Source: Poriferisphaera corsica (GTDB taxonomy: Bacteria > Planctomycetota > Phycisphaerae > Phycisphaerales > Phycisphaeraceae). Taken from it: DNA of 64,000 bases. A model generated the notes under the pieces. The model was not told the origin of the DNA. It worked only from the letters and a program-made list of their open reading frames with translations, and did not search any database. Positions 1-64,000 of this stretch are shown piece after piece; the stretch's first letter is position 1; every line of letters starts with the position of its first letter. Location: positions 2,092,175 through 2,156,174 of the forward strand of contig NZ_CP036425.1 in the NCBI RefSeq assembly GCF_007747445.1. Reading direction: 5' to 3'. The translations under genes were made by a program, and so were the position numbers.

Positions 1-1493
1 CGGCATGGTTGATGGAGCAGCCAGGATTAGGGATGGATGATTTGTCGTATGCGATCTTGAATCATGAGGCGATGCCGATCAGCGATTTGATTGATACGAA
101 AGCAAGTCGGGGAAAGAAAAAGACGAGTGATAAGCCGAGTACGATGGATCTGGTGCCACTAGAGCAAATTACGCGCTATGCTGCAGAGGACGCTGATTTG
201 ACTTTGCGGTTGTGTGAGCATTTTGAGAACGAGCTGAAAGAGCATGATTTGATAGGGCTGGCAGATGACCTAGAGATGCCGTTGATTGAAGTGCTTGCAG
301 AGATGGAATTTAATGGGATTCGTGTTGATCCAGAAGAACTTGATCGGCAGTGTGAGAAGTTACGTAAAAAAGTTGATGAGCTACGGATTACGATTTTAGA
401 TTTATGTGGGTGTGATTTTAATGTGGATTCGCCGAAACAGTTGGGGGATGTGTTGTTCAATCAACTTGGGTTCCCGGTAATCCGTAAAACTAAGACGGGA
501 GTATCCACGAGTGCGGAGGTGCTTGAGAAACTGGTTGGTCATGAAAAGTCGCCTGAGGGTAAAGAAGCGTTACCTGGCATGATTATTGAATATCGGCAGA
601 TGACGAAGTTAGTGAATACATACTTGATTGCACTCAAGGACGCGATTGATCCTGAAAGTAAGCGGATTCATGCTTCGTTTAACCAAACAGGTACATCGAC
701 GGGACGACTATCTTCAAGTAATCCTAACTTGCAGAATATTCCTATCCGTACAGAGATGGGGCGTGAGATACGCAAAGCATTTAAGGCTGAGGATGGTAGC
801 GTATTGGTGAGTGCGGATTACTCGCAGATTGAGCTGCGGGTTTTGGCTCATCTCAGTGGCGATGAAAATCTAGTAACCGCGTTTAAAGACGGAGCTGATA
901 TTCATGCAGCGGTCGCATCACAAGTCTATGGGGTTGACGTGCACGAGGTGAGTAGCGAGCAGCGTAGTCATGCAAAAACGATTAATTTTGGGATTATCTA
1001 TGGCATAACGCCGTATGGTTTGGCGAGGCGAATTGAATCTCTTGATAATGATGGCGCAAAGCAGTTGATTAATGATTATAAGCGTAAGTTTCCTGGCATT
1101 GATTCTTTTTTGCAGCAATGCGTTGAAGAGGCAGAAACGGATGGGTATGTAAAGACGATCATGGGACGTCAGCGTTCAATTGGACATCTTGATTCGAAAA
1201 ACCCACAAACCCGTGCATTGGGTGAGAGGCTTGCGATTAATTCAGTGGTTCAAGGGTCGGCCGCGGATTTGATTAAAATTGCGATGGTGAATTTGCAAAG
1301 ACGGATTGAGCGAGAATCGCTACCCATGAAGTTACTGCTACAGATTCATGACGAACTGGTGATTGAATGCGCAGCAGAAGATGAGAAGGCTATGGCGAGT
1401 ATTCTGAAAAAAGAGATGGAGACAGCGATCGAGTTGCACGTCCCGTTGCGTGTAGATGTAGGATCTGGACCAGATTGGTATGATGCTAAATAG
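1..1493 (+). CDS. polA: DNA polymerase I, C-terminal part (gene enters from the left edge)
   Basis: DNA polymerase I performs repair synthesis and Okazaki-fragment processing. The frame is open from the first bases (…AWLMEQ), so the 5' part, including any 5'-3' nuclease domain, lies outside the window. The visible part starts in the 3'-5' exonuclease domain and keeps the Exo III motif (YAAEDAD, visible residues 57-63). The full polymerase domain follows: motif A (DYSQIELR, residues 270-277), motif B (RSHAKTINFGIIYG) and motif C (QIHDELVIE). Phenylalanine in motif B is the E. coli-like state associated with discrimination against dideoxynucleotides. The stop lies 2 bp from the stop of the convergent asparaginase gene. 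Confidence 0.97.
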   Translation, partial: AWLMEQPGLGMDDLSYAILNHEAMPISDLIDTKASRGKKKTSDKPSTMDLVPLEQITRYAAEDADLTLRLCEHFENELKEHDLIGLADDLEMPLIEVLAEMEFNGIRVDPEELDRQCEKLRKKVDELRITILDLCGCDFNVDSPKQLGDVLFNQLGFPVIRKTKTGVSTSAEVLEKLVGHEKSPEGKEALPGMIIEYRQMTKLVNTYLIALKDAIDPESKRIHASFNQTGTSTGRLSSSNPNLQNIPIRTEMGREIRKAFKAEDGSVLVSADYSQIELRVLAHLSGDENLVTAFKDGADIHAAVASQVYGVDVHEVSSEQRSHAKTINFGIIYGITPYGLARRIESLDNDGAKQLINDYKRKFPGIDSFLQQCVEEAETDGYVKTIMGRQRSIGHLDSKNPQTRALGERLAINSVVQGSAADLIKIAMVNLQRRIERESLPMKLLLQIHDELVIECAAEDEKAMASILKKEMETAIELHVPLRVDVGSGPDWYDAK

Positions 1494-1495
1494 TG

Positions 1496-2626
1496 TTAGT
1501 AGTTATAGAAATACTCTTGTAATTGCTTTGGATTTTTGGTTTTAGTAATTGCGAATTTGAGGAGTATGCGTGCTTTTTGTGGGAGAAGATCATCAGCTGT
1601 AACAGTGCCGATCTCGTCATCATTAATTTCGTTGTTGCGTTTGATAAAACCACTTGGGATACGAGATGCCCTGACAACAGGGACGCCTTCCTGAATAACG
1701 TCCTTAACCGCATCAAGTGCGGATTCTGACATGTTACCATCTCCAACGCCAGCAATAACGAGGCCATCATAGCCTAAGTCTGCTGCAGACCTAATGATAT
1801 CGCCGGACATATTCTGATTGGCATAAATGATTGCAACGCGAGGCAATGAGTTTGTGTCTTTGGAAAGCGTGAAGCCACTGTTAACTGTGTGCTTTTTGCT
1901 GATGATGCGAAGTTCACGAAAATCGCCGTAGTTAATTTCACCGAGATAGTTGTCATTCGCGGATTGGAATGTATCGGTTTGGTGAACGTTACGTTTGGTC
2001 ACATCGCGTGCTGCAATGACCAAGTCATCCATTGCGACTAGTACGCCCTTACCTTTCGCTTGCGGGTTCGCTGCGAGTGCGACAGCATTGTATAGATTGA
2101 GTGGGCCATCGGCTGATAGCGATGTGGCTGGACGCATGGAACCAACGACGATGATTGGTTTGTCGGAGTCAACTGCAAGATTGAGGAAGTATGCTGTTTC
2201 TTCTAGTGTATCTGTGCCATGTGTGATGACGACGCCATCAATATCTGAATGCGAAAGAAGCTCGTTGACTTGATGGGTAAGCTTAATGAGATAATCATCC
2301 GTCATGTTTTGTGAAGAAATTTGAGAGAACTGAATGCCTGAAATATTGGCTACATTTTTAATTTGTGGTACGGCTTCTATGAGTGTGACAATGCCGAGCT
2401 GTCCGGGCTGGTAAGTAGCAGATGTATTGCTTTCGCCCACACCAGCAATCGTCCCACCTGTCGCAATAATCGTGATATTAGGTAAATCGGGTTTTGGGTC
2501 TGGCTGCTCGTATCGAGTCTGTGACTCAACAGAGTCTTGTGCGTAAACATAAACGACACTTAGGACGATAGCGAAGCTCAGAGCAGTCATGAAGGCTGCT
2601 TGTGCGTGCGATTTGATGTAATGCAT
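1496..2626 (-). CDS. ansB: Type II (periplasmic) L-asparaginase
   Basis: Hydrolyses L-asparagine to aspartate and ammonia outside the cytoplasm. The 376 residues start with a hydrophobic export signal (about residues 12-30, ending VYAQ). The mature part then closely follows E. coli AnsB: LPNITIIATGGTIAG with the first catalytic Thr, a Tyr in the flexible lid (TYQPG), Ser-Gln in ISSQNM, the Thr-Asp pair in THGTDTLEE, and the Lys in RDVTK. All expected active-site residues are present. GAGG lies about 7 bases before the ATG. It is the last gene of a leftward unit, 39 bp downstream of the glycosidase-like gene. Confidence 0.95.
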   Translation of the reverse strand: MHYIKSHAQAAFMTALSFAIVLSVVYVYAQDSVESQTRYEQPDPKPDLPNITIIATGGTIAGVGESNTSATYQPGQLGIVTLIEAVPQIKNVANISGIQFSQISSQNMTDDYLIKLTHQVNELLSHSDIDGVVITHGTDTLEETAYFLNLAVDSDKPIIVVGSMRPATSLSADGPLNLYNAVALAANPQAKGKGVLVAMDDLVIAARDVTKRNVHQTDTFQSANDNYLGEINYGDFRELRIISKKHTVNSGFTLSKDTNSLPRVAIIYANQNMSGDIIRSAADLGYDGLVIAGVGDGNMSESALDAVKDVIQEGVPVVRASRIPSGFIKRNNEINDDEIGTVTADDLLPQKARILLKFAITKTKNPKQLQEYFYNY

Positions 2627-2665
2627 GCGTTTTCCTCATCGAAGGCGTTCAACATTATCAGAGAC

Positions 2666-4339
2666 TCATGTTGATTGTATTTCATTGAGGATGGTCTGAG
2701 TCAATTCCCAGAAGTTCTTTTCCCTATAAGTGGTCGGGGAACCCGGTAGTGTAGGGATTCGTTGCGTGTGATGATTCCAATGATTTTGAGCAGCCAAAAT
2801 GTGTTGAGATATCTGGGATTTATCGGATGTAACTTTATTCTTGTATCGATGATGGTAGAGAGATAATGCTGCGGACAAATGATAGATGGTCTCGGCTAGT
2901 GATTCTATATACAAGAATGATGTTATGAGGGGGTCTAAAGTAGTGTGATTTTCTGTATTTAAATGTTGCTGAAGTTGTGTGCGGAGTTTGGCGATGGTTT
3001 GAGATGCATGACGCTTTTCTTCAATAAGATCTGCTTGTACTTCTTGAGGTAACTTTTGGATGATGCGTGAGAGTGCGTCTACGTCAATAACATCGTCCTG
3101 TAGCCAATGCTCATTTGGATACCATGCGTCAATATGCTGCTCAGCGAGTGGTTTGATATAGAAGAGGTCCCTGCATATCGCATGCGACTGTGTCGTGATA
3201 CGAGATAATAAGTCAGTTAGTTTTGGATCATGAATATCCAAGCGTTCTGTGATCCATTCATGGATCAATTGCCCCTGATCGAGTTTAGGATTGTCGGTGA
3301 GTTTCGGGGCGGAGAACACATTCAAATCAATCCAGCTTTCATTCTTCACGAATGGGCCACCCCAACCACCACCACGAACCCATGCAAGCGATCCCGAAAA
3401 TTCTATTTGCTTAGCAACCGTTGCAAGCCCCTTGGTATTTTTGGTTTCAGGCATTCCATGCTGCCATAGAGGCAATTGCCAATTGGCCACTGTTCCTTTA
3501 CCTTCGAATTCACGTTGACATTGGAATTCATAAATAATGGAGTAGTCATTGAATTCCAGTGATGCTTGGTTCCAGGATTGATATCGCCAAAAATCAGTTT
3601 GCGTGGATTTGAAAGAAATCATGAACTGGTCATTGGGTTTTGCAACAGAAGGGAGTTTTTCAGCCAAGCGGCTTGCAAGATCTGTTGAGTCGTGTAAGCC
3701 GTTTGGTCTTACATTCCACGCACGTACAATAAGTTGTTTGTTAAAAGTCGATACGACGGTGTTGTATGAGTGTTTTATTGCGTAAAGAATACGATCTAGC
3801 TTGTTAATTCCACTACATTTTGGGCAATAGGGGGCATAGATGTCGTTGCCACTAAGGAAAGGAAGCCGTGTAGCATCAGAATCGCCAAAGCGGAGCACAA
3901 TGCCACAAACTTCGGGCCAACGTGTTAAGTGTGCTGATAAAGCTTGGATGCTAAGCTCGTAAGCTTTCTTACTCGACGGGCATATTGTGTCGGTTCTGTT
4001 CTTGCAGCAAATGCTATTGCGATCCATATCAACAAGATCAGTCGGCAAAACAAGCATGTCGTAGAAAAGATAAACAGATAAGCCTGCGTCAACAGCTGAT
4101 TTGATCTCTTGATCAACACGCTGGAAATGTGAATTGACCCAGCGTTTATATTCGGGATCGATGATCACATCAGGGTTCGGAATTCCAGAGAGAGCCGTCG
4201 TGTGATAAACGACAACGCCATTATAGCCGAGGTCTTTGAGTTCGTGCGGATTATGGTACCGTGAATCAATTAATGGTTCACCGGGATTCTCAATGAGTGT
4301 TGCAAGCTTAAGCATGTGCGGCGTGCTTTCATGAATCAT
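2666..4339 (-). CDS. Glycosidase-like TIM-barrel protein, function uncertain
   Basis: 557 residues without a signal peptide. The middle third (about residues 130-330) resembles the catalytic barrel of alpha-glucuronidase-type enzymes: an R-x-W-N strand (VRAWNVRPNG), then a 'KSTQTDFWRYQSWN' stretch, then YEFQCQREFEGKG. The C-terminal 170 residues look helical. I could not identify catalytic acids with confidence. The ATG overlaps the stop of the RND pump gene by 4 bp (ATGA), so the two are translationally coupled. A sugar-acting protein in an efflux operon is unusual. The family assignment is weak recognition from memory; a GH67-like or other hexosaminidase-like fold are alternatives. Confidence 0.5.
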   Translation of the reverse strand: MIHESTPHMLKLATLIENPGEPLIDSRYHNPHELKDLGYNGVVVYHTTALSGIPNPDVIIDPEYKRWVNSHFQRVDQEIKSAVDAGLSVYLFYDMLVLPTDLVDMDRNSICCKNRTDTICPSSKKAYELSIQALSAHLTRWPEVCGIVLRFGDSDATRLPFLSGNDIYAPYCPKCSGINKLDRILYAIKHSYNTVVSTFNKQLIVRAWNVRPNGLHDSTDLASRLAEKLPSVAKPNDQFMISFKSTQTDFWRYQSWNQASLEFNDYSIIYEFQCQREFEGKGTVANWQLPLWQHGMPETKNTKGLATVAKQIEFSGSLAWVRGGGWGGPFVKNESWIDLNVFSAPKLTDNPKLDQGQLIHEWITERLDIHDPKLTDLLSRITTQSHAICRDLFYIKPLAEQHIDAWYPNEHWLQDDVIDVDALSRIIQKLPQEVQADLIEEKRHASQTIAKLRTQLQQHLNTENHTTLDPLITSFLYIESLAETIYHLSAALSLYHHRYKNKVTSDKSQISQHILAAQNHWNHHTQRIPTLPGSPTTYREKNFWELTQTILNEIQST

Positions 4340-7300
4340 GACGAATCAGAGTTTAGAGGGTTCGAGAGCGTCTTGTTGGTGAGTGGGTCGAGGAGGCTGG
4401 CATTGGTTTCGCTTATAAAAGTGTAATATGAGAGCGGGATTATGAACAGTTGGAGGAGTGTCGCGAAACCTAGACCAAACATGATGGAGATCGTGAGAGG
4501 TTGCCAGAATTCACCGCCGCCAGAGATATTAAGTGCGAGTGGGATAAGGCCGCCTATGGTCGTGACGGTGGTCAAGAAGATTGGGCGAATACGTAACTGC
4601 CCTGCTCTAATACATGCTTGTTCAGAGGATAAACCAGCTTTTTTAAGACGATTAATGAAATCCACAAGGACGATCGCATCGTTGACGACAATACCAGAAA
4701 GTGCGACAACGCCGATCATAGCAGATATTGAAAAATAGAACCCGCAGATCATGAGGCCAATTGATACGCCTACAAGTGAGAGTGGAACAGAAAAAAGTAT
4801 GATGAGTGGCTGAATAAAGGAATTAAATTTTACAGTCAGGATAATGAGCATCGCGCCAAAAGCAATGATGAGAGCGATTGTCAAATCTTCTAAAGCGTCA
4901 TCTCGAATCTTGTTCTCGCCGCCAAATCTAATGGTCAGCGCCGATGAAGATTGGATAATATTCGTGCTTCGATCATTCAGAAGCTGACGCTGTTCAGATA
5001 ATGAAAGATCTGTGCGTAAATATTCAATGAGCTTCTTTTTGATGTCGTCTGGTATGACATCGTCATCTAGGTGACTGCGTATATTAATGACACGTTGCTG
5101 ATCGTAGTGCCGGATAACATTGGCATTATACTGGTGGTCGATATCAGCAACTTGTGAAAGTGTGACAATACGACCGGTTTCGGTGCGGATCGGTAAATTG
5201 TTAAGGTCACGAAATTCATCCCGCATGTTTGGATTATTACGTATACGTATGTCAATTTCCTCATCGCCACCGAAATCAACATCACTTACGCGAACGCCTT
5301 CGAATGCAAAATTAACTGCTGATGCGATCTGAGCTGCATTAACATCATAGAGTGATGCAGTTGCTCGATTTGGTTCAACGACGAGCTCGGGACGCATGCG
5401 ATAATCATTGGAGACATCGTATGTTCCGGGCAAAGACCGGAGGAATACTTCTATTTCAGCGGCCTTTTCGGCAAGTGACTCCAGCGGCGTATCGCTATTT
5501 CCAAGTAAGCGAATTAGAACAGGTGAACCTGTTGGTGGGCCTTCTTCTGGAACGCTAACACGCGTTTTAACACCAGGTATAATTGGCAGTTCATCCGCAA
5601 TGGCTTTTCGAATTTCACTTGCAGAGCGATCACGATTTTCAGCTAACTCGAGTTCGACATAAACCATCCCAAATTCAGGGCCTGCACTATTATCGTTGTC
5701 TAGATTAATGTTTAATGCCCCGGGTTCGCCAATCGTTGTGACTGGTTTAACGCGATTCGAGGCTCCACTTGGAAGATACCATTCATCTGGATGGACAGCT
5801 TTCAAAATTGCTGATTCAATACTCGCAGCGACTTCTGTAGTTTTTTGTTCCATAGAGGAACCTAAAGGTAGCTCAAAATATACTTGGACTATTGGCACGT
5901 CTGCCTTTGGAAAGAATTCAAACTTTATCGCGCCAATACGAAACAAAATGACGGGTGTAATCGACATGAGTATGGACAGGATTAATACTGTGAATCGATG
6001 GTGAATGGCATACTGAATCATATTGCCATAAATTTGACGGATACGACTGTCTTGAACAAATGTATTGGCTGAGCGAATTTCAATTTGAGCAGGTGTTAGA
6101 TTTTCCGGATTCATTTCAGAAAATGATTTTTGTAATTTACGTTTTGGTACTTTCATAACATACATGCTCATGACCGGCAGCAGGAAATGGTCAACGAGCA
6201 TGGCCGCTAAGAGGGCAAACATAACAGTTGTTGGTAGTAAGGACATGAAATCGCCCATCACGCCTCTCACTACAAACATTGGGCCAAAAGCAGCAAAAGT
6301 TGTTAAATAGGCACCAATTAATGATGGCCCAACTTCGTTAATACCTCGTTTTGCGGCATCTACAGGCGATTCGCCTAATTCACGGTGACGGAAAATGTTC
6401 TCGCCAACAATAATACAACCGTCAACAACCATACCAATGACTAAAATCAAAGCAAAGAGAGTCATATTATTAATTGATATGTCCGGCATGATGGTGCGTT
6501 TTGCAAGCCACATAAAGGCGCCCGATGCTAAAATAGCAAAAGGTACAGCAATACCAATTAGAAAGGCGTTTCTGTAACCGAGCATGATCCACAGGATGAT
6601 AATGACGAGAATCGTGCCATACACCGCAGACATGCCAAGTTGAGAGATCATGTAGCGAATCTCGCGAGCTTGTGATCGAACAGTACCAACCGTAGTATTT
6701 TCGCTTTTACCATCAGCTACAAAACGATCAACGATCTCTTGAATACGATCCGCTGCTCCTAAAACATTTACATCAGTTTTCGCTCGGGCAAGCAATACGA
6801 CAGCATCATCACCGCCATAACGTGCGATGCTGTCAGGGTCTTTGTTGCCAAATTCAACATGCGCAACATCATGTAGAAGAATTGGCTTCCCATCTCTAGT
6901 TCCAAGAGGAATTGTTTCAATTGCTTCAAGTGATTCAATTTTAGTTTTAGCTCGAACACGTGCGTCATTGCCCGTTGCAATTGTTATGTCTCCGGTTGGA
7001 GAGTCGATATTTGACGATGAAACCGCTAATGCAATTTGGCCATAACTAAAACCATACAAGGTCATACGGTTTGGATCGACATTAATGATGATCTCATCTT
7101 CTAGACCACCGAATATGTCAACTGCTGAAATGCCAGAAACTTCCTCGATATGTCTCTGCAATTGATCTGCTATACGTCGACGTTGCTTTGCGGAATCGCC
7201 CCCAGCAATGAAAACTTGGATTATTGGCCAATCTTCAAAAGCGATATCAGAAACTAATGGCCCTGGATCTGTTTGAGCATCCTCTGGAAATTCGCCTTTG

Positions 7301-7653
7301 ATTCTATTGATCATGCTCTCGACGTCACGTTTAGCTTCTTTGACGTCTACACCATCATCGAAAACAAACTGAACGAGTGCTGCGCCATTTACTGCTTGAG
7401 ACATGACCGAGCCTTCATCTCGCAAGTCGCTAAGTGTCCCGACTTCTTCTTCGATTCGTCTTACTATTTGCGATTCATTCGTGGCCGGTGAACCGCCCGG
7501 ATTGGGTATAGCAACAAGAATGACGGGTAGCTTAACACGAGGCGTTCTCTCTTTAGGGAGAGATATTGCCGCAACCAATCCCACCAAGCACATAATTACG
7601 GCAGCCAAGATTACAAGACGAGGTTTTTCAATCGCGCAATCGCTGATTTTCAT
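4336..7653 (-). CDS. RND-family efflux permease (AcrB-like), divergent proton-relay residues
   Basis: Inner-membrane proton-driven exporter of 1105 residues, normal for the family. It has an N-terminal helix (about residues 13-30), a large periplasmic loop, a first block of helices, a second large loop and a C-terminal helix block ending near 'FIIPLSYYTFI'. The TM4 signature reads GMVVDGCIIVGENIFRHRE: AcrB has two Asp here, but this protein has Asp-Gly. The TM10 signature reads GIVVNDAIVLVDFINRL, with Asn where AcrB has its relay Lys. Such changes occur in side branches of the family, so it is probably active, but its substrate cannot be predicted. It is transcribed after the adaptor gene (27 bp gap). 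Confidence 0.93.
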   Translation of the reverse strand: MKISDCAIEKPRLVILAAVIMCLVGLVAAISLPKERTPRVKLPVILVAIPNPGGSPATNESQIVRRIEEEVGTLSDLRDEGSVMSQAVNGAALVQFVFDDGVDVKEAKRDVESMINRIKGEFPEDAQTDPGPLVSDIAFEDWPIIQVFIAGGDSAKQRRRIADQLQRHIEEVSGISAVDIFGGLEDEIIINVDPNRMTLYGFSYGQIALAVSSSNIDSPTGDITIATGNDARVRAKTKIESLEAIETIPLGTRDGKPILLHDVAHVEFGNKDPDSIARYGGDDAVVLLARAKTDVNVLGAADRIQEIVDRFVADGKSENTTVGTVRSQAREIRYMISQLGMSAVYGTILVIIILWIMLGYRNAFLIGIAVPFAILASGAFMWLAKRTIMPDISINNMTLFALILVIGMVVDGCIIVGENIFRHRELGESPVDAAKRGINEVGPSLIGAYLTTFAAFGPMFVVRGVMGDFMSLLPTTVMFALLAAMLVDHFLLPVMSMYVMKVPKRKLQKSFSEMNPENLTPAQIEIRSANTFVQDSRIRQIYGNMIQYAIHHRFTVLILSILMSITPVILFRIGAIKFEFFPKADVPIVQVYFELPLGSSMEQKTTEVAASIESAILKAVHPDEWYLPSGASNRVKPVTTIGEPGALNINLDNDNSAGPEFGMVYVELELAENRDRSASEIRKAIADELPIIPGVKTRVSVPEEGPPTGSPVLIRLLGNSDTPLESLAEKAAEIEVFLRSLPGTYDVSNDYRMRPELVVEPNRATASLYDVNAAQIASAVNFAFEGVRVSDVDFGGDEEIDIRIRNNPNMRDEFRDLNNLPIRTETGRIVTLSQVADIDHQYNANVIRHYDQQRVINIRSHLDDDVIPDDIKKKLIEYLRTDLSLSEQRQLLNDRSTNIIQSSSALTIRFGGENKIRDDALEDLTIALIIAFGAMLIILTVKFNSFIQPLIILFSVPLSLVGVSIGLMICGFYFSISAMIGVVALSGIVVNDAIVLVDFINRLKKAGLSSEQACIRAGQLRIRPIFLTTVTTIGGLIPLALNISGGGEFWQPLTISIMFGLGFATLLQLFIIPLSYYTFISETNASLLDPLTNKTLSNPLNSDSS

Positions 7654-7680
7654 CTTTTTCTTTCGATTGATATACAGCCA

Positions 7681-9000
7681 TTATGGTGTGTTACTCGCTT
7701 CGCGTTCATTAGCAGTAATCGTGACCTCGTTCATGCTGGGGTCTTCCGATTGAGTATCACTGATACGAACCACCTCGCCATCAATTAAAACTGAATTACC
7801 TTCAGTGAGAAGTGTAACATTGTCCATTGGAAGATCGATGATTAAATAGTTTGCGTTATCTATATAATCTGGCTCAATTTCTAGACGTTTTGCTCTGACT
7901 GTGCCTGCACCGGTATCCGCTTCTGCGACGAATGCAATAATTCTACTTCCCTTCTTGCGGACTGCATCTGCGGGGATCGCATACGCTTTAACTGTTCGGA
8001 TTTTTACATCTGCTCTGCCGATCATTCCCGGTCTGAGTAAGCCATCGCTATTGTCAATATCTACATCAATATTAAATAAACCTGAAATATTGTTTGCCAT
8101 TGGTGGGATCGTTGCGACCACACCTTTACGTTTGATCAAACCATCGTCATTGCCTTTCCGGCGTGTATCACTTCTCAACGCTTCAATGTAAACATCAACT
8201 TCTTGGCCTAACTTGAGTAAGCCAAGTTTGCGCTCAACTACACCGATATCAAGCTTAACTTTGCTGATATCAACTAAAGTGACAATATTGTCTTGCGGCG
8301 AAACCATTTGACCTAATTCTGCGGGGATGGTCGCAATCGTGCCATCAATTGGCGCTAAAAGAGTCGTGTCTTGAAGATTAACTTTGGCCACTTCATATGC
8401 AGCAGTTGCGGACTCTTTCATAGCAACGGCTTCAAGTTTTTTCGCCTTCGCATTTTCGACCGCAACTTGAGCTAATGTTTCCGCTAATTGAGATCGTTCC
8501 ATTTCACGTTGAGTTGCAGCATTACTTTTTTTAAGTTTGACGACACGTTTGCTTTCAATAATGGCATCGGCAAGTCGAGCTTCAGCGTCCGCGATTGCGG
8601 CATCACATGCGCTCAGTGCTGCCTTTGATTGTTCTATCGAAGCTTTGGCGGCGGCTAACTGAGCGATGTAACGATCCTGTTCAAGTTTCGCAAGCGTCTC
8701 GCCTTTGGAAATGGTATCGCCTCTGCTGAGTAAGTTTTGCTGAAATTGATCGCCAATCTGCGCGATTCGGCCGGAGATTTGAAATCCCATTTCAACTTGT
8801 GAATCTGGCTCAATCAGACCGAAGAATGATTCAGTCATGACATATGGGCTTTTCTTAATTTGGAGACTTTTGACTGGAACTGCATTTTTAATTTGAGGGG
8901 GTTGTAAATCATATGAATTACCAGATCGCAGGTATCCAATCAAAACGATGATTGCGATGAATGCACCAAATACTGAAAAAATCAAAAGTCTGGCTTTCAT
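7681..9000 (-). CDS. RND efflux adaptor (HlyD/MFP family membrane-fusion protein)
   Basis: Periplasmic adaptor joining the RND pump to an outer-membrane channel. The 439 residues begin with one membrane anchor (about residues 5-25). A split lipoyl/barrel-sandwich domain follows (QISGRIAQI… and TLLAPIDGTIATI) around a long alanine-rich coiled-coil hairpin (about residues 110-215), then beta-barrel and membrane-proximal domains. It is the first gene of the leftward unit, and the 185-bp divergent spacer from rlmN must hold its promoter. No TolC-like gene is nearby. Confidence 0.92.
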   Translation of the reverse strand: MKARLLIFSVFGAFIAIIVLIGYLRSGNSYDLQPPQIKNAVPVKSLQIKKSPYVMTESFFGLIEPDSQVEMGFQISGRIAQIGDQFQQNLLSRGDTISKGETLAKLEQDRYIAQLAAAKASIEQSKAALSACDAAIADAEARLADAIIESKRVVKLKKSNAATQREMERSQLAETLAQVAVENAKAKKLEAVAMKESATAAYEVAKVNLQDTTLLAPIDGTIATIPAELGQMVSPQDNIVTLVDISKVKLDIGVVERKLGLLKLGQEVDVYIEALRSDTRRKGNDDGLIKRKGVVATIPPMANNISGLFNIDVDIDNSDGLLRPGMIGRADVKIRTVKAYAIPADAVRKKGSRIIAFVAEADTGAGTVRAKRLEIEPDYIDNANYLIIDLPMDNVTLLTEGNSVLIDGEVVRISDTQSEDPSMNEVTITANEREASNTP

Positions 9001-9185
9001 GTTTGAAAACCCCGTTTATTTCTTGCAGACATACCCATGTAAGGATTGACTATATTTGCTGATAGGTTACCGATAATAGTGGCGAATATAACAATATTAT
9101 TATATCGACTTTTTTGAGATAGCTGACTTTGCATGTGTATCACCAATGCGTAGCTTTCCAAACTACGCTAGAATATCGGGCACTC

Positions 9186-10280
9186 ATGAGTCAGCAAATA
9201 CATTTTTTCGATCTAACGGATAAAGAATTAGCAGAGACTTTCCAGAGCTTTGGCCTGTCAAAGTTTCGTGCAAAGCAAATATTGGATTGGGTTTATGCGA
9301 AGGGTGTTATTGACCCAAATCAAATGACTAATTTATCTGTTAAGGATCGTGAACTTGTTAAGAATAAACTTGAATTCTTGCAAGGGGTGGCTGTTAAACA
9401 TCAAGTCGCGACTGATGGGACACAAAAATTACTGATCGATTGGGCGCTCTCGGGCAATTCCTTGAGTGTGCTGAATAATCAAGAAGGTGGCTCCGAATCG
9501 CAAACAGAATGCGTCATGATCCCAGCAGTGTCTGGAGTCGGATCACACAGAAAGACGGCATGTATTTCCAGCCAAGTGGGTTGTCCCGTTGGCTGTTCAT
9601 TTTGTGCCTCTGGTATTGGTGGACTTGACGCAAATCTGACTACTGGGCAAATTGTCCAGCAGGTTTGGCAATTGGCTCAGCTCGATCAGGTTGGCCGTAT
9701 AAGCAATGTTGTGTTCATGGGGATGGGTGAGCCTCTATCTAACTTTAATGCGGTTACAAAGGCGTTGCGGATTATTAATGCCCCGTGGGGCCTTGGGGTC
9801 AGCGCCCGAAAAATCACTGTAAGCACTGTTGGCTTGCCAGCCCAAATTAAGAGATTGGCTCAGTTTGATCTACCAATCACACTCGCGATCAGTTTGCATG
9901 CTCCCAATGATGAGATCCGAAAAGAGCTCATACCTTGGGCTGAGTATGTCACGATCGAGCAGCTCAAAGACGCTGCGAACACTTATTTCGAGCAATCAGG
10001 CCGTGAAGTTACGCTTGAGTATATTTTGATTGGTGGTGTGAACGATCAGCGTGAGCACGCCAAGGAATTATCTGTTTTAGCCCGCAGTATGCGATGTAAC
10101 ATTAACCTGATTCGCTATAACGAAGTGGATGGGATGCCATACCAGCGTCCATTAAATGATGATGTCTTACTGTTTCAAGCAATTCTACAGAAAGCTGGGC
10201 TTAACGTTCACATCAGGGCTAGCCGCGGTCGGGATATATCCGCAGCATGCGGGCAATTGCGGCACGAGCACAGCAAGTAA
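9186..10280 (+). CDS. rlmN: 23S rRNA (adenine-2503-C2)/tRNA methyltransferase, radical SAM
   Basis: Methylates A2503 of 23S rRNA and A37 of some tRNAs. The 364 residues contain the radical-SAM cluster CPVGCSFC (CX3CX2C), just after the methyl-carrier region ACISSQVG. GMGEPLSN (SAM binding) and the second catalytic cysteine in SAACGQL at the C-terminus are also present. I start at the ATG at 9186 (MSQQIHFFDL), which matches the usual N-terminus; an upstream in-frame ATG at 9129 would add 19 unlikely residues. No strong ribosome binding site is visible. Confidence 0.95.
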   Translation: MSQQIHFFDLTDKELAETFQSFGLSKFRAKQILDWVYAKGVIDPNQMTNLSVKDRELVKNKLEFLQGVAVKHQVATDGTQKLLIDWALSGNSLSVLNNQEGGSESQTECVMIPAVSGVGSHRKTACISSQVGCPVGCSFCASGIGGLDANLTTGQIVQQVWQLAQLDQVGRISNVVFMGMGEPLSNFNAVTKALRIINAPWGLGVSARKITVSTVGLPAQIKRLAQFDLPITLAISLHAPNDEIRKELIPWAEYVTIEQLKDAANTYFEQSGREVTLEYILIGGVNDQREHAKELSVLARSMRCNINLIRYNEVDGMPYQRPLNDDVLLFQAILQKAGLNVHIRASRGRDISAACGQLRHEHSK

Positions 10281-10302
10281 GCTATTGAGCGCATTAAAAA
10301 AG

Positions 10303-10376
10303 CGTACCCGGCAGGATTCGAACCTGCGACCTGCTGATTAGAAGTCAGCTGCTCTATCCAACTGAGCTACGGGTAC
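10303..10376 (-). tRNA. tRNA-Arg (anticodon TCT)
   Basis: On the minus strand the acceptor arms GTACCCG and CGGGTAC pair perfectly. The D-arm, the anticodon stem GCTGA/TCAGC with loop CTTCTAA (anticodon TCT), and the T-arm with GGTTCGAATCC are all present. The discriminator is G and no CCA is encoded. After phage excision it would lie just downstream of tRNA-Asp and its terminator. Confidence 0.95.
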
Positions 10377-10474
10377 ACTGTGCAACAATCATAACGAGAG
10401 ACATCTTTTCTTCAACTGCCAGCTGCTGGTGTTGACGCTTGTGAAGAGAGTGATGCCGAGGTCATTCAGCGCAT

Positions 10475-10503
10475 AAAAAAAGCTCAGCATTTTGCTAAGC
10501 TTT
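10475..10503 (-). terminator. Native terminator of tRNA-Asp, left behind by the prophage
   Basis: An 11-position stem (one mismatch, 3-nt loop) at 10479-10489/10493-10503 is followed on the minus strand by six T. It lies 7 bp outside attL, exactly where it would end the tRNA-Asp transcript if the phage were absent. Confidence 0.8.
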
Positions 10504-10509
10504 AATGAG

Positions 10510-10561
10510 AACGAGAGCGACGGGGATCGAACCCGCAACCTCTGGATCGACAGTCCAGTGC
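10510..10561. repeat. attL core, 52-bp direct repeat of the tRNA-Asp 3' part
   Basis: Identical over 52 bp to 39300-39351; the bases on either side differ. It contains the tRNA-Asp sequence from the acceptor end to the 5' side of the anticodon stem, so this copy is only a tRNA fragment. The crossover lies somewhere inside this stretch. Confidence 0.95.
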
Positions 10562-10775
10562 AGGAAAACCTAAAACTATTAGTAACAGTGACTTAAAAAC
10601 CTTGTACCATATTTGTACCAAATATGCGCCAGAGGCGAGCGGCAATGATTTAATCGGCATATTGGATGGGTTAAGGAAGATGTCACGGGACGAGGTACGG
10701 GGGGTTCACGATCTAATCGGCAATCTAGCCACCCTGCCCCCTGCAATGCGGAGGCGTGCATTACTTCAAGATTAA
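10562..10775 (+). other. Open frame continuing the integrase gene in the circular phage
   Basis: Reading codons in register with the integrase frame carried over by the shared core, there is no stop until TAA at 10773-10775. This stretch would give the integrase 71 residues from the shared Ala codon onward, ending in a helical-looking tail (…LPPAMRRRALLQD). In the prophage it has no obvious start of its own; an ATG at 10680 closely preceded by AAGGA could give 31 residues. A chance opening of this length is possible (a few percent per frame). Confidence 0.45.
10602..10622 (+). repeat. Candidate integrase arm-type site, left
   Basis: Two TGTACCA units 11 bp apart (TTGTACCA…TGTACCAAA). It matches 19 of 21 positions with 39141-39161, in the same orientation on the other side of the attachment core. 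It lies 41 bp from attL. Confidence 0.55.
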
Positions 10776-10811
10776 ATAGGGCAATTGGTATAATCCCATG
10801 TGTATCTGAGG

Positions 10812-10835
10812 CGGTACAGCTTGGGGACTGTACCG
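10812..10835. promoter_or_regulatory. 8-bp inverted repeat just upstream of the sigma factor start
   Basis: CGGTACAG and CTGTACCG are perfect complements with an 8-nt loop (CTTGGGGA), ending 3 bp before the ATG. It could be an operator, or an RNA hairpin holding the only GGGGA-like ribosome binding site in its loop. The TGTACC core also occurs in the nearby arm-type site. Confidence 0.45.
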
Positions 10836-10838
10836 GAT

Positions 10839-11558
10839 ATGACAAAATCAATAAACGATCTTGCGATCATGACGAAATCGGGGTCGAATGACGCAGCGAA
10901 TGAACTCTATTATGAGCTTCGCCGATATTTAGCTGGCACAATCAAGTCACGTTCAATCCCCGGTATGGACGAGGACGATATTTACCACGAAATTTATGCC
11001 CTCATCATCACAAACGGCCTAGAGCAGTGGCGGGGGGATTCATCGTTCGGGACATACTGCACATCAATTGCGAAAAGAAAGCTGATTGACCTTTGGCGAG
11101 CATCACACGCCGCGAAGCGAATCACGCTTGATATTGCTCTGTCGATTGATGCTGAGCGTGAGGGTGATGGGGGGCGCATCGCGGACAATATTGTGGATAA
11201 CTCGATCGGCCGTAGCTGCGATGAAAAGCTGGGGGAGTTGGCTGGGCTGTTGGAGCGAGTGCGCGACCTTGGGGTATTGAGCGATTATGAGGAAGAAACG
11301 ATTCTGTATCGAGGAGAAGGGTGGAAGGTGAAGGAGATAGCGGGCAAGATGAGCAGAAGTCGCCGTTCGGTATCGAATGCGATCCAAAGGGCACGCCGCA
11401 AGTGTGTTTTTGTATCGAAAATTAGCTCTGAAAATAGCTCAGAATTGCTACAGCAACGGAAACAACGGTCACGACCAATGGCAAAGCCCATCTCACCCAG
11501 ACGGAGGCGGCTTTACGATCCGCATCAGCTCGTCTTTGATTTTCTTCTAGCATCGTAA
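10839..11558 (+). CDS. Phage-encoded ECF-like RNA polymerase sigma factor
   Basis: 239 residues. The N-terminal half looks like sigma region 2 (DEDDIYHEIYALII…WRGDSSFGTYCTSIAKRKLIDLWR). The C-terminal half has a region-4 helix-turn-helix (EEETILYRGEGWKVKEIAGKMSRSRRSVSNAIQRARRK). I start at the ATG at 10839; an upstream in-frame ATG at 10800 is less likely. It is the only plus-strand gene at this end of the prophage, and its 3' 137 bp are antisense to the XhlA-like gene. On the circular genome it lies directly downstream of int, at the end of the early operon and facing the late operon. Inference: a late-gene activator. Confidence 0.8.
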   Translation: MTKSINDLAIMTKSGSNDAANELYYELRRYLAGTIKSRSIPGMDEDDIYHEIYALIITNGLEQWRGDSSFGTYCTSIAKRKLIDLWRASHAAKRITLDIALSIDAEREGDGGRIADNIVDNSIGRSCDEKLGELAGLLERVRDLGVLSDYEEETILYRGEGWKVKEIAGKMSRSRRSVSNAIQRARRKCVFVSKISSENSSELLQQRKQRSRPMAKPISPRRRRLYDPHQLVFDFLLAS

Positions 11559-11694
11559 GTCGGTGTTTGAGTCCCGGCTTACCATTCCCATACAACTCAG
11601 TTTGTAGCTTCGTTGTAGATTCGTTGTTTACATTCAGTTTTTCCTCTATGCGAGCGAGGCGGTCGATAATGTTCTTTTCTAGTGGCGTATACAT
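11422..11694 (-). CDS. XhlA/holin-like small membrane protein, last late gene
   Basis: 90 residues: an N-terminal amphipathic/coiled-coil part (LEKNIIDRLARIEEKLN…LKHRLTMLEENQRRAD) and one C-terminal membrane helix (WALPLVVTVVSVAVAILSYF). This is the layout of haemolysin XhlA and related phage proteins linked to lysis or tail function. It is the last gene of the leftward late operon, 17 bp after the gene before it, and overlaps the sigma gene tail to tail. Confidence 0.6.
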   Translation of the reverse strand: MYTPLEKNIIDRLARIEEKLNVNNESTTKLQTELYGNGKPGLKHRLTMLEENQRRADADRKAASVWVRWALPLVVTVVSVAVAILSYFQS

Positions 11695-11711
11695 ATTATT
11701 CTAGACGTTCG

Positions 11712-13301
11712 TTATGCTGACGTGTCTTCTTCGGAAAGATCACTAATCACGAAATTCATAATCTCTCTTTTATCTCCGATATACAAATAACGGATTGGTA
11801 TTTGTCTCAGTGCTTTGTAATCAAATTCAAATACGTACCCACCGGCTGCGAGATATAAAAGTCCGCCGTAAATACACACTTTCGACTGTAACAGGTAGTT
11901 TGATATGTCAATAAAATCTATAAGCCCCTCAGATAGATCGAACTCTGCAACAGCGTGATCTAATTCGTGATTGAGCCAAAGTAAAGACCATTTTTGACGG
12001 CCTGCATATTTTTTGGGTACAACAACAAATACGCCATCATCGTCCGCACATATGGGATAATGTTTTTGTATGACGTAGTTAATTCCCGACTCATAGAATC
12101 CGTAGCCAGTAAGGTTGAGATTGTGGGATGAATATGATGCTGTTGATATGTTCGCTTTCGTGATAGACAACTTGTGATAACTATCATTTGGCTTGTAGTA
12201 CTCCATGCACCAATAAGCCTTTTGATTATGGGTATTTTGGTCGTTTGCTTGATGTGCGTAGTCGCTTTCATACATAGGCACCACATGCGAACGGCGATTA
12301 AAATCAGTTGGTATGCTTGATTCGTATGGTGCAACGCCGGTTTTGTCGGAACTAATAAATTTCGTGCCGTTGTATGAAAGAAATCTCCCACCATCGCTTG
12401 CAAGAATAGCAAGGGCGTGTTTGATTGGCTGAGCAACCGGGTATGACAGATAATCATTAAGCCGCCGTTTACCTGTATCAGGGTTAATGGCTGTATGGGT
12501 GGCGTAGTGTGTGACCGGAAAACCATCATCTGCATACTGGCGCCGCGTATTGCTGTCTATCATTTCGACAGTATCAAAATCATGTGGCACATAAAAACGG
12601 CCATTCCAAAACCCATAGTTATGAAATTCATCGTATCGATAGTTGGCCCACGATATAAAGGGTTTTTGGGGTTCGATTGAATGCTTCCAAAGGAATTGTC
12701 CGTCCCACGAATACTTAACTATGTTGTGGCGATACGGCAGGTAGTATTCCCAGTAGTTTTCATCCAAATTGGCTTGATCATTTTTACGACCATTCCAACC
12801 TGTCAACGTGCGTTTGTTTTGTTCTTCGGAACAATCAACATGATTAGAGAGATTATAGTAATACTCATTAACACAGAATTCACGATCATCACGTCGCGGA
12901 TCCGCTTGCGCTTCTAGTAAATAAAAACCAGATGGATCGCAGTGCATACGATTTCGGGCTGGGAATTTTGACAGACCGTATTCATTCCACTGTCTCGCTG
13001 GCTTGTCATTTGTGTTGATGGACGTTTTAAGATTGATAATTTCAGATGTATCTGGGTCAGTGAATGGATTAAATGCAGCCGCATAATCACCGCTTGGCAT
13101 ACCGTCCTTTGTTATTGACTGCCGGAACCTGACGGCAACATGCTTGTTATCAATACGACCGTAGGATTCCCGGCCACAGTTACCGCGGCTATCACCCATG
13201 ACATACGCGCCTGCAAGTCCAACCGAATGTTTAACATCGTAGTTAACATTGCTTGGTATAGCCTCAGCCGTAAAGTGTCGTCGATCATAAACATTGGTCA
13301 T
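11712..13301 (-). CDS. Phage tail-tip or receptor-binding protein candidate, unrecognised
   Basis: 529 residues, rich in Tyr, Asn, Asp and aromatic residues with short beta-like segments and no membrane helix. I recognise no domain. Its position at the distal end of the tail module, after tape measure and two other tail proteins, is where phages of this type carry tail-tip or fibre genes. Its ATG overlaps the preceding stop by 4 bp. Confidence 0.6.
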   Translation of the reverse strand: MTNVYDRRHFTAEAIPSNVNYDVKHSVGLAGAYVMGDSRGNCGRESYGRIDNKHVAVRFRQSITKDGMPSGDYAAAFNPFTDPDTSEIINLKTSINTNDKPARQWNEYGLSKFPARNRMHCDPSGFYLLEAQADPRRDDREFCVNEYYYNLSNHVDCSEEQNKRTLTGWNGRKNDQANLDENYWEYYLPYRHNIVKYSWDGQFLWKHSIEPQKPFISWANYRYDEFHNYGFWNGRFYVPHDFDTVEMIDSNTRRQYADDGFPVTHYATHTAINPDTGKRRLNDYLSYPVAQPIKHALAILASDGGRFLSYNGTKFISSDKTGVAPYESSIPTDFNRRSHVVPMYESDYAHQANDQNTHNQKAYWCMEYYKPNDSYHKLSITKANISTASYSSHNLNLTGYGFYESGINYVIQKHYPICADDDGVFVVVPKKYAGRQKWSLLWLNHELDHAVAEFDLSEGLIDFIDISNYLLQSKVCIYGGLLYLAAGGYVFEFDYKALRQIPIRYLYIGDKREIMNFVISDLSEEDTSA

Positions 13302-13936
13302 GGCTCAAACACCTCAAGATCGCCAGTGATGTTATTCTCGGCGAAGTAACGATGCGTCCTAGCCAGCGGATAATTCATACCGCGCAGCCAAAGATACTCA
13401 CTGTCGTAGCCGTCTTCAGCGTGAGACACTGCTGCGATTATTGATACATCTGGCATGAGCAGAGAGACTTTATACTCAGCTTGAGAAACAAAACTTTGAT
13501 CATCAGTCTTAAAAATTTTACTATCTAGCCGATTCTGAGTATTGATCACATGTATTTCTTCGTAGTGATCCTCACCGAAAGGGAATTTGATAAAATCAAA
13601 CTGTTCATTCTCATCATCGTCTAAGACTGGTTCGCCATCTTCATCAACGCGCAATTCTTTGTACGACGATTGTCGCAACTGGGGATCTTTAAGGATGAGA
13701 ATGTCGCCTTGTGAGTGTGCGGAAGCTGGAGGCGATCCAACCTCATAGCAGGTGATGTAATCACCAAGTGTACTGCGGAAGACGAAGAACGATATGCTTG
13801 AGGGTTCATCTGTTTGCGACTGTAATCGCGGAATTGTGTTTAGATATTCAGGTGATCGTGATAGCTGCTGTGTTGATCTTACTGCGGTGTTAAGCTTGTT
13901 GATACTATTCGTTGTGAATCTTGTTTTATTGATCAT
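13298..13936 (-). CDS. Unrecognised tail-module protein
   Basis: 212 residues, acidic in the middle (ELRVDEDGEPVLDDDENEQFDF). The second half contains the phrase 'VSLLMPDVSIIAAVSHAEDG'. No signal peptide or membrane helix. Coupled by a 4-bp overlap to the 529-residue gene that follows. A minor tail or baseplate-like protein is inferred from position only. Confidence 0.6.
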   Translation of the reverse strand: MINKTRFTTNSINKLNTAVRSTQQLSRSPEYLNTIPRLQSQTDEPSSISFFVFRSTLGDYITCYEVGSPPASAHSQGDILILKDPQLRQSSYKELRVDEDGEPVLDDDENEQFDFIKFPFGEDHYEEIHVINTQNRLDSKIFKTDDQSFVSQAEYKVSLLMPDVSIIAAVSHAEDGYDSEYLWLRGMNYPLARTHRYFAENNITGDLEVFEP

Positions 13937-13945
13937 GACGGCACC

Positions 13946-14914
13946 CTATACCAGCATAGATGAGATCGTAGACCACGAAACATAAGGTTGCGGCGCTCGC
14001 ACCATCATATGGCCGAAATCAGACACTTTGTCTTTCTTCGACCCATCTTCATTAAGTGGCCAACCATTTGGCAAGTTTTTAGTATGAGGGATTGGCTTCA
14101 ACCCACTTTCTGATTCTGGGTCATTGTCTTTTTCATGGAAACCCAGTGATTGGTATTTATGAAGATGTAAATTCTCTGAATCCTTCTCAAACTCAAAAGT
14201 TACACGAACTAAATCAGTGGTGTTGTTGTCTTCGTCAATGTGGGATACCTGCTCGCCAAACGTGATCCGAGTACAGAGTAACGTGCCTACTGCAAATGCT
14301 CCGAAATAACCCAATACTACCGATGTTTTATTCACAGTGTTCTCGAAATCTGAGTTTGCAAGCTGGGCAGCAGCAGATATGGTGATCGCCTTACTTACTG
14401 CATACAACGCCTTGCTTTTTCGCCTGACAGGTAACTCTTTCATCATTTCACCGGCCGTATTTTCAATTTTCTTATTTTCAGTTTCGTCCGGTAGCGTTGA
14501 CGAGTAATCAATGTCATATGGCTCGGTCTGTGGTTGAGTTGACTTTGTAACCTTTGCAGGCTTGGATAGATCAGAGGGGGTTAGTGTGCTGTCATTTGAT
14601 GGAGGTTTTGCGTAACTAGCCGATACCTTATAGATAACAATTGTCTCATTGCTGCCCAAAGCTAAACCAGCATTCATTTTCTTTAAAGTTTGTGCCGACG
14701 TCTTTTCTTGACTGTCAATCGACATACTTTGCCATCGTAAAAATGGCTTCGATATGATGTAATTTGTACCGCTTGGAAGGCTGGATGATTCGGCGTACTC
14801 AAAAACCTCCTTATGCGTACTATCTATGGTGCCGTACACTTCGTACGAGCGTGTCGCCGATGTGGTGGAGGTTGTGTCATTTTCTTGAAGATGTGTATGG
14901 TCAAATATTGCCAT
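13946..14914 (-). CDS. Unrecognised tail-module protein downstream of tape measure
   Basis: 322 residues, soluble and rich in Ser/Thr, with a Pro/Thr-rich linker in the middle (about residues 105-150). It starts 7 bp after the tape-measure stop, the place where distal-tail genes normally lie. No known distal-tail motif was visible to me. Confidence 0.6.
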   Translation of the reverse strand: MAIFDHTHLQENDTTSTTSATRSYEVYGTIDSTHKEVFEYAESSSLPSGTNYIISKPFLRWQSMSIDSQEKTSAQTLKKMNAGLALGSNETIVIYKVSASYAKPPSNDSTLTPSDLSKPAKVTKSTQPQTEPYDIDYSSTLPDETENKKIENTAGEMMKELPVRRKSKALYAVSKAITISAAAQLANSDFENTVNKTSVVLGYFGAFAVGTLLCTRITFGEQVSHIDEDNNTTDLVRVTFEFEKDSENLHLHKYQSLGFHEKDNDPESESGLKPIPHTKNLPNGWPLNEDGSKKDKVSDFGHMMVRAPQPYVSWSTISSMLV

Positions 14915-14921
14915 CTTATTC

Positions 14922-16472
14922 CTACGCTAAATCAAGTTCAGAAGGATCAACACCAAATGCCGCCTCAACCTTTCGGGCGAGCTTCCCAACAGTGTCATGT
15001 AATTTCTTTGTTTCTTCTGCAGCTTGATCTTTCTTTGTTTGATTAACTATATCTAGCCGCTGAGAAGCTTGGAGTCTAGCATTAGCACCGAACCCCATTA
15101 TGCTCGCATAACGTTTTTTTTCGGATTTTTCGATTTGTTTATCGAGTTCTTTTGTCTGTTTGCTCGATTCGTCTGTTATTTTTTGTGAGGATTTTTGCGC
15201 TTCCTTTTGAAACTTCGCCATTTTTTCAGCATTCTCAACTGTTGCTTGAGCAGCCTTGATGGATGATTCCTCGATCTCGATTGCTTTTACACTCAGTTCA
15301 TCAAAAGTACGACCATTCCATGCTGATGAAAATGAATCGGATGATTTTTTACCAGCGTCGGACGCAATAGAAACAAGATCATCAGCAAAAATATTCACCG
15401 CATCGAAGGTCTTATCCGCCACGTCCCCGAAAATATCACCAACACCATCTAAGCCTAGAAAACCTCCAAGTTTATTAAGAAGCGGTTCAATAACTTTTCT
15501 AGTAAATGAAAAGATTTTCTCTTGTAACCATACAATACCTTTTAACCCATACCCAATCACTGAAAACACAACCGCTCTCACTCCATAAAAGGCTCCCCGC
15601 AACACATCCACGACGCGAGTTACACCGCTGATGGTCTTGCCCACATATTCGAAACCTTTACCAACAATAGTTTTAATACCGCCGCTTTCGGTGATGAAAC
15701 GCACTACTTCATCAGCAAGATATGTAACATACGGCGCGACCTTGATCGCAATCTGCTTACCTACACCTGAAAATGCCGCCTTAAGGGTATCAAGCGAATC
15801 GTTCATTCCCTCGACTTGTGCGCCTGCTAATCGTGTAAATGATTCGCCGAGGATTTCTTGCTTCTCGATGTAGGCGTCAATACTCCCCTCCCCCTGCCTG
15901 AACATCCGTAGCATTTCGACGCCGGCCCCACCAAACAACTTATTCGCAACCGCGGCCTGCTCTGCTGCTGAACCCATCTCGTCGATAGCTGTTGTAACGG
16001 CTCTATACTGTTCTTCGGGGTTCATTTGTTCGAGCGAGCTGATTGACAAACCAAGTTTTTCAAATTCGGCGGCTTTTCTGGGCATGTCTCCCATTGAAAT
16101 AGCAAACTTTTTCATAGCCCCCTCTAGCTTGCCAGTTTCAACACCCGCCTCAGATGCTTGCCTATTTATCGCAGAGTAAAATTCAGTCGATACACCGACA
16201 GTATCGCTCATCTTACTCATACGGTCGATTACGCCCGCCTGTGCGCTCGCCAACGCGCCCAACCCCGCAACAGCCGCGAAGCCTGCCGCGCCAACTGCCG
16301 CAATACCGACAGCGGCGAGCTTGAGAGGCCCGCCAGCGACGGCCTTAAACTTGCCCCCCATGCGTTTCATAGAGCCACCAAACCCCTCAGCTTTCTTGCG
16401 TGAGCGGTCTACGGCTTTCGTGAAGCCTTTATCATCACCATTAATGTAATATGTGGTACGTCCACCGGCCAT
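14922..16472 (-). CDS. Tail tape measure protein
   Basis: 516 residues with the usual layout: a charged N-terminus (AVDRSRKKAEGFGGSMKRMG), a hydrophobic Gly/Ala stretch (about residues 46-80), long helical segments with phage tape-measure phrases (SDTVGVSTEFYSAINRQASEAGVETGKLE; FGGAGVEMLRMF), more hydrophobic helices in the middle, and a Lys/Glu coiled coil near the C-terminus. Using the known rule of about 0.15 nm per residue, the tail would be short, around 75-80 nm (inference). It directly follows the two tail-chaperone frames. Confidence 0.9.
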   Translation of the reverse strand: MAGGRTTYYINGDDKGFTKAVDRSRKKAEGFGGSMKRMGGKFKAVAGGPLKLAAVGIAAVGAAGFAAVAGLGALASAQAGVIDRMSKMSDTVGVSTEFYSAINRQASEAGVETGKLEGAMKKFAISMGDMPRKAAEFEKLGLSISSLEQMNPEEQYRAVTTAIDEMGSAAEQAAVANKLFGGAGVEMLRMFRQGEGSIDAYIEKQEILGESFTRLAGAQVEGMNDSLDTLKAAFSGVGKQIAIKVAPYVTYLADEVVRFITESGGIKTIVGKGFEYVGKTISGVTRVVDVLRGAFYGVRAVVFSVIGYGLKGIVWLQEKIFSFTRKVIEPLLNKLGGFLGLDGVGDIFGDVADKTFDAVNIFADDLVSIASDAGKKSSDSFSSAWNGRTFDELSVKAIEIEESSIKAAQATVENAEKMAKFQKEAQKSSQKITDESSKQTKELDKQIEKSEKKRYASIMGFGANARLQASQRLDIVNQTKKDQAAEETKKLHDTVGKLARKVEAAFGVDPSELDLA

Positions 16473-16475
16473 GTA

Positions 16476-17128
16476 TTACTGCCTTTGCTGAGCGTTTGCT
16501 CTAGACAAAATAAATTCAGCTTTTTTCCTTGCTACTATTTGCTCATCTGTTAGTTCCGCAAGCTTGGCGTCCTCTGCAATCTGATTTTCAATATCAAACC
16601 GCCATGTATTTACGCAGCGTCGTATAAACTTTTTGTAGTTTTCATAATTCCCCGCGCAAACATTAAGCATGTAAAGAATATCCGCGGCCCTTCTGTCTTC
16701 CTGATACGCTTCATCTTGGATCGCAAACCTTAGCTCATCCAATTGCCTACTAGTAACACATTCATATAGCTGCGACCGATCAAGCAACCCTATACGAAGA
16801 CATATCTTCACATCCGTAAGCAGATGCGGCCGCCGAATTAGTTTTTTACTGTTTCCTCACTATCCCCGTTTAGTTCTTTAAAAACTTCAAGAATTGCGTC
16901 GTATTGACTTTTCCTGAATGCAAATTTGCCAAACTGCTCATCGTCAATCAAGCGTCTGCCATTTTCATCGCAAAGACATGCACAAAGAAAAGCTTGATCA
17001 ACATCGTCCATTTTTGAATACTTCCGAAACTCATCCATGAACAACTCACCAACGTAAATTTTTTCGCCATCAATAACGACTGGCTTTACTGCACGTCGTT
17101 GGTTTTCTTTCAGGAACATATCAACCAT
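16476..17128 (-). CDS. Tail assembly chaperone fusion made by -1 ribosomal frameshift
   Basis: The downstream frame is open from the slippery site at 16841-16847 to its stop at 16476, but its only convenient start is an internal GTG at 16811. Joining the frames at A AAA AAC gives 96 + 121 = 217 residues, ending …FILSRANAQQRQ. This is the G/GT arrangement known from lambda and most long-tailed phages, where a small share of ribosomes slip back one base to make the extended chaperone that loads the tape measure protein. Confidence 0.8.
16838..17128 (-). CDS. Tail assembly chaperone, short (zero-frame) product
   Basis: 96 residues from the ATG at 17128 (GGA about 9 bases upstream); a TTG at 17146 would add six. 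It lies between the tail tube and tape measure genes and ends in …EETVKN, where the last two sense codons before TAA (AAA AAC) form part of the frameshift heptamer. Position, size and the overlapping -1 frame identify it rather than sequence similarity. Confidence 0.8.
   Translation of the reverse strand: MVDMFLKENQRRAVKPVVIDGEKIYVGELFMDEFRKYSKMDDVDQAFLCACLCDENGRRLIDDEQFGKFAFRKSQYDAILEVFKELNGDSEETVKN
16841..16847 (-). promoter_or_regulatory. -1 frameshift slippery heptamer A AAA AAC
   Basis: On the minus strand the zero-frame reads GTA AAA AAC TAA, so A|AAA|AAC has the canonical X XXY YYZ register, immediately followed by the stop codon. A GC-rich segment (CGGCGGCCGC) lies a few bases downstream and may act as a stimulator. 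Confidence 0.8.
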
Positions 17129-17176
17129 GTCAAATTTTCCGATCAATTTTTTTTATAAGCAGGACGATGGGCATTA

Positions 17177-17596
17177 TTAACCGCTACTTGCGCTCGCAGC
17201 AGTCACGGTCATTTGGCCGGTTGCCTGAATTGTAAAACTGTTCTCAAATAAACCAGCAGCAGGCGCATTAGGTGTACTGGTAGTCATAATTCCATCGACT
17301 TTCTGCACTTGACCTGTTTTAAGCGTGACTTGATAAGTCACAGCTTTCCCCAGGCACGCATCAAGCATTGCCTGTAGATGCGTAACATCCTCATCGGTGT
17401 CGCACACAAGCTGTCCGCTTGCATCAGTTACAGGCTCTTTGATCACCCTTTTGTGCGGTGAAAGGTGATTGTCAGTTTGCTTCATTCGCTCGCCAGTTTC
17501 AAAGGTCTGGCTGAATGGTGTAAAATCATTGTCGATCTTAATAACCTGAAAGGAGCTACCATCCGTACTATACTCAAGCTTTGTATGCAGATTCAT
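17177..17596 (-). CDS. Probable major tail tube protein
   Basis: 139 residues, beta-rich, with Thr/Ala/Ser-rich ends and 'FENSFTIQATGQMTV' near the C-terminus. It sits between a tail-terminator-like gene and the tail chaperones, the standard place of the tube subunit. Its ATG overlaps the preceding stop by one base. Confidence 0.7.
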   Translation of the reverse strand: MNLHTKLEYSTDGSSFQVIKIDNDFTPFSQTFETGERMKQTDNHLSPHKRVIKEPVTDASGQLVCDTDEDVTHLQAMLDACLGKAVTYQVTLKTGQVQKVDGIMTTSTPNAPAAGLFENSFTIQATGQMTVTAASASSG

Positions 17597-17988
17597 TACA
17601 ATTCCTCTGTAAATGTGGTCAAGGCATTAATCGTAATCTCGACCGATTTTTCACTTACTTCTACGCTGTAACCCTCATCAGATAGGTAAAGCGAATTCAA
17701 ACGTATGTCATCATCATTAATAGACGGATCGAAAGAAAGAATGTGTTTCATAATCAACTTACGTATAAGATGCGCTCCGTTTTTTGTAGAGGCCACAACA
17801 CTTATTTCGCAAGCTCCAGTTCTGTTAGAAGATCGCCCGTTGTTTTTCAGTTTTGCAGAAACACCATCAATGATAATGCAAGGGAATGTCAGATTACCTC
17901 TGGGTGGTGAAGTGTAAACTCTCTTTGTCACCTTTTGAGTAATTGTCTGACTTTCCAGCAAGAACTTTTGAATCAAATCTTCAAACAT
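17596..17988 (-). CDS. Probable tail terminator protein (DUF3168-like)
   Basis: 130 residues: an N-terminal helix, then 'KRVYTSPPRGNLTFPCIIID' and a C-terminal strand-rich half (VEVSEKSVEITINALT), the pattern of minor tail or tail-terminator proteins. Overlaps the upstream gene by 8 bp and the tail tube gene by 1 bp. Call rests mainly on position and size. Confidence 0.65.
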   Translation of the reverse strand: MFEDLIQKFLLESQTITQKVTKRVYTSPPRGNLTFPCIIIDGVSAKLKNNGRSSNRTGACEISVVASTKNGAHLIRKLIMKHILSFDPSINDDDIRLNSLYLSDEGYSVEVSEKSVEITINALTTFTEEL

Positions 17989-18436
17989 TCTTTTCGATTT
18001 CCCGTTTAATTGACTTCAATCTACCAGCTCGCAATTCGCTGTTTATTTTGGACTGATTTCGTCGCCACGCCTTGTCATAGGCGCCATTCCCTTTAACCAT
18101 TCGCTTTGATTTCCAGTGTCTAAAACCTTTGTCTGCAAAATGAGCGGTATAGGCTGGGTATCGTTTCTTACCGCCCTTTGCGAAGCGCTTTTTAGGATTT
18201 GGGCGTACCTTGACCGTTACGGATTCGGTTTTTCTGTCGTACTTCAATTGGACGTGCCACGATTTTTCCAGCGTCTTCGTGTCGCTAGGTGACTCCGACT
18301 TCATCACCTTTTTAACCACGTTTCCGGCTGCTCTGCCACCTGCTGAGTTAATACGTCTCATTTGCTTCGCGTCTAAATCAAGCTGCCCCATCATCCGCCT
18401 AAACTCTTTGCTGTCAGGTTGAATATCGAATTCCAT
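17981..18436 (-). CDS. HK97 gp10-like head-tail/tail completion protein
   Basis: 151 residues, very basic, beginning with a helix that mentions 'AGGRAAGNVVKKVMKSESP' and a long Lys/Arg-rich middle ending in 'GAYDKAWRRNQSKI'. This matches the gp10-like family that acts between connector and tail tube. AAGGAGG stands 7 bases before the ATG. Overlaps its upstream neighbour by 23 bp. Confidence 0.7.
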   Translation of the reverse strand: MEFDIQPDSKEFRRMMGQLDLDAKQMRRINSAGGRAAGNVVKKVMKSESPSDTKTLEKSWHVQLKYDRKTESVTVKVRPNPKKRFAKGGKKRYPAYTAHFADKGFRHWKSKRMVKGNGAYDKAWRRNQSKINSELRAGRLKSIKREIEKNV

Positions 18437-18755
18437 ACGAATCCTCCTTACACCGCAAAATCATTTCTTTATCAACTTCGTTCTCTTCAATCTTCGTGAT
18501 ATGGAGACGTTTATTGCGTTTGCCTTTAACCTCGATTTCACAATCTGTTTCAATTAGGCTTGATGGCCTCAGATACACCTTGTAAGCGGCCTCATTGATT
18601 GCATAATCGCCATGCGACGCATCATCAGCAGAAATCGGCACCAACTTGCATGTGCATGTGTGCAATAATTCATAATGATCTTCACCACTGACGTTTTCAT
18701 CTGCATCGATTGGGCGATAGATTTTGCAGTAGTCAGAATACACCTTCCTGCTCAT
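18414..18755 (-). CDS. Head-tail adaptor/stopper-like protein
   Basis: 113 residues of predicted small beta-barrel type (MSRKVYSDYCKIYRPI… RLHITKIEE). The size, order and 4-bp overlap with the connector gene fit the head-closure (stopper) proteins of HK97- and SPP1-like phages. No decisive motif. Confidence 0.65.
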   Translation of the reverse strand: MSRKVYSDYCKIYRPIDADENVSGEDHYELLHTCTCKLVPISADDASHGDYAINEAAYKVYLRPSSLIETDCEIEVKGKRNKRLHITKIEENEVDKEMILRCKEDSYGIRYST

Positions 18756-19306
18756 TCAAACCTCCCGCGTTTACGAGATGTATGATTCATGAGCAAGTCG
18801 GAAGCACGTTTACCGGGATTATTTTCAGCTATATCGCCCCGGTATTGATACATCGTACTTGCGCGTAAGATGATCGCTTGGATTGCCGTGAGGGGTATTT
18901 CCTCAATTGAGGCATAGCCAACTGTGAGATTGAATTTCAAACGCCACGGCACGTAAGATTTGACTTGTAAAAGCGTCTTTTTGCCTTCATAAGACGTGTA
19001 TCTATCTGGATCAATAAGCGTTTCACCAAAGCTTGAATTAACAGCATAAACTGAATCTATCGATTGGATAGGCCCGATCGTAAGCATATTGCTACGCTCT
19101 GGTTTCGTTTCGATACACGAAATTTTACGTGTGAAAAGAATATCGTTCGTGGTTTCTTCGTAAACTTTTTGGCTTGTGAGCAGGTAACGTGTAAACAATT
19201 CATCGATTTCATCAATGTAAACATCACACTGCTGCTTAATCTGATCTAGTGACACGGCAAGCGTATTTGCGTGATTATTTTCGATTGTGATGAAATCTTG
19301 AAGCAT
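18752..19306 (-). CDS. Head-tail connector (gp6-like)
   Basis: 184 residues with the helical layout of connector proteins that form the ring under the portal. The phrases 'QQCDVYIDEIDELFTRYL', 'IDPDRYTSYEGKKTLLQVKSYVPWRLKFNLTVGYAS' split by strands, and 'IPLTAIQAIILRASTMYQYRGD' are typical of this family. It lies directly after the major capsid gene. Confidence 0.75.
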   Translation of the reverse strand: MLQDFITIENNHANTLAVSLDQIKQQCDVYIDEIDELFTRYLLTSQKVYEETTNDILFTRKISCIETKPERSNMLTIGPIQSIDSVYAVNSSFGETLIDPDRYTSYEGKKTLLQVKSYVPWRLKFNLTVGYASIEEIPLTAIQAIILRASTMYQYRGDIAENNPGKRASDLLMNHTSRKRGRFE

Positions 19307-19380
19307 GAGCGTATCCTAGATTGAAATAAAATCCTCTCCCTCGTTTCCGAGAGAGAGAACTGAGCAAGCAATAGCAGTTA

Positions 19381-20478
19381 TCACGCTGATCCATCAATAT
19401 TAGTGATATGAAGAACGTGATTGTATCGCAAGAACAAGACATCGATATGTGCTACATACGTTGCCTTTTCATCGCCCGGCGATGAAATACCGTCAAAGAC
19501 CGCAAGCAGTTTCCCGAACTCGTAGAAATCTAACGTCCTTGGGTCACACAACACAGCTTCATAGTCAGGCATATCTTCACAGAGGATTGTTTGGACGCCA
19601 GCAATGACGCCGTTGTCATTGCAAAGGAATTGGCCGGAGCCTTCGTCAATTTTGATACCTTGCAGGTAGCTTTGAGTGGCAAGATTGCAAACCAAGATCA
19701 ACCCCCCAGAGGTCGCAGACATTTTAGCCTTGCACTTCATGAATTCGGCGCGATCGAATTCGGTACTCTCTGCGACTGCATATTTCCGTTCAGCAGGGAG
19801 TTCACTCAGTCTTTTAACAAATACCGTATCATAGTACTCCTCAGCAGCGCTTAGTCCGTCTTGACCAATTGCCTTTTTGAGTCCCGGTATAGTTCGAAGC
19901 GCGTGAGAGGTTGAATCATATGATACTTTTCCGCGCACTGGGCGAGCTTCTTTCATTCCCAGCGCCGCTGTCGAGTTAGGCCTGCCGCTATCGTTCTCGC
20001 CAGATTCCGTCATTTTTGCGCCACCGATAGCCGGTATAGCTTGTATGGTGTCAACGGGATGAACAATACGACCAACTCGCGACGGTAACGACCTGAGACG
20101 GTCAGGTGACTGGAACCCCTGCATTTTCGAGCCTACGCTATCGTTGCCCATTGTAAATCCACGGACAACGTCATAGTCAAGCTGTACTTTTGCTGAATTC
20201 TCGGAATTGACTACCTGTTGCAATTGCTCTTCAACCGCATCCGACACTTTATATGAACGCTCAACCTCCTTATCATCATTATCCTTTTCTTCGTACTTAC
20301 GACTGATTACGTCTTCAGCAGCTTCAGCAGCCTTGAGTTCTTTGTTAAGAGATTCATCAATCTCTTTGAGTTTCATGATTTCATCGGTAGTATCGTTGTC
20401 GTCATCGGTTGTAGCCAACTCTTTCATTTTCGCCTGATTCGCGGCGAGAGCTTCTTTAATTTCTTTAGCGGTCTTCAC
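19381..20478 (-). CDS. Major capsid protein, HK97 fold
   Basis: 365 residues. The first about 90 form a Lys/Glu coiled coil (KEIKEALAANQAKMKELA), the delta scaffold domain that the prohead protease removes in HK97. The rest fits the HK97 core, ending 'FLRYNHVLHITNIDGSA'. The start is GTG at 20478 with AAGGTG about 7 bases upstream. It follows the protease gene (102-bp gap), as in HK97. Confidence 0.88.
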   Translation of the reverse strand: MKTAKEIKEALAANQAKMKELATTDDDNDTTDEIMKLKEIDESLNKELKAAEAAEDVISRKYEEKDNDDKEVERSYKVSDAVEEQLQQVVNSENSAKVQLDYDVVRGFTMGNDSVGSKMQGFQSPDRLRSLPSRVGRIVHPVDTIQAIPAIGGAKMTESGENDSGRPNSTAALGMKEARPVRGKVSYDSTSHALRTIPGLKKAIGQDGLSAAEEYYDTVFVKRLSELPAERKYAVAESTEFDRAEFMKCKAKMSATSGGLILVCNLATQSYLQGIKIDEGSGQFLCNDNGVIAGVQTILCEDMPDYEAVLCDPRTLDFYEFGKLLAVFDGISSPGDEKATYVAHIDVLFLRYNHVLHITNIDGSA

Positions 20479-20580
20479 TGGTTTTCACCTTGTTTTCAGT
20501 AGTTTTTAAAATCTGGATACAAAACACATCGCGTATATCTCAAGCGAATCACGCCGGTTGGCTATGGCCCCAATATTCGT

Positions 20581-21177
20581 TCATGCTTTCAGGTACGCTT
20601 TGATGTTATTGACCTGCACTTTAAGAGACGCAACATCCGTCTCAAGTGCTTTTATTTTGTTGTTAGCTTCTGCAAGCTCGCCACTATCGGCTGATCTTGC
20701 TGCCGCGTAAGTAGCAGGATATGCCGCTTTGGTCACAAGTGAGATTTCACGCACATGGCCTCCGACAACTTCTCGCTCCTCGGCGTCTCTGTCTTTGTAT
20801 CGCACGCCGCCGTTAAATGAGAATCCCTCATATTCCCCTCTCTGAACGTCGTCGTAGATAACCTTGTGTTCTGGGTCGGTCAGGTCAAGCTGGCAATCGA
20901 CATAAACCCCATCTTCTTTAACTTCGATTTTTAGGTTTGGATTTGATGATCGCATGATTTCCCGCGATAGGTCATGATTGATACACAAGGGAACATCAAA
21001 ATCACCCTTAAATGAATCATCAAAAGCACCACGTTTAATCGTCTCGTAATACTCATTCTCACGATCAAATTTTGTAGTAACCCGCCGAGATGGTGACTCA
21101 TAAGGTATTGCTAATCCAAAAATTCGTCCCTTATCGCCGGTTTGAATTGAACGCGTAATCAGTACAGTGTTATCCAT
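20581..21177 (-). CDS. HK97-family prohead protease
   Basis: 198 residues. The assemblin-type catalytic His and Ser are visible in 'CINHDLSREIMRSS' and 'EGFSFNGGVRY', and the family strand 'REISLVTKAAYPATYAAAR' follows. A C-terminal Leu/Val heptad coiled coil (residues about 165-195) may interact with the capsid scaffold domain. One base separates it from the portal stop. Confidence 0.9.
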   Translation of the reverse strand: MDNTVLITRSIQTGDKGRIFGLAIPYESPSRRVTTKFDRENEYYETIKRGAFDDSFKGDFDVPLCINHDLSREIMRSSNPNLKIEVKEDGVYVDCQLDLTDPEHKVIYDDVQRGEYEGFSFNGGVRYKDRDAEEREVVGGHVREISLVTKAAYPATYAAARSADSGELAEANNKIKALETDVASLKVQVNNIKAYLKA

Positions 21178-21178
21178 G

Positions 21179-22639
21179 TCAAGTGTTCTCTTTATTGTTG
21201 TTTTTAATTAGTTGCAGAATTTGCGACCAACGCGCTATCATGTATTTAGCTTGGTTTTCTGTGTCGAAATCAGCCAACGGCGTCTCATATATTGCCTGTT
21301 CAGAAATCTTTTTTGCATCAAAACGATGTGTTGGCTCAAATTGCCGTAATACTTCGTAAAGCTGATGTTGCGAGGTCGCCTTCGTCTTCTCATCCATCAC
21401 TTCGTAGTGTTTCCCGCTCTTGAATTTCTTGGCTATGGCGTTTGTTTCACGACGCGCGAACCGTTCAACTTCACTTTTTAGTAACTCCCCAGACAATCCT
21501 CTCTCGTCCGCGTAGCCAATATTAAGCGGGCTTCGCATTATGTCCCCGGACGCCCCGACGCTAGGCTGATTCATCATTCCCCGGACCTCATTTTGCGTGA
21601 GAATACCGTTGTTTAATTGCTTTTCTAAAACCTCAACCTGATCCTTCAGATTGACACGGACTAATGCGTCATAGTTGTAACGAATAGAGTGAGTGCGTCT
21701 TTCGGTAGGCGTGAGAAGTTTTAAGCCAAGTTCACCGCACCAAATTTTACCCCACGGTATTAGCTTATTTTTGTAACGATTCGTTTCAATTTCAAGTGAG
21801 TTATATGAAGCGTTGCCCGCAAAAATATTAAAATAATGAAGGGGAAATTTAAAACGATTAGCAAGGCGCTTTTCTGACGATGAAAGTAATACATCAATCA
21901 CATTATCTTTTAATGATGATTCTGTCCGATCGATCTTAACGCGTTCATCAAGTACTGGGATTTTGTCACGATCATCGCGATACTTCTTCATAATCTCACG
22001 AACCTGCTGAACCTCATCGGATTGCATTTCCTTTGAATGTGAAGCTGTAACACGATCAGAAAAACCATCACCAACCTTGTTTTTAAGGAACTGCCTGAGG
22101 CCCAAATTTAACCTCAAGTCTTCTTCACCGCGTTTTAGCAAACCCTCCCCAATCCCTAAAGAACCGCGAGGATTCCATCGCAGGTGTATAATATCCTTAT
22201 GCCAAATTTTCTTTGATGCAGTATTGTCGCCAATTTTGAAGATATAAATATGCTGTTTGGTTTTTGAATCAAATTTTATATCACCAAACCATTTCGAATC
22301 AATCTGATTCAGCATCACAATTTTATTGCCCGAACGTACGATCTCGGCAAAAGCATTACCGTGTAAAACAAGATCCGTATTCATAGCCCTAACGAAGTGC
22401 TGGCGAGTCAGGATGGGCGTAGGGTAGTTGAGTAAGGTGTCGAGTTGATGGTTAATAACAACAGAACGGCCGCTTTGTTTCTCATAAACATGTAGCGGTA
22501 GCGTCTCATGAGGGGAACTCATAGCCTCGATTCCAGATTCAACAACATCTAACGAAAGCGTTGATTTTTCATCTACTGTAACGTGGATATTGCGCTGAAT
22601 TTGGCTGAGTACATATTCGACAACTCTGTTATCATCCAT
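21179..22639 (-). CDS. Phage portal protein (HK97 type)
   Basis: 486 residues. Family phrases include 'SPHETLPLHVYEKQSGRS', 'ALVRVNLK' late in the chain, 'HGNAFAEIVRSGNKIVML', 'IIHLRWNPRGSLGIGEGLL' and 'NNGILTQNEVRGMMNQPSVG'. The protein forms the dodecameric DNA gate at the capsid vertex. The gene lies between terminase and protease. Confidence 0.92.
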   Translation of the reverse strand: MDDNRVVEYVLSQIQRNIHVTVDEKSTLSLDVVESGIEAMSSPHETLPLHVYEKQSGRSVVINHQLDTLLNYPTPILTRQHFVRAMNTDLVLHGNAFAEIVRSGNKIVMLNQIDSKWFGDIKFDSKTKQHIYIFKIGDNTASKKIWHKDIIHLRWNPRGSLGIGEGLLKRGEEDLRLNLGLRQFLKNKVGDGFSDRVTASHSKEMQSDEVQQVREIMKKYRDDRDKIPVLDERVKIDRTESSLKDNVIDVLLSSSEKRLANRFKFPLHYFNIFAGNASYNSLEIETNRYKNKLIPWGKIWCGELGLKLLTPTERRTHSIRYNYDALVRVNLKDQVEVLEKQLNNGILTQNEVRGMMNQPSVGASGDIMRSPLNIGYADERGLSGELLKSEVERFARRETNAIAKKFKSGKHYEVMDEKTKATSQHQLYEVLRQFEPTHRFDAKKISEQAIYETPLADFDTENQAKYMIARWSQILQLIKNNNKENT

Positions 22640-22673
22640 AAAAGATATGACGTATTTGCCAAAAAATATCTTT

Positions 22674-24335
22674 TTAAACGAGTGCCATTTGAACAGGAGT
22701 ATATTCTTTACTGTTTTTGGGTTCGCAGTTATTGCGATGAATCAACTCACAGCACATTCCTAAGCAAACCGCCCCATCAACTTTCTTCTTTTTTTTACTC
22801 TCATCTTTATCAATCCACAAATCGTTATAACTATTCGTTTTCGCTTTAGCATTGATTATGCAGCGGTTCATTAATTCGTTATTGTCGTGTGCAAACCGAT
22901 GCTCACCGACAAGCTTTTCCATTTCCCTGTAACCATTGCTGAGGAATTTGGCTTGCTTCAAGGGAATAAAGATCAAACCCGCCGCTTCAAGCTCAATCTG
23001 AACCGGATGTGACCAATTAATATCAAACCCAACTTCATCTAGTTTGTAATGCTGCATTATCTCGACTATGTCTGTACCAATTTGCGTATGGTCAACAAAT
23101 CTCTCACCGCTAAACCGCAAATCACCCATTTTTTCAAGGGCACGGTAGCCAATACCATCCTTCCCCTCACGACTTGCAATATCTTCTTCTGGTAGCCAGA
23201 ACCATGATTTGACTCGATAAAACGGATCTTCATCAGTAGGCAGAAACACAATTACAAATGAATTCCAGTCCCCAATTTTGGCCAAGTCAAAAGCGGAATA
23301 CGCCGGCCTTCCAATCAATAAATCATCATCGAATGACTCGGATCTGCACTCCGTCCAATCCGCGGACGAAAGCCAGCTTGTCGCGGTATCAGTCCATTGA
23401 TTGCAGTAATAACGACGAAAGTCTAATTCTTCGGTAGCTGATGTTTTCGCCGCCTCTGCTTTTTCTAGATAACGCTGGTGCTTGATAATGACCCCGTAGT
23501 TGGGGTTGGCCTTTGGCCAATTGGCGGGATCGAAAATATCATCATCCTCAGCAACTTCATAGATGATGGATAGGAAGTAATCTTTCTTGATCAAGCCATC
23601 TCTCACTCCGCAAGCTTCTTGATAAAGATCATAGCCCGGCCCTGTCTTATCCTCTCCCGCGGTTGTCGTGTAGAGCGTGAGGGGCTGATTTCTCGCAACT
23701 GGCAATTGTCTGATTAATCGCAGTAACTTTTTTTGATGAGAAGGATATAAGTGTGTTTCGTCTACACTTTGCATATGAGGATTGCAACCGTCAATCGTTG
23801 TGTGGTTGGCCGCAAGTACCTCTGCGAAATTGTCGGCGGTTGCTGTCTGGTAATAAATTTTCTTTTTATCGATTCGGCAGCGTTCACTGATGCCACATGA
23901 TGCCTTGCCCATTTGTCGCATCACGTCAAACACCGTTCGGCTAGCCTGATTTTCATTGTTCGCTACGGAGTACACTTCCGCGCCGCCCTCACCATCAGCG
24001 CACAGCATGTACCACATTAGAGCTGCGGCAAACAATGACTTACCTTGCTTCTTGCCGATATGCATGAAGACTTCGGTAAATCTACGGAACCCAGATTCGA
24101 TGTGTTTGATACCGAAAATGACATGGATAACATCAATCTGCCACGGCGCAAGGATGAACGGCTTACCTTTAAATTCGGCTTTGATGTGTTTACATTCTGC
24201 CTGAATGAAATCGACGACTTTGTCGGCAGCAGCGGGATCGTAGTAGTACATCGCCGCAAGCTTCGCGTCAGAAACACTGCTCGGCTGGATCAAGGGATCT
24301 ATATATTTTTTGCGTAAATCCAACATAAGACCCAC
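22674..24335 (-). CDS. terL: Terminase large subunit
   Basis: 553 residues. The N-terminal ATPase has a Walker A-like GKKQGKS (after VFMHI) and Walker B 'MQSVDETHLY' with the Asp-Glu pair. The C-terminal nuclease has acidic strands 'SAFDLAKIGDWNSFVIV', 'EVGFDINWSHP' and 'KKVDGAVCLGM'. It packages DNA into the prohead. GTG at 24335 overlaps nothing and starts 5 bp after the small-subunit stop; an ATG at 24326 is an alternative start. Confidence 0.95.
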   Translation of the reverse strand: MGLMLDLRKKYIDPLIQPSSVSDAKLAAMYYYDPAAADKVVDFIQAECKHIKAEFKGKPFILAPWQIDVIHVIFGIKHIESGFRRFTEVFMHIGKKQGKSLFAAALMWYMLCADGEGGAEVYSVANNENQASRTVFDVMRQMGKASCGISERCRIDKKKIYYQTATADNFAEVLAANHTTIDGCNPHMQSVDETHLYPSHQKKLLRLIRQLPVARNQPLTLYTTTAGEDKTGPGYDLYQEACGVRDGLIKKDYFLSIIYEVAEDDDIFDPANWPKANPNYGVIIKHQRYLEKAEAAKTSATEELDFRRYYCNQWTDTATSWLSSADWTECRSESFDDDLLIGRPAYSAFDLAKIGDWNSFVIVFLPTDEDPFYRVKSWFWLPEEDIASREGKDGIGYRALEKMGDLRFSGERFVDHTQIGTDIVEIMQHYKLDEVGFDINWSHPVQIELEAAGLIFIPLKQAKFLSNGYREMEKLVGEHRFAHDNNELMNRCIINAKAKTNSYNDLWIDKDESKKKKKVDGAVCLGMCCELIHRNNCEPKNSKEYTPVQMALV

Positions 24336-24340
24336 ATGAT

Positions 24341-24769
24341 TTAATCAAACCGACTGTTCCGTTTATCTTCCTCCTTAGAGGCTTGTTTCTTCCCTTGCTT
24401 CTTATCTTGTACTTGTGCCTGTAACAATTTGGATAGAGACACTGCGTACCTCTGCTTGGCTTCTAGGATTTGCTGTAGTGGATGCTTTTTCATACCCGCT
24501 TTCGCGTCATCAATGATGTACCGATGCTCGATCGGTAGCGTTGATTGATGGGCGACGATTTCTTCAATCTCAGCTTGTAGTAACGCAAGATCGGCTAGCC
24601 TGTCGAGGTTGATTTCTCCGACCAGCCCATCACATTCGATTTTATCTTTGAGTGAATCATATTTTTCTTTTGCTCGATCGCTATTGCGCAGCAGCGCCGG
24701 GTATGACCGGCTTTTCGATCCCCTTGGGCGTCCGGTTTTTTTTGCTGGGTTTCTATCACTTTCCTGCAT
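24341..24769 (-). CDS. terS: Probable terminase small subunit
   Basis: 142 residues, helical and charged, starting with a basic 'KKTGRPRGSKSRSYP' segment of the kind seen in P27-like small terminases and ending in Lys-rich helix. Position directly before terL supports the call. It would recognise the packaging site. Confidence 0.7.
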   Translation of the reverse strand: MQESDRNPAKKTGRPRGSKSRSYPALLRNSDRAKEKYDSLKDKIECDGLVGEINLDRLADLALLQAEIEEIVAHQSTLPIEHRYIIDDAKAGMKKHPLQQILEAKQRYAVSLSKLLQAQVQDKKQGKKQASKEEDKRNSRFD

Positions 24770-24930
24770 ATTAATCAGATATTTTTCAGTAATTTTTTAG
24801 AGTTTCCAAAACCTCAAAATCTGCGTTTCTGTTAGGTAAAGAATGTTTTGGGAGGTATTTGCAAAAATCTGGTGCGTAAAAAAATGGAGGGGAACAGGCG
24901 GTGTAGAGCAAATGCCGATTTATGGATTTT
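24770..24930. other. Spacer between HNH and terS, candidate cos/pac region
   Basis: 161 bp without a gene, between the HNH endonuclease and terS, where cos sites of HK97-like phages with HNH proteins usually lie. It has an A/T-rich half and a GC-rich half with a run CCCCCCTCCCC on the plus strand. I see no clear symmetric cos element, so this rests on position alone. Confidence 0.3.
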
Positions 24931-25326
24931 CTAACCCCCCTCCCCTTTCCTGCTGCGCTTCTCACGTCCATGTAGCCGGTTGTGACAGGCCGCGCAGACG
25001 CTTTCGAGGTTTGGCAGATGCGTACGTAGGTCTGGACGCTCGCGGGCTTCTAGGACGTGGTGGACGATCGTAGCGGGGGTGAGCTTCCCCGCCTTCTCGC
25101 ATTGCTTACAAAGATGATTGTCTCGCCTCAATGCCTTAACCCTAACCTCCCTCCATTCTTTCGAGTGGTAGAAGTCAGCAGCTTCTTTGTTGCGGCGATT
25201 GTCGTCGTATTCTTTGTGTCGTTGAGTCGCCTGTTGTTCGCCCTGCTTGGTGTGTCTGTCACACCACCCGCGCACCTGTAAGCGTGCGCCACAACCCGGG
25301 TTGTTACAAAGAAAGACCTGAGGCAT
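24931..25326 (-). CDS. HNH endonuclease linked to DNA packaging
   Basis: 131 residues. A first Cys cluster (CNNPGCG…CDRH) precedes the HNH core: 'FYHSKEWREVRVKALRRDN', 'CKQCEKAG', 'IVHHVLEARERPDL', 'LPNLESVCAACHNRLHGR', with zinc Cys pairs and the catalytic His-His. In HK97-type cos phages such proteins act with terminase at cos. I start at ATG 25326; a GTG at 25335 is possible. Confidence 0.92.
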   Translation of the reverse strand: MPQVFLCNNPGCGARLQVRGWCDRHTKQGEQQATQRHKEYDDNRRNKEAADFYHSKEWREVRVKALRRDNHLCKQCEKAGKLTPATIVHHVLEARERPDLRTHLPNLESVCAACHNRLHGREKRSRKGEGG

Positions 25327-25336
25327 ATGTAACACC

Positions 25337-25606
25337 CTATCGTGCGAGAATATCGTAAGTCACTTTAGCTGTGCCGCCCTTGGGGGTGAAGACGAACCCA
25401 ACAATCTCGCGGTAGCCGCGACACCACGGACGTTCTTCACCACTTCGAATAGTCTTTGGTGCGGTGGTGGTCGTTTGGCCGCGTGATCTCACAACTAACG
25501 ACACATCAAGATCGCCATCATCACTACGTACTAGTACCGTGGTCGCTGGATCAATCGCAACAAGTGTTTCTGCATCGATTGTTTTTTCGTATTCAGTTTC
25601 AGCCAT
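25337..25606 (-). CDS. Small conserved-looking phage protein, unknown
   Basis: 89 residues, beta-rich and Thr-rich (LDVSLVVRSRGQTTTT… GGTAKVTYDIL), without membrane helix or signal. It lies between the HNH gene and a lectin-like gene. A small decoration or neck-type protein is only a guess from composition. Confidence 0.6.
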   Translation of the reverse strand: MAETEYEKTIDAETLVAIDPATTVLVRSDDGDLDVSLVVRSRGQTTTTAPKTIRSGEERPWCRGYREIVGFVFTPKGGTAKVTYDILAR

Positions 25607-25625
25607 TACAATGGCCTCCTGTAAT

Positions 25626-26342
25626 TTAAAAGCCCATACCCATACTCATACCGGGCATAAGCAAGATATTCTGTTTTTCTTTTAACGATTCGTGTATCGC
25701 TTTTACCTCATCTACCGTGAGTACTCGTTGCGCCTGACCGAAACAACAAGCACGGGCATGCGCTCTATTCGAGGCGCCCTGATAGATAGTTCCTAGAAAC
25801 CAATGGGTATTCGGCGTATTCTCGCTCGGTGTATATGAAAGTGGTGATTGGTGGATCTTGTTACCATTGCGATAGAGCGTCCAAACCTTAGAAACTCCAT
25901 CATAAGTTGACAGAATGTCATGCCACTGACCAGCAGTAGAGGCGATTTCAATACGTTCTGGTACATTGTTGTACCGCGTAACCATCAATCCAAAATCGCG
26001 CGTCTGTATTCCAATGTGCTTGCCATACCAAGTAGAATCGCCATCAGCAGCACAAGATAGAAACTCCTTATTTGCCAGCGTCATCGGCGCCAAAAGAACG
26101 CCCACAGAGAACGAATCATTCAAGCCCACATTGATTGTGCGGGAAATGCGTACCTCAGATTGAATACCATCGGTTTCGACTGCCGTAACGCCCGGTTTTG
26201 GCCCCGTGGCAACACGATCCGATTGCGGCATATTAATAGCTACAGCAGGATTTCCACCCACTGTGAGCGCATCGAGCGTTGGTGAAAGCGGGTGGTACGT
26301 GTCATAGACGTTAGTTCGAACCTCATGCGTCAGATGCATCAT
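25626..26342 (-). CDS. LamG/concanavalin-like domain protein
   Basis: 238 residues with a jelly-roll pattern of the LamG type: 'FSVGVLLAPMTLANKEFLSC', 'GLMVTRYNNVPERIEIAST', 'GQWHDILSTYDG', 'WTLYRNGNKIHQSPLSY', 'WFLGTIYQGASNRAHARACCF'. A short Met/Gly-rich tail (MPGMSMGMGF) ends it. Possibly a capsid decoration or adhesion protein that binds surface glycans. Coupled by 4 bp to the 144-residue gene. Confidence 0.7.
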   Translation of the reverse strand: MMHLTHEVRTNVYDTYHPLSPTLDALTVGGNPAVAINMPQSDRVATGPKPGVTAVETDGIQSEVRISRTINVGLNDSFSVGVLLAPMTLANKEFLSCAADGDSTWYGKHIGIQTRDFGLMVTRYNNVPERIEIASTAGQWHDILSTYDGVSKVWTLYRNGNKIHQSPLSYTPSENTPNTHWFLGTIYQGASNRAHARACCFGQAQRVLTVDEVKAIHESLKEKQNILLMPGMSMGMGF

Positions 26343-26773
26343 TCACCTTCCAATTCTGCCTCGCCCCATACATCTTGATGCTCATGCAAATAAGCAATGA
26401 TTGCATCATCAGTATCAAACCCGTAAGCGTTTTGAGCATGGTCAGTCATGTACGTCGCACACAAAGTGCTATCAGGTGAACCTGAGCTATTAGGCTGCAA
26501 AATTAGACCAGCACCATTCATACTCAAGCGTGGCCTGATCCTGCCGGGATGTCCGGCCATCTCGCAAAGTAGAACACACGCCCCGTATCGCTCAAAAGAG
26601 ACGCCTGAATAGATGGCAGGGTCATACTTGGCTGCAACCAATCCATGCCGCAGCGCCGCTCCTATCGCCATATCAACGGTAAGCACAAGATCACCACAAA
26701 CCAATCCGATCTCCGGTGTCGGTACGATGTACCATTTCTTTAGCTGGCTTGGGTGATTGACTGGTGTGATCAT
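26339..26773 (-). CDS. Unrecognised phage protein next to lectin-like gene
   Basis: 144 residues, no signal or helix of membrane type. It contains 'DLVLTVDMAIGAALRHGL' and an acidic end (DVWGEAELEGE). Translationally coupled to the LamG-like gene, so the two probably act together; no catalytic motif seen. Confidence 0.6.
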   Translation of the reverse strand: MITPVNHPSQLKKWYIVPTPEIGLVCGDLVLTVDMAIGAALRHGLVAAKYDPAIYSGVSFERYGACVLLCEMAGHPGRIRPRLSMNGAGLILQPNSSGSPDSTLCATYMTDHAQNAYGFDTDDAIIAYLHEHQDVWGEAELEGE

Positions 26774-26834
26774 TTCGGTAATTCCATAAGCAGTAGATTA
26801 AAACCACAGACCGCCGTTAAGCGGTCGGCGATGA

Positions 26835-27029
26835 TTAACTATCGTTTTCAATCTTGGCTTGACGTGCGGCCGAACCATTATCATCGTAGATGGTCGCCGC
26901 GATTTTCTTCACTTCATCGGCCACAGTCCGAAGCGTAGGAGCGAAGTAGCCACGGCCAAGCCAACCGATAATAAAACCAATTGCGATAAGCCCAATTTGG
27001 GCGATTAGAAAGAAATAAAACTCATACAT
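26835..27029 (-). CDS. Small single-pass membrane protein (holin or spanin candidate)
   Basis: 64 residues: N-terminal membrane helix (FYFFLIAQIGLIAIGFIIGW) then a charged tail. The frame continues upstream of 27029 but inside the neighbouring lipoprotein gene, so I start at the ATG at 27029, which has GGAG about 8 bases upstream. Two bases separate it from the lipoprotein stop. Pairing of a small helix protein with a lipoprotein suggests envelope disruption. Confidence 0.65.
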   Translation of the reverse strand: MYEFYFFLIAQIGLIAIGFIIGWLGRGYFAPTLRTVADEVKKIAATIYDDNGSAARQAKIENDS

Positions 27030-27031
27030 GA

Positions 27032-27541
27032 TCAAATCTCCGTTTTTGTTGTTGGAGGTGGTGAGTGAATCAGTTTTTTGTTGTCGAACATGCCCCATAG
27101 GTAGAACGCTGTTATCAATCCGATTGGAATCCCAAGCCACCACACCTCTTGAATCAATTTGGGCATCACCATCAGCACCATCCCGCTCAAGATCATCGCC
27201 GCCGACGCCATCCCCGGTATTAGCGGGAATTGGCTTCTCATGATCAGCGATCCCACCCCCAACAAGATCAGGCCCGCTCCCACCCACGGCACAAACCACA
27301 GGTGTTTCATCGCGGTATCCTCCTTCCGTGGCGGGGATGCGTGTAATGTGATTTCCCCCGCTTCGCTCATGTGGGCTGTTGCGGGGGCTTTCGCTTTTGG
27401 GGGGTTATCTACCATCGCCTCTACAACGCGCCCATCCGGGCGGCTATCACGCAGCCATACGGAGCCGTTGCGATTGGTCGCACAACCCGCCGACATAGCG
27501 AGGCTGATAAACAATAAAAAAAGGCATATGCTTTGTTGCAT
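27032..27541 (-). CDS. Phage lipoprotein with membrane helices
   Basis: 169 residues. The N-terminus is a hydrophobic signal ending at a lipobox-like SAGC (Cys about residue 19), then a soluble part and three hydrophobic helices (about residues 80-150). The start codon lies inside the stem of a terminator hairpin (27516-27546), which is odd for a gene expected to be read from upstream. A role in lysis or superinfection exclusion is possible; neither is shown. Confidence 0.65.
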   Translation of the reverse strand: MQQSICLFLLFISLAMSAGCATNRNGSVWLRDSRPDGRVVEAMVDNPPKAKAPATAHMSEAGEITLHASPPRKEDTAMKHLWFVPWVGAGLILLGVGSLIMRSQFPLIPGMASAAMILSGMVLMVMPKLIQEVWWLGIPIGLITAFYLWGMFDNKKLIHSPPPTTKTEI

Positions 27542-27546
27542 ATGCC
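27516..27546 (-). terminator. Terminator of higBA, overlapping the lipoprotein start
   Basis: Perfect 9-bp stem GGCATATGC/GCATATGCC with a 6-nt loop followed on the minus strand by seven T. It lies 41 bp after the higA stop. The ATG of the next gene (27541) is inside the stem. Confidence 0.8.
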
Positions 27547-27587
27547 CTTAGACGTTGAATTGTAAAAATGCTCTTTATCTACTTCAT

Positions 27588-27905
27588 CTAGGCGGCCTGA
27601 TACGTTTCGATACCGTCCAGCATGTCGCCATTCTCAATCAGAACCAAATCAAACTCATAGCGTGTCTGCAAGTTTGACCAGAATTCAGGCTCCATATTGA
27701 AAAACTTTCCGAGCCGCAAAGCAGTATCCGCTGTTATTGAAGTCCTGCCCAAACAGATATTTGAAATCCTCGTTTGCGGAACGCCAATAGATTTAGCAAG
27801 TCGATACATACTAATTCCCATTGGGTCTAAAAATTCTGATTTCAGAATTTCACCCGGATGAATCAGCAAACTCGGATCTTTTTGTTTTTTCTTTTTCTTT
27901 GCCAT
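27588..27905 (-). CDS. higA: HigA-type antitoxin, helix-turn-helix
   Basis: 105 residues. After a Lys-rich start comes the HigA signature 'IHPGEILKSEFLDPMGISMYRLAKSIGVPQTRISNICLGRTSITADTALRL' (broken here by family strands), an XRE-type helix-turn-helix. It neutralises HigB and represses the pair. The gene follows higB by 15 bp, the toxin-first order typical of higBA. Confidence 0.92.
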   Translation of the reverse strand: MAKKKKKQKDPSLLIHPGEILKSEFLDPMGISMYRLAKSIGVPQTRISNICLGRTSITADTALRLGKFFNMEPEFWSNLQTRYEFDLVLIENGDMLDGIETYQAA

Positions 27906-27920
27906 AATCCACCTTCATAC

Positions 27921-28199
27921 TTAATGGTAATCGACGATTTCGACGTTGTAGGCGTGACCGTCACGCCAAACAAAACATACACGCCATTGCCTGTTAATTC
28001 TGATGCTGTGTTGACCCTTACGATCACCTTTAAGGGCTTCCAAACAATTCTTTGGAGGGATACGCAATGAATCAAGCTTACTCGCCGCATCAATGGCCAT
28101 CAGCTTCATACGGGCTTGCTTGCGGATTGAACCGAATCGCTTTGATTTATCAAGCTCGAAAAGCTGTTGTGTGTGTTTGCATGAGTAAGTCTTAATCAT
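27921..28199 (-). CDS. higB: HigB-type toxin, RelE/ParE-superfamily mRNA endonuclease
   Basis: 92 residues with the HigB pattern: 'SIRKQARMKLMAIDAASKLDSLRIPP', 'LKGDRKGQHSIRINRQWRVCF' and the C-terminal 'VEIVDYH'. These toxins cut mRNA on the ribosome. I use the ATG at 28199; a GTG at 28205 would add two residues. In a prophage this may stabilise the element or act against other phages (inference). Confidence 0.92.
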   Translation of the reverse strand: MIKTYSCKHTQQLFELDKSKRFGSIRKQARMKLMAIDAASKLDSLRIPPKNCLEALKGDRKGQHSIRINRQWRVCFVWRDGHAYNVEIVDYH

Positions 28200-28226
28200 G
28201 AACACAATAGTAACGTATCAAAGTAC

Positions 28227-28241
28227 TAACGTCAAACGTTA
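28227..28241. promoter_or_regulatory. Candidate HigA operator upstream of higB
   Basis: Inverted repeat TAACGT-CAA-ACGTTA in the AT-rich spacer before higB, with another TAACGT at 28211. Location fits autoregulation of the pair. Confidence 0.5.
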
Positions 28242-28271
28242 TTATCAAGTTTTGATGGAAAATATAGAAAT

Positions 28272-28297
28272 AAAAAACCGGCATCAATTGACGCCGG
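28272..28297 (-). terminator. Terminator after the TM2-like gene
   Basis: A 10-pair stem with one mismatch (CCGGC…GCCGG arms) followed by six T on the minus strand, 38 bp beyond the stop of the membrane protein gene. It separates that gene from higBA. Confidence 0.8.
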
Positions 28298-28334
28298 CGT
28301 AATCTATTAAATCAATCACGTACCTCGAATTAGC

Positions 28335-28586
28335 TTATTTGCTCGCCTTCGATGCTCCGACGATACAGCAAATGTGCAAAATGACTCCCGGCACGATCAG
28401 GCAAACGTAGCCAATCGCAACCACAAAAAACCAAACTATGCCGTTTAAGATTTGGCCTTTGCATAGTTGACCCAAACCCGGAAAAAAGAAACTAAGAATT
28501 GCCGCTACGCCGGGGCTGATACCTGACTGTCCTTGTTGCACATAAACTACCTGCGGCTGCTGCTGTTGTTGTGTTTGCTCGCTCAT
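28335..28586 (-). CDS. Small two-helix membrane protein, TM2-like
   Basis: 83 residues: a Gln-rich N-terminus (EQTQQQQQPQVVYVQQG), then 'ISPGVAAILSFFFPGLGQL' and a second hydrophobic segment 'GIVWFFVVAIGYVCLIVPG'. Short proteins with this Gly-Leu-Gly-Gln turn occur across bacteria with unknown function. GAGAGG precedes the ATG. A lysogenic-conversion membrane protein is possible. Confidence 0.7.
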   Translation of the reverse strand: MSEQTQQQQQPQVVYVQQGQSGISPGVAAILSFFFPGLGQLCKGQILNGIVWFFVVAIGYVCLIVPGVILHICCIVGASKASK

Positions 28587-28609
28587 TATTACCTCTCAGT
28601 TAATATGTT

Positions 28610-29554
28610 TTATTCGATCATATCTAGAAAATCAGATTCACTAACAATTTCAATTGAACCGCCTGCATCATTAAGCTGAGCGGCTTTTGACAATTTCCCC
28701 GTCGTTTTTCCCGATTCTTCGTAAGCTTCGTAAACTTCATCCCCAACCACGACAATATCAGTTTTCTTCGAGACAGATCCAATAACTCTACCACCCTGAA
28801 TTTCTACTATTTCCGTAGCTTCCGACCTGTTCAAAAACATCAATTCACCTGTAAATACAAATTTTTTACCATCAAATCGCCCATCAGGTGCAGCTACATC
28901 AACCGCATCGCCTTCACCAGTATCAAAGTCAATATGGCTCACTCCCAATTCGTTGGTTGAGATTTCAAGACATACCGCATTTGTGGAATTTTTCTGTGAC
29001 ATACCAAATTCTGCGAACTCTTTAATATGTCCTTCAAGCTGTTTCGGCCCTGCCAAACGGAATAGACGCATGGCTAACTCCGCGCAAGTGATCGCATCAG
29101 ACAGAGCGTCATGATGTTTTAGGTTTAAACCGAATACTTTTGCAAGTGTGCCTAATTTGTGGTTTCGCAAGCCCGGCAACAGTTTCTTTGCTAGGTTGCA
29201 CGTGCAGCAATATTTTCCTGACAAACAAGACAAGTCCCCGTTATAAATATTATTCTGCAAAACGCTTATATCGAATGCGGCATTATGCGCGACTACAAGT
29301 CCGTCAGCACAAATCTGATGCACCTTCGGCCAGATTTCCTCAAACGATGGAGCATCAGCCACGTCTTCAGCTGTAATGCCGTGTATACGAATAAACTCAG
29401 GTAGAAAATTCAAAGATGGGGGACGTATCAGCGAAGAGTATTTTTTAGCAATCTTTCCATTCTCTACGATAGCAATACCAACAGCGCAAGCACTGTTCCG
29501 ACCACGATTCGCTGTTTCGAAATCGATAGCTGCGAAGTTATTTATCATTGTCAT
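28610..29554 (-). CDS. DnaQ-family 3'-5' exonuclease fused to a BRCT domain
   Basis: 314 residues. The DEDDh exonuclease occupies about residues 1-165, with Exo I 'AAIDFETAN', Exo II 'VVAHNAAFDISVLQNN' and Exo III 'HHDALSDAITCAELA'. A BRCT domain follows at about 225-314 (FDGKKFVFTGEL… GGRVIGSVSKKTDIVVVG). The same combination is found in stand-alone epsilon-like proteins. It lies between the repressor and the late genes and may be a lysogenic accessory gene. Confidence 0.9.
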   Translation of the reverse strand: MTMINNFAAIDFETANRGRNSACAVGIAIVENGKIAKKYSSLIRPPSLNFLPEFIRIHGITAEDVADAPSFEEIWPKVHQICADGLVVAHNAAFDISVLQNNIYNGDLSCLSGKYCCTCNLAKKLLPGLRNHKLGTLAKVFGLNLKHHDALSDAITCAELAMRLFRLAGPKQLEGHIKEFAEFGMSQKNSTNAVCLEISTNELGVSHIDFDTGEGDAVDVAAPDGRFDGKKFVFTGELMFLNRSEATEIVEIQGGRVIGSVSKKTDIVVVGDEVYEAYEESGKTTGKLSKAAQLNDAGGSIEIVSESDFLDMIE

Positions 29555-29895
29555 TCAACCTGATTTATTGGCGTGTCATTTTAGTCAGTTAAGAAATGAT
29601 AATGGACTGCGTGAACTTGCGGAAGTGGTATATACAAGAATGACAACATTATGACATATCAGGCTAAACTATTCTTGCCTGTCGCAAATGATATGTTATA
29701 TTTGGTAAATGTTAGGGGTTCTGTTTGGGTCAGGAGGGCTTGTGTATTCGGCGGTGCTACAAGGACGGGGCACATTTCTTAAAACCAATATTACATAACA
29801 AAACAGCCACTTAATTCGGTTCTACGCTATTTCTGCGCTCATATTTTCGGAGGTGCATGATGAAGGTTGCCGTACGCGCTAAAACGGGCTTGGGG
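29555..29895. other. Gene-free spacer between exonuclease and repressor
   Basis: 341 bp. The only structure I see is a pair of perfect complements ACATATCA (29654-29661) and TGATATGT (29689-29696) with inner AGGC/GCCT arms, able to form a bulged hairpin. The promoter of the leftward exonuclease gene should be here; I could not choose a convincing -35/-10 pair. Confidence 0.5.
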
Positions 29896-30105
29896 TTATT
29901 TCTTTTTCAGCTTTCCAGCTTTGAGGGTTCTTCCAAATACATTCAAGAGGGATTCGAGGTTTTCAGAGCCGAGATCAGAGGTTCCATCAAAAAAGTTATA
30001 AAGCGTCTTTTTTGTAACTTTGCCCGCAGCCGCTACCTGCTCCATCGTCATAGACGAATCATTGCAGCATTTTCTGAGTGTTTTCCTGATTTCATCAATA
30101 GGCAT
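29896..30105 (-). CDS. Small XRE-type repressor candidate
   Basis: 69 residues from the ATG at 30105 (GGAG 8 bases upstream). The middle 'SMTMEQVAAAGKVTKKTLYNFFDG' is a helix-turn-helix of the Cro/CI type, followed by 'SENLESLLNVFG'. There is no C-terminal cleavage domain, so induction would not follow the lambda CI self-cleavage route. It is divergent from the rightward early genes, as expected for the lysogeny repressor. Confidence 0.75.
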   Translation of the reverse strand: MPIDEIRKTLRKCCNDSSMTMEQVAAAGKVTKKTLYNFFDGTSDLGSENLESLLNVFGRTLKAGKLKKK

Positions 30106-30123
30106 TTCATTCTCTCCAAAAAG

Positions 30124-30179
30124 TTGACGATTATATACTTGACTATCGACAGTATAATATATTACACTCAAGTGGACAA
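30124..30179. promoter_or_regulatory. Divergent promoter/operator of the immunity region
   Basis: On the minus strand TTGTCC (30174-30179) and TATACT (30151-30156) are 17 bp apart and would drive the repressor. On the plus strand TTGACT starts at 30139 but has no good partner at 17 bp. A near-palindrome ACTATCGACAGT (10 of 12) covers the overlap and could be the operator. Confidence 0.5.
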
Positions 30180-30186
30180 TAAAAAT

Positions 30187-30217
30187 CCCTCAAAGGTGTT
30201 GGTATCACCGATGAGGG
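30187..30217 (+). promoter_or_regulatory. Leader hairpin before the first early gene
   Basis: CCCTCA and TGAGGG enclose GGTG and CACC with a 7-nt loop: a two-part stem 38 bp upstream of the ATG at 30255. No T run follows it. Possible mRNA leader control or operator. Confidence 0.4.
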
Positions 30218-30254
30218 GACAGTCTCACACTCATCTTGGAAGGAGGATGTGAGC

Positions 30255-30668
30255 ATGCCTAACCCAATTATACATGATGAGGGCGGCGGGGGGCAGCAGG
30301 ATCACACTTCACTATTGCGTGGTTATTCGACCGCCTCGGTTGAAGAATACCGTGGTGTACGCATTCTGATCCCTGACGATTTTAGAACGGACTGTATGGA
30401 TAAAGGTGATACCGAAATCACCCTTACAATCAAACTGCCTAAATCGACCCTAAAACAAAGAAATCTCAGTGATACGCAAATCGCAATCCTTGATGCGGTC
30501 GAGAACAGCAAAAAGGGTGAGCTACCAGCCAAAGAAATCGCCCGCATATCTGGCTATTCGTACGGCAGTGTCAGAAACGAACTCACAAAAGAGGGTGTTT
30601 TACTGTCATATTCATATCTGACAAAGCACAAAGATGAAGATGGAACTGTAATGTTTACAGTGATTTAG
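30255..30668 (+). CDS. Winged-helix early regulator candidate
   Basis: 137 residues from the ATG with AAGGAGG about 8 bases upstream; a GTG at 30249 is too close to that site. The C-terminal half 'LSDTQIAILDAVENSKKGELPAKEIARISGYSYGSVRNEL' reads as a winged helix with a recognition helix near SYGSVRNEL. First rightward gene, divergent from the repressor: a Cro-like role is inferred. Confidence 0.65.
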   Translation: MPNPIIHDEGGGGQQDHTSLLRGYSTASVEEYRGVRILIPDDFRTDCMDKGDTEITLTIKLPKSTLKQRNLSDTQIAILDAVENSKKGELPAKEIARISGYSYGSVRNELTKEGVLLSYSYLTKHKDEDGTVMFTVI

Positions 30669-30711
30669 ACCACTGTCATATGATTTATGACAGTGCATAT
30701 GACAGTGGTCT
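30667..30711. repeat. 16-bp inverted repeat with three TGACAGTG copies
   Basis: Arms 30667-30682 and 30696-30711 are perfect complements (core CCACTGTCATATG) with a 13-nt loop. The octamer TGACAGTG occurs at 30688 and 30700 and inverted at 30671. It begins at the stop codon of the regulator gene. Candidate operator array or a factor-dependent attenuator; there is no T run. Confidence 0.6.
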
Positions 30712-31215
30712 CGAAATTTTAGATTACATTTACACCCATGAAATCACACGCCCCACAAAACAAGATCCTGAATGGCGAACGCTGCGGCTCACATTGGCGT
30801 GTGATTAGCTGCGGCGCCAACGCCACAAGCGGCGGGGACTCTCCCACCACTCTCCTCCCGTCTCCGTCGCTTTCTTTCAACAACACAGTACCGCCTCAGG
30901 TACATGCCAGCCTCGCCACCGATCGTATCGACGGCGGGGTATTTTGCCCCCGGAAGCCATCGCCGTTTATCAACATGGGCGGCGGTGGTTTTTACTTTGC
31001 AATTTCTCGGTCACTGATGCGGCCGCTTGTCGCCCAATGCCTAATCGTGTTGCGCGGCTTTCGTTCTCAGGTTGATCCGGCTTGTTGCCGGGCTTACCAC
31101 GGTTACATGATGGCGGCGTAGCCATCGACCAATACCTTCGCTGTCTGCGAAAGTCGGCACGAAGGTTTACACCAAACGTTAGATCAAATGAAGCGCAATG
31201 CGTGAAGGTTATCTA
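30712..31215 (+). other. 504-bp region of doubtful coding content
   Basis: A plus-strand frame 30738-31121 could give 127 residues (starting MKSHAPQNKILNGERCG) but has no ribosome binding site and an unusual composition (Pro, Ser, Gly, Cys). An inverted repeat ACCTTCG/CGAAGGT lies at about 31131-31164. It may hold an untranslated RNA or control region between the regulator and replication genes. I do not recognise it. Confidence 0.3.
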
Positions 31216-31548
31216 ATGCAATCAACAGTCAAACAACCAATCTCACGCCAAGACTTGAAGAATGACATCGTTGTGTCAGTTGCTAGAGAAATGCGTTTGC
31301 GTCCACATCTTTTCGCGCTTAGCAACGCAAATATTCAGCTACTGGCAAAGGGGCGGCAGGCGATCGCCATCATCATGCGGCGCCGCATCACCGGCATCAC
31401 CCAAACCGAAATAGGCGAGTGCTTGGGCGGCTACAAACAGCGGCGCGTGAGCAAATGGATTGAGGATGGGAAGGATAACCCGGAAGTGATGGAGATTGTG
31501 GAAAACGCAGCGAATTTTAAAAACGCTGATTTTGGAACAGGGATGTAA
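31216..31548 (+). CDS. Stand-alone DnaA domain IV-like DNA-binding protein (first copy)
   Basis: 110 residues from the ATG at 31216 (GAAGG 7 bases upstream). It follows the layout of the DnaA box-binding domain: 'IVVSVAREMRLRPHLFAL', then 'GRQAIAIIMRRRITGITQTEIGECLGG', then 'YKQRRVSKWI' where DnaA has the RDHTTV signature. The ATPase domain of DnaA is absent. Its stop overlaps the next start (TAATG). Confidence 0.7.
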   Translation: MQSTVKQPISRQDLKNDIVVSVAREMRLRPHLFALSNANIQLLAKGRQAIAIIMRRRITGITQTEIGECLGGYKQRRVSKWIEDGKDNPEVMEIVENAANFKNADFGTGM

Positions 31549-32396
31549 TGAGCTGGATACAGGTAAAACTTAAACCAGATAGCCCCAAAGTGAAGCTTGT
31601 TGCTGCATTGGTTGGGGAAGATAGATGGACTGTTTACGGCAAGTTAATTGGGTGGTTTCATTATGTCGATGCGAATTTTTGCAGCGAGGAAACCATTCTT
31701 GACCGTGACCTGTTCAACTTACAGCTTGAATCACCAGTGGATGCAAAGGCTGATTATTTCACCGCTATGTCAGATCCAAGAGTGAACTGGATACGCGAGA
31801 GCGAGGATGGGCAGATATGTGTTGTTGATTATGAAGGCAATTTCAGCACATCAGCAAAGCGCAGGCTGAAGGATTCAAAGCGTAAAGCAGATCAATCCGC
31901 AAAGGTTCGGAAGAATTTCCGCAAAGGTGCGGAAAAAGTTCCGCAGTCGTGCGGAAAAAACGCGGAGCTACATAAGAGAAGAGAAGAGAAGAATAAACAT
32001 CATGATGATTGTGATTCAAAATTGCTGCTTTCGGAGATGGGTATCGACAAGCAAGCATTCAACGTCATCGACTTCTCGAAGGTTGATACTGATCGAATCA
32101 ACAGGCTATGGGCCACGAAGGGCAAGCCAAAGAAACCGCAAGGTTATCTCGTCAACGCGCTGAAGGACGACCACGTACCTGAGAGACAACCACATCCCAA
32201 GGAAATTTTAGAACTTTGTAAAAGCGGTTATGTGACAGCTATCGCATTGCCTACGGAAACCATTGCCTGTCGAGATCGGAAGATTCTGTACAACGAGCAT
32301 GGCATTACGGTTGATGGGGTAGGTGTACCCAAAGAAACGTTCGGCGAAGCAAAATTTGTTTATCGAAGTGACTCTGAGGAGGTGCTAAATGCGTAG
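31548..32396 (+). CDS. Phage replication initiator/replisome organiser-like protein
   Basis: 282 residues. The N-terminus (MSWIQVKLKPDSPKVKLVAALV…YGKLIGWFHYVDANF) resembles the winged-helix front of phage O-like initiators. A Lys/Arg-rich linker (about residues 105-150) carries the iterons at DNA level. The C-terminal part begins near 'LSEMGIDKQAF' and I do not recognise it. Flanked by overlapping DnaA domain IV-like genes on both sides, it is the centre of the replication module. Confidence 0.65.
   Translation: MSWIQVKLKPDSPKVKLVAALVGEDRWTVYGKLIGWFHYVDANFCSEETILDRDLFNLQLESPVDAKADYFTAMSDPRVNWIRESEDGQICVVDYEGNFSTSAKRRLKDSKRKADQSAKVRKNFRKGAEKVPQSCGKNAELHKRREEKNKHHDDCDSKLLLSEMGIDKQAFNVIDFSKVDTDRINRLWATKGKPKKPQGYLVNALKDDHVPERQPHPKEILELCKSGYVTAIALPTETIACRDRKILYNEHGITVDGVGVPKETFGEAKFVYRSDSEEVLNA
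31895..31956. repeat. Three 22-bp-period iterons, probable phage replication origin
   Basis: Inverted-repeat units start at 31895, 31917 and 31939, exactly 22 bp (two helical turns) apart. The units are ATCCGCA-AAGG-TTCGGAA, TTCCGCA-AAGG-TGCGGAA and TTCCGCA-GTCG-TGCGGAA. The period is not a codon multiple, so protein repetition does not explain it. A purine-rich GAGAA run and AT-rich sequence follow at 31975-32000. Confidence 0.75.
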
Positions 32397-32742
32397 ACGA
32401 CTTCTGACTTCTGGTGATGTGTTAGACGTGGCTGGCAGGTTTAGCCGGTACAGCGTTGAGGAAATCATTAGCAATGATCGTCGTTTAGAGCCACGGAGGA
32501 TACGTCACGCTTGTGCGCACATCATGAGGGAGCGTTGTGGGATGACTTTGCAAGAGATTGCGACCTCACTAGGTCGTAAGAAACACAATGCCGCACTCAA
32601 CATGATACGCCGAGCAACAGAAGATTTTGATGTTCAATGTTATGTCAGGGAATTCGAGTCAGAACTCAGAAATATTAACGCCGTCTGGTGGAGCCAGACA
32701 AAAGAAACACATCGGAGATGTGAAGATGAACACACTGTTTGA
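32389..32742 (+). CDS. Stand-alone DnaA domain IV-like DNA-binding protein (second copy)
   Basis: 117 residues. Clearer match to the DnaA C-terminal domain than the first copy: 'VLDVAGRFSRYSVEEIISNDR', 'RIRHACAHIMRERCGMTLQEIATSLG', 'RKKHNAALNMIRRA'. The central His and following Ala-Leu align with the HTTV part of DnaA. No ATPase. It overlaps the initiator gene by 8 bp and the next gene by 17 bp. Confidence 0.8.
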   Translation: MRRRLLTSGDVLDVAGRFSRYSVEEIISNDRRLEPRRIRHACAHIMRERCGMTLQEIATSLGRKKHNAALNMIRRATEDFDVQCYVREFESELRNINAVWWSQTKETHRRCEDEHTV

Positions 32743-33115
32743 CAACGTACCCGACGAGCTACAGGAAAAGCCGTCGATACTTGCCGCAACAACACGGCCG
32801 CCAGTAGCGAGGCAGAACCAGCGAGCAGGATTACGCAAGGCGAATAAAGAGCCATGCGTCCGCGCACACGTCGCCTCTGAGTTGCTGAAGGCGGGGCCGG
32901 TACGTGTTTTAGATGGAACGGTTGTAGGCGGCGCCACGATCCAAGAATTGCGGCTCCTCGTCACCGAACGGCGGGACAAAGAAACGAAGGAAACCACGAT
33001 CACGCAACCGCTCAAAGATTTACGGGAGTCGGGACATGTGATTGATTCGGGGTATTCGCGGGTTGGTAATTCGGGCGTCATGAACACTGTGTGGGCGCAT
33101 CGAGCAGCAAAATAA
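32726..33115 (+). CDS. Phage early protein with possible winged helix, unknown
   Basis: 129 residues from the ATG at 32726; upstream in-frame codons run inside the DnaA-like gene and are not needed. A basic segment (ARQNQRAGLRKANK) precedes a helical part 'ATIQELRLLVTERRDKETKET' and 'QPLKDLRESGHVIDSGY', typical of a small winged helix. Function unknown. Confidence 0.65.
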   Translation: MNTLFDNVPDELQEKPSILAATTRPPVARQNQRAGLRKANKEPCVRAHVASELLKAGPVRVLDGTVVGGATIQELRLLVTERRDKETKETTITQPLKDLRESGHVIDSGYSRVGNSGVMNTVWAHRAAK

Positions 33116-33148
33116 TAGACGAATTATCGAAGATAACGGTACAGATAA

Positions 33149-33883
33149 ATGACACATGAAGAATTAGTAGAAGCTTGCCGCCGTATCGCGCTCGATCATG
33201 GGTGCTTGGAGCCGATCTTAGACCCCAGACGCCGCAACGGAAACGGCGAACACCCCGACGCGTTCGCAGTTTACGAAAAATATCATGAGTGCGCGTATCA
33301 AGTCGATAGTGGCCCATCGATCACAACCTACCCCGGTATGTCGCTGTGCCTTGAGTGCAAAGCAACGCTTGCAGATTTGCGTAAAGATCGCGAAAAGCCG
33401 TGGCGAAGTCAGGAGTATGCGGTCGGTGACGTGCGGTTGTATGTCGCGGAAGAGGGCGGTGAGATTGAATCACGCCACATCAAAGATGAGTGGGGGTGGG
33501 GTTTGGTGTTAGTACGTCCCGATGGATCGCATTATCTAGCGGTGCATCCGAGATTGATGAAGCATGCACGACAGATAGAAATGCAGATTCTCGGCTTGTG
33601 GGCGCATCAGACCATGATTGCCGGGAGAGAAGCTAACGCCGGCACATCCAGTCATAAGAGCGAACGCAGACGAAACACACAGCAGCAAAGTGAACGCGAG
33701 GCGATCTTGCATCACTTGCAGGAATACGGCGATGCAACAGCCAAAGAACTAAACAAGGCTATTGGGTTTGGGATCAAATCGACGCGATACAAAGCGATAC
33801 ATGACCACCTCGAAAAGCTTGGAATTAAGCCAGTACCGAACACATCTCCAACGCTTTACGCATACGGAGATCAGAAGACATGA
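33149..33883 (+). CDS. Phage early protein with Cys motif and C-terminal winged helix
   Basis: 244 residues. The first half has a Cys pair in 'SLCLECKATLADL' and possibly a Cys at residue 19. The last 70 residues, after a Gln-rich linker, read as a winged helix (SEREAILHHLQEYGDATAKELNKAIG). DNA-binding is inferred; no family recognised. Confidence 0.65.
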   Translation: MTHEELVEACRRIALDHGCLEPILDPRRRNGNGEHPDAFAVYEKYHECAYQVDSGPSITTYPGMSLCLECKATLADLRKDREKPWRSQEYAVGDVRLYVAEEGGEIESRHIKDEWGWGLVLVRPDGSHYLAVHPRLMKHARQIEMQILGLWAHQTMIAGREANAGTSSHKSERRRNTQQQSEREAILHHLQEYGDATAKELNKAIGFGIKSTRYKAIHDHLEKLGIKPVPNTSPTLYAYGDQKT

Positions 33884-34362
33884 AACACCCCGACGCAAAG
33901 CCGGATTGTGAGAGGTGCAAAGGTAAAGGCATCCTCGACGATGGTGAGACGTCCCCCGTTTATATCGATTGCGAATGCACGAAACGACATAAGAAAGGTG
34001 ATGAAATGAGTGAGATAGAGGACAAGAAAACCTACGTATTTTACGGATGCAGTGATGACACTTTCGGAGAGTACAACATTACGAATGATGACTACGACAA
34101 TTGCGCTAGCAATGAGCCGATCCGATGGAGATTGAAAGATTCGAACGGTTATGGTTACTTCATTGATGGGCAGTACAGCGAGAAGCAATCAGGTTGTTGG
34201 TCAATACGAGTAGAGCCTATCGAGGAAAACAGGAATCCTAACTGGCCGATGAGGTTTGCTAATCCATCGGAATATCGCGCCACGCCATATTCGATGGTGT
34301 TGGTCGTAGATGCTCCGTGTGATGCAACTTTGGTGTCCTTAGAACGTGAGGGAGGTGAGTGA
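33880..34362 (+). CDS. Small protein with N-terminal CxxC zinc motif
   Basis: 160 residues. 'CERCKGKGILDD…DCECTKRHKKGD' at the start resembles one repeat of the DnaJ zinc domain. The rest, from about residue 43 (MSEIEDKKTYVFYGCSDD), is acidic and could be a separate domain or an internal start. Overlaps the preceding stop by 4 bp. Confidence 0.6.
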   Translation: MKHPDAKPDCERCKGKGILDDGETSPVYIDCECTKRHKKGDEMSEIEDKKTYVFYGCSDDTFGEYNITNDDYDNCASNEPIRWRLKDSNGYGYFIDGQYSEKQSGCWSIRVEPIEENRNPNWPMRFANPSEYRATPYSMVLVVDAPCDATLVSLEREGGE

Positions 34363-34363
34363 G

Positions 34364-34840
34364 ATGGGTGATCTAATCACAAGACAAAAAGAGAGTTGTA
34401 GAAAAGCGTTAAAGGATCATGTATTAGCTAAAGCCTCCGAAGGCATGATTGAGTCGTACCGTATGGGCCAAGAGCAAGGTAGCAGTTTTTGCGTCTTTAT
34501 CATGTTCACGCCCGCGGGCATCGTTATCACGGGCGATGCGTCGGTTGGTGGAAACAACTTCAATAATGTAATCCGTTCAGAAGCGATGTACGGGAGGGCA
34601 TGGTTTTTAGAGGCTATGAGCGACGATTACTTGGCTGAAAAGTTCCTGCGGAGAGTGCGAAGGTATAGCGAAGGCGAAATTGATGAATACGAAATTCCAG
34701 AATGGAGGATAGCGGAAAAGGAAAATGAATTTGGTAGCTACGAGACAAGTATTGCGATGCTGTCGGTAGTACGTGAGAAGTTCACGGAACTCTACAACGC
34801 CAAGTACGCCTCCCACCCATCAGAGGAGGGAGAGGGATGA
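34364..34840 (+). CDS. Phage early protein, unknown
   Basis: 158 residues from the ATG at 34364 (GGGAGG upstream); an earlier GTG at 34346 would add six. It contains 'QEQGSSFCVFIMFTPAGIVITGDASVGGNNF' split by beta turns and a helical C-terminal half. No motif recognised. Neighbour of the methyltransferase gene. Confidence 0.65.
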   Translation: MGDLITRQKESCRKALKDHVLAKASEGMIESYRMGQEQGSSFCVFIMFTPAGIVITGDASVGGNNFNNVIRSEAMYGRAWFLEAMSDDYLAEKFLRRVRRYSEGEIDEYEIPEWRIAEKENEFGSYETSIAMLSVVREKFTELYNAKYASHPSEEGEG

Positions 34841-34885
34841 CCGCAAGGGCAGGAGCAACATTTAGAGAAAAGGAAGGATGAACAG

Positions 34886-36136
34886 TTGTGGTATCACATA
34901 CCCCCGATATTAAAGAAACAATTGGATACCTTGATTTCGCAACAGGAAGCGGAATGCTCGGAGTCGGACTTGAACTCGCCCTTGAGTCAATCGGAATCGG
35001 AGCCGCACCTTTGGTGTACGTTGAACGGGAAAGCTACGCAGCGGCCAATCTCGTGGCGAGGATGGAAGGCCAGGCCTTACATCAAGCTCCTGTCTACAGC
35101 GATCTTAATTCCTTCGCATCAGAAATTAGCCACTTCTATCGTGGCAAAGTCGATGCAATCGTTGCAGGATACCCATGCCAGCCGTTCTCAACCGCTGGCA
35201 AACGTCTTGGCTTCCGCGATGAACGAAACTTATGGAATGCGATCCGTAAAACAATTAGCCGAGTTAAACCCAAATTCTGCTTTTTTGAGAACGTGCCTGG
35301 TCACACCTCTCTTGGGTTTGATCAAGTCGGAAGCCAGTTACAGCGATTGGGTTATCGAATTGAGGCGGGACTATTCTCGGCGGCCGAAGTGGGAGCCAGT
35401 CACCAACGAAAACGTTTGTTCATTTTGGCTATCGCCTCGAGCGAGCGAGCATTCGGAGGACAACCAAAGATTTTTGGAGCGAATGGGGGATCGAACGGGC
35501 AATTGCTGGGCAACGCTCTCCAACCAGAGCGAGGCGTGGGCAACACCTGCAGCTGCGGACGCGGTCGGGACAACGGGAGGGAAGATGATGAAATCATTGC
35601 GCACGGATGTCAGCCAATGGCGGACGCCGACAGCAAGCGAAGCGGATCACGGGGGGCCGAACGCGAGAGATTCGAGCGGCAATCCTCATCTGTCATCACA
35701 AACAGCAAATTGGGCGACGCCAACAGTGAAAGGAAATCACAATCGCAAGGGTGTGAGCGAGAATGCGGGGGACGGACTTGCAACGATGGCAAAAAACTGG
35801 CCCACACCGACAACCAGCGATACGAAAGGGAGCGGCAAGGTTGTTGTGCGGATGGATGGCCGGAGCCGAATGGATCAACTCAAGTATGTTGCAGAGCAGA
35901 GTTTCCCGTGTTCGCCCCTGGCCCCCAAAAACGAGAGTGGGCAACCATCCTTAAAGTCGCGCCGACGATTGAACCCGCGATTCGTGGCATGGCTAATGGG
36001 ATGGCCTCCCGATTGGACCAGATACGACTCGGAGGTAACGGGGTGGTGCCTTTACAAGCAGCGTATGCGTTCACATCTTTGCTCGCTTGTGCAATCAACG
36101 ACGAAGAGCAACTGCATAACAAAGGACGGTGAGTGA
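34886..36136 (+). CDS. Second long open frame over the methyltransferase gene
   Basis: Shifted +1 against the methyltransferase and open for 416 codons. The last half has a repeated W-x-T-P motif (frame residues about 218, 245, 276 and 305: WATP, WRTP, WATP, WPTP), then 'RLNPRFVAWLMGWPPDWT' and 'VTGWCLYKQRMRSHLCSL'. From memory this is a conserved arrangement in C-terminal parts of many phage methyltransferase-locus proteins. The first third looks like plain overlap sequence. It may be read as its own protein, reached by frameshift, or be a silent remnant. Confidence 0.4.
   Translation: MWYHIPPILKKQLDTLISQQEAECSESDLNSPLSQSESEPHLWCTLNGKATQRPISWRGWKARPYIKLLSTAILIPSHQKLATSIVAKSMQSLQDTHASRSQPLANVLASAMNETYGMRSVKQLAELNPNSAFLRTCLVTPLLGLIKSEASYSDWVIELRRDYSRRPKWEPVTNENVCSFWLSPRASEHSEDNQRFLERMGDRTGNCWATLSNQSEAWATPAAADAVGTTGGKMMKSLRTDVSQWRTPTASEADHGGPNARDSSGNPHLSSQTANWATPTVKGNHNRKGVSENAGDGLATMAKNWPTPTTSDTKGSGKVVVRMDGRSRMDQLKYVAEQSFPCSPLAPKNESGQPSLKSRRRLNPRFVAWLMGWPPDWTRYDSEVTGWCLYKQRMRSHLCSLVQSTTKSNCITKDGE
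34888..36132 (+). CDS. dcm: DNA cytosine-5 methyltransferase, orphan
   Basis: 414 residues with the ordered C5 motifs: I 'DFATGSGMLGVGLELA', IV 'GYPCQPFSTAG' with the catalytic Cys, VI 'FFENVPG', VIII 'SHQRKRLFILA' and X 'LGGNGVVPLQAAYAF'. The target-recognition region (about residues 190-340) is rich in Arg, Asn and Asp. GTG start at 34888, about 10 bases after AAGGAAGG. An 11-codon ATG frame at 34878 lies in front of it. No restriction partner is present, so it probably protects phage DNA. Confidence 0.88.
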   Translation: MVSHTPDIKETIGYLDFATGSGMLGVGLELALESIGIGAAPLVYVERESYAAANLVARMEGQALHQAPVYSDLNSFASEISHFYRGKVDAIVAGYPCQPFSTAGKRLGFRDERNLWNAIRKTISRVKPKFCFFENVPGHTSLGFDQVGSQLQRLGYRIEAGLFSAAEVGASHQRKRLFILAIASSERAFGGQPKIFGANGGSNGQLLGNALQPERGVGNTCSCGRGRDNGREDDEIIAHGCQPMADADSKRSGSRGAERERFERQSSSVITNSKLGDANSERKSQSQGCERECGGRTCNDGKKLAHTDNQRYERERQGCCADGWPEPNGSTQVCCRAEFPVFAPGPQKREWATILKVAPTIEPAIRGMANGMASRLDQIRLGGNGVVPLQAAYAFTSLLACAINDEEQLHNKGR

Positions 36137-36357
36137 TGAGCAGTAGGTCATACATGAATGTTTGGAAACAGACATGCGACGCCGAGAGACACGCAGATAA
36201 AGGCGAATTTGAAGAGGCTTTTGATTGTCTCACATTGGCATGTGAAGAGCATGGCGGGGTTAAGGATGGCGAACATCACGACAGCCGTTCGCACATTTTC
36301 TTCAGTCTGAACCATGTGTTGTTGCGTCGAAGAAATGCTAAGAAAGCGAGTGAGTGA
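36136..36357 (+). CDS. Small phage protein, unknown
   Basis: 73 residues, His- and charged-rich, helical (FEEAFDCLTLACEEHGG). It ends by sharing one base with the next start (TGATG). No motif. Confidence 0.6.
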   Translation: MSSRSYMNVWKQTCDAERHADKGEFEEAFDCLTLACEEHGGVKDGEHHDSRSHIFFSLNHVLLRRRNAKKASE

Positions 36358-36818
36358 TGGGACTAGATACTACACATGATTGCTGGCATGGATCATACGT
36401 TTTATTTATGCATTGGCGTAAATGGTTGGCTCAGCAAATTGGTTTGCCCTTACGCATGATGGATGGTTTCTGTGATGCGCTTATTACTGAAGAAGAATTT
36501 GATGATTTCCCAACTTCCAATATGGAGCTTTGGAAAGCTGTAAGAAACAGTGTGGCCGACAGGGCTATTCCGTGGGCAGTTATCGACGATCCGCTAGTTC
36601 CTCTTCTTTCGCATTCTGATTGCGAAGGCCGTCTCCACTGGTATGAATGTAAAGCAATTGCGATTCGTCTTGGACAGATCTTAAGAACAATCGAGAACGA
36701 TACTAACCCAATTTTACCACAACGCGCATGCGCAGATGGCATGTACGCAGCGACTAAACGTTTCGCGGTCGGTTGTATGAAAGCATACAGATCTCGCGAA
36801 GATGTTTTGTTTGCTTAG
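36357..36818 (+). CDS. Conserved phage protein beginning MGLDTTHDCWHG
   Basis: 153 residues. Proteins starting with a similar 'MGL(D/N)TTHDxWxGxY' stretch occur in several phage genomes to my memory, with no known function. It contains 'MMDGFCDALITEEEFDDF' and a His/Cys-rich middle (LLSHSDCEGRLHWYECKAIA). Confidence 0.7.
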   Translation: MGLDTTHDCWHGSYVLFMHWRKWLAQQIGLPLRMMDGFCDALITEEEFDDFPTSNMELWKAVRNSVADRAIPWAVIDDPLVPLLSHSDCEGRLHWYECKAIAIRLGQILRTIENDTNPILPQRACADGMYAATKRFAVGCMKAYRSREDVLFA

Positions 36819-36833
36819 AAAGGTCAGAGAGTA

Positions 36834-37019
36834 ATGACACCAAGAGACAAAATTGAGCAGTTATTGGGGATCGAAGATTTGAGGATGAGCTATGGGCGTG
36901 TGGAATTCAAATACAAAGGCTCGCACATTGGCGAAGGCCGGAAGCGTAACAAACCGTGTGAATGTGGATCAGGCAAGAAATACAAGAAGTGTTGTTGGAA
37001 CAAGAAAGCGAGTGAGTGA
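36834..37019 (+). CDS. SEC-C motif small protein
   Basis: 61 residues ending in 'NKPCECGSGKKYKKCC', the zinc-binding SEC-C motif known from the SecA C-terminus (CxCGSGxxxKxCC). A binding partner is unknown. Shares the base of its stop with the next ATG. Confidence 0.9.
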   Translation: MTPRDKIEQLLGIEDLRMSYGRVEFKYKGSHIGEGRKRNKPCECGSGKKYKKCCWNKKASE

Positions 37020-37471
37020 TGAGAGTTCGTCCGAATGATGTTCAATTTACTTTTAGGCCGTTGTCAGGAATGTGGCCAAGTGATGGGAAAAGTGAATTTG
37101 ATAATTGCCGATTCAGATCCAAGTACTCGGCAACCTTGTCTGAATTAAGGAGCGAGTTGGCAATGATCGGTGTTCGTGACGCGATTATTGAAGCCGATGT
37201 TACAGAGAATCAAATCCGTAACGATGGGTTGCTACGTTCAACAGCAAGAATAAACGGTGAGAGAGTACGTCTGAGTTTTGTCCATCCTGCTGCTGGGCCG
37301 CTTCAATACCCCTGCGACACCTATAACGATTGGAGAGACAACCTACGCGGCATTGTCAAAACGCTCAGCGCACAGCGTGCTATGGAGCGATATGGAGCGG
37401 TACGGCAACACCAGCAGTACAGAGGCTGGGCAGCACTCCCATCGCCAGTTGAATTACCAACAAGCGGCTGA
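37019..37471 (+). CDS. Conserved phage protein, N-terminal part of a J-domain fusion
   Basis: 150 residues, e.g. 'FRPLSGMWP', 'SELAMIGVRDAIIEADV' and 'AMERYGAVRQHQQYRGWAALPS'. From memory, homologues in other phages continue after the GW-ALP segment into a DnaJ-like domain. Here that domain is in the +1 frame directly afterwards (see next entry), so this frame probably ends early because of a frameshift or a programmed shift. Confidence 0.6.
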   Translation: MRVRPNDVQFTFRPLSGMWPSDGKSEFDNCRFRSKYSATLSELRSELAMIGVRDAIIEADVTENQIRNDGLLRSTARINGERVRLSFVHPAAGPLQYPCDTYNDWRDNLRGIVKTLSAQRAMERYGAVRQHQQYRGWAALPSPVELPTSG

Positions 37472-37640
37472 TCTGGTTAGCGCCGGCGACACGATTACGG
37501 TCATTAACGACGCAGATGAGTACCGCAAGGCATATCGAGAAGTTGCCAAGAAGGTACACCCAGACGTAGGCGGATGTGCTGATGAGTTTGCGCGTCTGCA
37601 AAACGCGAAATCAATACTTGATGAACATCATGGCATCTAA
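37392..37640 (+). CDS. J-domain-like protein, frame-shifted from its expected partner
   Basis: 'NDADEYRKAYREVAKKVHPDVGG' followed by 'FARLQNAKSILDEHHG' is the core of a J domain, with the HPD tripeptide intact. The frame is +1 relative to the preceding gene and has an ATG at 37392 inside it (82 residues), without a good ribosome binding site. A 10-bp tandem repeat TATGGAGCG(A/G) sits at 37381-37400. J domains call Hsp70 (DnaK), useful to phage replication or assembly. Confidence 0.55.
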   Translation: MERYGNTSSTEAGQHSHRQLNYQQAADLVSAGDTITVINDADEYRKAYREVAKKVHPDVGGCADEFARLQNAKSILDEHHGI

Positions 37641-37663
37641 GGCTGTGAAGAAAGCGAGCAATC

Positions 37664-37864
37664 ATGAGCGTAGCAACTGAGATAATTCCCCGCTACTTGA
37701 CGCCTAAATTGGCTGCGGTCTACCTCTGCACGCCTGAGCGCACCTTGCGGATGCTCAAGGCGAGCGGCGAGATACCGCATATCCAGTTAGGTGGGCGTAT
37801 CCGATACGACCGGCATGATTTGGACGCTTACATGCGATCGCAAAAGCGTAAAGGTGTTGGTTAG
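37664..37864 (+). CDS. xis: Excisionase-like helix-turn-helix protein
   Basis: 66 residues: 'YLTPKLAAVYLCTPERTLRMLKASGEIPHIQLGGRIRYDRHDLDAYM' is the MerR/AlpA-type fold (HTH_17) used by excisionases. It lies 48 bp before the integrase gene, the usual place of xis. Could also be a small regulator. Confidence 0.75.
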   Translation: MSVATEIIPRYLTPKLAAVYLCTPERTLRMLKASGEIPHIQLGGRIRYDRHDLDAYMRSQKRKGVG

Positions 37865-37912
37865 GGATGGCGGTAGCGATATTATGTGTTTGAGCAGCAA
37901 AGGAGCGAAGCA

Positions 37913-39364
37913 ATGGCAAGTGTGTTTAAGCGCGGCAAGGTGTATCACGCGAAATACCAAAACCACCGGGGGCAATGGGTTCGCAAATCAACCAAAACCA
38001 GCGATAAACGTGCCGCACAGATGATTGCCGCGGACTACGAGAAAGAGGCGATGCTGAGGTTTCGGGGACTCATCGACGTCGAGGACGAGCGAATCCAACA
38101 GGCCGCCAACTCTCCAATCGGCGGTTACATTGAGCAGTATAAAGAACACCTCAAAGCGAAATCCGCGAAAAGTCATTACTCTGCACAATTTACAAGGATT
38201 GACGAAATTATCAGGGTAGCTGATATTCGGCGATGGGTAGAGGTTGCCCCAGCAAAGATTGAGCGTGCATTGGCTACGATCAAAGATTCACGCAAAATAT
38301 CGATTTCAACTCGTAATAAATATCTCACAGCGTTTGTGAGCTTTGGGTCGTGGATGGTGAAGCAGGGGAACACCAAAACCAACCCACTACTTAATGTGTT
38401 GCGGCTCACAGAAGACGAAACAGAACACAGACGGGCGTTGACGGTTGAGGAGGCTATGAGGGTAGTAGAAGCGGCCGAATCGGGCTTAGATGCGTTCAAA
38501 CTCGATCGATCAGGGCGTGAGAGATGGCGACTTTCCGGCGCCGAGCGTGCTTTGCTTTACATTTTCACAATCGAAACCGGGTTAAGACGTTCGGCGATTG
38601 AGCGGTTGCGCGTAAAACACTTCACGCTTGACGATGAGCCGATTGTTACGATCGAGAAGCGGGCAAACACAAAATCACGCAAAACACTCAAGATCCCAAT
38701 CAGGCAAGCAACTGCTGAGCAATTCAAGGCGATTTTTGCAAGCAAACTCCCAAACTCGCCAGCGTTCTCAATGCCTGCACGCTGGGAAACCGCCGACATG
38801 CTCAGGGAGGATATGACTGCGGCTAGATCGAAATGGATTCGGGAGGGGGAGACGCCGAAGGAACGCGCCAAACGAGCGGAGAGCGATTTTCTCGCTACCG
38901 AGGATGTGGAGGGACGACGCGTAGACTTTCACGCACTTCGCACTACGTGCGGGACGTGGCTTGATGACGCCGGCGTCTCGACATCTACAGCGAAACACAT
39001 CACCGGCCACGCCAGCGAGCAAATTCTCGAACGCCATTATCACCGACACAATACGAGACGAATTCGTAAGGCGGTTGAAAAATTACCAGAACTAACACTC
39101 AAGGCAACCGGAACAGATGGCGATTCGTCTAATCAGCGCATTGTACCAAATATGTACCAAAATCATCGCCGGGGACTGCCACAAACTGCCGATTACTGCC
39201 ACGGCGAAAATGATGTGATTTCAGAGTCGGCGCACAAAAAAACCCCTGAAATTACAGGGGTTTACAGTTCATTGCCGCATTCTGCCGGAGAATACAACCA
39301 ACGAGAGCGACGGGGATCGAACCCGCAACCTCTGGATCGACAGTCCAGTGCTCTAACCAATTGA
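37913..39364 (+). CDS. int: Tyrosine integrase
   Basis: 483 residues in the prophage from the ATG at 37913 (AAAGGAG about 8 bases upstream). Visible catalytic residues: Arg in 'ETGLRRSAIERLR', Lys region 'RANTKSRKTLKI', 'DFHALRTTCGTW' (HxxR), His in 'HITGHASE' and nucleophile Tyr in 'ERHYHRHNTRR'. An N-terminal beta-sheet arm-binding part (MASVFKRGKVYHAKYQN…) and a core-binding helix bundle precede. The last about 80 residues run through the arm site, the tRNA terminator and attR and end inside tRNA-Asp. On the circle the frame instead continues to 10775. Confidence 0.93.
   Translation: MASVFKRGKVYHAKYQNHRGQWVRKSTKTSDKRAAQMIAADYEKEAMLRFRGLIDVEDERIQQAANSPIGGYIEQYKEHLKAKSAKSHYSAQFTRIDEIIRVADIRRWVEVAPAKIERALATIKDSRKISISTRNKYLTAFVSFGSWMVKQGNTKTNPLLNVLRLTEDETEHRRALTVEEAMRVVEAAESGLDAFKLDRSGRERWRLSGAERALLYIFTIETGLRRSAIERLRVKHFTLDDEPIVTIEKRANTKSRKTLKIPIRQATAEQFKAIFASKLPNSPAFSMPARWETADMLREDMTAARSKWIREGETPKERAKRAESDFLATEDVEGRRVDFHALRTTCGTWLDDAGVSTSTAKHITGHASEQILERHYHRHNTRRIRKAVEKLPELTLKATGTDGDSSNQRIVPNMYQNHRRGLPQTADYCHGENDVISESAHKKTPEITGVYSSLPHSAGEYNQRERRGSNPQPLDRQSSALTN
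39141..39161 (+). repeat. Candidate integrase arm-type site, right
   Basis: TTGTACCA…TGTACCAAA, 19 of 21 positions shared with 10602-10622 and in the same orientation, 139 bp from the attR core. It lies inside the 3' part of int. Confidence 0.55.
39236..39263 (-). terminator. Phage-supplied terminator for tRNA-Asp
   Basis: 9-bp perfect stem AAACCCCTG/CAGGGGTTT with a 6-nt loop, followed on the minus strand by a T run. It lies 39 bp beyond the tRNA 3' end, so it ends the tRNA transcript in the lysogen. The same DNA is coding sequence of int on the other strand. Confidence 0.8.
39300..39351. repeat. attR core, 52-bp direct repeat
   Basis: Perfect match to 10510-10561. This copy completes the functional tRNA-Asp gene. 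Confidence 0.95.
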
Positions 39365-39375
39365 GCTACGCTCCC
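39302..39375 (-). tRNA. tRNA-Asp (anticodon GTC), prophage target
   Basis: Minus-strand acceptor arms GGGAGCG and CGCTCTC pair with one G-T wobble. The anticodon stem CTGGA/TCCAG holds loop CTGTCGA (anticodon GTC), the T-arm has GGTTCGATCCC, and the discriminator is G, as expected for aspartate. No CCA encoded. The 3' half comes from the phage attachment site. Confidence 0.96.
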
Positions 39376-39421
39376 AATTTGCCAAATGCCGGAAGGTGTT
39401 TCCCTTAACCGGACGGGCGAT

Positions 39422-39449
39422 AATTTAACCGCATATTTATTTATGTCAA
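39422..39449 (-). promoter_or_regulatory. tRNA-Asp promoter
   Basis: Perfect -35 TTGACA (39444-39449) and -10 TAAATT (39422-39427) with 16-bp spacing on the minus strand, followed by a GC-rich stretch (CGCCCG) like the discriminator of stringently controlled stable-RNA promoters. The start would be about 40 bp before the mature tRNA. Confidence 0.65.
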
Positions 39450-39584
39450 GGCGGCCACTTGATTGTGAATAAATTGCGAGACTTATCCACATATGTGGCA
39501 TGTGTTTAGCTATCGAAGGTGCTTTAATTGTCGGGCAGATTTTAGCCCGCAGTATGTCGCATATCGACCCATAAATGATGTGAC

Positions 39585-40745
39585 TTACTTGACCTGAGAA
39601 AGAGGTATCGTGCAACCTTCTCGATTCGCAAGCATGACCGCTTCCAAGACGCGTTGTACTTCATAAGCATCATGGAAGGTTGGAAGTGGCGTTCTAGGTG
39701 GCAAGCCGTTCATATCTCGAACCATGTCTGCGAACTGGTTCACAAAGGTATGCTCGTAGCCTAAATTGTGACCAGCCGGCCACCAATCAGATGCATAAGG
39801 ATGACCAGCTCCACCTTCACTCACATTGATCGTACTCCAGCCTTGTGTGTTCGTCGATGAGTCGCTGTCAAAATAATCCAGTTCCGTCATACGCTCTAAA
39901 TCGAATCGTATTGATCCCTTATCTCCATGTATCTCAATCTTGTTGTGGTTTTTGTAGCCTTGAGGTAGGCGAGTCGCTTCGAAACTTGCCACAGCCCCGG
40001 ATTTCAATGTAGTAAGGAATAAACTGATATCATCTACGTCCACGCGGCCCCATTTTTTCGTTTGTTCAGGCAGTAATCGTTTTTTATAAACAGTACTCAA
40101 AACGGCTCCGTTAACTGATTTTACTTCATCGCCCGTGAGGTAACGCATGAGATCGATACTGTGGGCAGCCAAATCACCCAACGCCCCAGAGCCAGCATAT
40201 TTCTTCTGGTACCGCCAAAATAAGGGCACATCAGGTCCTCCCCAGTCTTGTAAGTAAACACACCTTACCTGAAGTACACGGCCAATCCGCCCGGCTTGAA
40301 TTAGCTCATGAGCAAGGCTGATTGCAGGGCATCGCCTATAGTTGAACCACACATAAGATTTTAGTTTCCGATGTTTTTTGGCAATCTTAACCATCTCTCT
40401 TGCTTCGGATAGATCATTCGCAAGTGGTTTTTCGCAAACGACATGCTTGCCAGCCTCTAAAGCAGCAACCGCCGGTTCGAAATGCAAATGATTGGGTGAG
40501 CCAATATCTACAAGGTCAACTTCTGCATCAGTAACAAGTTTTCGCCAATCTGATGTCCAATTCAGCCAGCCCCAATTTTGCGCGAACGCCTTCAATGACG
40601 CTTCATTTCTCGCACACACATTTTGCAAAACGATCTTACGCTTTAAATCGAAGAATTTCGGAGCATTGATATATGCATTGGAATGTGCTCTGCCCATAAA
40701 TTTAGAGCCCAACATGCCGATGCGCATAGATTGAGATATAACCAT
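39585..40745 (-). CDS. Gfo/Idh/MocA-family NAD(P)-dependent oxidoreductase
   Basis: 386 residues. N-terminal Rossmann fold (MRIGMLGSKFMGRAH) with 'VDIGSPNHLHFEPAVAALEAGKHVVCEKPLA', the family's EKP signature. The C-terminal sheet domain contains 'GALGDLAAHSIDLMRYL', with the conserved Asp-x-x-x-His. These enzymes oxidise sugars or inositols; the substrate is unknown. I start at ATG 40745; the frame extends to 40850 but there enters the neighbour's terminator, so that longer start is unlikely. Confidence 0.92.
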   Translation of the reverse strand: MVISQSMRIGMLGSKFMGRAHSNAYINAPKFFDLKRKIVLQNVCARNEASLKAFAQNWGWLNWTSDWRKLVTDAEVDLVDIGSPNHLHFEPAVAALEAGKHVVCEKPLANDLSEAREMVKIAKKHRKLKSYVWFNYRRCPAISLAHELIQAGRIGRVLQVRCVYLQDWGGPDVPLFWRYQKKYAGSGALGDLAAHSIDLMRYLTGDEVKSVNGAVLSTVYKKRLLPEQTKKWGRVDVDDISLFLTTLKSGAVASFEATRLPQGYKNHNKIEIHGDKGSIRFDLERMTELDYFDSDSSTNTQGWSTINVSEGGAGHPYASDWWPAGHNLGYEHTFVNQFADMVRDMNGLPPRTPLPTFHDAYEVQRVLEAVMLANREGCTIPLSQVK

Positions 40746-40814
40746 CAATGACTCCGTTCTATGATCACGTAAACCATGGTATTTGATATGCATCACCAAT
40801 ATATCAACGCAACA

Positions 40815-40847
40815 TAAAATAAGCAGCATAAAAAATATGCTGCTTAT
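40815..40847 (-). terminator. Hairpin after the FabZ-like gene
   Basis: 12-bp perfect stem ATAAGCAGCATA/TATGCTGCTTAT with a 5-nt loop; the following minus-strand sequence is TTTTATG, a modest T run. Confidence 0.65.
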
Positions 40848-40873
40848 CATTGGAAATTATATTTAATAGAGCG

Positions 40874-41347
40874 CTACATGGGCATACCGGTAATGATTGC
40901 CTCAAAGACAAGATTGCCATCCACCAGTCCCTGAGATTTGCAAACGCATCTTCTACGCCTGAATTCAGTTTCCTTGATCAGGATATGTAAGCGATCGCCT
41001 GGTCTGACTTGTCCGCGGAATTTAACACTGTCAACACCAGCAAATCCCATGAAATCTTGATCAACAAGCTTCTGCAAGCACATATAACTTGCAAGTTGAG
41101 CAGCAGCTTCAATCATCAGTACACCAGGGAATATTGGCCGTCCTGGGATATGCCCAGGCACCCAAAATTCATCATCACCAATATCTTTGAATGCAATCAA
41201 TTCACCTGTAGGAATATCTTCATAGATAATCCCATCAAGCAATCGCATGCATCCACGGTGCGGGTTGATGCTTTCGATAAACGAAACATCACGCACAGTA
41301 CTACTCAGATCAGTTTGACTGATATCGAAAAGAAGCGTTGGAGCCAT
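40874..41347 (-). CDS. FabZ/FabA-like 3-hydroxyacyl-ACP dehydratase
   Basis: 157 residues of hotdog fold with the FabZ active-site strand and helix 'GHIPGRPIFPGVLMIEAAAQLA' (His and Glu present), then 'GFAGVDSVKFRGQVRPGDRL'. It would dehydrate 3-hydroxyacyl-ACP in fatty acid synthesis. No other fab gene is nearby. Start at ATG 41347; upstream codons to 41392 are basic and less likely. Confidence 0.85.
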   Translation of the reverse strand: MAPTLLFDISQTDLSSTVRDVSFIESINPHRGCMRLLDGIIYEDIPTGELIAFKDIGDDEFWVPGHIPGRPIFPGVLMIEAAAQLASYMCLQKLVDQDFMGFAGVDSVKFRGQVRPGDRLHILIKETEFRRRRCVCKSQGLVDGNLVFEAIITGMPM

Positions 41348-41469
41348 AAGTCCTTGGATTCCATGTCTTCGTTTTAATCTACTAAACACCACATACTATT
41401 TTGAGTATGACTTAGCCTAGTATCTCAACCGGTTGCAATTTTAGTATTCACTGATTCGGCGGAATAAGA

Positions 41470-41646
41470 TTATTCGCCATCACGGTTTTCTAGAATCTTC
41501 TTGCGAAGCTCCTGTGCCATATTCTTCACGTCCTGCATCTGCTTGCGAACGCGAGTACCTGCAGCTTTGTTGCCGCCAGCTGCTTTACGGATGTCATCTT
41601 CTACAGATGCGACCAAATTTTTAAGTTGTTCATATGTTTCGAGCAT
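41470..41646 (-). CDS. Short histone H1-like protein (planctomycete/chlamydial type)
   Basis: 58 residues: 'YEQLKNLVASVEDDIRKAAGGNKAAGTRVRKQMQDVKNMAQELRKKIL' is one basic helical unit (family words split here). Such short H1/Hc1-like proteins are typical of planctomycetes and relatives and are thought to bind DNA. AGGAG stands 7 bases before the ATG at 41646. It lacks the long Lys/Ala tail of chlamydial Hc1. Confidence 0.8.
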   Translation of the reverse strand: MLETYEQLKNLVASVEDDIRKAAGGNKAAGTRVRKQMQDVKNMAQELRKKILENRDGE

Positions 41647-41827
41647 GCCAGTCTCCTGTTTGTTATTCTCAAATATCATACCGCCAGTGGCGTTTATGAG
41701 AAAATAGCGTACATATCTGTGTTAATTTCGGCAACTTCCACGATGCAATATTTTCAATACCCTTAGATAACTTTTCTTTTCTTGCAATAAAGGAATTCTC
41801 TACCTTAAACCCTCATTACACCTCAAT

Positions 41828-42370
41828 TTACTGGATTAAAGGCAGTACTTTTTTGAATCCTTCAGCCTTTGCATCACCCACCAGCTCAAATACTGCCGAC
41901 TCGACGGTCATCAATTCAATGCCACGCTGCTGAAATCGAGCGATTCCCGTATCCCAATCTAGCGGATTTCGCGAACCAATCGCATCAACGACAACCCCGA
42001 CATGATACCCGGCCGCTTTCAAATCCAAGCAGCTCTGCATCACACACACATGGGCCTCAACCCCCATCACCAAGACTGATTTGTAACCACCAGATTCAAT
42101 TACCCCCATCACCTTATCAGTACATGCACTGAATCTCGTCTTATCAATGATCACATCATTAGGTTCCAATTCATCTCGCACAACCTTAACAGTCTCACCC
42201 AAGCCTCTGGGATATTGCTGTGTTGTCACAACGCCAACTCCCAGAGCTTTCGCACACTTCAGCATGACCAAAGATCTAGCGAGTACACGCTCATGATCAT
42301 GCATTGCTGGCAACAACTTCTCTTGTAGATCAACGACCAGTAATGCTGTTTTGTCTATTACAAATTTCAA
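41828..42370 (-). CDS. Isochorismatase-family cysteine hydrolase
   Basis: 180 residues with the Asp-Lys-Cys triad: 'LLVVDLQEKL', 'IDKTRFSACTD' and 'VMGVEAHVCVMQSCLDL'. Members hydrolyse amides or vinyl ethers (nicotinamide, isochorismate, N-carbamoyl compounds); the substrate is undetermined. It follows the CobA-HemD gene by 26 bp and is probably cotranscribed. Confidence 0.9.
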   Translation of the reverse strand: MKFVIDKTALLVVDLQEKLLPAMHDHERVLARSLVMLKCAKALGVGVVTTQQYPRGLGETVKVVRDELEPNDVIIDKTRFSACTDKVMGVIESGGYKSVLVMGVEAHVCVMQSCLDLKAAGYHVGVVVDAIGSRNPLDWDTGIARFQQRGIELMTVESAVFELVGDAKAEGFKKVLPLIQ

Positions 42371-42396
42371 GATTCAGTCCTCTGTCAAGATACGTG

Positions 42397-43938
42397 CTAG
42401 TTGGTGCCCACATATTTCACGATCGAACTGACCAATCCGTCAATATTCGATTTTTTAGCTTCAAGATCAACTCGTACATTTAGTTGATTCGCCGTCTCGG
42501 TTGTAATACTTCCGATTGATGCAACTTTTACATGATCAAGCAGATGCTGTTTATTACCCAGTAGTTCAACCATGTTTTGCACCGTTGAGCTACTTGTAAA
42601 TGTAACCCAATCCACATCATTGTTTTCGAGTGCATTGATGACATCTGCGGGTAGCTGGTCTGTCCGTTTTGTTTCATAAGCCACCAGCTCTGTAACCTCA
42701 GCTCCCGCTTCTGTGAGCAATTGAGGTAACGCAGGTCGCGCAATATCAGCCCTTAATAACAGGACTTTACGGCCAGAAACGCCATGTTCAGCAATGAGCT
42801 CGCCAGCCAATGATTCAGCGATATAACGCGTTGGAACAAGATCAGCACGAATGTTCAAGTCCTGTTGCAATGCACGCTCTGTGGCATCACCAATCGCTGC
42901 AATTTTAACACCAGCCAAATGCCTCGCATCTAACTCTACAGCATCCAATCTTTCTGCGAGCGCCTTCACGCCATTGACACTCGTTAGTAATAGCCAATCG
43001 AACGCACCAATTTTCTTGATAGCATCATCAACAGCATCCCAACTCTCAGGTTCTTCAATTTCAATGGTTGGGGCTTCCAAAACCTCAGCTCCCAGTGCTG
43101 CGAGTTGATCTCGTAATACTGATACTTGCTGACGCGTTCTCGTGACAATAATTTTCTTTCCAAACAGTGGCCTATTCATGAAATAGTCTAGGCCCTCGCG
43201 TTCCAGCCCAACAACATCACCCACCACAATAATTGCAGGTGAACTAATCCCTGTTTGTTTTACGGTTTGAACAATATCACCAAGCGTCCCTTTGGCTCTG
43301 CGTTGTTTCGGATGAGTACCCCATTGAACGAGTGCGATAGGCGTGTGTTTAGGCAAATCTGCCTCATGAAGCGTGTCGCAAATTAACTCCAAGCGCCCAA
43401 CGCCCATATAGAAGCAGACCGTGCCCCCTGCCCTGATCATCCCAGCGAGCGCACCGTAATCCACCGCTGTTTTATCCTTCGTTGGATCTTCATGTCCAGT
43501 CACGAATGTGACCGTGCTTGAAATCTCTCTGAAAGTCACCGGTATCCCGGCTGCCCCCGGAGCAGCGATCCCGCTCGTTACCCCCGGCACGATCTCGCAG
43601 CTTACCCCACGTTCCGCCAGGTAGATTGCTTCCTCAGCACCTCTCCCAAACAAATATGGGTCGCCACCTTTTAATCGGACTACAAATTTTCCCTCACGAG
43701 CTTTCGATACCAGAACATCATTGATCTCGTCCTGCGTCATTTTGTGGTTTTTAGCCCGCTTTCCTACATCAATAAGCTCTGCATAATCGGACACTGAATC
43801 CAATAACACCGGATTTGCGAGCGCATCAAAAACCACAACATCAGCATTTGCAAGATGTTGCATACCTTTTACGGTGATCAGCCCCGGTTCCCCCGGACCC
43901 GCGCCAACCAAACTTACATGGCCATTATTTTTCTGCAT
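42397..43938 (-). CDS. Uroporphyrinogen-III C-methyltransferase/synthase fusion (CobA-HemD)
   Basis: 513 residues. The first about 250 are SAM-dependent uroporphyrinogen III methyltransferase: 'VSLVGAGPGEPGLITVKG', 'VRLKGGDPYLFGRGAEEA', 'VPGVTSGIAAPGAAGIPVT'. The rest is uroporphyrinogen III synthase: 'KKIIVTRTRQQVSVLRDQL', 'LLTSVNGVKAL', 'VDWVTFTSSSTVQNM'. The fusion makes uro'gen III and its dimethyl product precorrin-2 for siroheme and cobalamin. An ATG at 43950 would add four residues. Confidence 0.95.
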   Translation of the reverse strand: MQKNNGHVSLVGAGPGEPGLITVKGMQHLANADVVVFDALANPVLLDSVSDYAELIDVGKRAKNHKMTQDEINDVLVSKAREGKFVVRLKGGDPYLFGRGAEEAIYLAERGVSCEIVPGVTSGIAAPGAAGIPVTFREISSTVTFVTGHEDPTKDKTAVDYGALAGMIRAGGTVCFYMGVGRLELICDTLHEADLPKHTPIALVQWGTHPKQRRAKGTLGDIVQTVKQTGISSPAIIVVGDVVGLEREGLDYFMNRPLFGKKIIVTRTRQQVSVLRDQLAALGAEVLEAPTIEIEEPESWDAVDDAIKKIGAFDWLLLTSVNGVKALAERLDAVELDARHLAGVKIAAIGDATERALQQDLNIRADLVPTRYIAESLAGELIAEHGVSGRKVLLLRADIARPALPQLLTEAGAEVTELVAYETKRTDQLPADVINALENNDVDWVTFTSSSTVQNMVELLGNKQHLLDHVKVASIGSITTETANQLNVRVDLEAKKSNIDGLVSSIVKYVGTN

Positions 43939-44057
43939 TTTTTTTATCACACGTCATAAACCTTACCGGATATTACGCCGATGCCAGTTATAACGGATCA
44001 CGGCTGATCCTTCACATTTGTGCCCGGTACGGATGCTTTAAAAGGAGATCCCAAACC

Positions 44058-44432
44058 ATGTCAACTCAGCACACGCTTAAACTTATTGACGATTCCGCCA
44101 TTGAGCCTGATTCCTATCTCTTCGATCGTCGCCGCTGCATGCGTCGTCGTGCTTCAGGCCATGTCACCGCCGTGTCCACGCCAGACGACCACTTCGAGAG
44201 CCCTAAGCGGATTCGTCCGCTCCAGCTCGTTGATTCTTCTGAAACAGGCATCGGTGCGTTTTCACACGAGCCGATTGAACTTGGTTCACGCATTGTGATG
44301 TTCTTTCCACCGCATGGCAACGAAAAAGGTTTCGACATGGTCGGCAGCGTTGTGCGATGTATTAAGAACGACAAAGGCTACCGAATCGGTATCCAGCTAA
44401 AAGCATGTGCCACACCAGTCTCAGCTGCGTAA
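44058..44432 (+). CDS. PilZ-domain protein (c-di-GMP binding)
   Basis: 124 residues with the basic switch 'FDRRRCMRRRASG' and 'LVDSSETGIGAFS', matching RxxxR and (D/N)xSxxG of PilZ. It would sense cyclic di-GMP. AAGGAG lies about 10 bases before the ATG, and a strong terminator follows, so it is monocistronic. Confidence 0.85.
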   Translation: MSTQHTLKLIDDSAIEPDSYLFDRRRCMRRRASGHVTAVSTPDDHFESPKRIRPLQLVDSSETGIGAFSHEPIELGSRIVMFFPPHGNEKGFDMVGSVVRCIKNDKGYRIGIQLKACATPVSAA

Positions 44433-44467
44433 TCCACATTCAGATTCAAAATCTAAAATTTCCCACG

Positions 44468-44498
44468 ACGCTGAACAAGGATGCTCAGCGTTTTTTTT
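44468..44498 (+). terminator. Terminator after the PilZ gene
   Basis: Stem ACGCTGA/TCAGCGT with a 10-nt loop followed by eight T. Confidence 0.85.
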
Positions 44499-44550
44499 CC
44501 ACGAAATTGCATGTCGTATTACCAACTATGCATGGCATAGATACGAAGTT

Positions 44551-45108
44551 TTATTTCTGTAAAACTTGATCTATAGCAGCCTTCAAAACCTTACAACTCT
44601 CCTCCAAAGACTGCGGTATGACACGCACGTCGCCGACGACCTGCATGAAATTCACATCGCCCTCCCATCGCGGCACAACGTGGACGTGAACATGCCCAGG
44701 AACGCCCGCACCAGCACATCTACCTAGATTTATACCGATATTCACGCCTTGTGGGTTCATCGCAATCCGTACAGCTTTGTTCGCGATGTTGGTCATCTCG
44801 AATAGGTCTGAACGCTGTTCAATATTGAGATCATCAATGTCAGCTACATGATCGAAAGGTGCGATCAATAGGTGTCCATTACTGTATGGAAAGCGGTTAA
44901 GCATAATCAGACAACTGTGACTATGGTGCAGTACAAGTTGATCTTTTGGAAGCCCGCCAGTATCGTCTATCTCGGATGCTTCACACAAAAAGCATCGATT
45001 CGGCTTGGGTCCTTCAGTATTTTGGCGCGACGTTTGATCGCCCTCGCTTTCGAGGCTTTGAATGTAGGAGATTCGCCACGGTGCCCATAAATTCTTTTCG
45101 TTCATCAT
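44551..45108 (-). CDS. HIT-family nucleotide hydrolase/transferase
   Basis: 185 residues with the histidine triad 'PGHVHVHVVPRW' and the preceding 'GVNIGINLGRCAGAG', as in Ap4A phosphorylase-like HIT proteins. An N-terminal 'MNEKNLWAPWRISYI' and a Cys pair 'CFLCEA' match the bacterial group with an added zinc site. Start at 45108 or 45105 (two ATGs in tandem). Confidence 0.92.
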   Translation of the reverse strand: MMNEKNLWAPWRISYIQSLESEGDQTSRQNTEGPKPNRCFLCEASEIDDTGGLPKDQLVLHHSHSCLIMLNRFPYSNGHLLIAPFDHVADIDDLNIEQRSDLFEMTNIANKAVRIAMNPQGVNIGINLGRCAGAGVPGHVHVHVVPRWEGDVNFMQVVGDVRVIPQSLEESCKVLKAAIDQVLQK

Positions 45109-45322
45109 TGATACATTATCGTACGACTCACGATTCACAATCAATCATTGAATACCGTCCTGATAATTTCCTTTATCACATACTAGCTATCGCTATTCCG
45201 ATCGCTTAGTCCGCATATAACGGTTCTCGCGTTCAGGACATTCCCTCGTCTAACCGATGATACGTATGTCTCTGACTGCGTCAGGCACCCCATCGTGCCT
45301 TTTTGTGGATAAATAATCGCAA

Positions 45323-47929
45323 ATGATTTCTACACAACTTCTATCGTTACTCGGCGAAGTCCAAACTCCGCTCGCCAACGCTGCAAACACAGCCATGGCT
45401 CAAGGTGGAGGTTCTATGAACAGAACACTTCTCTTGATGATCGCGATCTTCGCCCCATTAACCACCGGACTCATCACCCTTTTCTACCCACGCAAACTCA
45501 TCACACCACGCGTGCTCACAGCGCTAGCTGGCACCGTTGTCTCATTCCTCATACTCCTCTCCTTCGATGTCCAACCCACCGATGCACCCACCGGCCCCAT
45601 CGCCTCCATTGATTGGATGCCGATACTCAACCTCAATTTCGCATTCCTCACCGATGGCTTAGGCCTCTTCTTCGCACTCCTTGTCTCAGGCATCGGCGCA
45701 CTGATCGTCCTCTATGCCCGCGGCTACTTTGGCCGTAACGAAGACGACCTTTACCGCTTCTACCCCACCCTCGGCTTCTTCACAACAGCCATGATCGGCG
45801 TCGTACTCGCTGATTACATGCTCCTCACCCTGCTCTTCTGGGAACTCACTTCCATTTCTTCATTCCTTCTCATTGGCTGGGATCGCTACGATAAGCACGC
45901 AGTCAAACTCGGTATGCAAGCCTTCGTCACCACAGGTATGGGCGGCATGGGCCTCTTTGGCGGCATCCTCCTTTTCGGTTCCACAACCGATGTCTGGACG
46001 TGGACAAATTTCATCCATTGGCTGCCAGAAAATACTCAGCTCTTAACCGACATCAACAACCCTGTTTTCTGGTCATTCATCTTGCTCTTCTTCGGAGCAG
46101 CCACGAAATCAGCCCAATTCCCTTGGCAATACTGGCTCCCAGGTGCAATGGCCGCACCAACGCCCGTCTCAGCATTCCTGCACTCCGCAACCATGGTTAA
46201 AGCAGGCGTCTTCCTCATTGGTCGACTTCTCCCTGTCTTCGGTGGCCTCCTCGTTGTCACAAATGGTGAAGCCGTCTTCCGAGCAGGCCTCGACATTTGG
46301 CCATGGCTCATCACCATCATCGGTGGCTTCACCATGGTGCTTGGTGCTCTTCTCTCCATCAACCAACACGACCTTAAACGCATTTTCGCATACACCACCG
46401 TCTCGCAGCTCGGCCTCCTCGTCTGCATGTACGGCCTCGGCTCTTTCTCATACACCTATGATGGCCAACTCTTCCAAAACCTCGACTACGACATCACACA
46501 AATCGCAAATCACGCTTTCTACAAAGCACCTCTCTTCATCATCGCCGGTGCACTTGGTCACGTCTTGTCACGTGACATCACAGACCTTAACGGTGCCATC
46601 AAAAAACACCCCGCGATGTGCATCACCCTCATCCTCGCCGCCTACGGCCTCGCCGCCGGTCCCGGCACCATCTCATTCCAAGCCAAAGAACTCTTTCTTT
46701 ACGCCATCTATCACCTCAAATACACCCCAGTCGGCAACTGGTGGATGCTCCTCATGGGTGCAGCCATCATCACCGCAACATGCAATGTTGCCATCTTCCT
46801 CCGCTTGACTACAACACTCATCGGCCTCCCTGGCGGTTACACAGCTGACCCAAACAAACACGAAACCGATCATCATCACCATGAACACGAACACACCGTC
46901 ATGGGCAAGATTTGGGCTTCAATGATCTGGGTTCCAGCCGCAGTGCTAGTCTCATTCCAATACGTCGGCGGCTTCTCACCTTCCACATGGATGCACTTCT
47001 TCGGCCCACTCGAATCCTACAACAACTACTTTGCAGTTGAATATCACGGCATCCCAACCTTCTGGTACGCCATCGCTTCCGGCATCTCGCACGGTAGCGT
47101 CCCACTCATGTGCTCAGGTATCGCCATCCTCTGTGGCATCATCCTCGGTTTCTCACCCATCTTCCGTGGTGTCGTTACTGACATCTGCGATAAGATCTAC
47201 CCATCTATCTACTGGTTAGCTGTCACCGGCGGCGGTCGCGCTTTCCGCACCATCCAAACCGGCAACATGCGGCACTATACCCTCCTCGTCCTCTCATTCT
47301 TTCTCATCATGTTCTACCTCATCACATACAACGACACCAACATGATCAACTCGGCCCTTGAGCAATTCGCATTCATCACCGAATTCAAGCCCGGCCTCTT
47401 CCTCGGCATCATTATCTGTGCCACCTCACTCGCACTTCCGCTCGTCTCTCACCGCATCATCCGCATCCTTCTCTTAGGCTCTTGCGGCTTCACCGTCGTC
47501 GCCATGTACCTCGTATACCAGGCACCCGACCTCGCACTCACACAACTAACATTCGAAATTATCTCTGTCGTCCTCTTCGTTCTGGTGATCAGGCTTCTAC
47601 CTCGTGATGTCCCCAAATCACGACCAAGCCCACTCTGGCGAATCCCCGTAGCAGCCCTCGCTGGTATCGCTTTTGGCTGGATGACTCTTGTCGCTGTTGG
47701 TGAAGATCCACTGACTAAAATCGGTGCATACTTCCCAATGAACACTTACGCTGCCGGTCTCGAAGACGTTTACAACCTCGGCAGAGGTGGCGGCGGCATG
47801 AACATCGTCAACGTCATACTCGTTGACTTCCGTGGCTTCGATACTCTCGGAGAAATCACCGTGCTTTCACTCGCAGCACTTGGCGTTTGGTCGCTGCTGC
47901 CCAGCCGTAGGAGTCGCAAATCAGCATGA
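45323..47929 (+). CDS. mrpA: Na+/H+ antiporter subunit A (Mrp/Mnh)
   Basis: 868 residues, about 20 membrane helices. The proton-translocating core resembles NuoL ('[17 protein letters not shown]', '[35 protein letters not shown]' in family words). The C-terminal MbhD/E-like part ends near '[19 protein letters not shown]'. A cytoplasmic or periplasmic loop carries a His-rich run ([12 protein letters not shown], about residues 513-525). The first 31 residues are Ala-rich and signal-like; an ATG at 45416 with GGAGG would be the alternative start. First gene of a seven-gene operon that exports Na+ and keeps pH. Confidence 0.95.
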
Positions 47930-48351
47930 CTTCCTTGATCCTTAAAACTGCAATGCGCCTTATCGTGCCTCTCGCTATGCTCTTCGCAGCATACATGGCA
48001 CTCAAAGGTCACAACGAACCCGGCGGCGGTTTCATCGGCGGCCTCATCGCCTCCGTCTCCCTCGCCCTATACCGTATGACCTATGGTGTGGATAGCTTCG
48101 ATAAACTCTTCCCCATTCACCCACGCATCCTCGTATTCGTCGGCCTCACCTGTGCCGTACTCACCGCGATCTTCCCGCTACTGCTCGGTCGCCCACTACT
48201 CACCTCATACGAACATTACCTCAATCTCGGCTTTGGCCAATCCGTACACTTCGTCACCGCCGCTATCTTTGACATCGGCGTCCTTCTCGTCGTCGTCGGC
48301 GTCTCCGTCGGCATGATCGACCGTCTCAGCAGGGAGGTAGAAAAGTCATGA
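47926..48351 (+). CDS. mrpB: Na+/H+ antiporter subunit B
   Basis: 141 residues, four helices, with the MnhB signature '[15 protein letters not shown]'. ATG overlaps the mrpA stop by 4 bp. Part of the membrane antiporter complex. Confidence 0.95.
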
Positions 48352-48815
48352 CCGCAGTTATTGCTATCTGTGTCGCCGTCGTCTTCGCCGTGAGTATCTA
48401 CATGATGCTCGGCCGCGAACTCATGGGACTCGCTATCGGCGTTTTCCTTATCGGCCATGCCGCAAACCTCTCCATCCTTGCGATGTCAGGATCACCGGTC
48501 CTGCAGCACACCAGCATGTCCGCTACACCAGAATTCAAAGCGCCGCCCATCCTCGAATCTTACGAAGACTCTAAAAGATGGGCCGCAGCGCAACCACTAA
48601 CTCTCGCAGAATCACACGCCATGACTGAAGAGCAACCACTCGACGTCATGGTCGATCCACTGCCCCAGGCGCTCATCCTGACCGCCATCGTCATCGGCTT
48701 CGCCGTCATGGGTTTCCTCCTCACACTCATCGTCCTCACACAGCGTCGTACCAAGACACTCCATGTCGACGACCTCGCTAAAATGAATTTGCCAACCCCT
48801 TCGAAGGCTCACTAA
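48348..48815 (+). CDS. mrpC: Na+/H+ antiporter subunit C
   Basis: 155 residues, NuoK-like with three helices ('[20 protein letters not shown]', '[20 protein letters not shown]'). It has an inserted hydrophilic loop of about 55 residues between helices 2 and 3 (roughly residues 45-100), longer than in short MnhC forms of about 115 residues. 4-bp overlap with mrpB. Confidence 0.92.
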
Positions 48816-48881
48816 CCCTCGATTAGACGTGGTCGCCGCGACCCCTTTATTCCTGACAATAAACTTTACAGAAGAAATACA

Positions 48882-50600
48882 ATGTCCGGTTCAGTTAACA
48901 ACTTAATCATCCTTTTCTGCGTCATCCCACTCGCAGCAGGATTGCTCAGCGTCCCCCTCGTCGGCCGCTCCTTCCCCAGCCGTGTCATCGGCACACTCTC
49001 CTTCGCATCAACTTTCCTACTCGCCGTCTACTTCCTTCTCAAAGGACACGCAGACAACGTTATCTATACCTCTCAGATGGGACAATGGAGCGCCCCTTTC
49101 GGCATCACCATCGTCTTCGACAACCTCTCAGGTCTCCTACTCGCCACCGCATCCGCCGTTGCACTTGGATCATACATCCACTCACATTCAACCAACGCAT
49201 CACACATTGAGCACGGCTACTTTCATCCCCTCATCCAACTCCTCATGTTTGGTGTCAACCTCTCATTCCTCACCGGTGACCTTTTCAACCTCTTCGTCGC
49301 ATTCGAAATCATGCTCATGGCTTCATACGCCCTGCTCACCATCGGCACCACTAAAAAACAAATGGCTCAGGCCTACAAATATGTCATGCTCAACCTCCTC
49401 GCATCCACCGTCTTCGTCATCGCCGCTGGCATGGCATACGGTATGCTCGGAACACTCAACATGGCGGACATGGCCCTCATCGTTAAAACCAAAATCGACT
49501 CTGGTGAAGGCCTTCCTACTGGCTTTACCGCTCTCGCACTCATGTTCCTCTTCGTCTTCGGACTCAAAGGCGCCTTCTTCCCGCTTTGGTTCTGGCTCCC
49601 CGATACCTACTACACCGTTCCGATCTCCATCGCCGGTCTTTTCGGCGGCATGCTTACCAAAGTCGGTGTCTATGCAGTCGTTAGAACCTTCCCGCTCATT
49701 TTCGCACAATCACTCGTAGGGGTACCTGAAGAGATCGCTGGGTCACTCGCAACCCGCGACACCATGCTCCTCATCATCGCCGTTTCCGCAGCATTCACCA
49801 TGTTCCTAGGCGTTCTCGGCGCCGTCTCGCAGCATGAAATCCGCCGCATCCTCTCCATCCACGTCATCTCGCAGGTCGGCTACATGGTCTTCGGCCTCGC
49901 CATCATGACCGGTTGGGCACTCGCAGGATGCATCTTCTACATGATTCAGCACATGGTGGTGAAGTGTTCTCTCTTCCTATGCTGCGGCATCATGGAAAAA
50001 CACGCAGGCACAGACGACCTCGACAAGCTTGGCGGCCTCCTCAAACGCGATACCAAACTCGCTGTTCTTTTCTTTGTCGCAGCCATGTCCCTCGTCGGTC
50101 TTCCACCACTCTCCGGCTTCTTCGGCAAAATGGTCATCATCTGGGAAGGCTGGAATAACAACCTCTGGTGGCTCTCCATCATCGGCCTGGCCACCGGTGC
50201 TCTCACACTTCTCTCAATGTTGAAAATTTGGTCATACGGTTTCTGGAATCCTACCCCAGCGAAGTATCCGCACCAGACCAACGCGAAAACGGTCATCGCA
50301 AGCTCGCGTTCCGGCTACCTCGGTATCTCAATGCTCGTCGTGTTAGCACTATTCCTCGGCTTCGGTGCTGGCCCTATCTACAAGTTAGCTGACCGAGCAG
50401 GCAATCAGCTCGTCAACCCCGAATACTACATCAATGCTGTTCTTCCGCCACAGAGAATCGAATTCATTAACCCCGAATTCGCTCAAAAACTTAAAGACAG
50501 CAAAAACGTGATCTATAAAACAAGCCCGTTGCATGATAACCTCGGGATTGTCAGTGAAATCCCAGTTATCTCAGCTGTATACAACAAGGAGGCCCACTAA
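48882..50600 (+). CDS. mrpD: Na+/H+ antiporter subunit D
   Basis: 572 residues, NuoN/NuoM-like channel. 'FEIMLMASYALLTIG', 'LKGAFFPLWFWLPDTYYTVP' and 'HMVVKCSLFLCCG' hold the Glu and Lys residues of the proton path. The 66-bp spacer before it is the only real gap in the operon. The C-terminal about 70 residues are hydrophilic. Confidence 0.95.
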   Translation: MSGSVNNLIILFCVIPLAAGLLSVPLVGRSFPSRVIGTLSFASTFLLAVYFLLKGHADNVIYTSQMGQWSAPFGITIVFDNLSGLLLATASAVALGSYIHSHSTNASHIEHGYFHPLIQLLMFGVNLSFLTGDLFNLFVAFEIMLMASYALLTIGTTKKQMAQAYKYVMLNLLASTVFVIAAGMAYGMLGTLNMADMALIVKTKIDSGEGLPTGFTALALMFLFVFGLKGAFFPLWFWLPDTYYTVPISIAGLFGGMLTKVGVYAVVRTFPLIFAQSLVGVPEEIAGSLATRDTMLLIIAVSAAFTMFLGVLGAVSQHEIRRILSIHVISQVGYMVFGLAIMTGWALAGCIFYMIQHMVVKCSLFLCCGIMEKHAGTDDLDKLGGLLKRDTKLAVLFFVAAMSLVGLPPLSGFFGKMVIIWEGWNNNLWWLSIIGLATGALTLLSMLKIWSYGFWNPTPAKYPHQTNAKTVIASSRSGYLGISMLVVLALFLGFGAGPIYKLADRAGNQLVNPEYYINAVLPPQRIEFINPEFAQKLKDSKNVIYKTSPLHDNLGIVSEIPVISAVYNKEAH

Positions 50601-51115
50601 TGAGTAGCCTCTTCCTGATGAACCTGCTCCTTGCTGGCATTTGGCTCGCACTCTCCAGCGAAGTGACATTCCTAAATGTCGCAATGGGCCTCATTATCGG
50701 CGCCCTCCTCATCGCACTCTACACACGCGCCCTTGGCCGTGATAACTATCTCCTCAAACTCATCCGTTTCCTCCTCTACTCAATCTACTTCCTGAAAATT
50801 CTCATCAAGGTCAACTTCCAAGTTGCCTATGAAGTCATCACGCCCGGCTACAAAATGTCGCCACGCATCATCCGCTACCCCGTCGAGGGACTCACCGATA
50901 TCCAGATCACAACACTCGCCAACTCCATCACCCTCACCCCCGGCACACTATCCGCTGACGTCGATGACAACGACCCCAACGGCAAATGCCTCTACATCCA
51001 CTGCATGTATGCACAGGATCGCAAAGAGGCTATCAGTGAATTAGATGAACTAAAAACCCGTATGTTATGGGAGGTGTTCGGTGTTCCTGAACATGAGCAA
51101 CCTAAATCTAGCTAA
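50600..51115 (+). CDS. mrpE: Na+/H+ antiporter subunit E
   Basis: 171 residues: two N-terminal helices and a soluble domain with 'NSITLTPGTLSADV' and 'LYIHCMYAQDR', both typical of MrpE. Shares one base with the mrpD stop (TAATG). Confidence 0.93.
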   Translation: MSSLFLMNLLLAGIWLALSSEVTFLNVAMGLIIGALLIALYTRALGRDNYLLKLIRFLLYSIYFLKILIKVNFQVAYEVITPGYKMSPRIIRYPVEGLTDIQITTLANSITLTPGTLSADVDDNDPNGKCLYIHCMYAQDRKEAISELDELKTRMLWEVFGVPEHEQPKSS

Positions 51116-51494
51116 CCTCCTGGCCGCTGCTCCGCAAGCCGCCGAGGCCGCCGCTGATGGCTTCCAGATGAGCAACAGCTTCGCGATCTATCTCCTCAAC
51201 CTCATCCTATGGGGCGGGACGATTTCGCTCGTTCTTGGCATCATCTTCTGCCTTCTGCGTATCCTCAAAGGCCCGCACATGGCAGACCGAGTTCTCGCAG
51301 CAGATACCCTCTCCATGCAGGTGCTCGGCCTCGTCGTCATCCTCACCATCGTGACCCGCGAATCCATGTACTTCGACGTCGTCCTCGGCGTTGCGATCAT
51401 CGGATTCGCATCAACCGTTGCATTCTCTCAATACATCGGTGCCCGCGCTGATGAAAAAATGCACGCCAAAGACAATAAGGAGACCAACTCATGA
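51093..51494 (+). CDS. mrpF: Na+/H+ antiporter subunit F
   Basis: 133 residues, three helices, with 'LRILKGPHMADRVLAADTL', the MrpF signature. It has an Ala-rich N-terminal extension of about 25 residues before the first helix (ANLLAAAPQAAEAAADG). ATG at 51093 overlaps mrpE by 23 bp; a GTG at 51081 is also possible. Confidence 0.92.
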   Translation: MSNLNLANLLAAAPQAAEAAADGFQMSNSFAIYLLNLILWGGTISLVLGIIFCLLRILKGPHMADRVLAADTLSMQVLGLVVILTIVTRESMYFDVVLGVAIIGFASTVAFSQYIGARADEKMHAKDNKETNS

Positions 51495-51937
51495 ATATGC
51501 TCTCCATCATTGCTGCAGCCAACGAAGCAGTAATTCACGCAGAAGATATCACAATGAACAATGATGCATTCATGGATTTTGTACTCTCTTCTATCCGTGA
51601 ATACGCCGCTGTCTTTTTCCTCTTCTGGGGCCTCTTCTTCATGTTCGTGGGCGCACTTGGCGTTTATCGCCTTCCAGATGTCTTCCACCGCATGCACGCG
51701 GCTTCCAAATGCTCAACCCTCGGCGTTCTCGGCCTCATGCTCGGTGTCATCCTCGCAGTCGGCACACTCTCCATCACAACCAAAGCAATTCTCACTGTTG
51801 TCTTTGCTTTTGCCGCCGTTCCCGTCGGCTCACACCTATTAGCAAAAGCCGCTCTCAAAGACGGCGCTCCCAAATGGTCTGGCACGATTACTGACGAATG
51901 GTCAAAATCACAAACCGCACCAACCGACATGGACTAA
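51491..51937 (+). CDS. mrpG: Na+/H+ antiporter subunit G
   Basis: 148 residues, three helices, with 'GALGVYRLPDVFHRMHAASKCSTLG', the MrpG signature (family words). The N-terminal 30 residues (MNMLSIIAAANEAVIHAEDI) are an extension like those of subunits A and F. 4-bp overlap with mrpF. A terminator follows. Confidence 0.92.
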   Translation: MNMLSIIAAANEAVIHAEDITMNNDAFMDFVLSSIREYAAVFFLFWGLFFMFVGALGVYRLPDVFHRMHAASKCSTLGVLGLMLGVILAVGTLSITTKAILTVVFAFAAVPVGSHLLAKAALKDGAPKWSGTITDEWSKSQTAPTDMD

Positions 51938-51964
51938 CTCAATCAATCAAAGAGCTAAATCCAA

Positions 51965-51991
51965 AAGCTGCCGTCCTAGGCAGCTTTTTTT
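51965..51991 (+). terminator. Terminator of the mrp operon
   Basis: 8-bp stem AAGCTGCC/GGCAGCTT with a 6-nt loop and seven T, 28 bp after the mrpG stop. Confidence 0.88.
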
Positions 51992-52057
51992 CATGCACAA
52001 TGAAACATAATCTTCCCTACAGCGTCATAATCATGAAGCCCATACAATGGAGCAATC

Positions 52058-52888
52058 ATGACCCGCTGGAAACAACGAGCCTACAAGCTGCGGCATCTGT
52101 TACTCAGTCTCGCCATTATCACCTTTCTTGCCGCCTTTTACCTATCGCTCATCCATCCACTTCTAGTATGGAGTGAAATTGAAACCCCTGTCGTATTCAC
52201 ACCGATTTTCACGCTCATCTCTTTCCTGATCGACAGCACTAAAATTACATCTCTCGAAAAACTCTATTTCACCGCCTACATCCTCTTTATCTGGGCCCTG
52301 ATCATTTTCTTTCAATGGTTGTATCTCGCCCCGCGCAAAAATTTCATTCAAACAACCACCACACCAGCAAGACCCATGAAACGCGCCATGATCGTTGCCG
52401 CCTTCATGTCCACGCTACTCTCACTAGGCCTAATTTTCATCATTCTCGAACTCTTCACCGTCTACATCGATTTCGGTTGGCTCGCTGCCCTCATCATCAC
52501 CGCCGCCATGCTCCTCATTTGGTCTATCTGGTCATTCATCTTCTATCAATTTTGGCGAGCAAATGACCAATACACCCAGCTCACCAAAATGACCCGCGCT
52601 CTCTTTGTTGGCTCATCTCTTGAAGCGGTCATCGCCGCCGCTGTCTATGCTGCCAATCCACACAAAATGGATTGCTACTGCGCTCGCGGCTCATACCTCT
52701 CCCTCATATACTCCCTTACCGTTATCTTCTGGTCATTCGGCCCCGGCCTCTACTTCCTCTACCTCTATCAGAAACGCCGACAGCATCTCATCACATATCG
52801 CATCACCTGCCCCGACTGCGGCTACAACCTCCACGGCTCCACCTCATCAACCTGCCCCGAATGCGGTTGCGATTTAAGCGCAAAATAA
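52058..52888 (+). CDS. Membrane protein with C-terminal zinc ribbon
   Basis: 276 residues: about five or six membrane helices (first about residues 12-32), then a cytoplasmic tail with two CxxC knuckles, 'TCPDCGYNLHG' and 'TCPECGCDL'. Proteins with this tail are frequent in Phycisphaerae-type planctomycetes; function unknown. A lone internal Cys-x-Cys (MDCYCA) lies between the last helices. Confidence 0.8.
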   Translation: MTRWKQRAYKLRHLLLSLAIITFLAAFYLSLIHPLLVWSEIETPVVFTPIFTLISFLIDSTKITSLEKLYFTAYILFIWALIIFFQWLYLAPRKNFIQTTTTPARPMKRAMIVAAFMSTLLSLGLIFIILELFTVYIDFGWLAALIITAAMLLIWSIWSFIFYQFWRANDQYTQLTKMTRALFVGSSLEAVIAAAVYAANPHKMDCYCARGSYLSLIYSLTVIFWSFGPGLYFLYLYQKRRQHLITYRITCPDCGYNLHGSTSSTCPECGCDLSAK

Positions 52889-52912
52889 AAAGCTCGCCGA
52901 AACGAGCCTTAT
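52888..52912. terminator. Weak bidirectional hairpin between convergent genes
   Basis: Stem GCTCG/CGAGC with a 6-nt loop; the minus-strand side is followed by CTTTTTATTTT, so it mainly serves the leftward CBM9-like gene. Confidence 0.55.
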
Positions 52913-52936
52913 TCTCAATGACGATCATACTCATGT

Positions 52937-53605
52937 TTACTCAAACACAATCTGTCCAAACTTATCCGGCTGATGATAATCCAATTTCTCACCCACATCT
53001 TGCCACATCCCCCAGTGCGGATGACTGCTCTCGTCTGCGCACTTATAAAAATTTCCTCGCCATGTCACTTCTTTTCCCTCGCCCGGTTTCTGTCCATCCC
53101 AACCACCCAGATAAGCCTCAAACAATACCCAAGGCACAAAATACTCCACCTGCCACACCGTCTCCTCTTTGACCTCTTCCTCTACACGCTCCGGCATCGA
53201 ATGGTAAATCTCAATCTGGTCTAACCATTCATTAGAAACCTCAACATCTTCCTTACGCGGTTTCATCGTATACGCCAGCAGAATATGTCCCCCACAACTC
53301 ACCTCAAAATTGAAGTACCCCTTACCATTAATCGGCTGCACGAAAAACTCCGCACAACTATCCCGGCAAACATACGACTGCCGCTCGCAATACTTCGCAA
53401 TCACATACTGATCAACCACACGAAAATGCACGTACACCCCGGCCTCATCATAAACCATCTTGACCTCAACCCCCGGCTGATGATCACTACTGCGTTCATG
53501 AAACGCCTCCAGTCTCGCAGCCGTCACGCCGCCCCACACCGCTCCACTCCAATCCCCATCCAAACCCGGCTTCCCCGCCGCTTTGACAACCCGATATTCT
53601 TTCAT
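52937..53605 (-). CDS. CBM9-like/DOMON-type carbohydrate-binding protein
   Basis: 222 residues without a signal peptide. It has 'LDGDWSGAVW', 'VEVKMVYDEAGVYVHFRVVDQYV', 'RDSCAEFFVQP' and 'YFNFEVSCGG', the pattern of family-9 carbohydrate-binding modules (sugar- or haem-binding sheets). It ends 'HQPDKFGQIVFE', also typical. Probably a stand-alone binding domain. Confidence 0.82.
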   Translation of the reverse strand: MKEYRVVKAAGKPGLDGDWSGAVWGGVTAARLEAFHERSSDHQPGVEVKMVYDEAGVYVHFRVVDQYVIAKYCERQSYVCRDSCAEFFVQPINGKGYFNFEVSCGGHILLAYTMKPRKEDVEVSNEWLDQIEIYHSMPERVEEEVKEETVWQVEYFVPWVLFEAYLGGWDGQKPGEGKEVTWRGNFYKCADESSHPHWGMWQDVGEKLDYHQPDKFGQIVFE

Positions 53606-53749
53606 CTCAAAACCTTTCGAGTACTACATTTTGCGTGAACATATTCCGTTTCGATAAATCCAATGACCAGCAGCAGCTTGACGTAATCAAAAGCAAGTCA
53701 AATGAAACGACCTACTGGTCAATGAGGAAGTGATTTCACAAAACGCTTT

Positions 53750-53778
53750 AAAAAAGCCGACCACCACAGCGATCGGCT
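53750..53778 (-). terminator. Terminator after nuoC
   Basis: Stem AGCCGA/TCGGCT with a 12-nt loop followed by six T on the minus strand, 35 bp beyond the nuoC stop. Confidence 0.75.
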
Positions 53779-53812
53779 ATCAATTTCAATTTCTTATTCC
53801 CCAACAATCTCA

Positions 53813-54382
53813 TTACGCGTCTTCACGTTCCACAACCTTGAAGTTCTCACGCTCACCTCGGCCCTCAACCGGATAATCTTTGCGTAGTGGGTGGGCTGGG
53901 TAATCTTCCCAGAGCAGAATGCGACGTAGATCAGGATGCCCGTCAAAACGGATCCCATACATGTCAAACACTTCACGCTCCATCCACTCCGCGCCTGCCC
54001 AAATATCCGTCACACTATCAACGTGCAATGCCGGGTCTGCTTCGATCCCATCCGTAGGCAAACTCGGATCCAGCATCACCTTCACATTGAGTTTCATATT
54101 CTTTTTCGTGTTCGCCAGAATATAAACCACCGCAAATCGGCCCTCCGGCCCATTCCCACCTTCAGCCTTCGGGTAACCCAAATAGTCCACACCCGTCACA
54201 TGCGAAAGAAAATCATACTCACACTCAAAATCTTCACGCAGGTACACCATGATCGCGTGCAGATTTTCCTTATCCACGACCAGCGTTGTGTCCCCACGAA
54301 ACTCCGTCGCAAACAACTTCGCCTTCGGGAACCGCGCCTTAACAAGCGCCAGCGTCGGATGATCAAGATTTGGCTTTGCCAT
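53813..54382 (-). CDS. nuoC: NADH-quinone oxidoreductase subunit C, isolated
   Basis: 189 residues of the 30-kDa peripheral-arm subunit of complex I. It has the full signature 'EREVFDMYGIRFDGHPDLRRIL' in parts: EREVFDMYGI, GHPDLRRILLWEDYP and AHPLRKDYPVEGRGE. No other nuo gene lies beside it, which is unusual for this subunit. It has its own terminator. Confidence 0.95.
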   Translation of the reverse strand: MAKPNLDHPTLALVKARFPKAKLFATEFRGDTTLVVDKENLHAIMVYLREDFECEYDFLSHVTGVDYLGYPKAEGGNGPEGRFAVVYILANTKKNMKLNVKVMLDPSLPTDGIEADPALHVDSVTDIWAGAEWMEREVFDMYGIRFDGHPDLRRILLWEDYPAHPLRKDYPVEGRGERENFKVVEREDA

Positions 54383-54535
54383 GATTTTCTCGCTTCGTCT
54401 TAACTCTCAGCTATTACAGTACCTGTAGCAATCACACCCACCCCGCATCCCCTCGTGAGCCATAAATTGTAGAGCAATCTCGCGTTCTGCCAAGTTGCCC
54501 CCAATCCTCTCGCGTTTTCAGGCCCCTTTCCCACA

Positions 54536-55156
54536 TTATCCCGTCTTCACCGCCACCTGAATCGCCTCAATCAGCCCCAAAACCAGCTTATCCCACTTCT
54601 CGCAAACCTCCGGCCACTCATACGCCAAAGCGTCCGCCATCGTGATCAAATCCTGATTGATGATCAGCTCTTTCAGTCCAGCCAACTGCTTCAGCAACTC
54701 AGCCGCATATTTCTCCACCGGCTCGCCCTCAACCTTCACCTCATCCAGCCTCAGCCCCACCAAGCTCGTTGACTGGGAAACACCCTGCTGCACCCACAAC
54801 CAGCCGTCCACAATCTCAGCGATCACCGCCAATGCCGCCGGAGCATCGTCTTGCTGCAATAGATCTGCCGCCTCTTGTTGTCGCTGCTGAACTTCGCTGA
54901 TCTGTCCCCGCACCTCATCCAACACCTCCACCGCCAATTCCACCGTGTCTGCTGAGATCAGCTTCAGCTCATCACCATCAGCAAAGATCCTGCTCATCGC
55001 AGCATCCAGCACCTCACCGCTCATCTGATCACCATTTAGCGACACTTCCACCACAATCCGCCCCGTTTTCCCAGCGTGATCGCTCGCTTCCTCGACCGCA
55101 TCGCCCACCGTGCTAACTTCCAGTTCCAACAGTTGATCATCTAGGTATACTTTCAT
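54536..55156 (-). CDS. Conserved-looking planctomycete protein, unknown
   Basis: 206 residues: a small beta start (KVYLDDQLLELEVSTVGDAVEEA), a helical middle with Gln/Asp coiled coil (QISEVQQRQQEAADLLQQDD) and a helical end. No catalytic motif. Start at ATG 55156; upstream codons to 55177 give seven extra residues. Divergent from the dehydrogenase gene. Confidence 0.65.
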   Translation of the reverse strand: MKVYLDDQLLELEVSTVGDAVEEASDHAGKTGRIVVEVSLNGDQMSGEVLDAAMSRIFADGDELKLISADTVELAVEVLDEVRGQISEVQQRQQEAADLLQQDDAPAALAVIAEIVDGWLWVQQGVSQSTSLVGLRLDEVKVEGEPVEKYAAELLKQLAGLKELIINQDLITMADALAYEWPEVCEKWDKLVLGLIEAIQVAVKTG

Positions 55157-55233
55157 TCCAGCATGATACCCCCTCAAGCTTCATGCGACCAACCTTCCTC
55201 CTCCCTAAATCATCTACCCACAGGAGCCAACCC

Positions 55234-56232
55234 ATGTCTGACCGCATCATCGTCCTCGATGGCCACACCCTCACGCCCAATACCCCTGGCAATCTCGCCT
55301 CCTCTCAAGACCCCACATGGGACGCACTCGCCGCACTAGGTTCCGACATCCACGTCTACCCACGCACCCTTCCGGAAGACATCATTTCTCATGCAGACGA
55401 TGCTCCCATCCTCTTCACCAACAAAGTACCCTTCACGGCCGACACCATTGTTCAACTCCCCAACCTCAAATACATCGGCGTCCTCGCCACAGGCTACAAC
55501 ATCATCGACCTCGAAGCCGCCACTGATGCAGGCATCACCGTCACCAACGCCGCAGGTTACTCCACACCTTCCGTCGCACAGCACGTCTTCGCACTCATCC
55601 TCGAACTCCTCACCCACACCGCCTCGCACGGCCTCGCCGTTCATCAAGGCCACTGGACCGCTTGCCCTGACTTCACATTCACTGTTCAACCCACCACCGA
55701 ACTCGCCGGTAAATCCATCGGCATCGTCGGCCTTGGAACCATCGGTCGTACTGTCGCTAAAATCGCACACGCTTTTGGCATGAACGTACTCGCCCCTGAA
55801 CGCCCCTCATCCGCCTCCTTCTCCCAACACGGCCTGCCCGTTAACTTCCTCCCACTCAAAGACCTCATCGCGCAATCAGACATCCTCTCGCTACACTGCC
55901 CACTGACCTCAGACACGCATCACCTGATCAATAAAAAAACACTTAAACTCATGAAACCATCCGCCATCCTCATCAACACCGGACGCGGCCCACTGATCGA
56001 CGAATCCGCACTCGCCGAAGCGCTCAAGCAAGGCCAAATCGCCGGTGCAGGTCTTGACGTCCTGTCAGCCGAACCACCCACCGCTGATAACCCGCTCATC
56101 GGCGCACCTCGCACTGTCATCACACCCCACATCGCATGGGCCACACGCGAATCCCGCCTCCGTCTTATGGACATCGTCACCAACAACCTCCGCGTTTACC
56201 TTGCCGGCAACCCTGTCAATGTCGTCAACTAA
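55234..56232 (+). CDS. D-2-hydroxyacid dehydrogenase (glycerate/hydroxypyruvate type)
   Basis: 332 residues. The N-terminal 'IVLDGHTLTPN' and 'TNKVPFTADTI' resemble glycerate dehydrogenases. Rossmann motif 'IGIVGLGTIGRTVAKIA', 'LINTGRGPLIDE' with the catalytic Arg nearby, and 'TPHIAWAT' with the catalytic His. AGGAG stands 8 bases before the ATG at 55234; the frame reaches 55183 but that start is unsupported. Confidence 0.92.
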   Translation: MSDRIIVLDGHTLTPNTPGNLASSQDPTWDALAALGSDIHVYPRTLPEDIISHADDAPILFTNKVPFTADTIVQLPNLKYIGVLATGYNIIDLEAATDAGITVTNAAGYSTPSVAQHVFALILELLTHTASHGLAVHQGHWTACPDFTFTVQPTTELAGKSIGIVGLGTIGRTVAKIAHAFGMNVLAPERPSSASFSQHGLPVNFLPLKDLIAQSDILSLHCPLTSDTHHLINKKTLKLMKPSAILINTGRGPLIDESALAEALKQGQIAGAGLDVLSAEPPTADNPLIGAPRTVITPHIAWATRESRLRLMDIVTNNLRVYLAGNPVNVVN

Positions 56233-56563
56233 TCCAAGCAGATTTCCGTGTATCACGTTTCATCTGTTTCTCTTTCAAGCCTGCCACCACCGGTGACAGG
56301 GTGTTTGTAACCTAAACGCCGATCTAACCACAATAAAGCCCCTCATTTTGTCTCGTCACGAACTCAACACCTTTTCCTATAGCCGCCGCGACACCTCGCG
56401 CCAATCAATTTTGGATTAAACCAACCACGACATGTATAGCCATCTACATCAAGACCAAACGGTTACGCCCAACAACGTCATCCACAAAATGACTGGACGA
56501 TTTTCAACACATCCCTGATAATAAATTCACGTTACAAACATAAGCAGCAAGGACGCGTCCCGT
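56233..56563. other. 331-bp spacer without a gene
   Basis: Contains an imperfect hairpin CTGCCACC/GGTGACAG at about 56280-56298 that may end the dehydrogenase transcript (weak, no T run). I see nothing else beyond room for the promoter of the next gene. Confidence 0.5.
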
Positions 56564-57304
56564 TTGACCGAGCAACCACAGAACATATTGCTTCTTACAG
56601 CCATGCAGCCCGAGATGCTCCCAATTCTTAAAGCACTCAATCTAACCACCCGCTGTATTAATCAAACCACACCGCTCAACAATCTCATTCATCTCACCCC
56701 TGCCGTTATTGGTGTCGGGCAGACTCATGCTTTCAGCAACACCTCAAAACTCATCGAACAACACGCCCCTGACCTCGTACTCTTGCTCGGCATCTCAGGC
56801 GCACTTGATCCCGAACTCGAAACCGGCGACCTGCTCATCCCCGATTCCTTCATTAACGATCACAACGACCCCGTTATCCTCCGCCCCGCCATCGAGCACC
56901 TCCACTTTTTTCCCAACTTATTAAAGCTTGATGCGATTACTGAAACGATCGAATACACCGCTGACACCATCATCTCCACCCCAGAGAGCAAGCTCCATGT
57001 CTATGAGCACAAGCTCGCGCATGCTGCCAACATGGAATCTTACGCTGTCGCCAAGGCCGCCCGCGCCACCAGCACCCCCTTCCTCATTCTCCGCGCAATC
57101 GCCGATACCGCCGACGATCATCTCCTCTCAGAATCAGCCGATTGGATTAACTCATCAACCGGGAAGCAAAAGACCATCGCAGCCGTCACCCACCTGCTCT
57201 TCCACCCAACCCACCTGCCCGATCTGCTCTATATGCAAAAGACCTTCAATCTAGCCACCCAAACCCTCGCCTCTGCAATCAAGCATCTTCTCAAACCAGC
57301 CTGA
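56564..57304 (+). CDS. Purine-nucleoside phosphorylase/MTA-SAH nucleosidase superfamily protein
   Basis: 246 residues. 'ILLLTAMQPEMLPIL', 'TPAVIGVGQTHA', 'VLLLGISGALDPELETGDLLIP' and 'NMESYAVAKAARATSTPFLILRAIADTADD' reproduce the superfamily with its Met-Glu nucleoside-binding pair and catalytic-type Asp. The TTG start at 56564 is needed to include the first strand; AAGGA lies about 11 bases upstream. Substrate uncertain (futalosine or hopanoid nucleosides are options). Confidence 0.8.
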   Translation: MTEQPQNILLLTAMQPEMLPILKALNLTTRCINQTTPLNNLIHLTPAVIGVGQTHAFSNTSKLIEQHAPDLVLLLGISGALDPELETGDLLIPDSFINDHNDPVILRPAIEHLHFFPNLLKLDAITETIEYTADTIISTPESKLHVYEHKLAHAANMESYAVAKAARATSTPFLILRAIADTADDHLLSESADWINSSTGKQKTIAAVTHLLFHPTHLPDLLYMQKTFNLATQTLASAIKHLLKPA

Positions 57305-57324
57305 TTTTCTGCTAAAATCCCATC

Positions 57325-57966
57325 ATGGATCTCACCCCCTATAAAAACATCATCGTCTTCGGCGGCTCATTCGACCCGCCCCATAAAGCGCATCTTATCC
57401 TTCCCGAACTCGTCCGTGAGCAACTTGGTGCCGACCTTGTTCTCTACATCCCTGCAGGTCGCGCCCCCCATAAACTCGACAAAGTTCAAACCGATCCCAT
57501 GCACCGCCTGAACATGCTCAAACTCGCACTTGACGAATCGCCTAACCATGCATTAGTCGCCTCTCTTGAAATCGATCGCGCCAACGACGGCCAACCTTCC
57601 TATACCGTCAACACGCTCCAGCAACTCAAGCAACTAGCACCGCATGCGACTTTCCGTCTGCTTTTCGGAGCGGATCAACTCCGAATCTTCGATCAGTGGT
57701 ATCAGCACAAAACCATCGAAGAAATAGCCGAACCCATCGTCATGGTTCGCTCGCCAGATTCCGCGCAATCACTGCTCGAATCGTTATCCGAATCGCAACG
57801 TACTAAATGGGCAGATCGACTCGTCGAACTCCCTTTGCTCGACATCTCATCAACAAACATCCGAGACGCAATCGCTTCATCTCAAACAGATGCACATAAC
57901 AGCACAATCCCCGCTTCGGTTCTTGCTTACATTCAACAGCATCATCTGTATCAAGATCGAGATTGA
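57325..57966 (+). CDS. nadD: Nicotinate-nucleotide adenylyltransferase
   Basis: 213 residues. 'GGSFDPPHKAHLILPEL' holds the (H)xGH-type nucleotidyl-transfer site, 'IPAGRAPHK' and 'SSTNIRDAI' are family signatures. It makes deamido-NAD in NAD synthesis. Starts 20 bp after the nucleosidase gene. Confidence 0.95.
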   Translation: MDLTPYKNIIVFGGSFDPPHKAHLILPELVREQLGADLVLYIPAGRAPHKLDKVQTDPMHRLNMLKLALDESPNHALVASLEIDRANDGQPSYTVNTLQQLKQLAPHATFRLLFGADQLRIFDQWYQHKTIEEIAEPIVMVRSPDSAQSLLESLSESQRTKWADRLVELPLLDISSTNIRDAIASSQTDAHNSTIPASVLAYIQQHHLYQDRD

Positions 57967-58294
57967 TCGCACAAATGTAACTAGCGCAATGCAATTTAAT
58001 TAATCTCATCACTTGTTATTTTCGACTTGAATTTGCCCATCTGACTAACGTACTTGCGCGCACAGATTTCAATTTTTAGTGATTAACCCGTAACTAAAAA
58101 AATCAAAGAATTGAGAAAAACACAAAACTTTGATCAGTTTCAGCTCAAACTAGCCAAGAAACAGCAAAAAAACCCACAGGTTTTTGACACAAAATCGCAT
58201 TTTGAGCAGTTTGCGCGCACAAAAACAAAAACAACAAAAACCGTACTTTTTGGCACGGTTTTTGCATGATTATTCTCATTGTTCTATTTGATGA
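57967..58294. other. 328-bp A-rich spacer between convergent genes
   Basis: No gene. From about 58075 to 58240 the plus strand is strongly A-rich with many AAAA/CAAAA runs. The only clear structure is the terminator at 58236-58263. Confidence 0.6.
58236..58263. terminator. Bidirectional terminator between nadD and gdhA
   Basis: 9-bp stem AAAAACCGT/ACGGTTTTT with a 10-nt loop; T runs on both strands. Confidence 0.82.
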
Positions 58295-59599
58295 TTAGGG
58301 GAAGATGCCGCGGATATTATAAACGCGATCAATATTATCCAGCGCCGCAATGTATGCTGCGGTACGCATATCACACTCATAGCGATGTAGTGCAAGCTTG
58401 ACGCGTTGCGCTGCTGAGTACATGTGCCTTCGCAGGTTTTCATCGACTGTTTTTTCATCCCAAGATTCAGCCTGACGGTTTTGCCGCCACTCAAAATAAC
58501 TCACCGTCACACCGCCTGAGTTGCAAAGTATAGCCGGCAGGATCGCAATCCCGCGATCACGCAAAACCTTCTCACCTGGAGGTGTAGTCGGCGCGTTCGC
58601 GGCTTCCGCAACCACTTTCGCATTAAGCATTTCCGCTTTCCGAGCATCAATCATCTGCTCCAGCGCAGCCGGGATAAATAGATCAACATCCGCTCTATAA
58701 AATTCATCTTCACTCGCCGGATCAGCGTCCGGATATCCGCCAACACCGCCATGTTCCGTGACGTATGCAGCGAGTTTTACCGCATCAATCCCGTCCTCAT
58801 TGATGATCGCGCCAGTGTGGTCCATCACGGTTTTTAGTTTCGAGCCGTGTGGCTGGAGCAGACGCGCCGCCCATGAACCCACGTTACCAAATCCCACCAC
58901 AGAGTATGAGATATCCTTCAGCGGTAATCCCATTTCTGGCATCAATTCTTCGAGGATATAAACCACACCCTGCCCTGTTGCTTTTTCGCGGCCTTGTGAG
59001 CCGCCGAAATCAACCGGTTTGCCTGTTACCACCGCCTGACCCATCCACCGCTTGGTTGCTGGAGTCATGTTGATGTATGTATCTGCGATCCAAGCCATGA
59101 CTTGCGCGTTCGTGCCAACATCAGGTGCGGGGATGTCGTAATCTGGGCCGATGTTATCGCCCAGCGCTGAGACAAAGCGGCGAGATAACCGCATGAGTTC
59201 ATTGGTACTTAGTGATCCTGGATCGACCTGAACACCGCCTTTTGCGCCGCCGAGCGGCAAGCGAACAAGCGAATTCTTCATGGTCATTAGCACGGCCAGT
59301 GATTTCACATGATCAAGTGATACACCTGCATGAAAACGCATGCCGCCTTTGTATGGTCCGAGAATATTGTTGTGTTGAACGCGGTAGCCTTTAAACAGCT
59401 TGTAGTCGCCGTTGTCCATCTGGACAGGGAAATGCATGATGATTTCGTTTTTGGGCTGCGCGAGGATGAGCTGCAGCTTACGCGGCGCGTCCATGATCTG
59501 ACACGCATGGAGCACGTCGTTAATGACCTGCTGATAGAGGTCGGAGGGATCGTACCGAAACCCCAATTCGGTCATGATGCTTTCAGGTTTATCTGCCAT
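58295..59599 (-). CDS. gdhA: Glutamate dehydrogenase
   Basis: 434 residues. 'GPYKGGMRFHAGVSLDHVKSLA' in parts, 'PLGGAKGG' with the catalytic Lys, 'DIPAPDVGTN' with the catalytic Asp, and the Rossmann 'VVGFGNVGSWAARLL' fit the 48-kDa hexameric Glu/Leu/Phe/Val group. It interconverts glutamate and 2-oxoglutarate plus ammonia. Start at ATG 59599 with GGAG 6 bases upstream. Confidence 0.95.
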   Translation of the reverse strand: MADKPESIMTELGFRYDPSDLYQQVINDVLHACQIMDAPRKLQLILAQPKNEIIMHFPVQMDNGDYKLFKGYRVQHNNILGPYKGGMRFHAGVSLDHVKSLAVLMTMKNSLVRLPLGGAKGGVQVDPGSLSTNELMRLSRRFVSALGDNIGPDYDIPAPDVGTNAQVMAWIADTYINMTPATKRWMGQAVVTGKPVDFGGSQGREKATGQGVVYILEELMPEMGLPLKDISYSVVGFGNVGSWAARLLQPHGSKLKTVMDHTGAIINEDGIDAVKLAAYVTEHGGVGGYPDADPASEDEFYRADVDLFIPAALEQMIDARKAEMLNAKVVAEAANAPTTPPGEKVLRDRGIAILPAILCNSGGVTVSYFEWRQNRQAESWDEKTVDENLRRHMYSAAQRVKLALHRYECDMRTAAYIAALDNIDRVYNIRGIFP

Positions 59600-59748
59600 G
59601 TATGACTCCACGCGAACAATAACTTTTCAGGCTATCAGGGTTGATCATCGGTTTTATAAGTCTTTTATATTAGACGAATTAATCCACAATGATGAAATAA
59701 CTGTATAGCCGCTTACCAGTGATATCGTCAATTCGATATGATCAAATC

Positions 59749-60123
59749 ATGATTATCTACATCTGTAACGACCTTATTTTTGGTACGAAGATCAGTTCCA
59801 CAGCCGAGGCGCTAGGGATTGTGAGCCGCCCCGTGCGAAATCTGAGTATGCTTGAGAATCGTCTGAACATGGTGGATGACGGGAAGCCGAACCATCCGGT
59901 GTCGGGCATGATGCTGGATCTCGATACGGGCGAGGATGGATTGAAGTTGCTGGATGCTGTGAAAGCTCATTCACCTGAGATACCGGTGGTTGCGTTTGGC
60001 TCGCATGTGTTGGTTGACATGCTCGAAAGTGCGAGGCAACGGGGCGCGGATTTTGTGATGCCGCGCGGCGCGTTTACTGCGAATCTGGTTGATATTCTTG
60101 AGCGGATGAAGGGTGAGGTCTAA
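59749..60123 (+). CDS. Receiver-like (CheY) domain protein, degenerate
   Basis: 124 residues of response-regulator size. The phospho-acceptor strand reads 'SGMMLDLDTGEDGLKLLDAV', with an Asp at the right place. The acidic pair expected near the N-terminus is not clear, the Thr/Ser switch position reads 'VVAFGSH', and the usual Lys appears as Arg (VMPRGAF). No output domain. Likely signal-independent or a pseudo-receiver. ATG at 59749. Confidence 0.65.
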   Translation: MIIYICNDLIFGTKISSTAEALGIVSRPVRNLSMLENRLNMVDDGKPNHPVSGMMLDLDTGEDGLKLLDAVKAHSPEIPVVAFGSHVLVDMLESARQRGADFVMPRGAFTANLVDILERMKGEV

Positions 60124-60195
60124 CCTTCGGTTAGGTAGTGATAGTATTCGGGCATATCGTCAGAAATTTGAAAGTATATGTGATCTACAAGACAC

Positions 60196-60216
60196 CCCAC
60201 GACCGGCGGTCGTGGG
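60196..60216. repeat. Perfect 9-bp GC-rich hairpin
   Basis: CCCACGACC/GGTCGTGGG with a 3-nt loop, after the receiver gene. No T run follows on either strand, so it is not a plain intrinsic terminator. Confidence 0.6.
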
Positions 60217-60245
60217 CTTGTGGTGAATGTTTTATGCCTATAAGA

Positions 60246-60280
60246 AAACCCACATCGGTTGATGTGGGTTTGTTTGTTTT
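60246..60280. terminator. Bidirectional terminator between receiver gene and hom
   Basis: 11-bp stem AAACCCACATC/GATGTGGGTTT with a 4-nt loop; T-rich on the plus side (TGTTTGTTTT) and TTTTCTTAT on the minus side. Confidence 0.82.
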
Positions 60281-60305
60281 GTGTGGGGGATTGTCTAATC
60301 AGTTG

Positions 60306-61631
60306 TTAGCTGTCGGAGGCGAATTCGGCGATGCGGATTGAGACGAGGTTGCCGTCGATCTCCTTAAGCGCTTCGATCTCGGTGATTGCGGAATCTAGGT
60401 CGCCTTGCTTAGCGTCGTGGGTGGTGATGACGATTGGGGTGAACTCGCCGGGGTTGGATTCGTGCTGCATGACGGCTGCGATTGAGATGTCTTTGTTGCC
60501 GAGGATGGTTGTGACCTTGGCGATGACGCCGGGGACGTCGAGTGCGTTGAAGCGGAGGTAGTAGCGGGACTCGATGTCTTCTTTTGCTACGAGTTCTGCA
60601 GGGTCATTGCAGTCTGGGGTGAGATTCATTTGAGCGAATGCTGCACCGTACCAGCCGGACGCGATGTTGAGTGCGTCGGAGACGACGGCGGATGCGGTTG
60701 GGTAACGACCTGCGCCTGCACCGTAGTACATGGTGTGACCGACGGCGTGGCCGTAGACGGAGAGAGCGTTCATTGGGCCGTGAACGTTGGCGATGAGATC
60801 GGACTTGTGAACGAAGCATGGCTGGGTCTTGACTGAAACCGGGCCGTTCTCTTCTTTGCGTTCCGCTGTGCCGAGGAGCTTGATGTCGTAGCCGAGTTCA
60901 GCACCGAATTGGATGTCCTGGAGGTCGAGGATGTCGACGCCGATGTGTTCGACTTGTGAACCTTCGATGTGTACGCCGAAGGCGAGTGATGCGAGGATGG
61001 AGAGTTTTTGAGCGGTGTCGGCGCCGGAGACGTCGAGGTATGGATCGGCTTCAGCGAAGCCTTTTTCCTGTGCTTCTTTGAGAGCAACGTCATAGGTTTT
61101 ATTTTTCTGAGTCATCTCGGTGAGGATGTAGTTGCATGTGCCGTTGAGGATGCCGTAGAGGCCGCCGATTTGGTTGGCCATGAGGCCGTACTTGAGAGCG
61201 GTGATGCAAGGGATGCCGCCGCCGCAAGATGCTTCAAAGGCGATGGAGACATTGTTTTTATGTGCGAGGCCGAAGAGCTCGTGGCCGTGCTTTGCGAGGA
61301 GGGCTTTGTTGGCGGTGACGATGTGTTTACCGGCTTCGAGTGCTTTTTTGACGAAGGTGTAGGCTGCGCCTGTGCCGCCCATAAGCTCGATGAGGATTTC
61401 GAAGTCGGATGACCAGAAATCATCTGCGTTGTCAGTGAGGACGCCATCGGCGATGTGCTCTTTACGGTCAGCAGGGACTTCTGCCACGTTGAGGACGAGG
61501 ACTTTGGAGACCTGAACGGGCTTACCGATGCGTTTTGCGTAGGTTTGGGCCTGGGTTGCGAAGAGTTCGGTCACGCCTCCGCCGACGGTGCCCATGCCGA
61601 TGATGCCGATGTTGATTGGTTTGTCACTCAT
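60306..61631 (-). CDS. hom: Homoserine dehydrogenase with C-terminal ACT domain
   Basis: 441 residues. NAD(P) fold 'INIGIIGMGTVGGGVTELF', 'TANKALLAKHG' and the catalytic region 'GGGIPCITALKYGL… ILNGTCNYILTEM' followed by 'GFAEADPYLDVSGAD'. The ACT domain ('RFNALDVPGVIAKVTTILG') allows feedback control by threonine. Reduces aspartate semialdehyde. AAGGAG stands 8 bases before the ATG at 61631. Confidence 0.96.
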   Translation of the reverse strand: MSDKPINIGIIGMGTVGGGVTELFATQAQTYAKRIGKPVQVSKVLVLNVAEVPADRKEHIADGVLTDNADDFWSSDFEILIELMGGTGAAYTFVKKALEAGKHIVTANKALLAKHGHELFGLAHKNNVSIAFEASCGGGIPCITALKYGLMANQIGGLYGILNGTCNYILTEMTQKNKTYDVALKEAQEKGFAEADPYLDVSGADTAQKLSILASLAFGVHIEGSQVEHIGVDILDLQDIQFGAELGYDIKLLGTAERKEENGPVSVKTQPCFVHKSDLIANVHGPMNALSVYGHAVGHTMYYGAGAGRYPTASAVVSDALNIASGWYGAAFAQMNLTPDCNDPAELVAKEDIESRYYLRFNALDVPGVIAKVTTILGNKDISIAAVMQHESNPGEFTPIVITTHDAKQGDLDSAITEIEALKEIDGNLVSIRIAEFASDS

Positions 61632-61822
61632 GATGAAACTCCTTGCGGGGCGTTGTGTACTTGTTTGAGGGGGTAAAGATACCAATATGGGGGGGATTTT
61701 GCCACTTGAGGAAGCGTTTGAGGCGTTATTGGCGAGGTGGGATCTTAGGCGGTTGTTGTGGCTGATATGGCGCTAAATGTGTCTCACTACACGGATTGCG
61801 GGGAGTCGGGTAGAATGTATGT

Positions 61823-62314
61823 ATGAGCAAAGATATGAAAACGCTTGCGAACGATAAAGACATGATTCTGCCTGTGTGCGCGATTTTCAGAAGATTTCTG
61901 AAGACGCAAGGGTTGAAGTTCACAACAGAGCGGGCGTTGATACTGGATGCGGTGTTGGGTAAGGAAGAAGTTTTCGAGGCAGATGAGTTGCTAAATGAGA
62001 TGCGTGATGCAGAGCATCGTGTGTCGAAGGCGACGATCTACCGGACTCTGAAACATTTGCTTGAAGCGAATATTATTTCGGAGGTTTTGATCGATTCGCG
62101 TCAGGCACATTACAGGACGATCTTCGGGCGTGAGCCGAAGGGGCATCTGGTGTGTGTTGAGACGGGCAAGATTATTGAATTTCCGGTACAAGAATTGGGT
62201 GAGATTGCGGATCGGATTGCGAAGGAGCATGGGTATGACCCGGTGTCGCACCGGTTTGTGATTTATGGTGTGTCGCCTGAAGCTCAAAAAGGTGCGCAGG
62301 CTGTGGATGGTTGA
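61823..62314 (+). CDS. Fur-family transcription regulator lacking the structural zinc cysteines
   Basis: 163 residues. The winged helix ('FTTERALILDAVLGKEEVFEADELL', 'VSKATIYRTLKHLLEANII') and dimer domain ('GHLVCVETGKIIEFPV') are clear. The usual CxxC after 'HLVC' is CVET, and the C-terminal CxxC is absent (FVIYGVSPEA), so the structural zinc site is missing, as in some Fur subgroups. Metal and regulon cannot be deduced. No operon partner. Confidence 0.9.
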   Translation: MSKDMKTLANDKDMILPVCAIFRRFLKTQGLKFTTERALILDAVLGKEEVFEADELLNEMRDAEHRVSKATIYRTLKHLLEANIISEVLIDSRQAHYRTIFGREPKGHLVCVETGKIIEFPVQELGEIADRIAKEHGYDPVSHRFVIYGVSPEAQKGAQAVDG

Positions 62315-62347
62315 TTGGTTGAATGAAAAAAGAAGGATGAATGAAAA

Positions 62348-62371
62348 GCCGAGCGTGAAGCTCGGTTTTTT
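62348..62371 (+). terminator. Terminator after the Fur-family gene
   Basis: Stem CCGAGC/GCTCGG with a 5-nt loop followed by six T. Confidence 0.85.
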
Positions 62372-62415
62372 ATTAAGTTGTTGGATTCGATTTTAGATCT
62401 ATCTCGCCATTAGAC

Positions 62416-62610
62416 TTATACGTCTTCTTCGAGATCATCTTCTTCGATGGTGCGTGAGATCATGTAGAGTTCATCACGCCATTTGGCGAGATCAACGGTG
62501 CGGCAGCGGTCTGAGCAGAAGGGGTAGTTGGGATTGGATTCATCGGTGAGATGATCGCAATTGGGGTTGGAGCATTTGCGTGACTTAGGTTTTGCTGGCT
62601 GATCGTTCAT
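62416..62610 (-). CDS. yacG: DNA gyrase inhibitor YacG-like zinc protein
   Basis: 64 residues with a four-Cys zinc site (CSNPNC… and YPFCSDRCRTVDLAKW), the YacG signature. It ends in an acidic tail (EEDDLEEDV). Last gene of the thiL-tsaE-yacG unit, 27 bp after tsaE. Confidence 0.88.
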   Translation of the reverse strand: MNDQPAKPKSRKCSNPNCDHLTDESNPNYPFCSDRCRTVDLAKWRDELYMISRTIEEDDLEEDV

Positions 62611-62637
62611 GTTGTGATTATAGGGGTGTAAGTGGGG

Positions 62638-63171
62638 TTATGGCGTGAGGGTTTGATTGGGGAAGGATATTTCCTGGAGACGTTTGGCCCAGTGTTTGCC
62701 TGGGGTGAAGGTGATCTTGCGGCCGGGATCTTGGTGGGCGATGTCGACAAGGAGGGTGTGTTCGTCGAGAGCCCAGTCGATGAGGTTGGCCCATTCGATG
62801 GCGACGACTGCACCGGATCGGAAGTCGTGGCCGTCGCCTGTCCAGCCGATGGATGCGAGGTCGTCTTTGGTTTCGAGGCGGTACGCATCGATGTGTACGA
62901 GGACGAGTGGGGCGCCTTCTTCGGTGTCGTATTCATGCATGATGACGAAGGTGGGTGAGGAGACGGCATGGGGGTAGAGGTTCATGCCGGTTGCGAGGCC
63001 GCGGACGAATTGGGTTTTGCCAGCTCCGAGGTCGCCGACGAGTGCGATGATGTCGAGGTCGATGGCGTGCTGGCCGATGGCTTGCCCGATGGCGATGGTG
63101 TCATCGAGGGTGTCAGATTGAAGTGTGATGGTATTGTCGCTGGCCTGCTGATTCACGAATGATGTTCCCAT
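62638..63171 (-). CDS. tsaE: tRNA threonylcarbamoyladenosine biosynthesis ATPase TsaE
   Basis: 177 residues with P-loop 'GDLGAGKTQFVRGLA', switch 'SSPTFVIMHEY' and 'HIDAYRL' and 'AIEWANL'. It works with TsaB and TsaD in making t6A in tRNA. Overlaps the thiL 3' end by 19 bp. A C-terminal tail of about 20 residues is longer than usual. Confidence 0.94.
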   Translation of the reverse strand: MGTSFVNQQASDNTITLQSDTLDDTIAIGQAIGQHAIDLDIIALVGDLGAGKTQFVRGLATGMNLYPHAVSSPTFVIMHEYDTEEGAPLVLVHIDAYRLETKDDLASIGWTGDGHDFRSGAVVAIEWANLIDWALDEHTLLVDIAHQDPGRKITFTPGKHWAKRLQEISFPNQTLTP

Positions 63172-64000
63172 CCAAGGTACTGCGGGGTGACGGTTTGGCC
63201 GTCAGGGAGGTTGAGCATGATAAGGGATTGGTGGCGTGGGACAAGTGAGCCGATGCGTGTGATGGTGTGGCCGTGATAGGAGGTTTGCTGGCTGGGAAAA
63301 GCGTCAAGCGGGGCAGAGAAGAGGAGTTGATAATCTTCGCCGTCGGTTAATGCATGGTGATAGGGAGGGTGTGTGGAGGTTTTTGCGGCGATGAGGGCGG
63401 CATCTGAGATGGGGATTTGCGGGACATCAATGATGGCGGTGAGATTGGAGAGTTTGGCGATATGAGACAGGTCGCGGAGCAGGCCGTCGGAGATGTCGAT
63501 CATGGCAGATGGGCGGCGGGAACCCTGCTCTGCGGCGAGGTGCTGCGCGAGATCGAGCTGAGGAGTGAAATCGAGATGGTGAATGGTATTATTGTGATCG
63601 ATGATGGAGCCGCCGAGGGGACCGGCGACGTAGAGGGCATCGTTGGGTTGTGCTGTGGAACGGAGGATGGGTGAGCCGTGCTGAGGTTGCATGGATGCGA
63701 AGACTGTGATGGAGATCAGGAGCTTGCCGGGCCATGCGGAAATGTCGCCGCCGATGACAGGGCAACTGAAGGTTTGGCCGGTTTGGCGGATGTGCTCGAG
63801 GAGGGATTCAGCGTGATGGGATGCAAGTGATTTTGGGAAACTGACTGCGCAGATTGCGGCGATTGGGGTTGCGCCCATCGCTGCAACATCGGAGAGATTG
63901 CGGGTGACGGCTTTGCGGGCAATGCGTTTGATGGAGGTGGTTTCGAGGGTGAAGTGGATGCCATCAGCGAGTTGATCGACTGTGACGAGAACGGTTTGGT
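63153..64000 (-). CDS. thiL: Thiamine-monophosphate kinase, 5' end beyond the window
   Basis: The frame is open to the right edge: upstream of the first in-window ATG (63878) it reads 'VLVTVDQLADGIHF' and 'KAVTRNLSDVAAMGA', the N-terminal metal-binding and dimer signatures of ThiL. The visible part then follows the PurM/ThiL fold, with 'SAMIDISDGLLRDLSHIA' and 'GEDYQLLFSAP'. It phosphorylates thiamine phosphate to the diphosphate. The gene therefore starts outside, and an in-window start is not expected. Confidence 0.93.
   Translation of the reverse strand, partial: QTVLVTVDQLADGIHFTLETTSIKRIARKAVTRNLSDVAAMGATPIAAICAVSFPKSLASHHAESLLEHIRQTGQTFSCPVIGGDISAWPGKLLISITVFASMQPQHGSPILRSTAQPNDALYVAGPLGGSIIDHNNTIHHLDFTPQLDLAQHLAAEQGSRRPSAMIDISDGLLRDLSHIAKLSNLTAIIDVPQIPISDAALIAAKTSTHPPYHHALTDGEDYQLLFSAPLDAFPSQQTSYHGHTITRIGSLVPRHQSLIMLNLPDGQTVTPQYLGWEHHS

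Follow-up and report, generated by a model that had tools for sequence, protein, structure and literature searches.

The early region of a prophage in the chromosome of Poriferisphaera corsica raises the question of whether DNA-binding fragments of the bacterial initiator DnaA have been reused as phage proteins, and in which role. The window (the whole 64,000-nucleotide stretch of DNA analysed, C1:2092175-2156174 within a 4.29-Mb single-contig genome) encodes a terminase (Pfam TerL nuclease, E 9e-29), a portal protein (E 5e-43), a cytosine methylase and a tyrosine integrase (37886-39364, forward strand) whose end overlaps a tRNA-Asp gene and marks a prophage end; together these features indicate that the window carries a prophage. 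Opposite an HTH_3 repressor-like gene (Pfam match; 29896-30171, reverse strand), the rightward early operon comprises three forward-strand genes: ORF1 (31198-31548), encoding a 116-residue helix-turn-helix protein, ORF2 (31548-32396), encoding a 282-residue phage replication initiator, and ORF3 (32389-32742), encoding a protein of 117 residues. The original prediction, which placed the start of ORF1 at 31216, a later ATG in the frame opening at 31198, assigned ORF1 and ORF3 as two DnaA domain IV-like proteins lacking the ATPase and flanking a phage initiator, with all three genes overlapping. The overlaps are confirmed: ORF1 and ORF2 share base 31548, ORF2 and ORF3 share the eight bases 32389-32396, and ORF3 overlaps by 17 bases the next gene of the operon (32726-33115, forward strand), which encodes 129 residues without a significant family match in Pfam, PHROGs or NCBIfam. 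Such overlapping ends are the pattern expected of a translationally coupled operon. Likewise, Pfam analysis reports no ATPase match for either flanking protein, neither of which therefore carries the AAA+ domain of full-length DnaA. Right where the 30249-30668 gene ends, two 16-bp arms separated by 13 nt form an inverted repeat without mismatches (30667-30711), a candidate operator or terminator.

Judged from its sequence, ORF3 resembles domain IV of DnaA and consists of this domain on its own, devoid of the ATPase and in a divergent form. Pfam analysis of ORF3 reports a hit with Bac_DnaA_C (PF08299; residues 14-74, E 2.7e-6, 27.7 bits, below the curated cut-off of 31.5), and hits are also returned with the NCBIfam DnaA models (E 3.3e-6 and 5.5e-5) and with the DnaA chains 1l8q/2hcb of the PDB (E 0.0015). 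A class-specific DnaA domain IV profile, made from 24 domain IV sequences of the collected loci and one E. coli sequence, ranks ORF3 first among 877 frames (the stop-to-stop frames of the window and of two related loci), with 37.6 bits and an E value of 8e-11, over an alignment of 82 residues without gaps. Structure prediction adds no fold support to this assignment: the single-sequence AlphaFold models, of doubtful use, reach a pLDDT of 73.6 in one of five cases and 39-47 in the other four, Foldseek returns no DnaA chain among the best 50 of the 75 matches listed, and VIA-align returns none among the 50 matches listed, its best hits being unrelated helical chains (Z 5.9). Absence of a chain from these lists does not argue against the fold.

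The recognition helix of ORF3, GRKKHNAAL, is altered. The columns of its alignment were given the DnaA residue numbers 399, 407, 433, 434, 435 and 436. Residues 407, 433, 434 and 436 of DnaA contact the DnaA box. Compared with 36 sequences (the 25 profile sequences and 11 stand-alone phage proteins), ORF3 keeps the residues at positions R399, R407 and H434, each invariant in the whole set. At position 433 it carries a lysine where 34 of the 36 have an aspartate, at position 436 an alanine where all have a threonine, and at position 435 an asparagine where all have threonine, serine or alanine, so that a K-H-N-A motif stands in place of the mostly D-H-T/S/A-T motif. As both D433 and T436 are replaced, ORF3 is unlikely to read a DnaA box; it probably retains the domain IV fold and probably reads a different site. 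The original prediction had suggested an altered specificity, pointing to the YKQRRV motif of the first copy, ORF1. That motif is indeed present and the suggestion is plausible, but it is ORF3 that shows the clearest changes. Contact roles for residues 399, 400, 435, 442 and 443 are given in the available part of PMC9638019.

ORF2, in between, is an initiator as predicted: its N-terminal part matches phrog_9474 (E 1.3e-5) and phrog_2509 (E 4.6e-5), both replication initiation families. The gene contains three iterons of the core TTCCGCAnnnnTGCGGAA (31895-31956, forward strand) spaced by 22 bp, the first copy having two mismatches. The two exact copies are the sole exact matches to the core in the 4.29-Mb genome, while the reversed control returns 0; the repeats named in the original prediction are real. 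On their 3' side, an AT-rich stretch (31957-32036, 37.5% GC) may serve as unwinding element; within it, at 31972 and 15 bases past the last iteron, starts the 60-mer of ORF2 that is poorest in GC (30% GC). Iterons followed by an AT-rich stretch would correspond to the layout of a phage origin within an initiator gene. In phage lambda, the initiator O is encoded by a gene that contains the iteron-bearing origin, and ORF2 exhibits both features of this type, the initiator family match and the iterons inside the gene. By this analogy the natural binder of the iterons would be ORF2 itself, and not the DnaA-like proteins to which the original prediction had tentatively given that role. DnaA boxes (TTWTNCACA) are not enriched in the window (7 versus 5.9 expected). 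No helicase loader was recognised by Pfam, PHROGs or NCBIfam among the scanned prophage proteins, a scan that covered part of the genes. Further downstream, the product of a small phage gene (37278-37640) hits the J-domain family DnaJ of Pfam with 26.6 bits (E 6e-6), marginally short of the cut-off of 27.8. Host DnaJ is used in lambda-type initiation, and a link of this gene with such initiation is possible.

Searches of 301 genomes of the order give some insight into the architecture of ORF2. Its C-terminal part occurs again elsewhere in this genome, at a second locus of prophage-like character (37% identity over residues 208-277, E 4.7e-9), residues 150-259 are weakly matched in a genome of the same family, G276 (E 0.0034), and the N-terminal part is matched in G339 (E 1.8e-6) by a protein that hits the same two PHROGs as ORF2, phrog_9474 and phrog_2509. 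Initiators with the common C-terminal part are thus encoded at 31548-32396, L037 1459-2367 and L038 1495-2369, two of these loci belonging to this genome and the third to a genome of the same family, and their N-terminal matches differ (phrog_9474, phrog_1408 and phrog_270). This combination, at the level of sequence, suggests that initiators such as ORF2 carry swappable origin-binding ends on a common C-terminal part. In the second prophage-like locus (C1 about 2734600-2736200; L040 about 8600-10200), the initiator gene spans more than one frame, appears by eye to contain an AT-rich stretch and direct repeats of the AATCCAA type, and is followed by a gene for 117 residues and then by an SSB-like gene. 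The 117-residue protein (L038) seemed DnaA-like by eye, but it was rejected as such: it has no Pfam or PHROG match and is absent from the frames found with the class profile up to E 50.

Stand-alone DnaA domain IV proteins had been thought undescribed in phages, which does not hold. Of 50,697 phage records, 88 are hit by the class DnaA domain IV query, some of them through full DnaA genes or because the record is probably bacterial DNA. All 12 annotated records examined, picked from 60 of these 88, encode a stand-alone DnaA domain IV protein of 107-191 residues, and the PHROG family phrog_30669, annotated as replication initiation protein, consists of such phage proteins. Neighbours were identified by PHROG searches in seven of the 12 loci and by annotation in the remaining ones. 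An initiator, primosomal or loader gene directly adjoins the lone DnaA domain IV gene in four loci (L044, L045, L048 and L052) and is within five genes of it in seven (adding L047, L051 and L043); the gene directly 5' of it is annotated as SSB in L050 and L053. In L049 (2842-4100), which may be bacterial DNA, the lone gene is followed by a gene for 268 residues and then by a gene annotated as sulfur acceptor protein, an order resembling the gafA neighbourhood described in the available part of PMC9638019. The protein gp46 of Polaribacter phage P12002L, a member of phrog_30669, is like ORF3 a lone DnaA domain IV of 100-200 residues in a tailed phage. However, phrog_30669 is absent from the PHROG matches of ORF3 (limit E 10, with filters that drop most matches above about 0.1), and the aspartate and threonine of the recognition helix, present in each of the 11 phage proteins compared, are missing from ORF3.

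The IMG/VR scan yielded at least 600 stretches; confirmation succeeded for 227, and 80 loci were retained. Among the matches listed, a DnaA domain IV frame is present in 79 of the 80 loci, in 66 of them with at most 239 residues, and its neighbours are varied, including methyltransferases, resolvases and primosomal proteins. Methyltransferase, primosomal and RusA-like families each account for at most 4 of 61 downstream neighbours of the short genes listed, and primosomal or initiator families for at most 2 of 59 upstream ones. A second DnaA domain IV frame on the same strand was found within the retrieved flanks of none of the 79 loci among the matches listed, so that the pairing proposed in the original prediction is not seen among them. 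Close relatives of ORF1, ORF2 or ORF3 were not confirmed in IMG/VR, and none of ORF1 or ORF3 was found in the genome contigs collection by a scan that detects close relatives. Against the phage records the three proteins return nothing significant (two places at E 8-10 for ORF3, a best E of 0.04 for ORF2, none for ORF1), the DNA of 29000-34000 has no match among phage sequences, and ORF1 finds only itself among 198 genomes of the class. These searches bring up no close homologue of either flanking protein and thus give no sign that the arrangement is conserved.

DnaA domain IV has also been reused in characterised proteins of phage-derived elements. According to the accessible parts of the respective papers, GafA has an N-terminal DnaA-like DNA-binding domain (PMC9638019), and GafY, a homologue of DnaA domain IV, corresponds to the protein published earlier under the name HdaB, per the reference cited there (PMC9632790). 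Both share with ORF3 a DnaA domain IV-like DNA-binding domain without AAA+. In TnpA-REP relatives, the part of PMC6006769 available describes a DnaA domain IV-like domain that is similarly reused in a mobile-element protein, but there this Bac_DnaA_C-like domain is C-terminal and fused to an HuH nuclease, whereas ORF3 is a separate protein. Among the matches listed in a search of the open-licence literature, no functional studies of phage-encoded or prophage DnaA fragments were found besides those on GafA and GafY (HdaB), and the portions available of The DnaA Tale (PMC5835720) and PMC6813254 hold nothing on phage DnaA fragments.

What, then, would ORF3 do beside the initiator? The reading that we tentatively favour, at close to but short of an even chance, is that the locus is a temperate-phage replication module, similar in outline to cII-O-P of lambda, and that ORF3 is a DNA-binding replication accessory with a site of its own. 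As in lambda, a small regulator-like gene is followed by an initiator gene that contains iterons and an AT-rich stretch, but the DnaA domain IV protein ORF3 is found in place of P. In such a module, the N-terminal part of ORF2 would bind the iterons in its own gene and open the adjoining AT-rich stretch, as its family matches and the layout suggest. ORF3 would bind a phage-specific site and assist the initiator, for example by shaping the origin or by helping to place the host helicase, and ORF1, in the position of lambda cII, may be either a regulator of the phage or another DnaA domain IV protein, more decayed than ORF3. Arguing for ORF3 as an accessory are the four domain searches that identify it, the overlapping genes, the initiator PHROGs of ORF2, the unique iterons with their low-GC stretch, the absence of DnaA-box enrichment, the changes in the recognition helix, and the neighbourhoods seen in 4 and 7 of the 12 phage records. 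Arguing against it are the minority of IMG/VR loci, among the matches listed, in which such a gene directly adjoins an initiator, the ORF3 model without fold support, the lack of close homologues of ORF1 and ORF3, and the gene 3' of the initiator in the second locus, which has no DnaA match. GafY and the N-terminal domain of GafA, the best-studied lone DnaA domain IV proteins among those encountered, also count against it, acting in transcription as far as the accessible portions of their papers describe.

These latter proteins keep a second reading alive, the strongest competitor of the first, which we consider unlikely though well worth retaining, namely that ORF3 is a transcription regulator akin to GafY that binds phage promoters, recruits RNA polymerase and adjoins the initiator by mere position. 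The available parts of PMC9638019, PMC11150451 and PMC9632790 report that GafY, which binds RpoD (PMC11150451), acts with it on GTA promoters, and that a small DnaA-like gene is 5' of gafA in most Hyphomicrobiales homologues; the varied neighbours of the lone genes listed from IMG/VR also agree with such a role. However, ORF3 overlaps an initiator gene and not a regulator gene, and the three general libraries recognise no gafZ-like partner at 32726-33115. A third reading, that ORF3 targets the host by competing for or blocking sites of the chromosomal origin and so stops host initiation, is in our judgement very improbable: a DNA-binding domain without ATPase is laid out like a dominant-negative fragment of DnaA, but the positions of D433 and T436 are changed, and the two DnaA proteins of the host, with 24% and 23% identity, are no closer to ORF3 than other DnaA proteins of the class are. 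The host dnaA is located at C1:1-1416, and a second full-length DnaA-like protein of 519 residues, with the recognition helix GRKTHSTV, is encoded at C1 about 230376-231935 (L002 262-1821).

The nature of ORF1 is a question separate from the role of ORF3. Whether it is a Cro/CII/YdaS-type regulator and not a DnaA fragment is evenly poised. Pfam reports no DnaA match for ORF1 up to E 10 (the filters of the program drop most weak matches) and no family above its cut-off. The class DnaA domain IV profile places it second of the 877 frames (12.5 bits, E 0.005), a score reached by none of 20,000 shuffles. Among 1,453 frames, ORF1 scores 9.5 bits with a wider DnaA domain IV profile (E 0.069) and 7.9 bits with a third one (E 0.24), and in both searches a non-DnaA frame slightly outscores ORF1. 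With a fixed DnaA domain IV set, in a test for which 25 lone DnaA domain IV frames and ORF1 and ORF3 themselves were set aside, its 11.8 bits are equalled by 1 of 1,000 shuffles and by 2 of about 1,500 other frames. Used as sole query, ORF1 finds matches at E ≤0.05 in 19 of 392 genomes of the phylum, its own included. Ten of the 18 non-self matches, from seven genera, are DnaA domain IV by profile (at least 43.5 bits), and nine of these ten frames also contain a Walker A motif; two of the 18 loci, L135 and L148, gave no match on local re-search. DnaA proteins resemble one another, hence these ten matches are not independent and the DnaA reading is not taken as proven.

The regulator reading draws on evidence of about equal weight. 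ORF1 residues 8-112 match phrog_4, annotated as transcriptional repressor (E 2.8e-4), residues 58-107 score 8-11 bits with home-made repressor-type profiles, and Pfam returns a weak YdaS match (E 0.085). The best non-self match in the 392 genomes looks by its motif like an XRE-type regulator, and ORF1 is directly 5' of the initiator gene, as is cII before O in lambda. The match with phrog_34198 (E 0.13) is too weak to count; the lone DnaA domain IV protein of phage L051 hits the same family at 0.0039. The single-sequence model of ORF1 is poor (pLDDT 44.6). Foldseek ranks DnaA domain IV 1j1v at the top of its 21 matches, with a non-significant E of 2.4 and a second DnaA at 6.1. VIA-align reports the DnaA chains 8btg (Z 2.8) and 3pvp (Z 2.1) under unrelated chains at 4.1 and 3.2, and 1j1v is not among the matches listed. 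From these sequence scores the two readings appear about tied, with DnaA domain IV a little under even.

It follows that of the two flanking DnaA domain IV proteins initially proposed, ORF3 is established and ORF1 is not. That the initiator is flanked on either side by a re-tooled DnaA domain IV protein, each with its own change of the recognition helix, the two forming a pair of origin- or promoter-specific binders replacing a helicase loader and a cII-type regulator, is accordingly graded as improbable. ORF3 is a real but divergent case of a known and little-studied kind of protein, and the flanking pair is unproven. Lone DnaA domain IV proteins are scattered among phages, where they are annotated as DnaA or as replication initiation proteins. 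This locus offers a compact test case for them, combining an initiator with an origin-like element, an overlapping DnaA domain IV gene with changed contact residues, and a host with two DnaA proteins.
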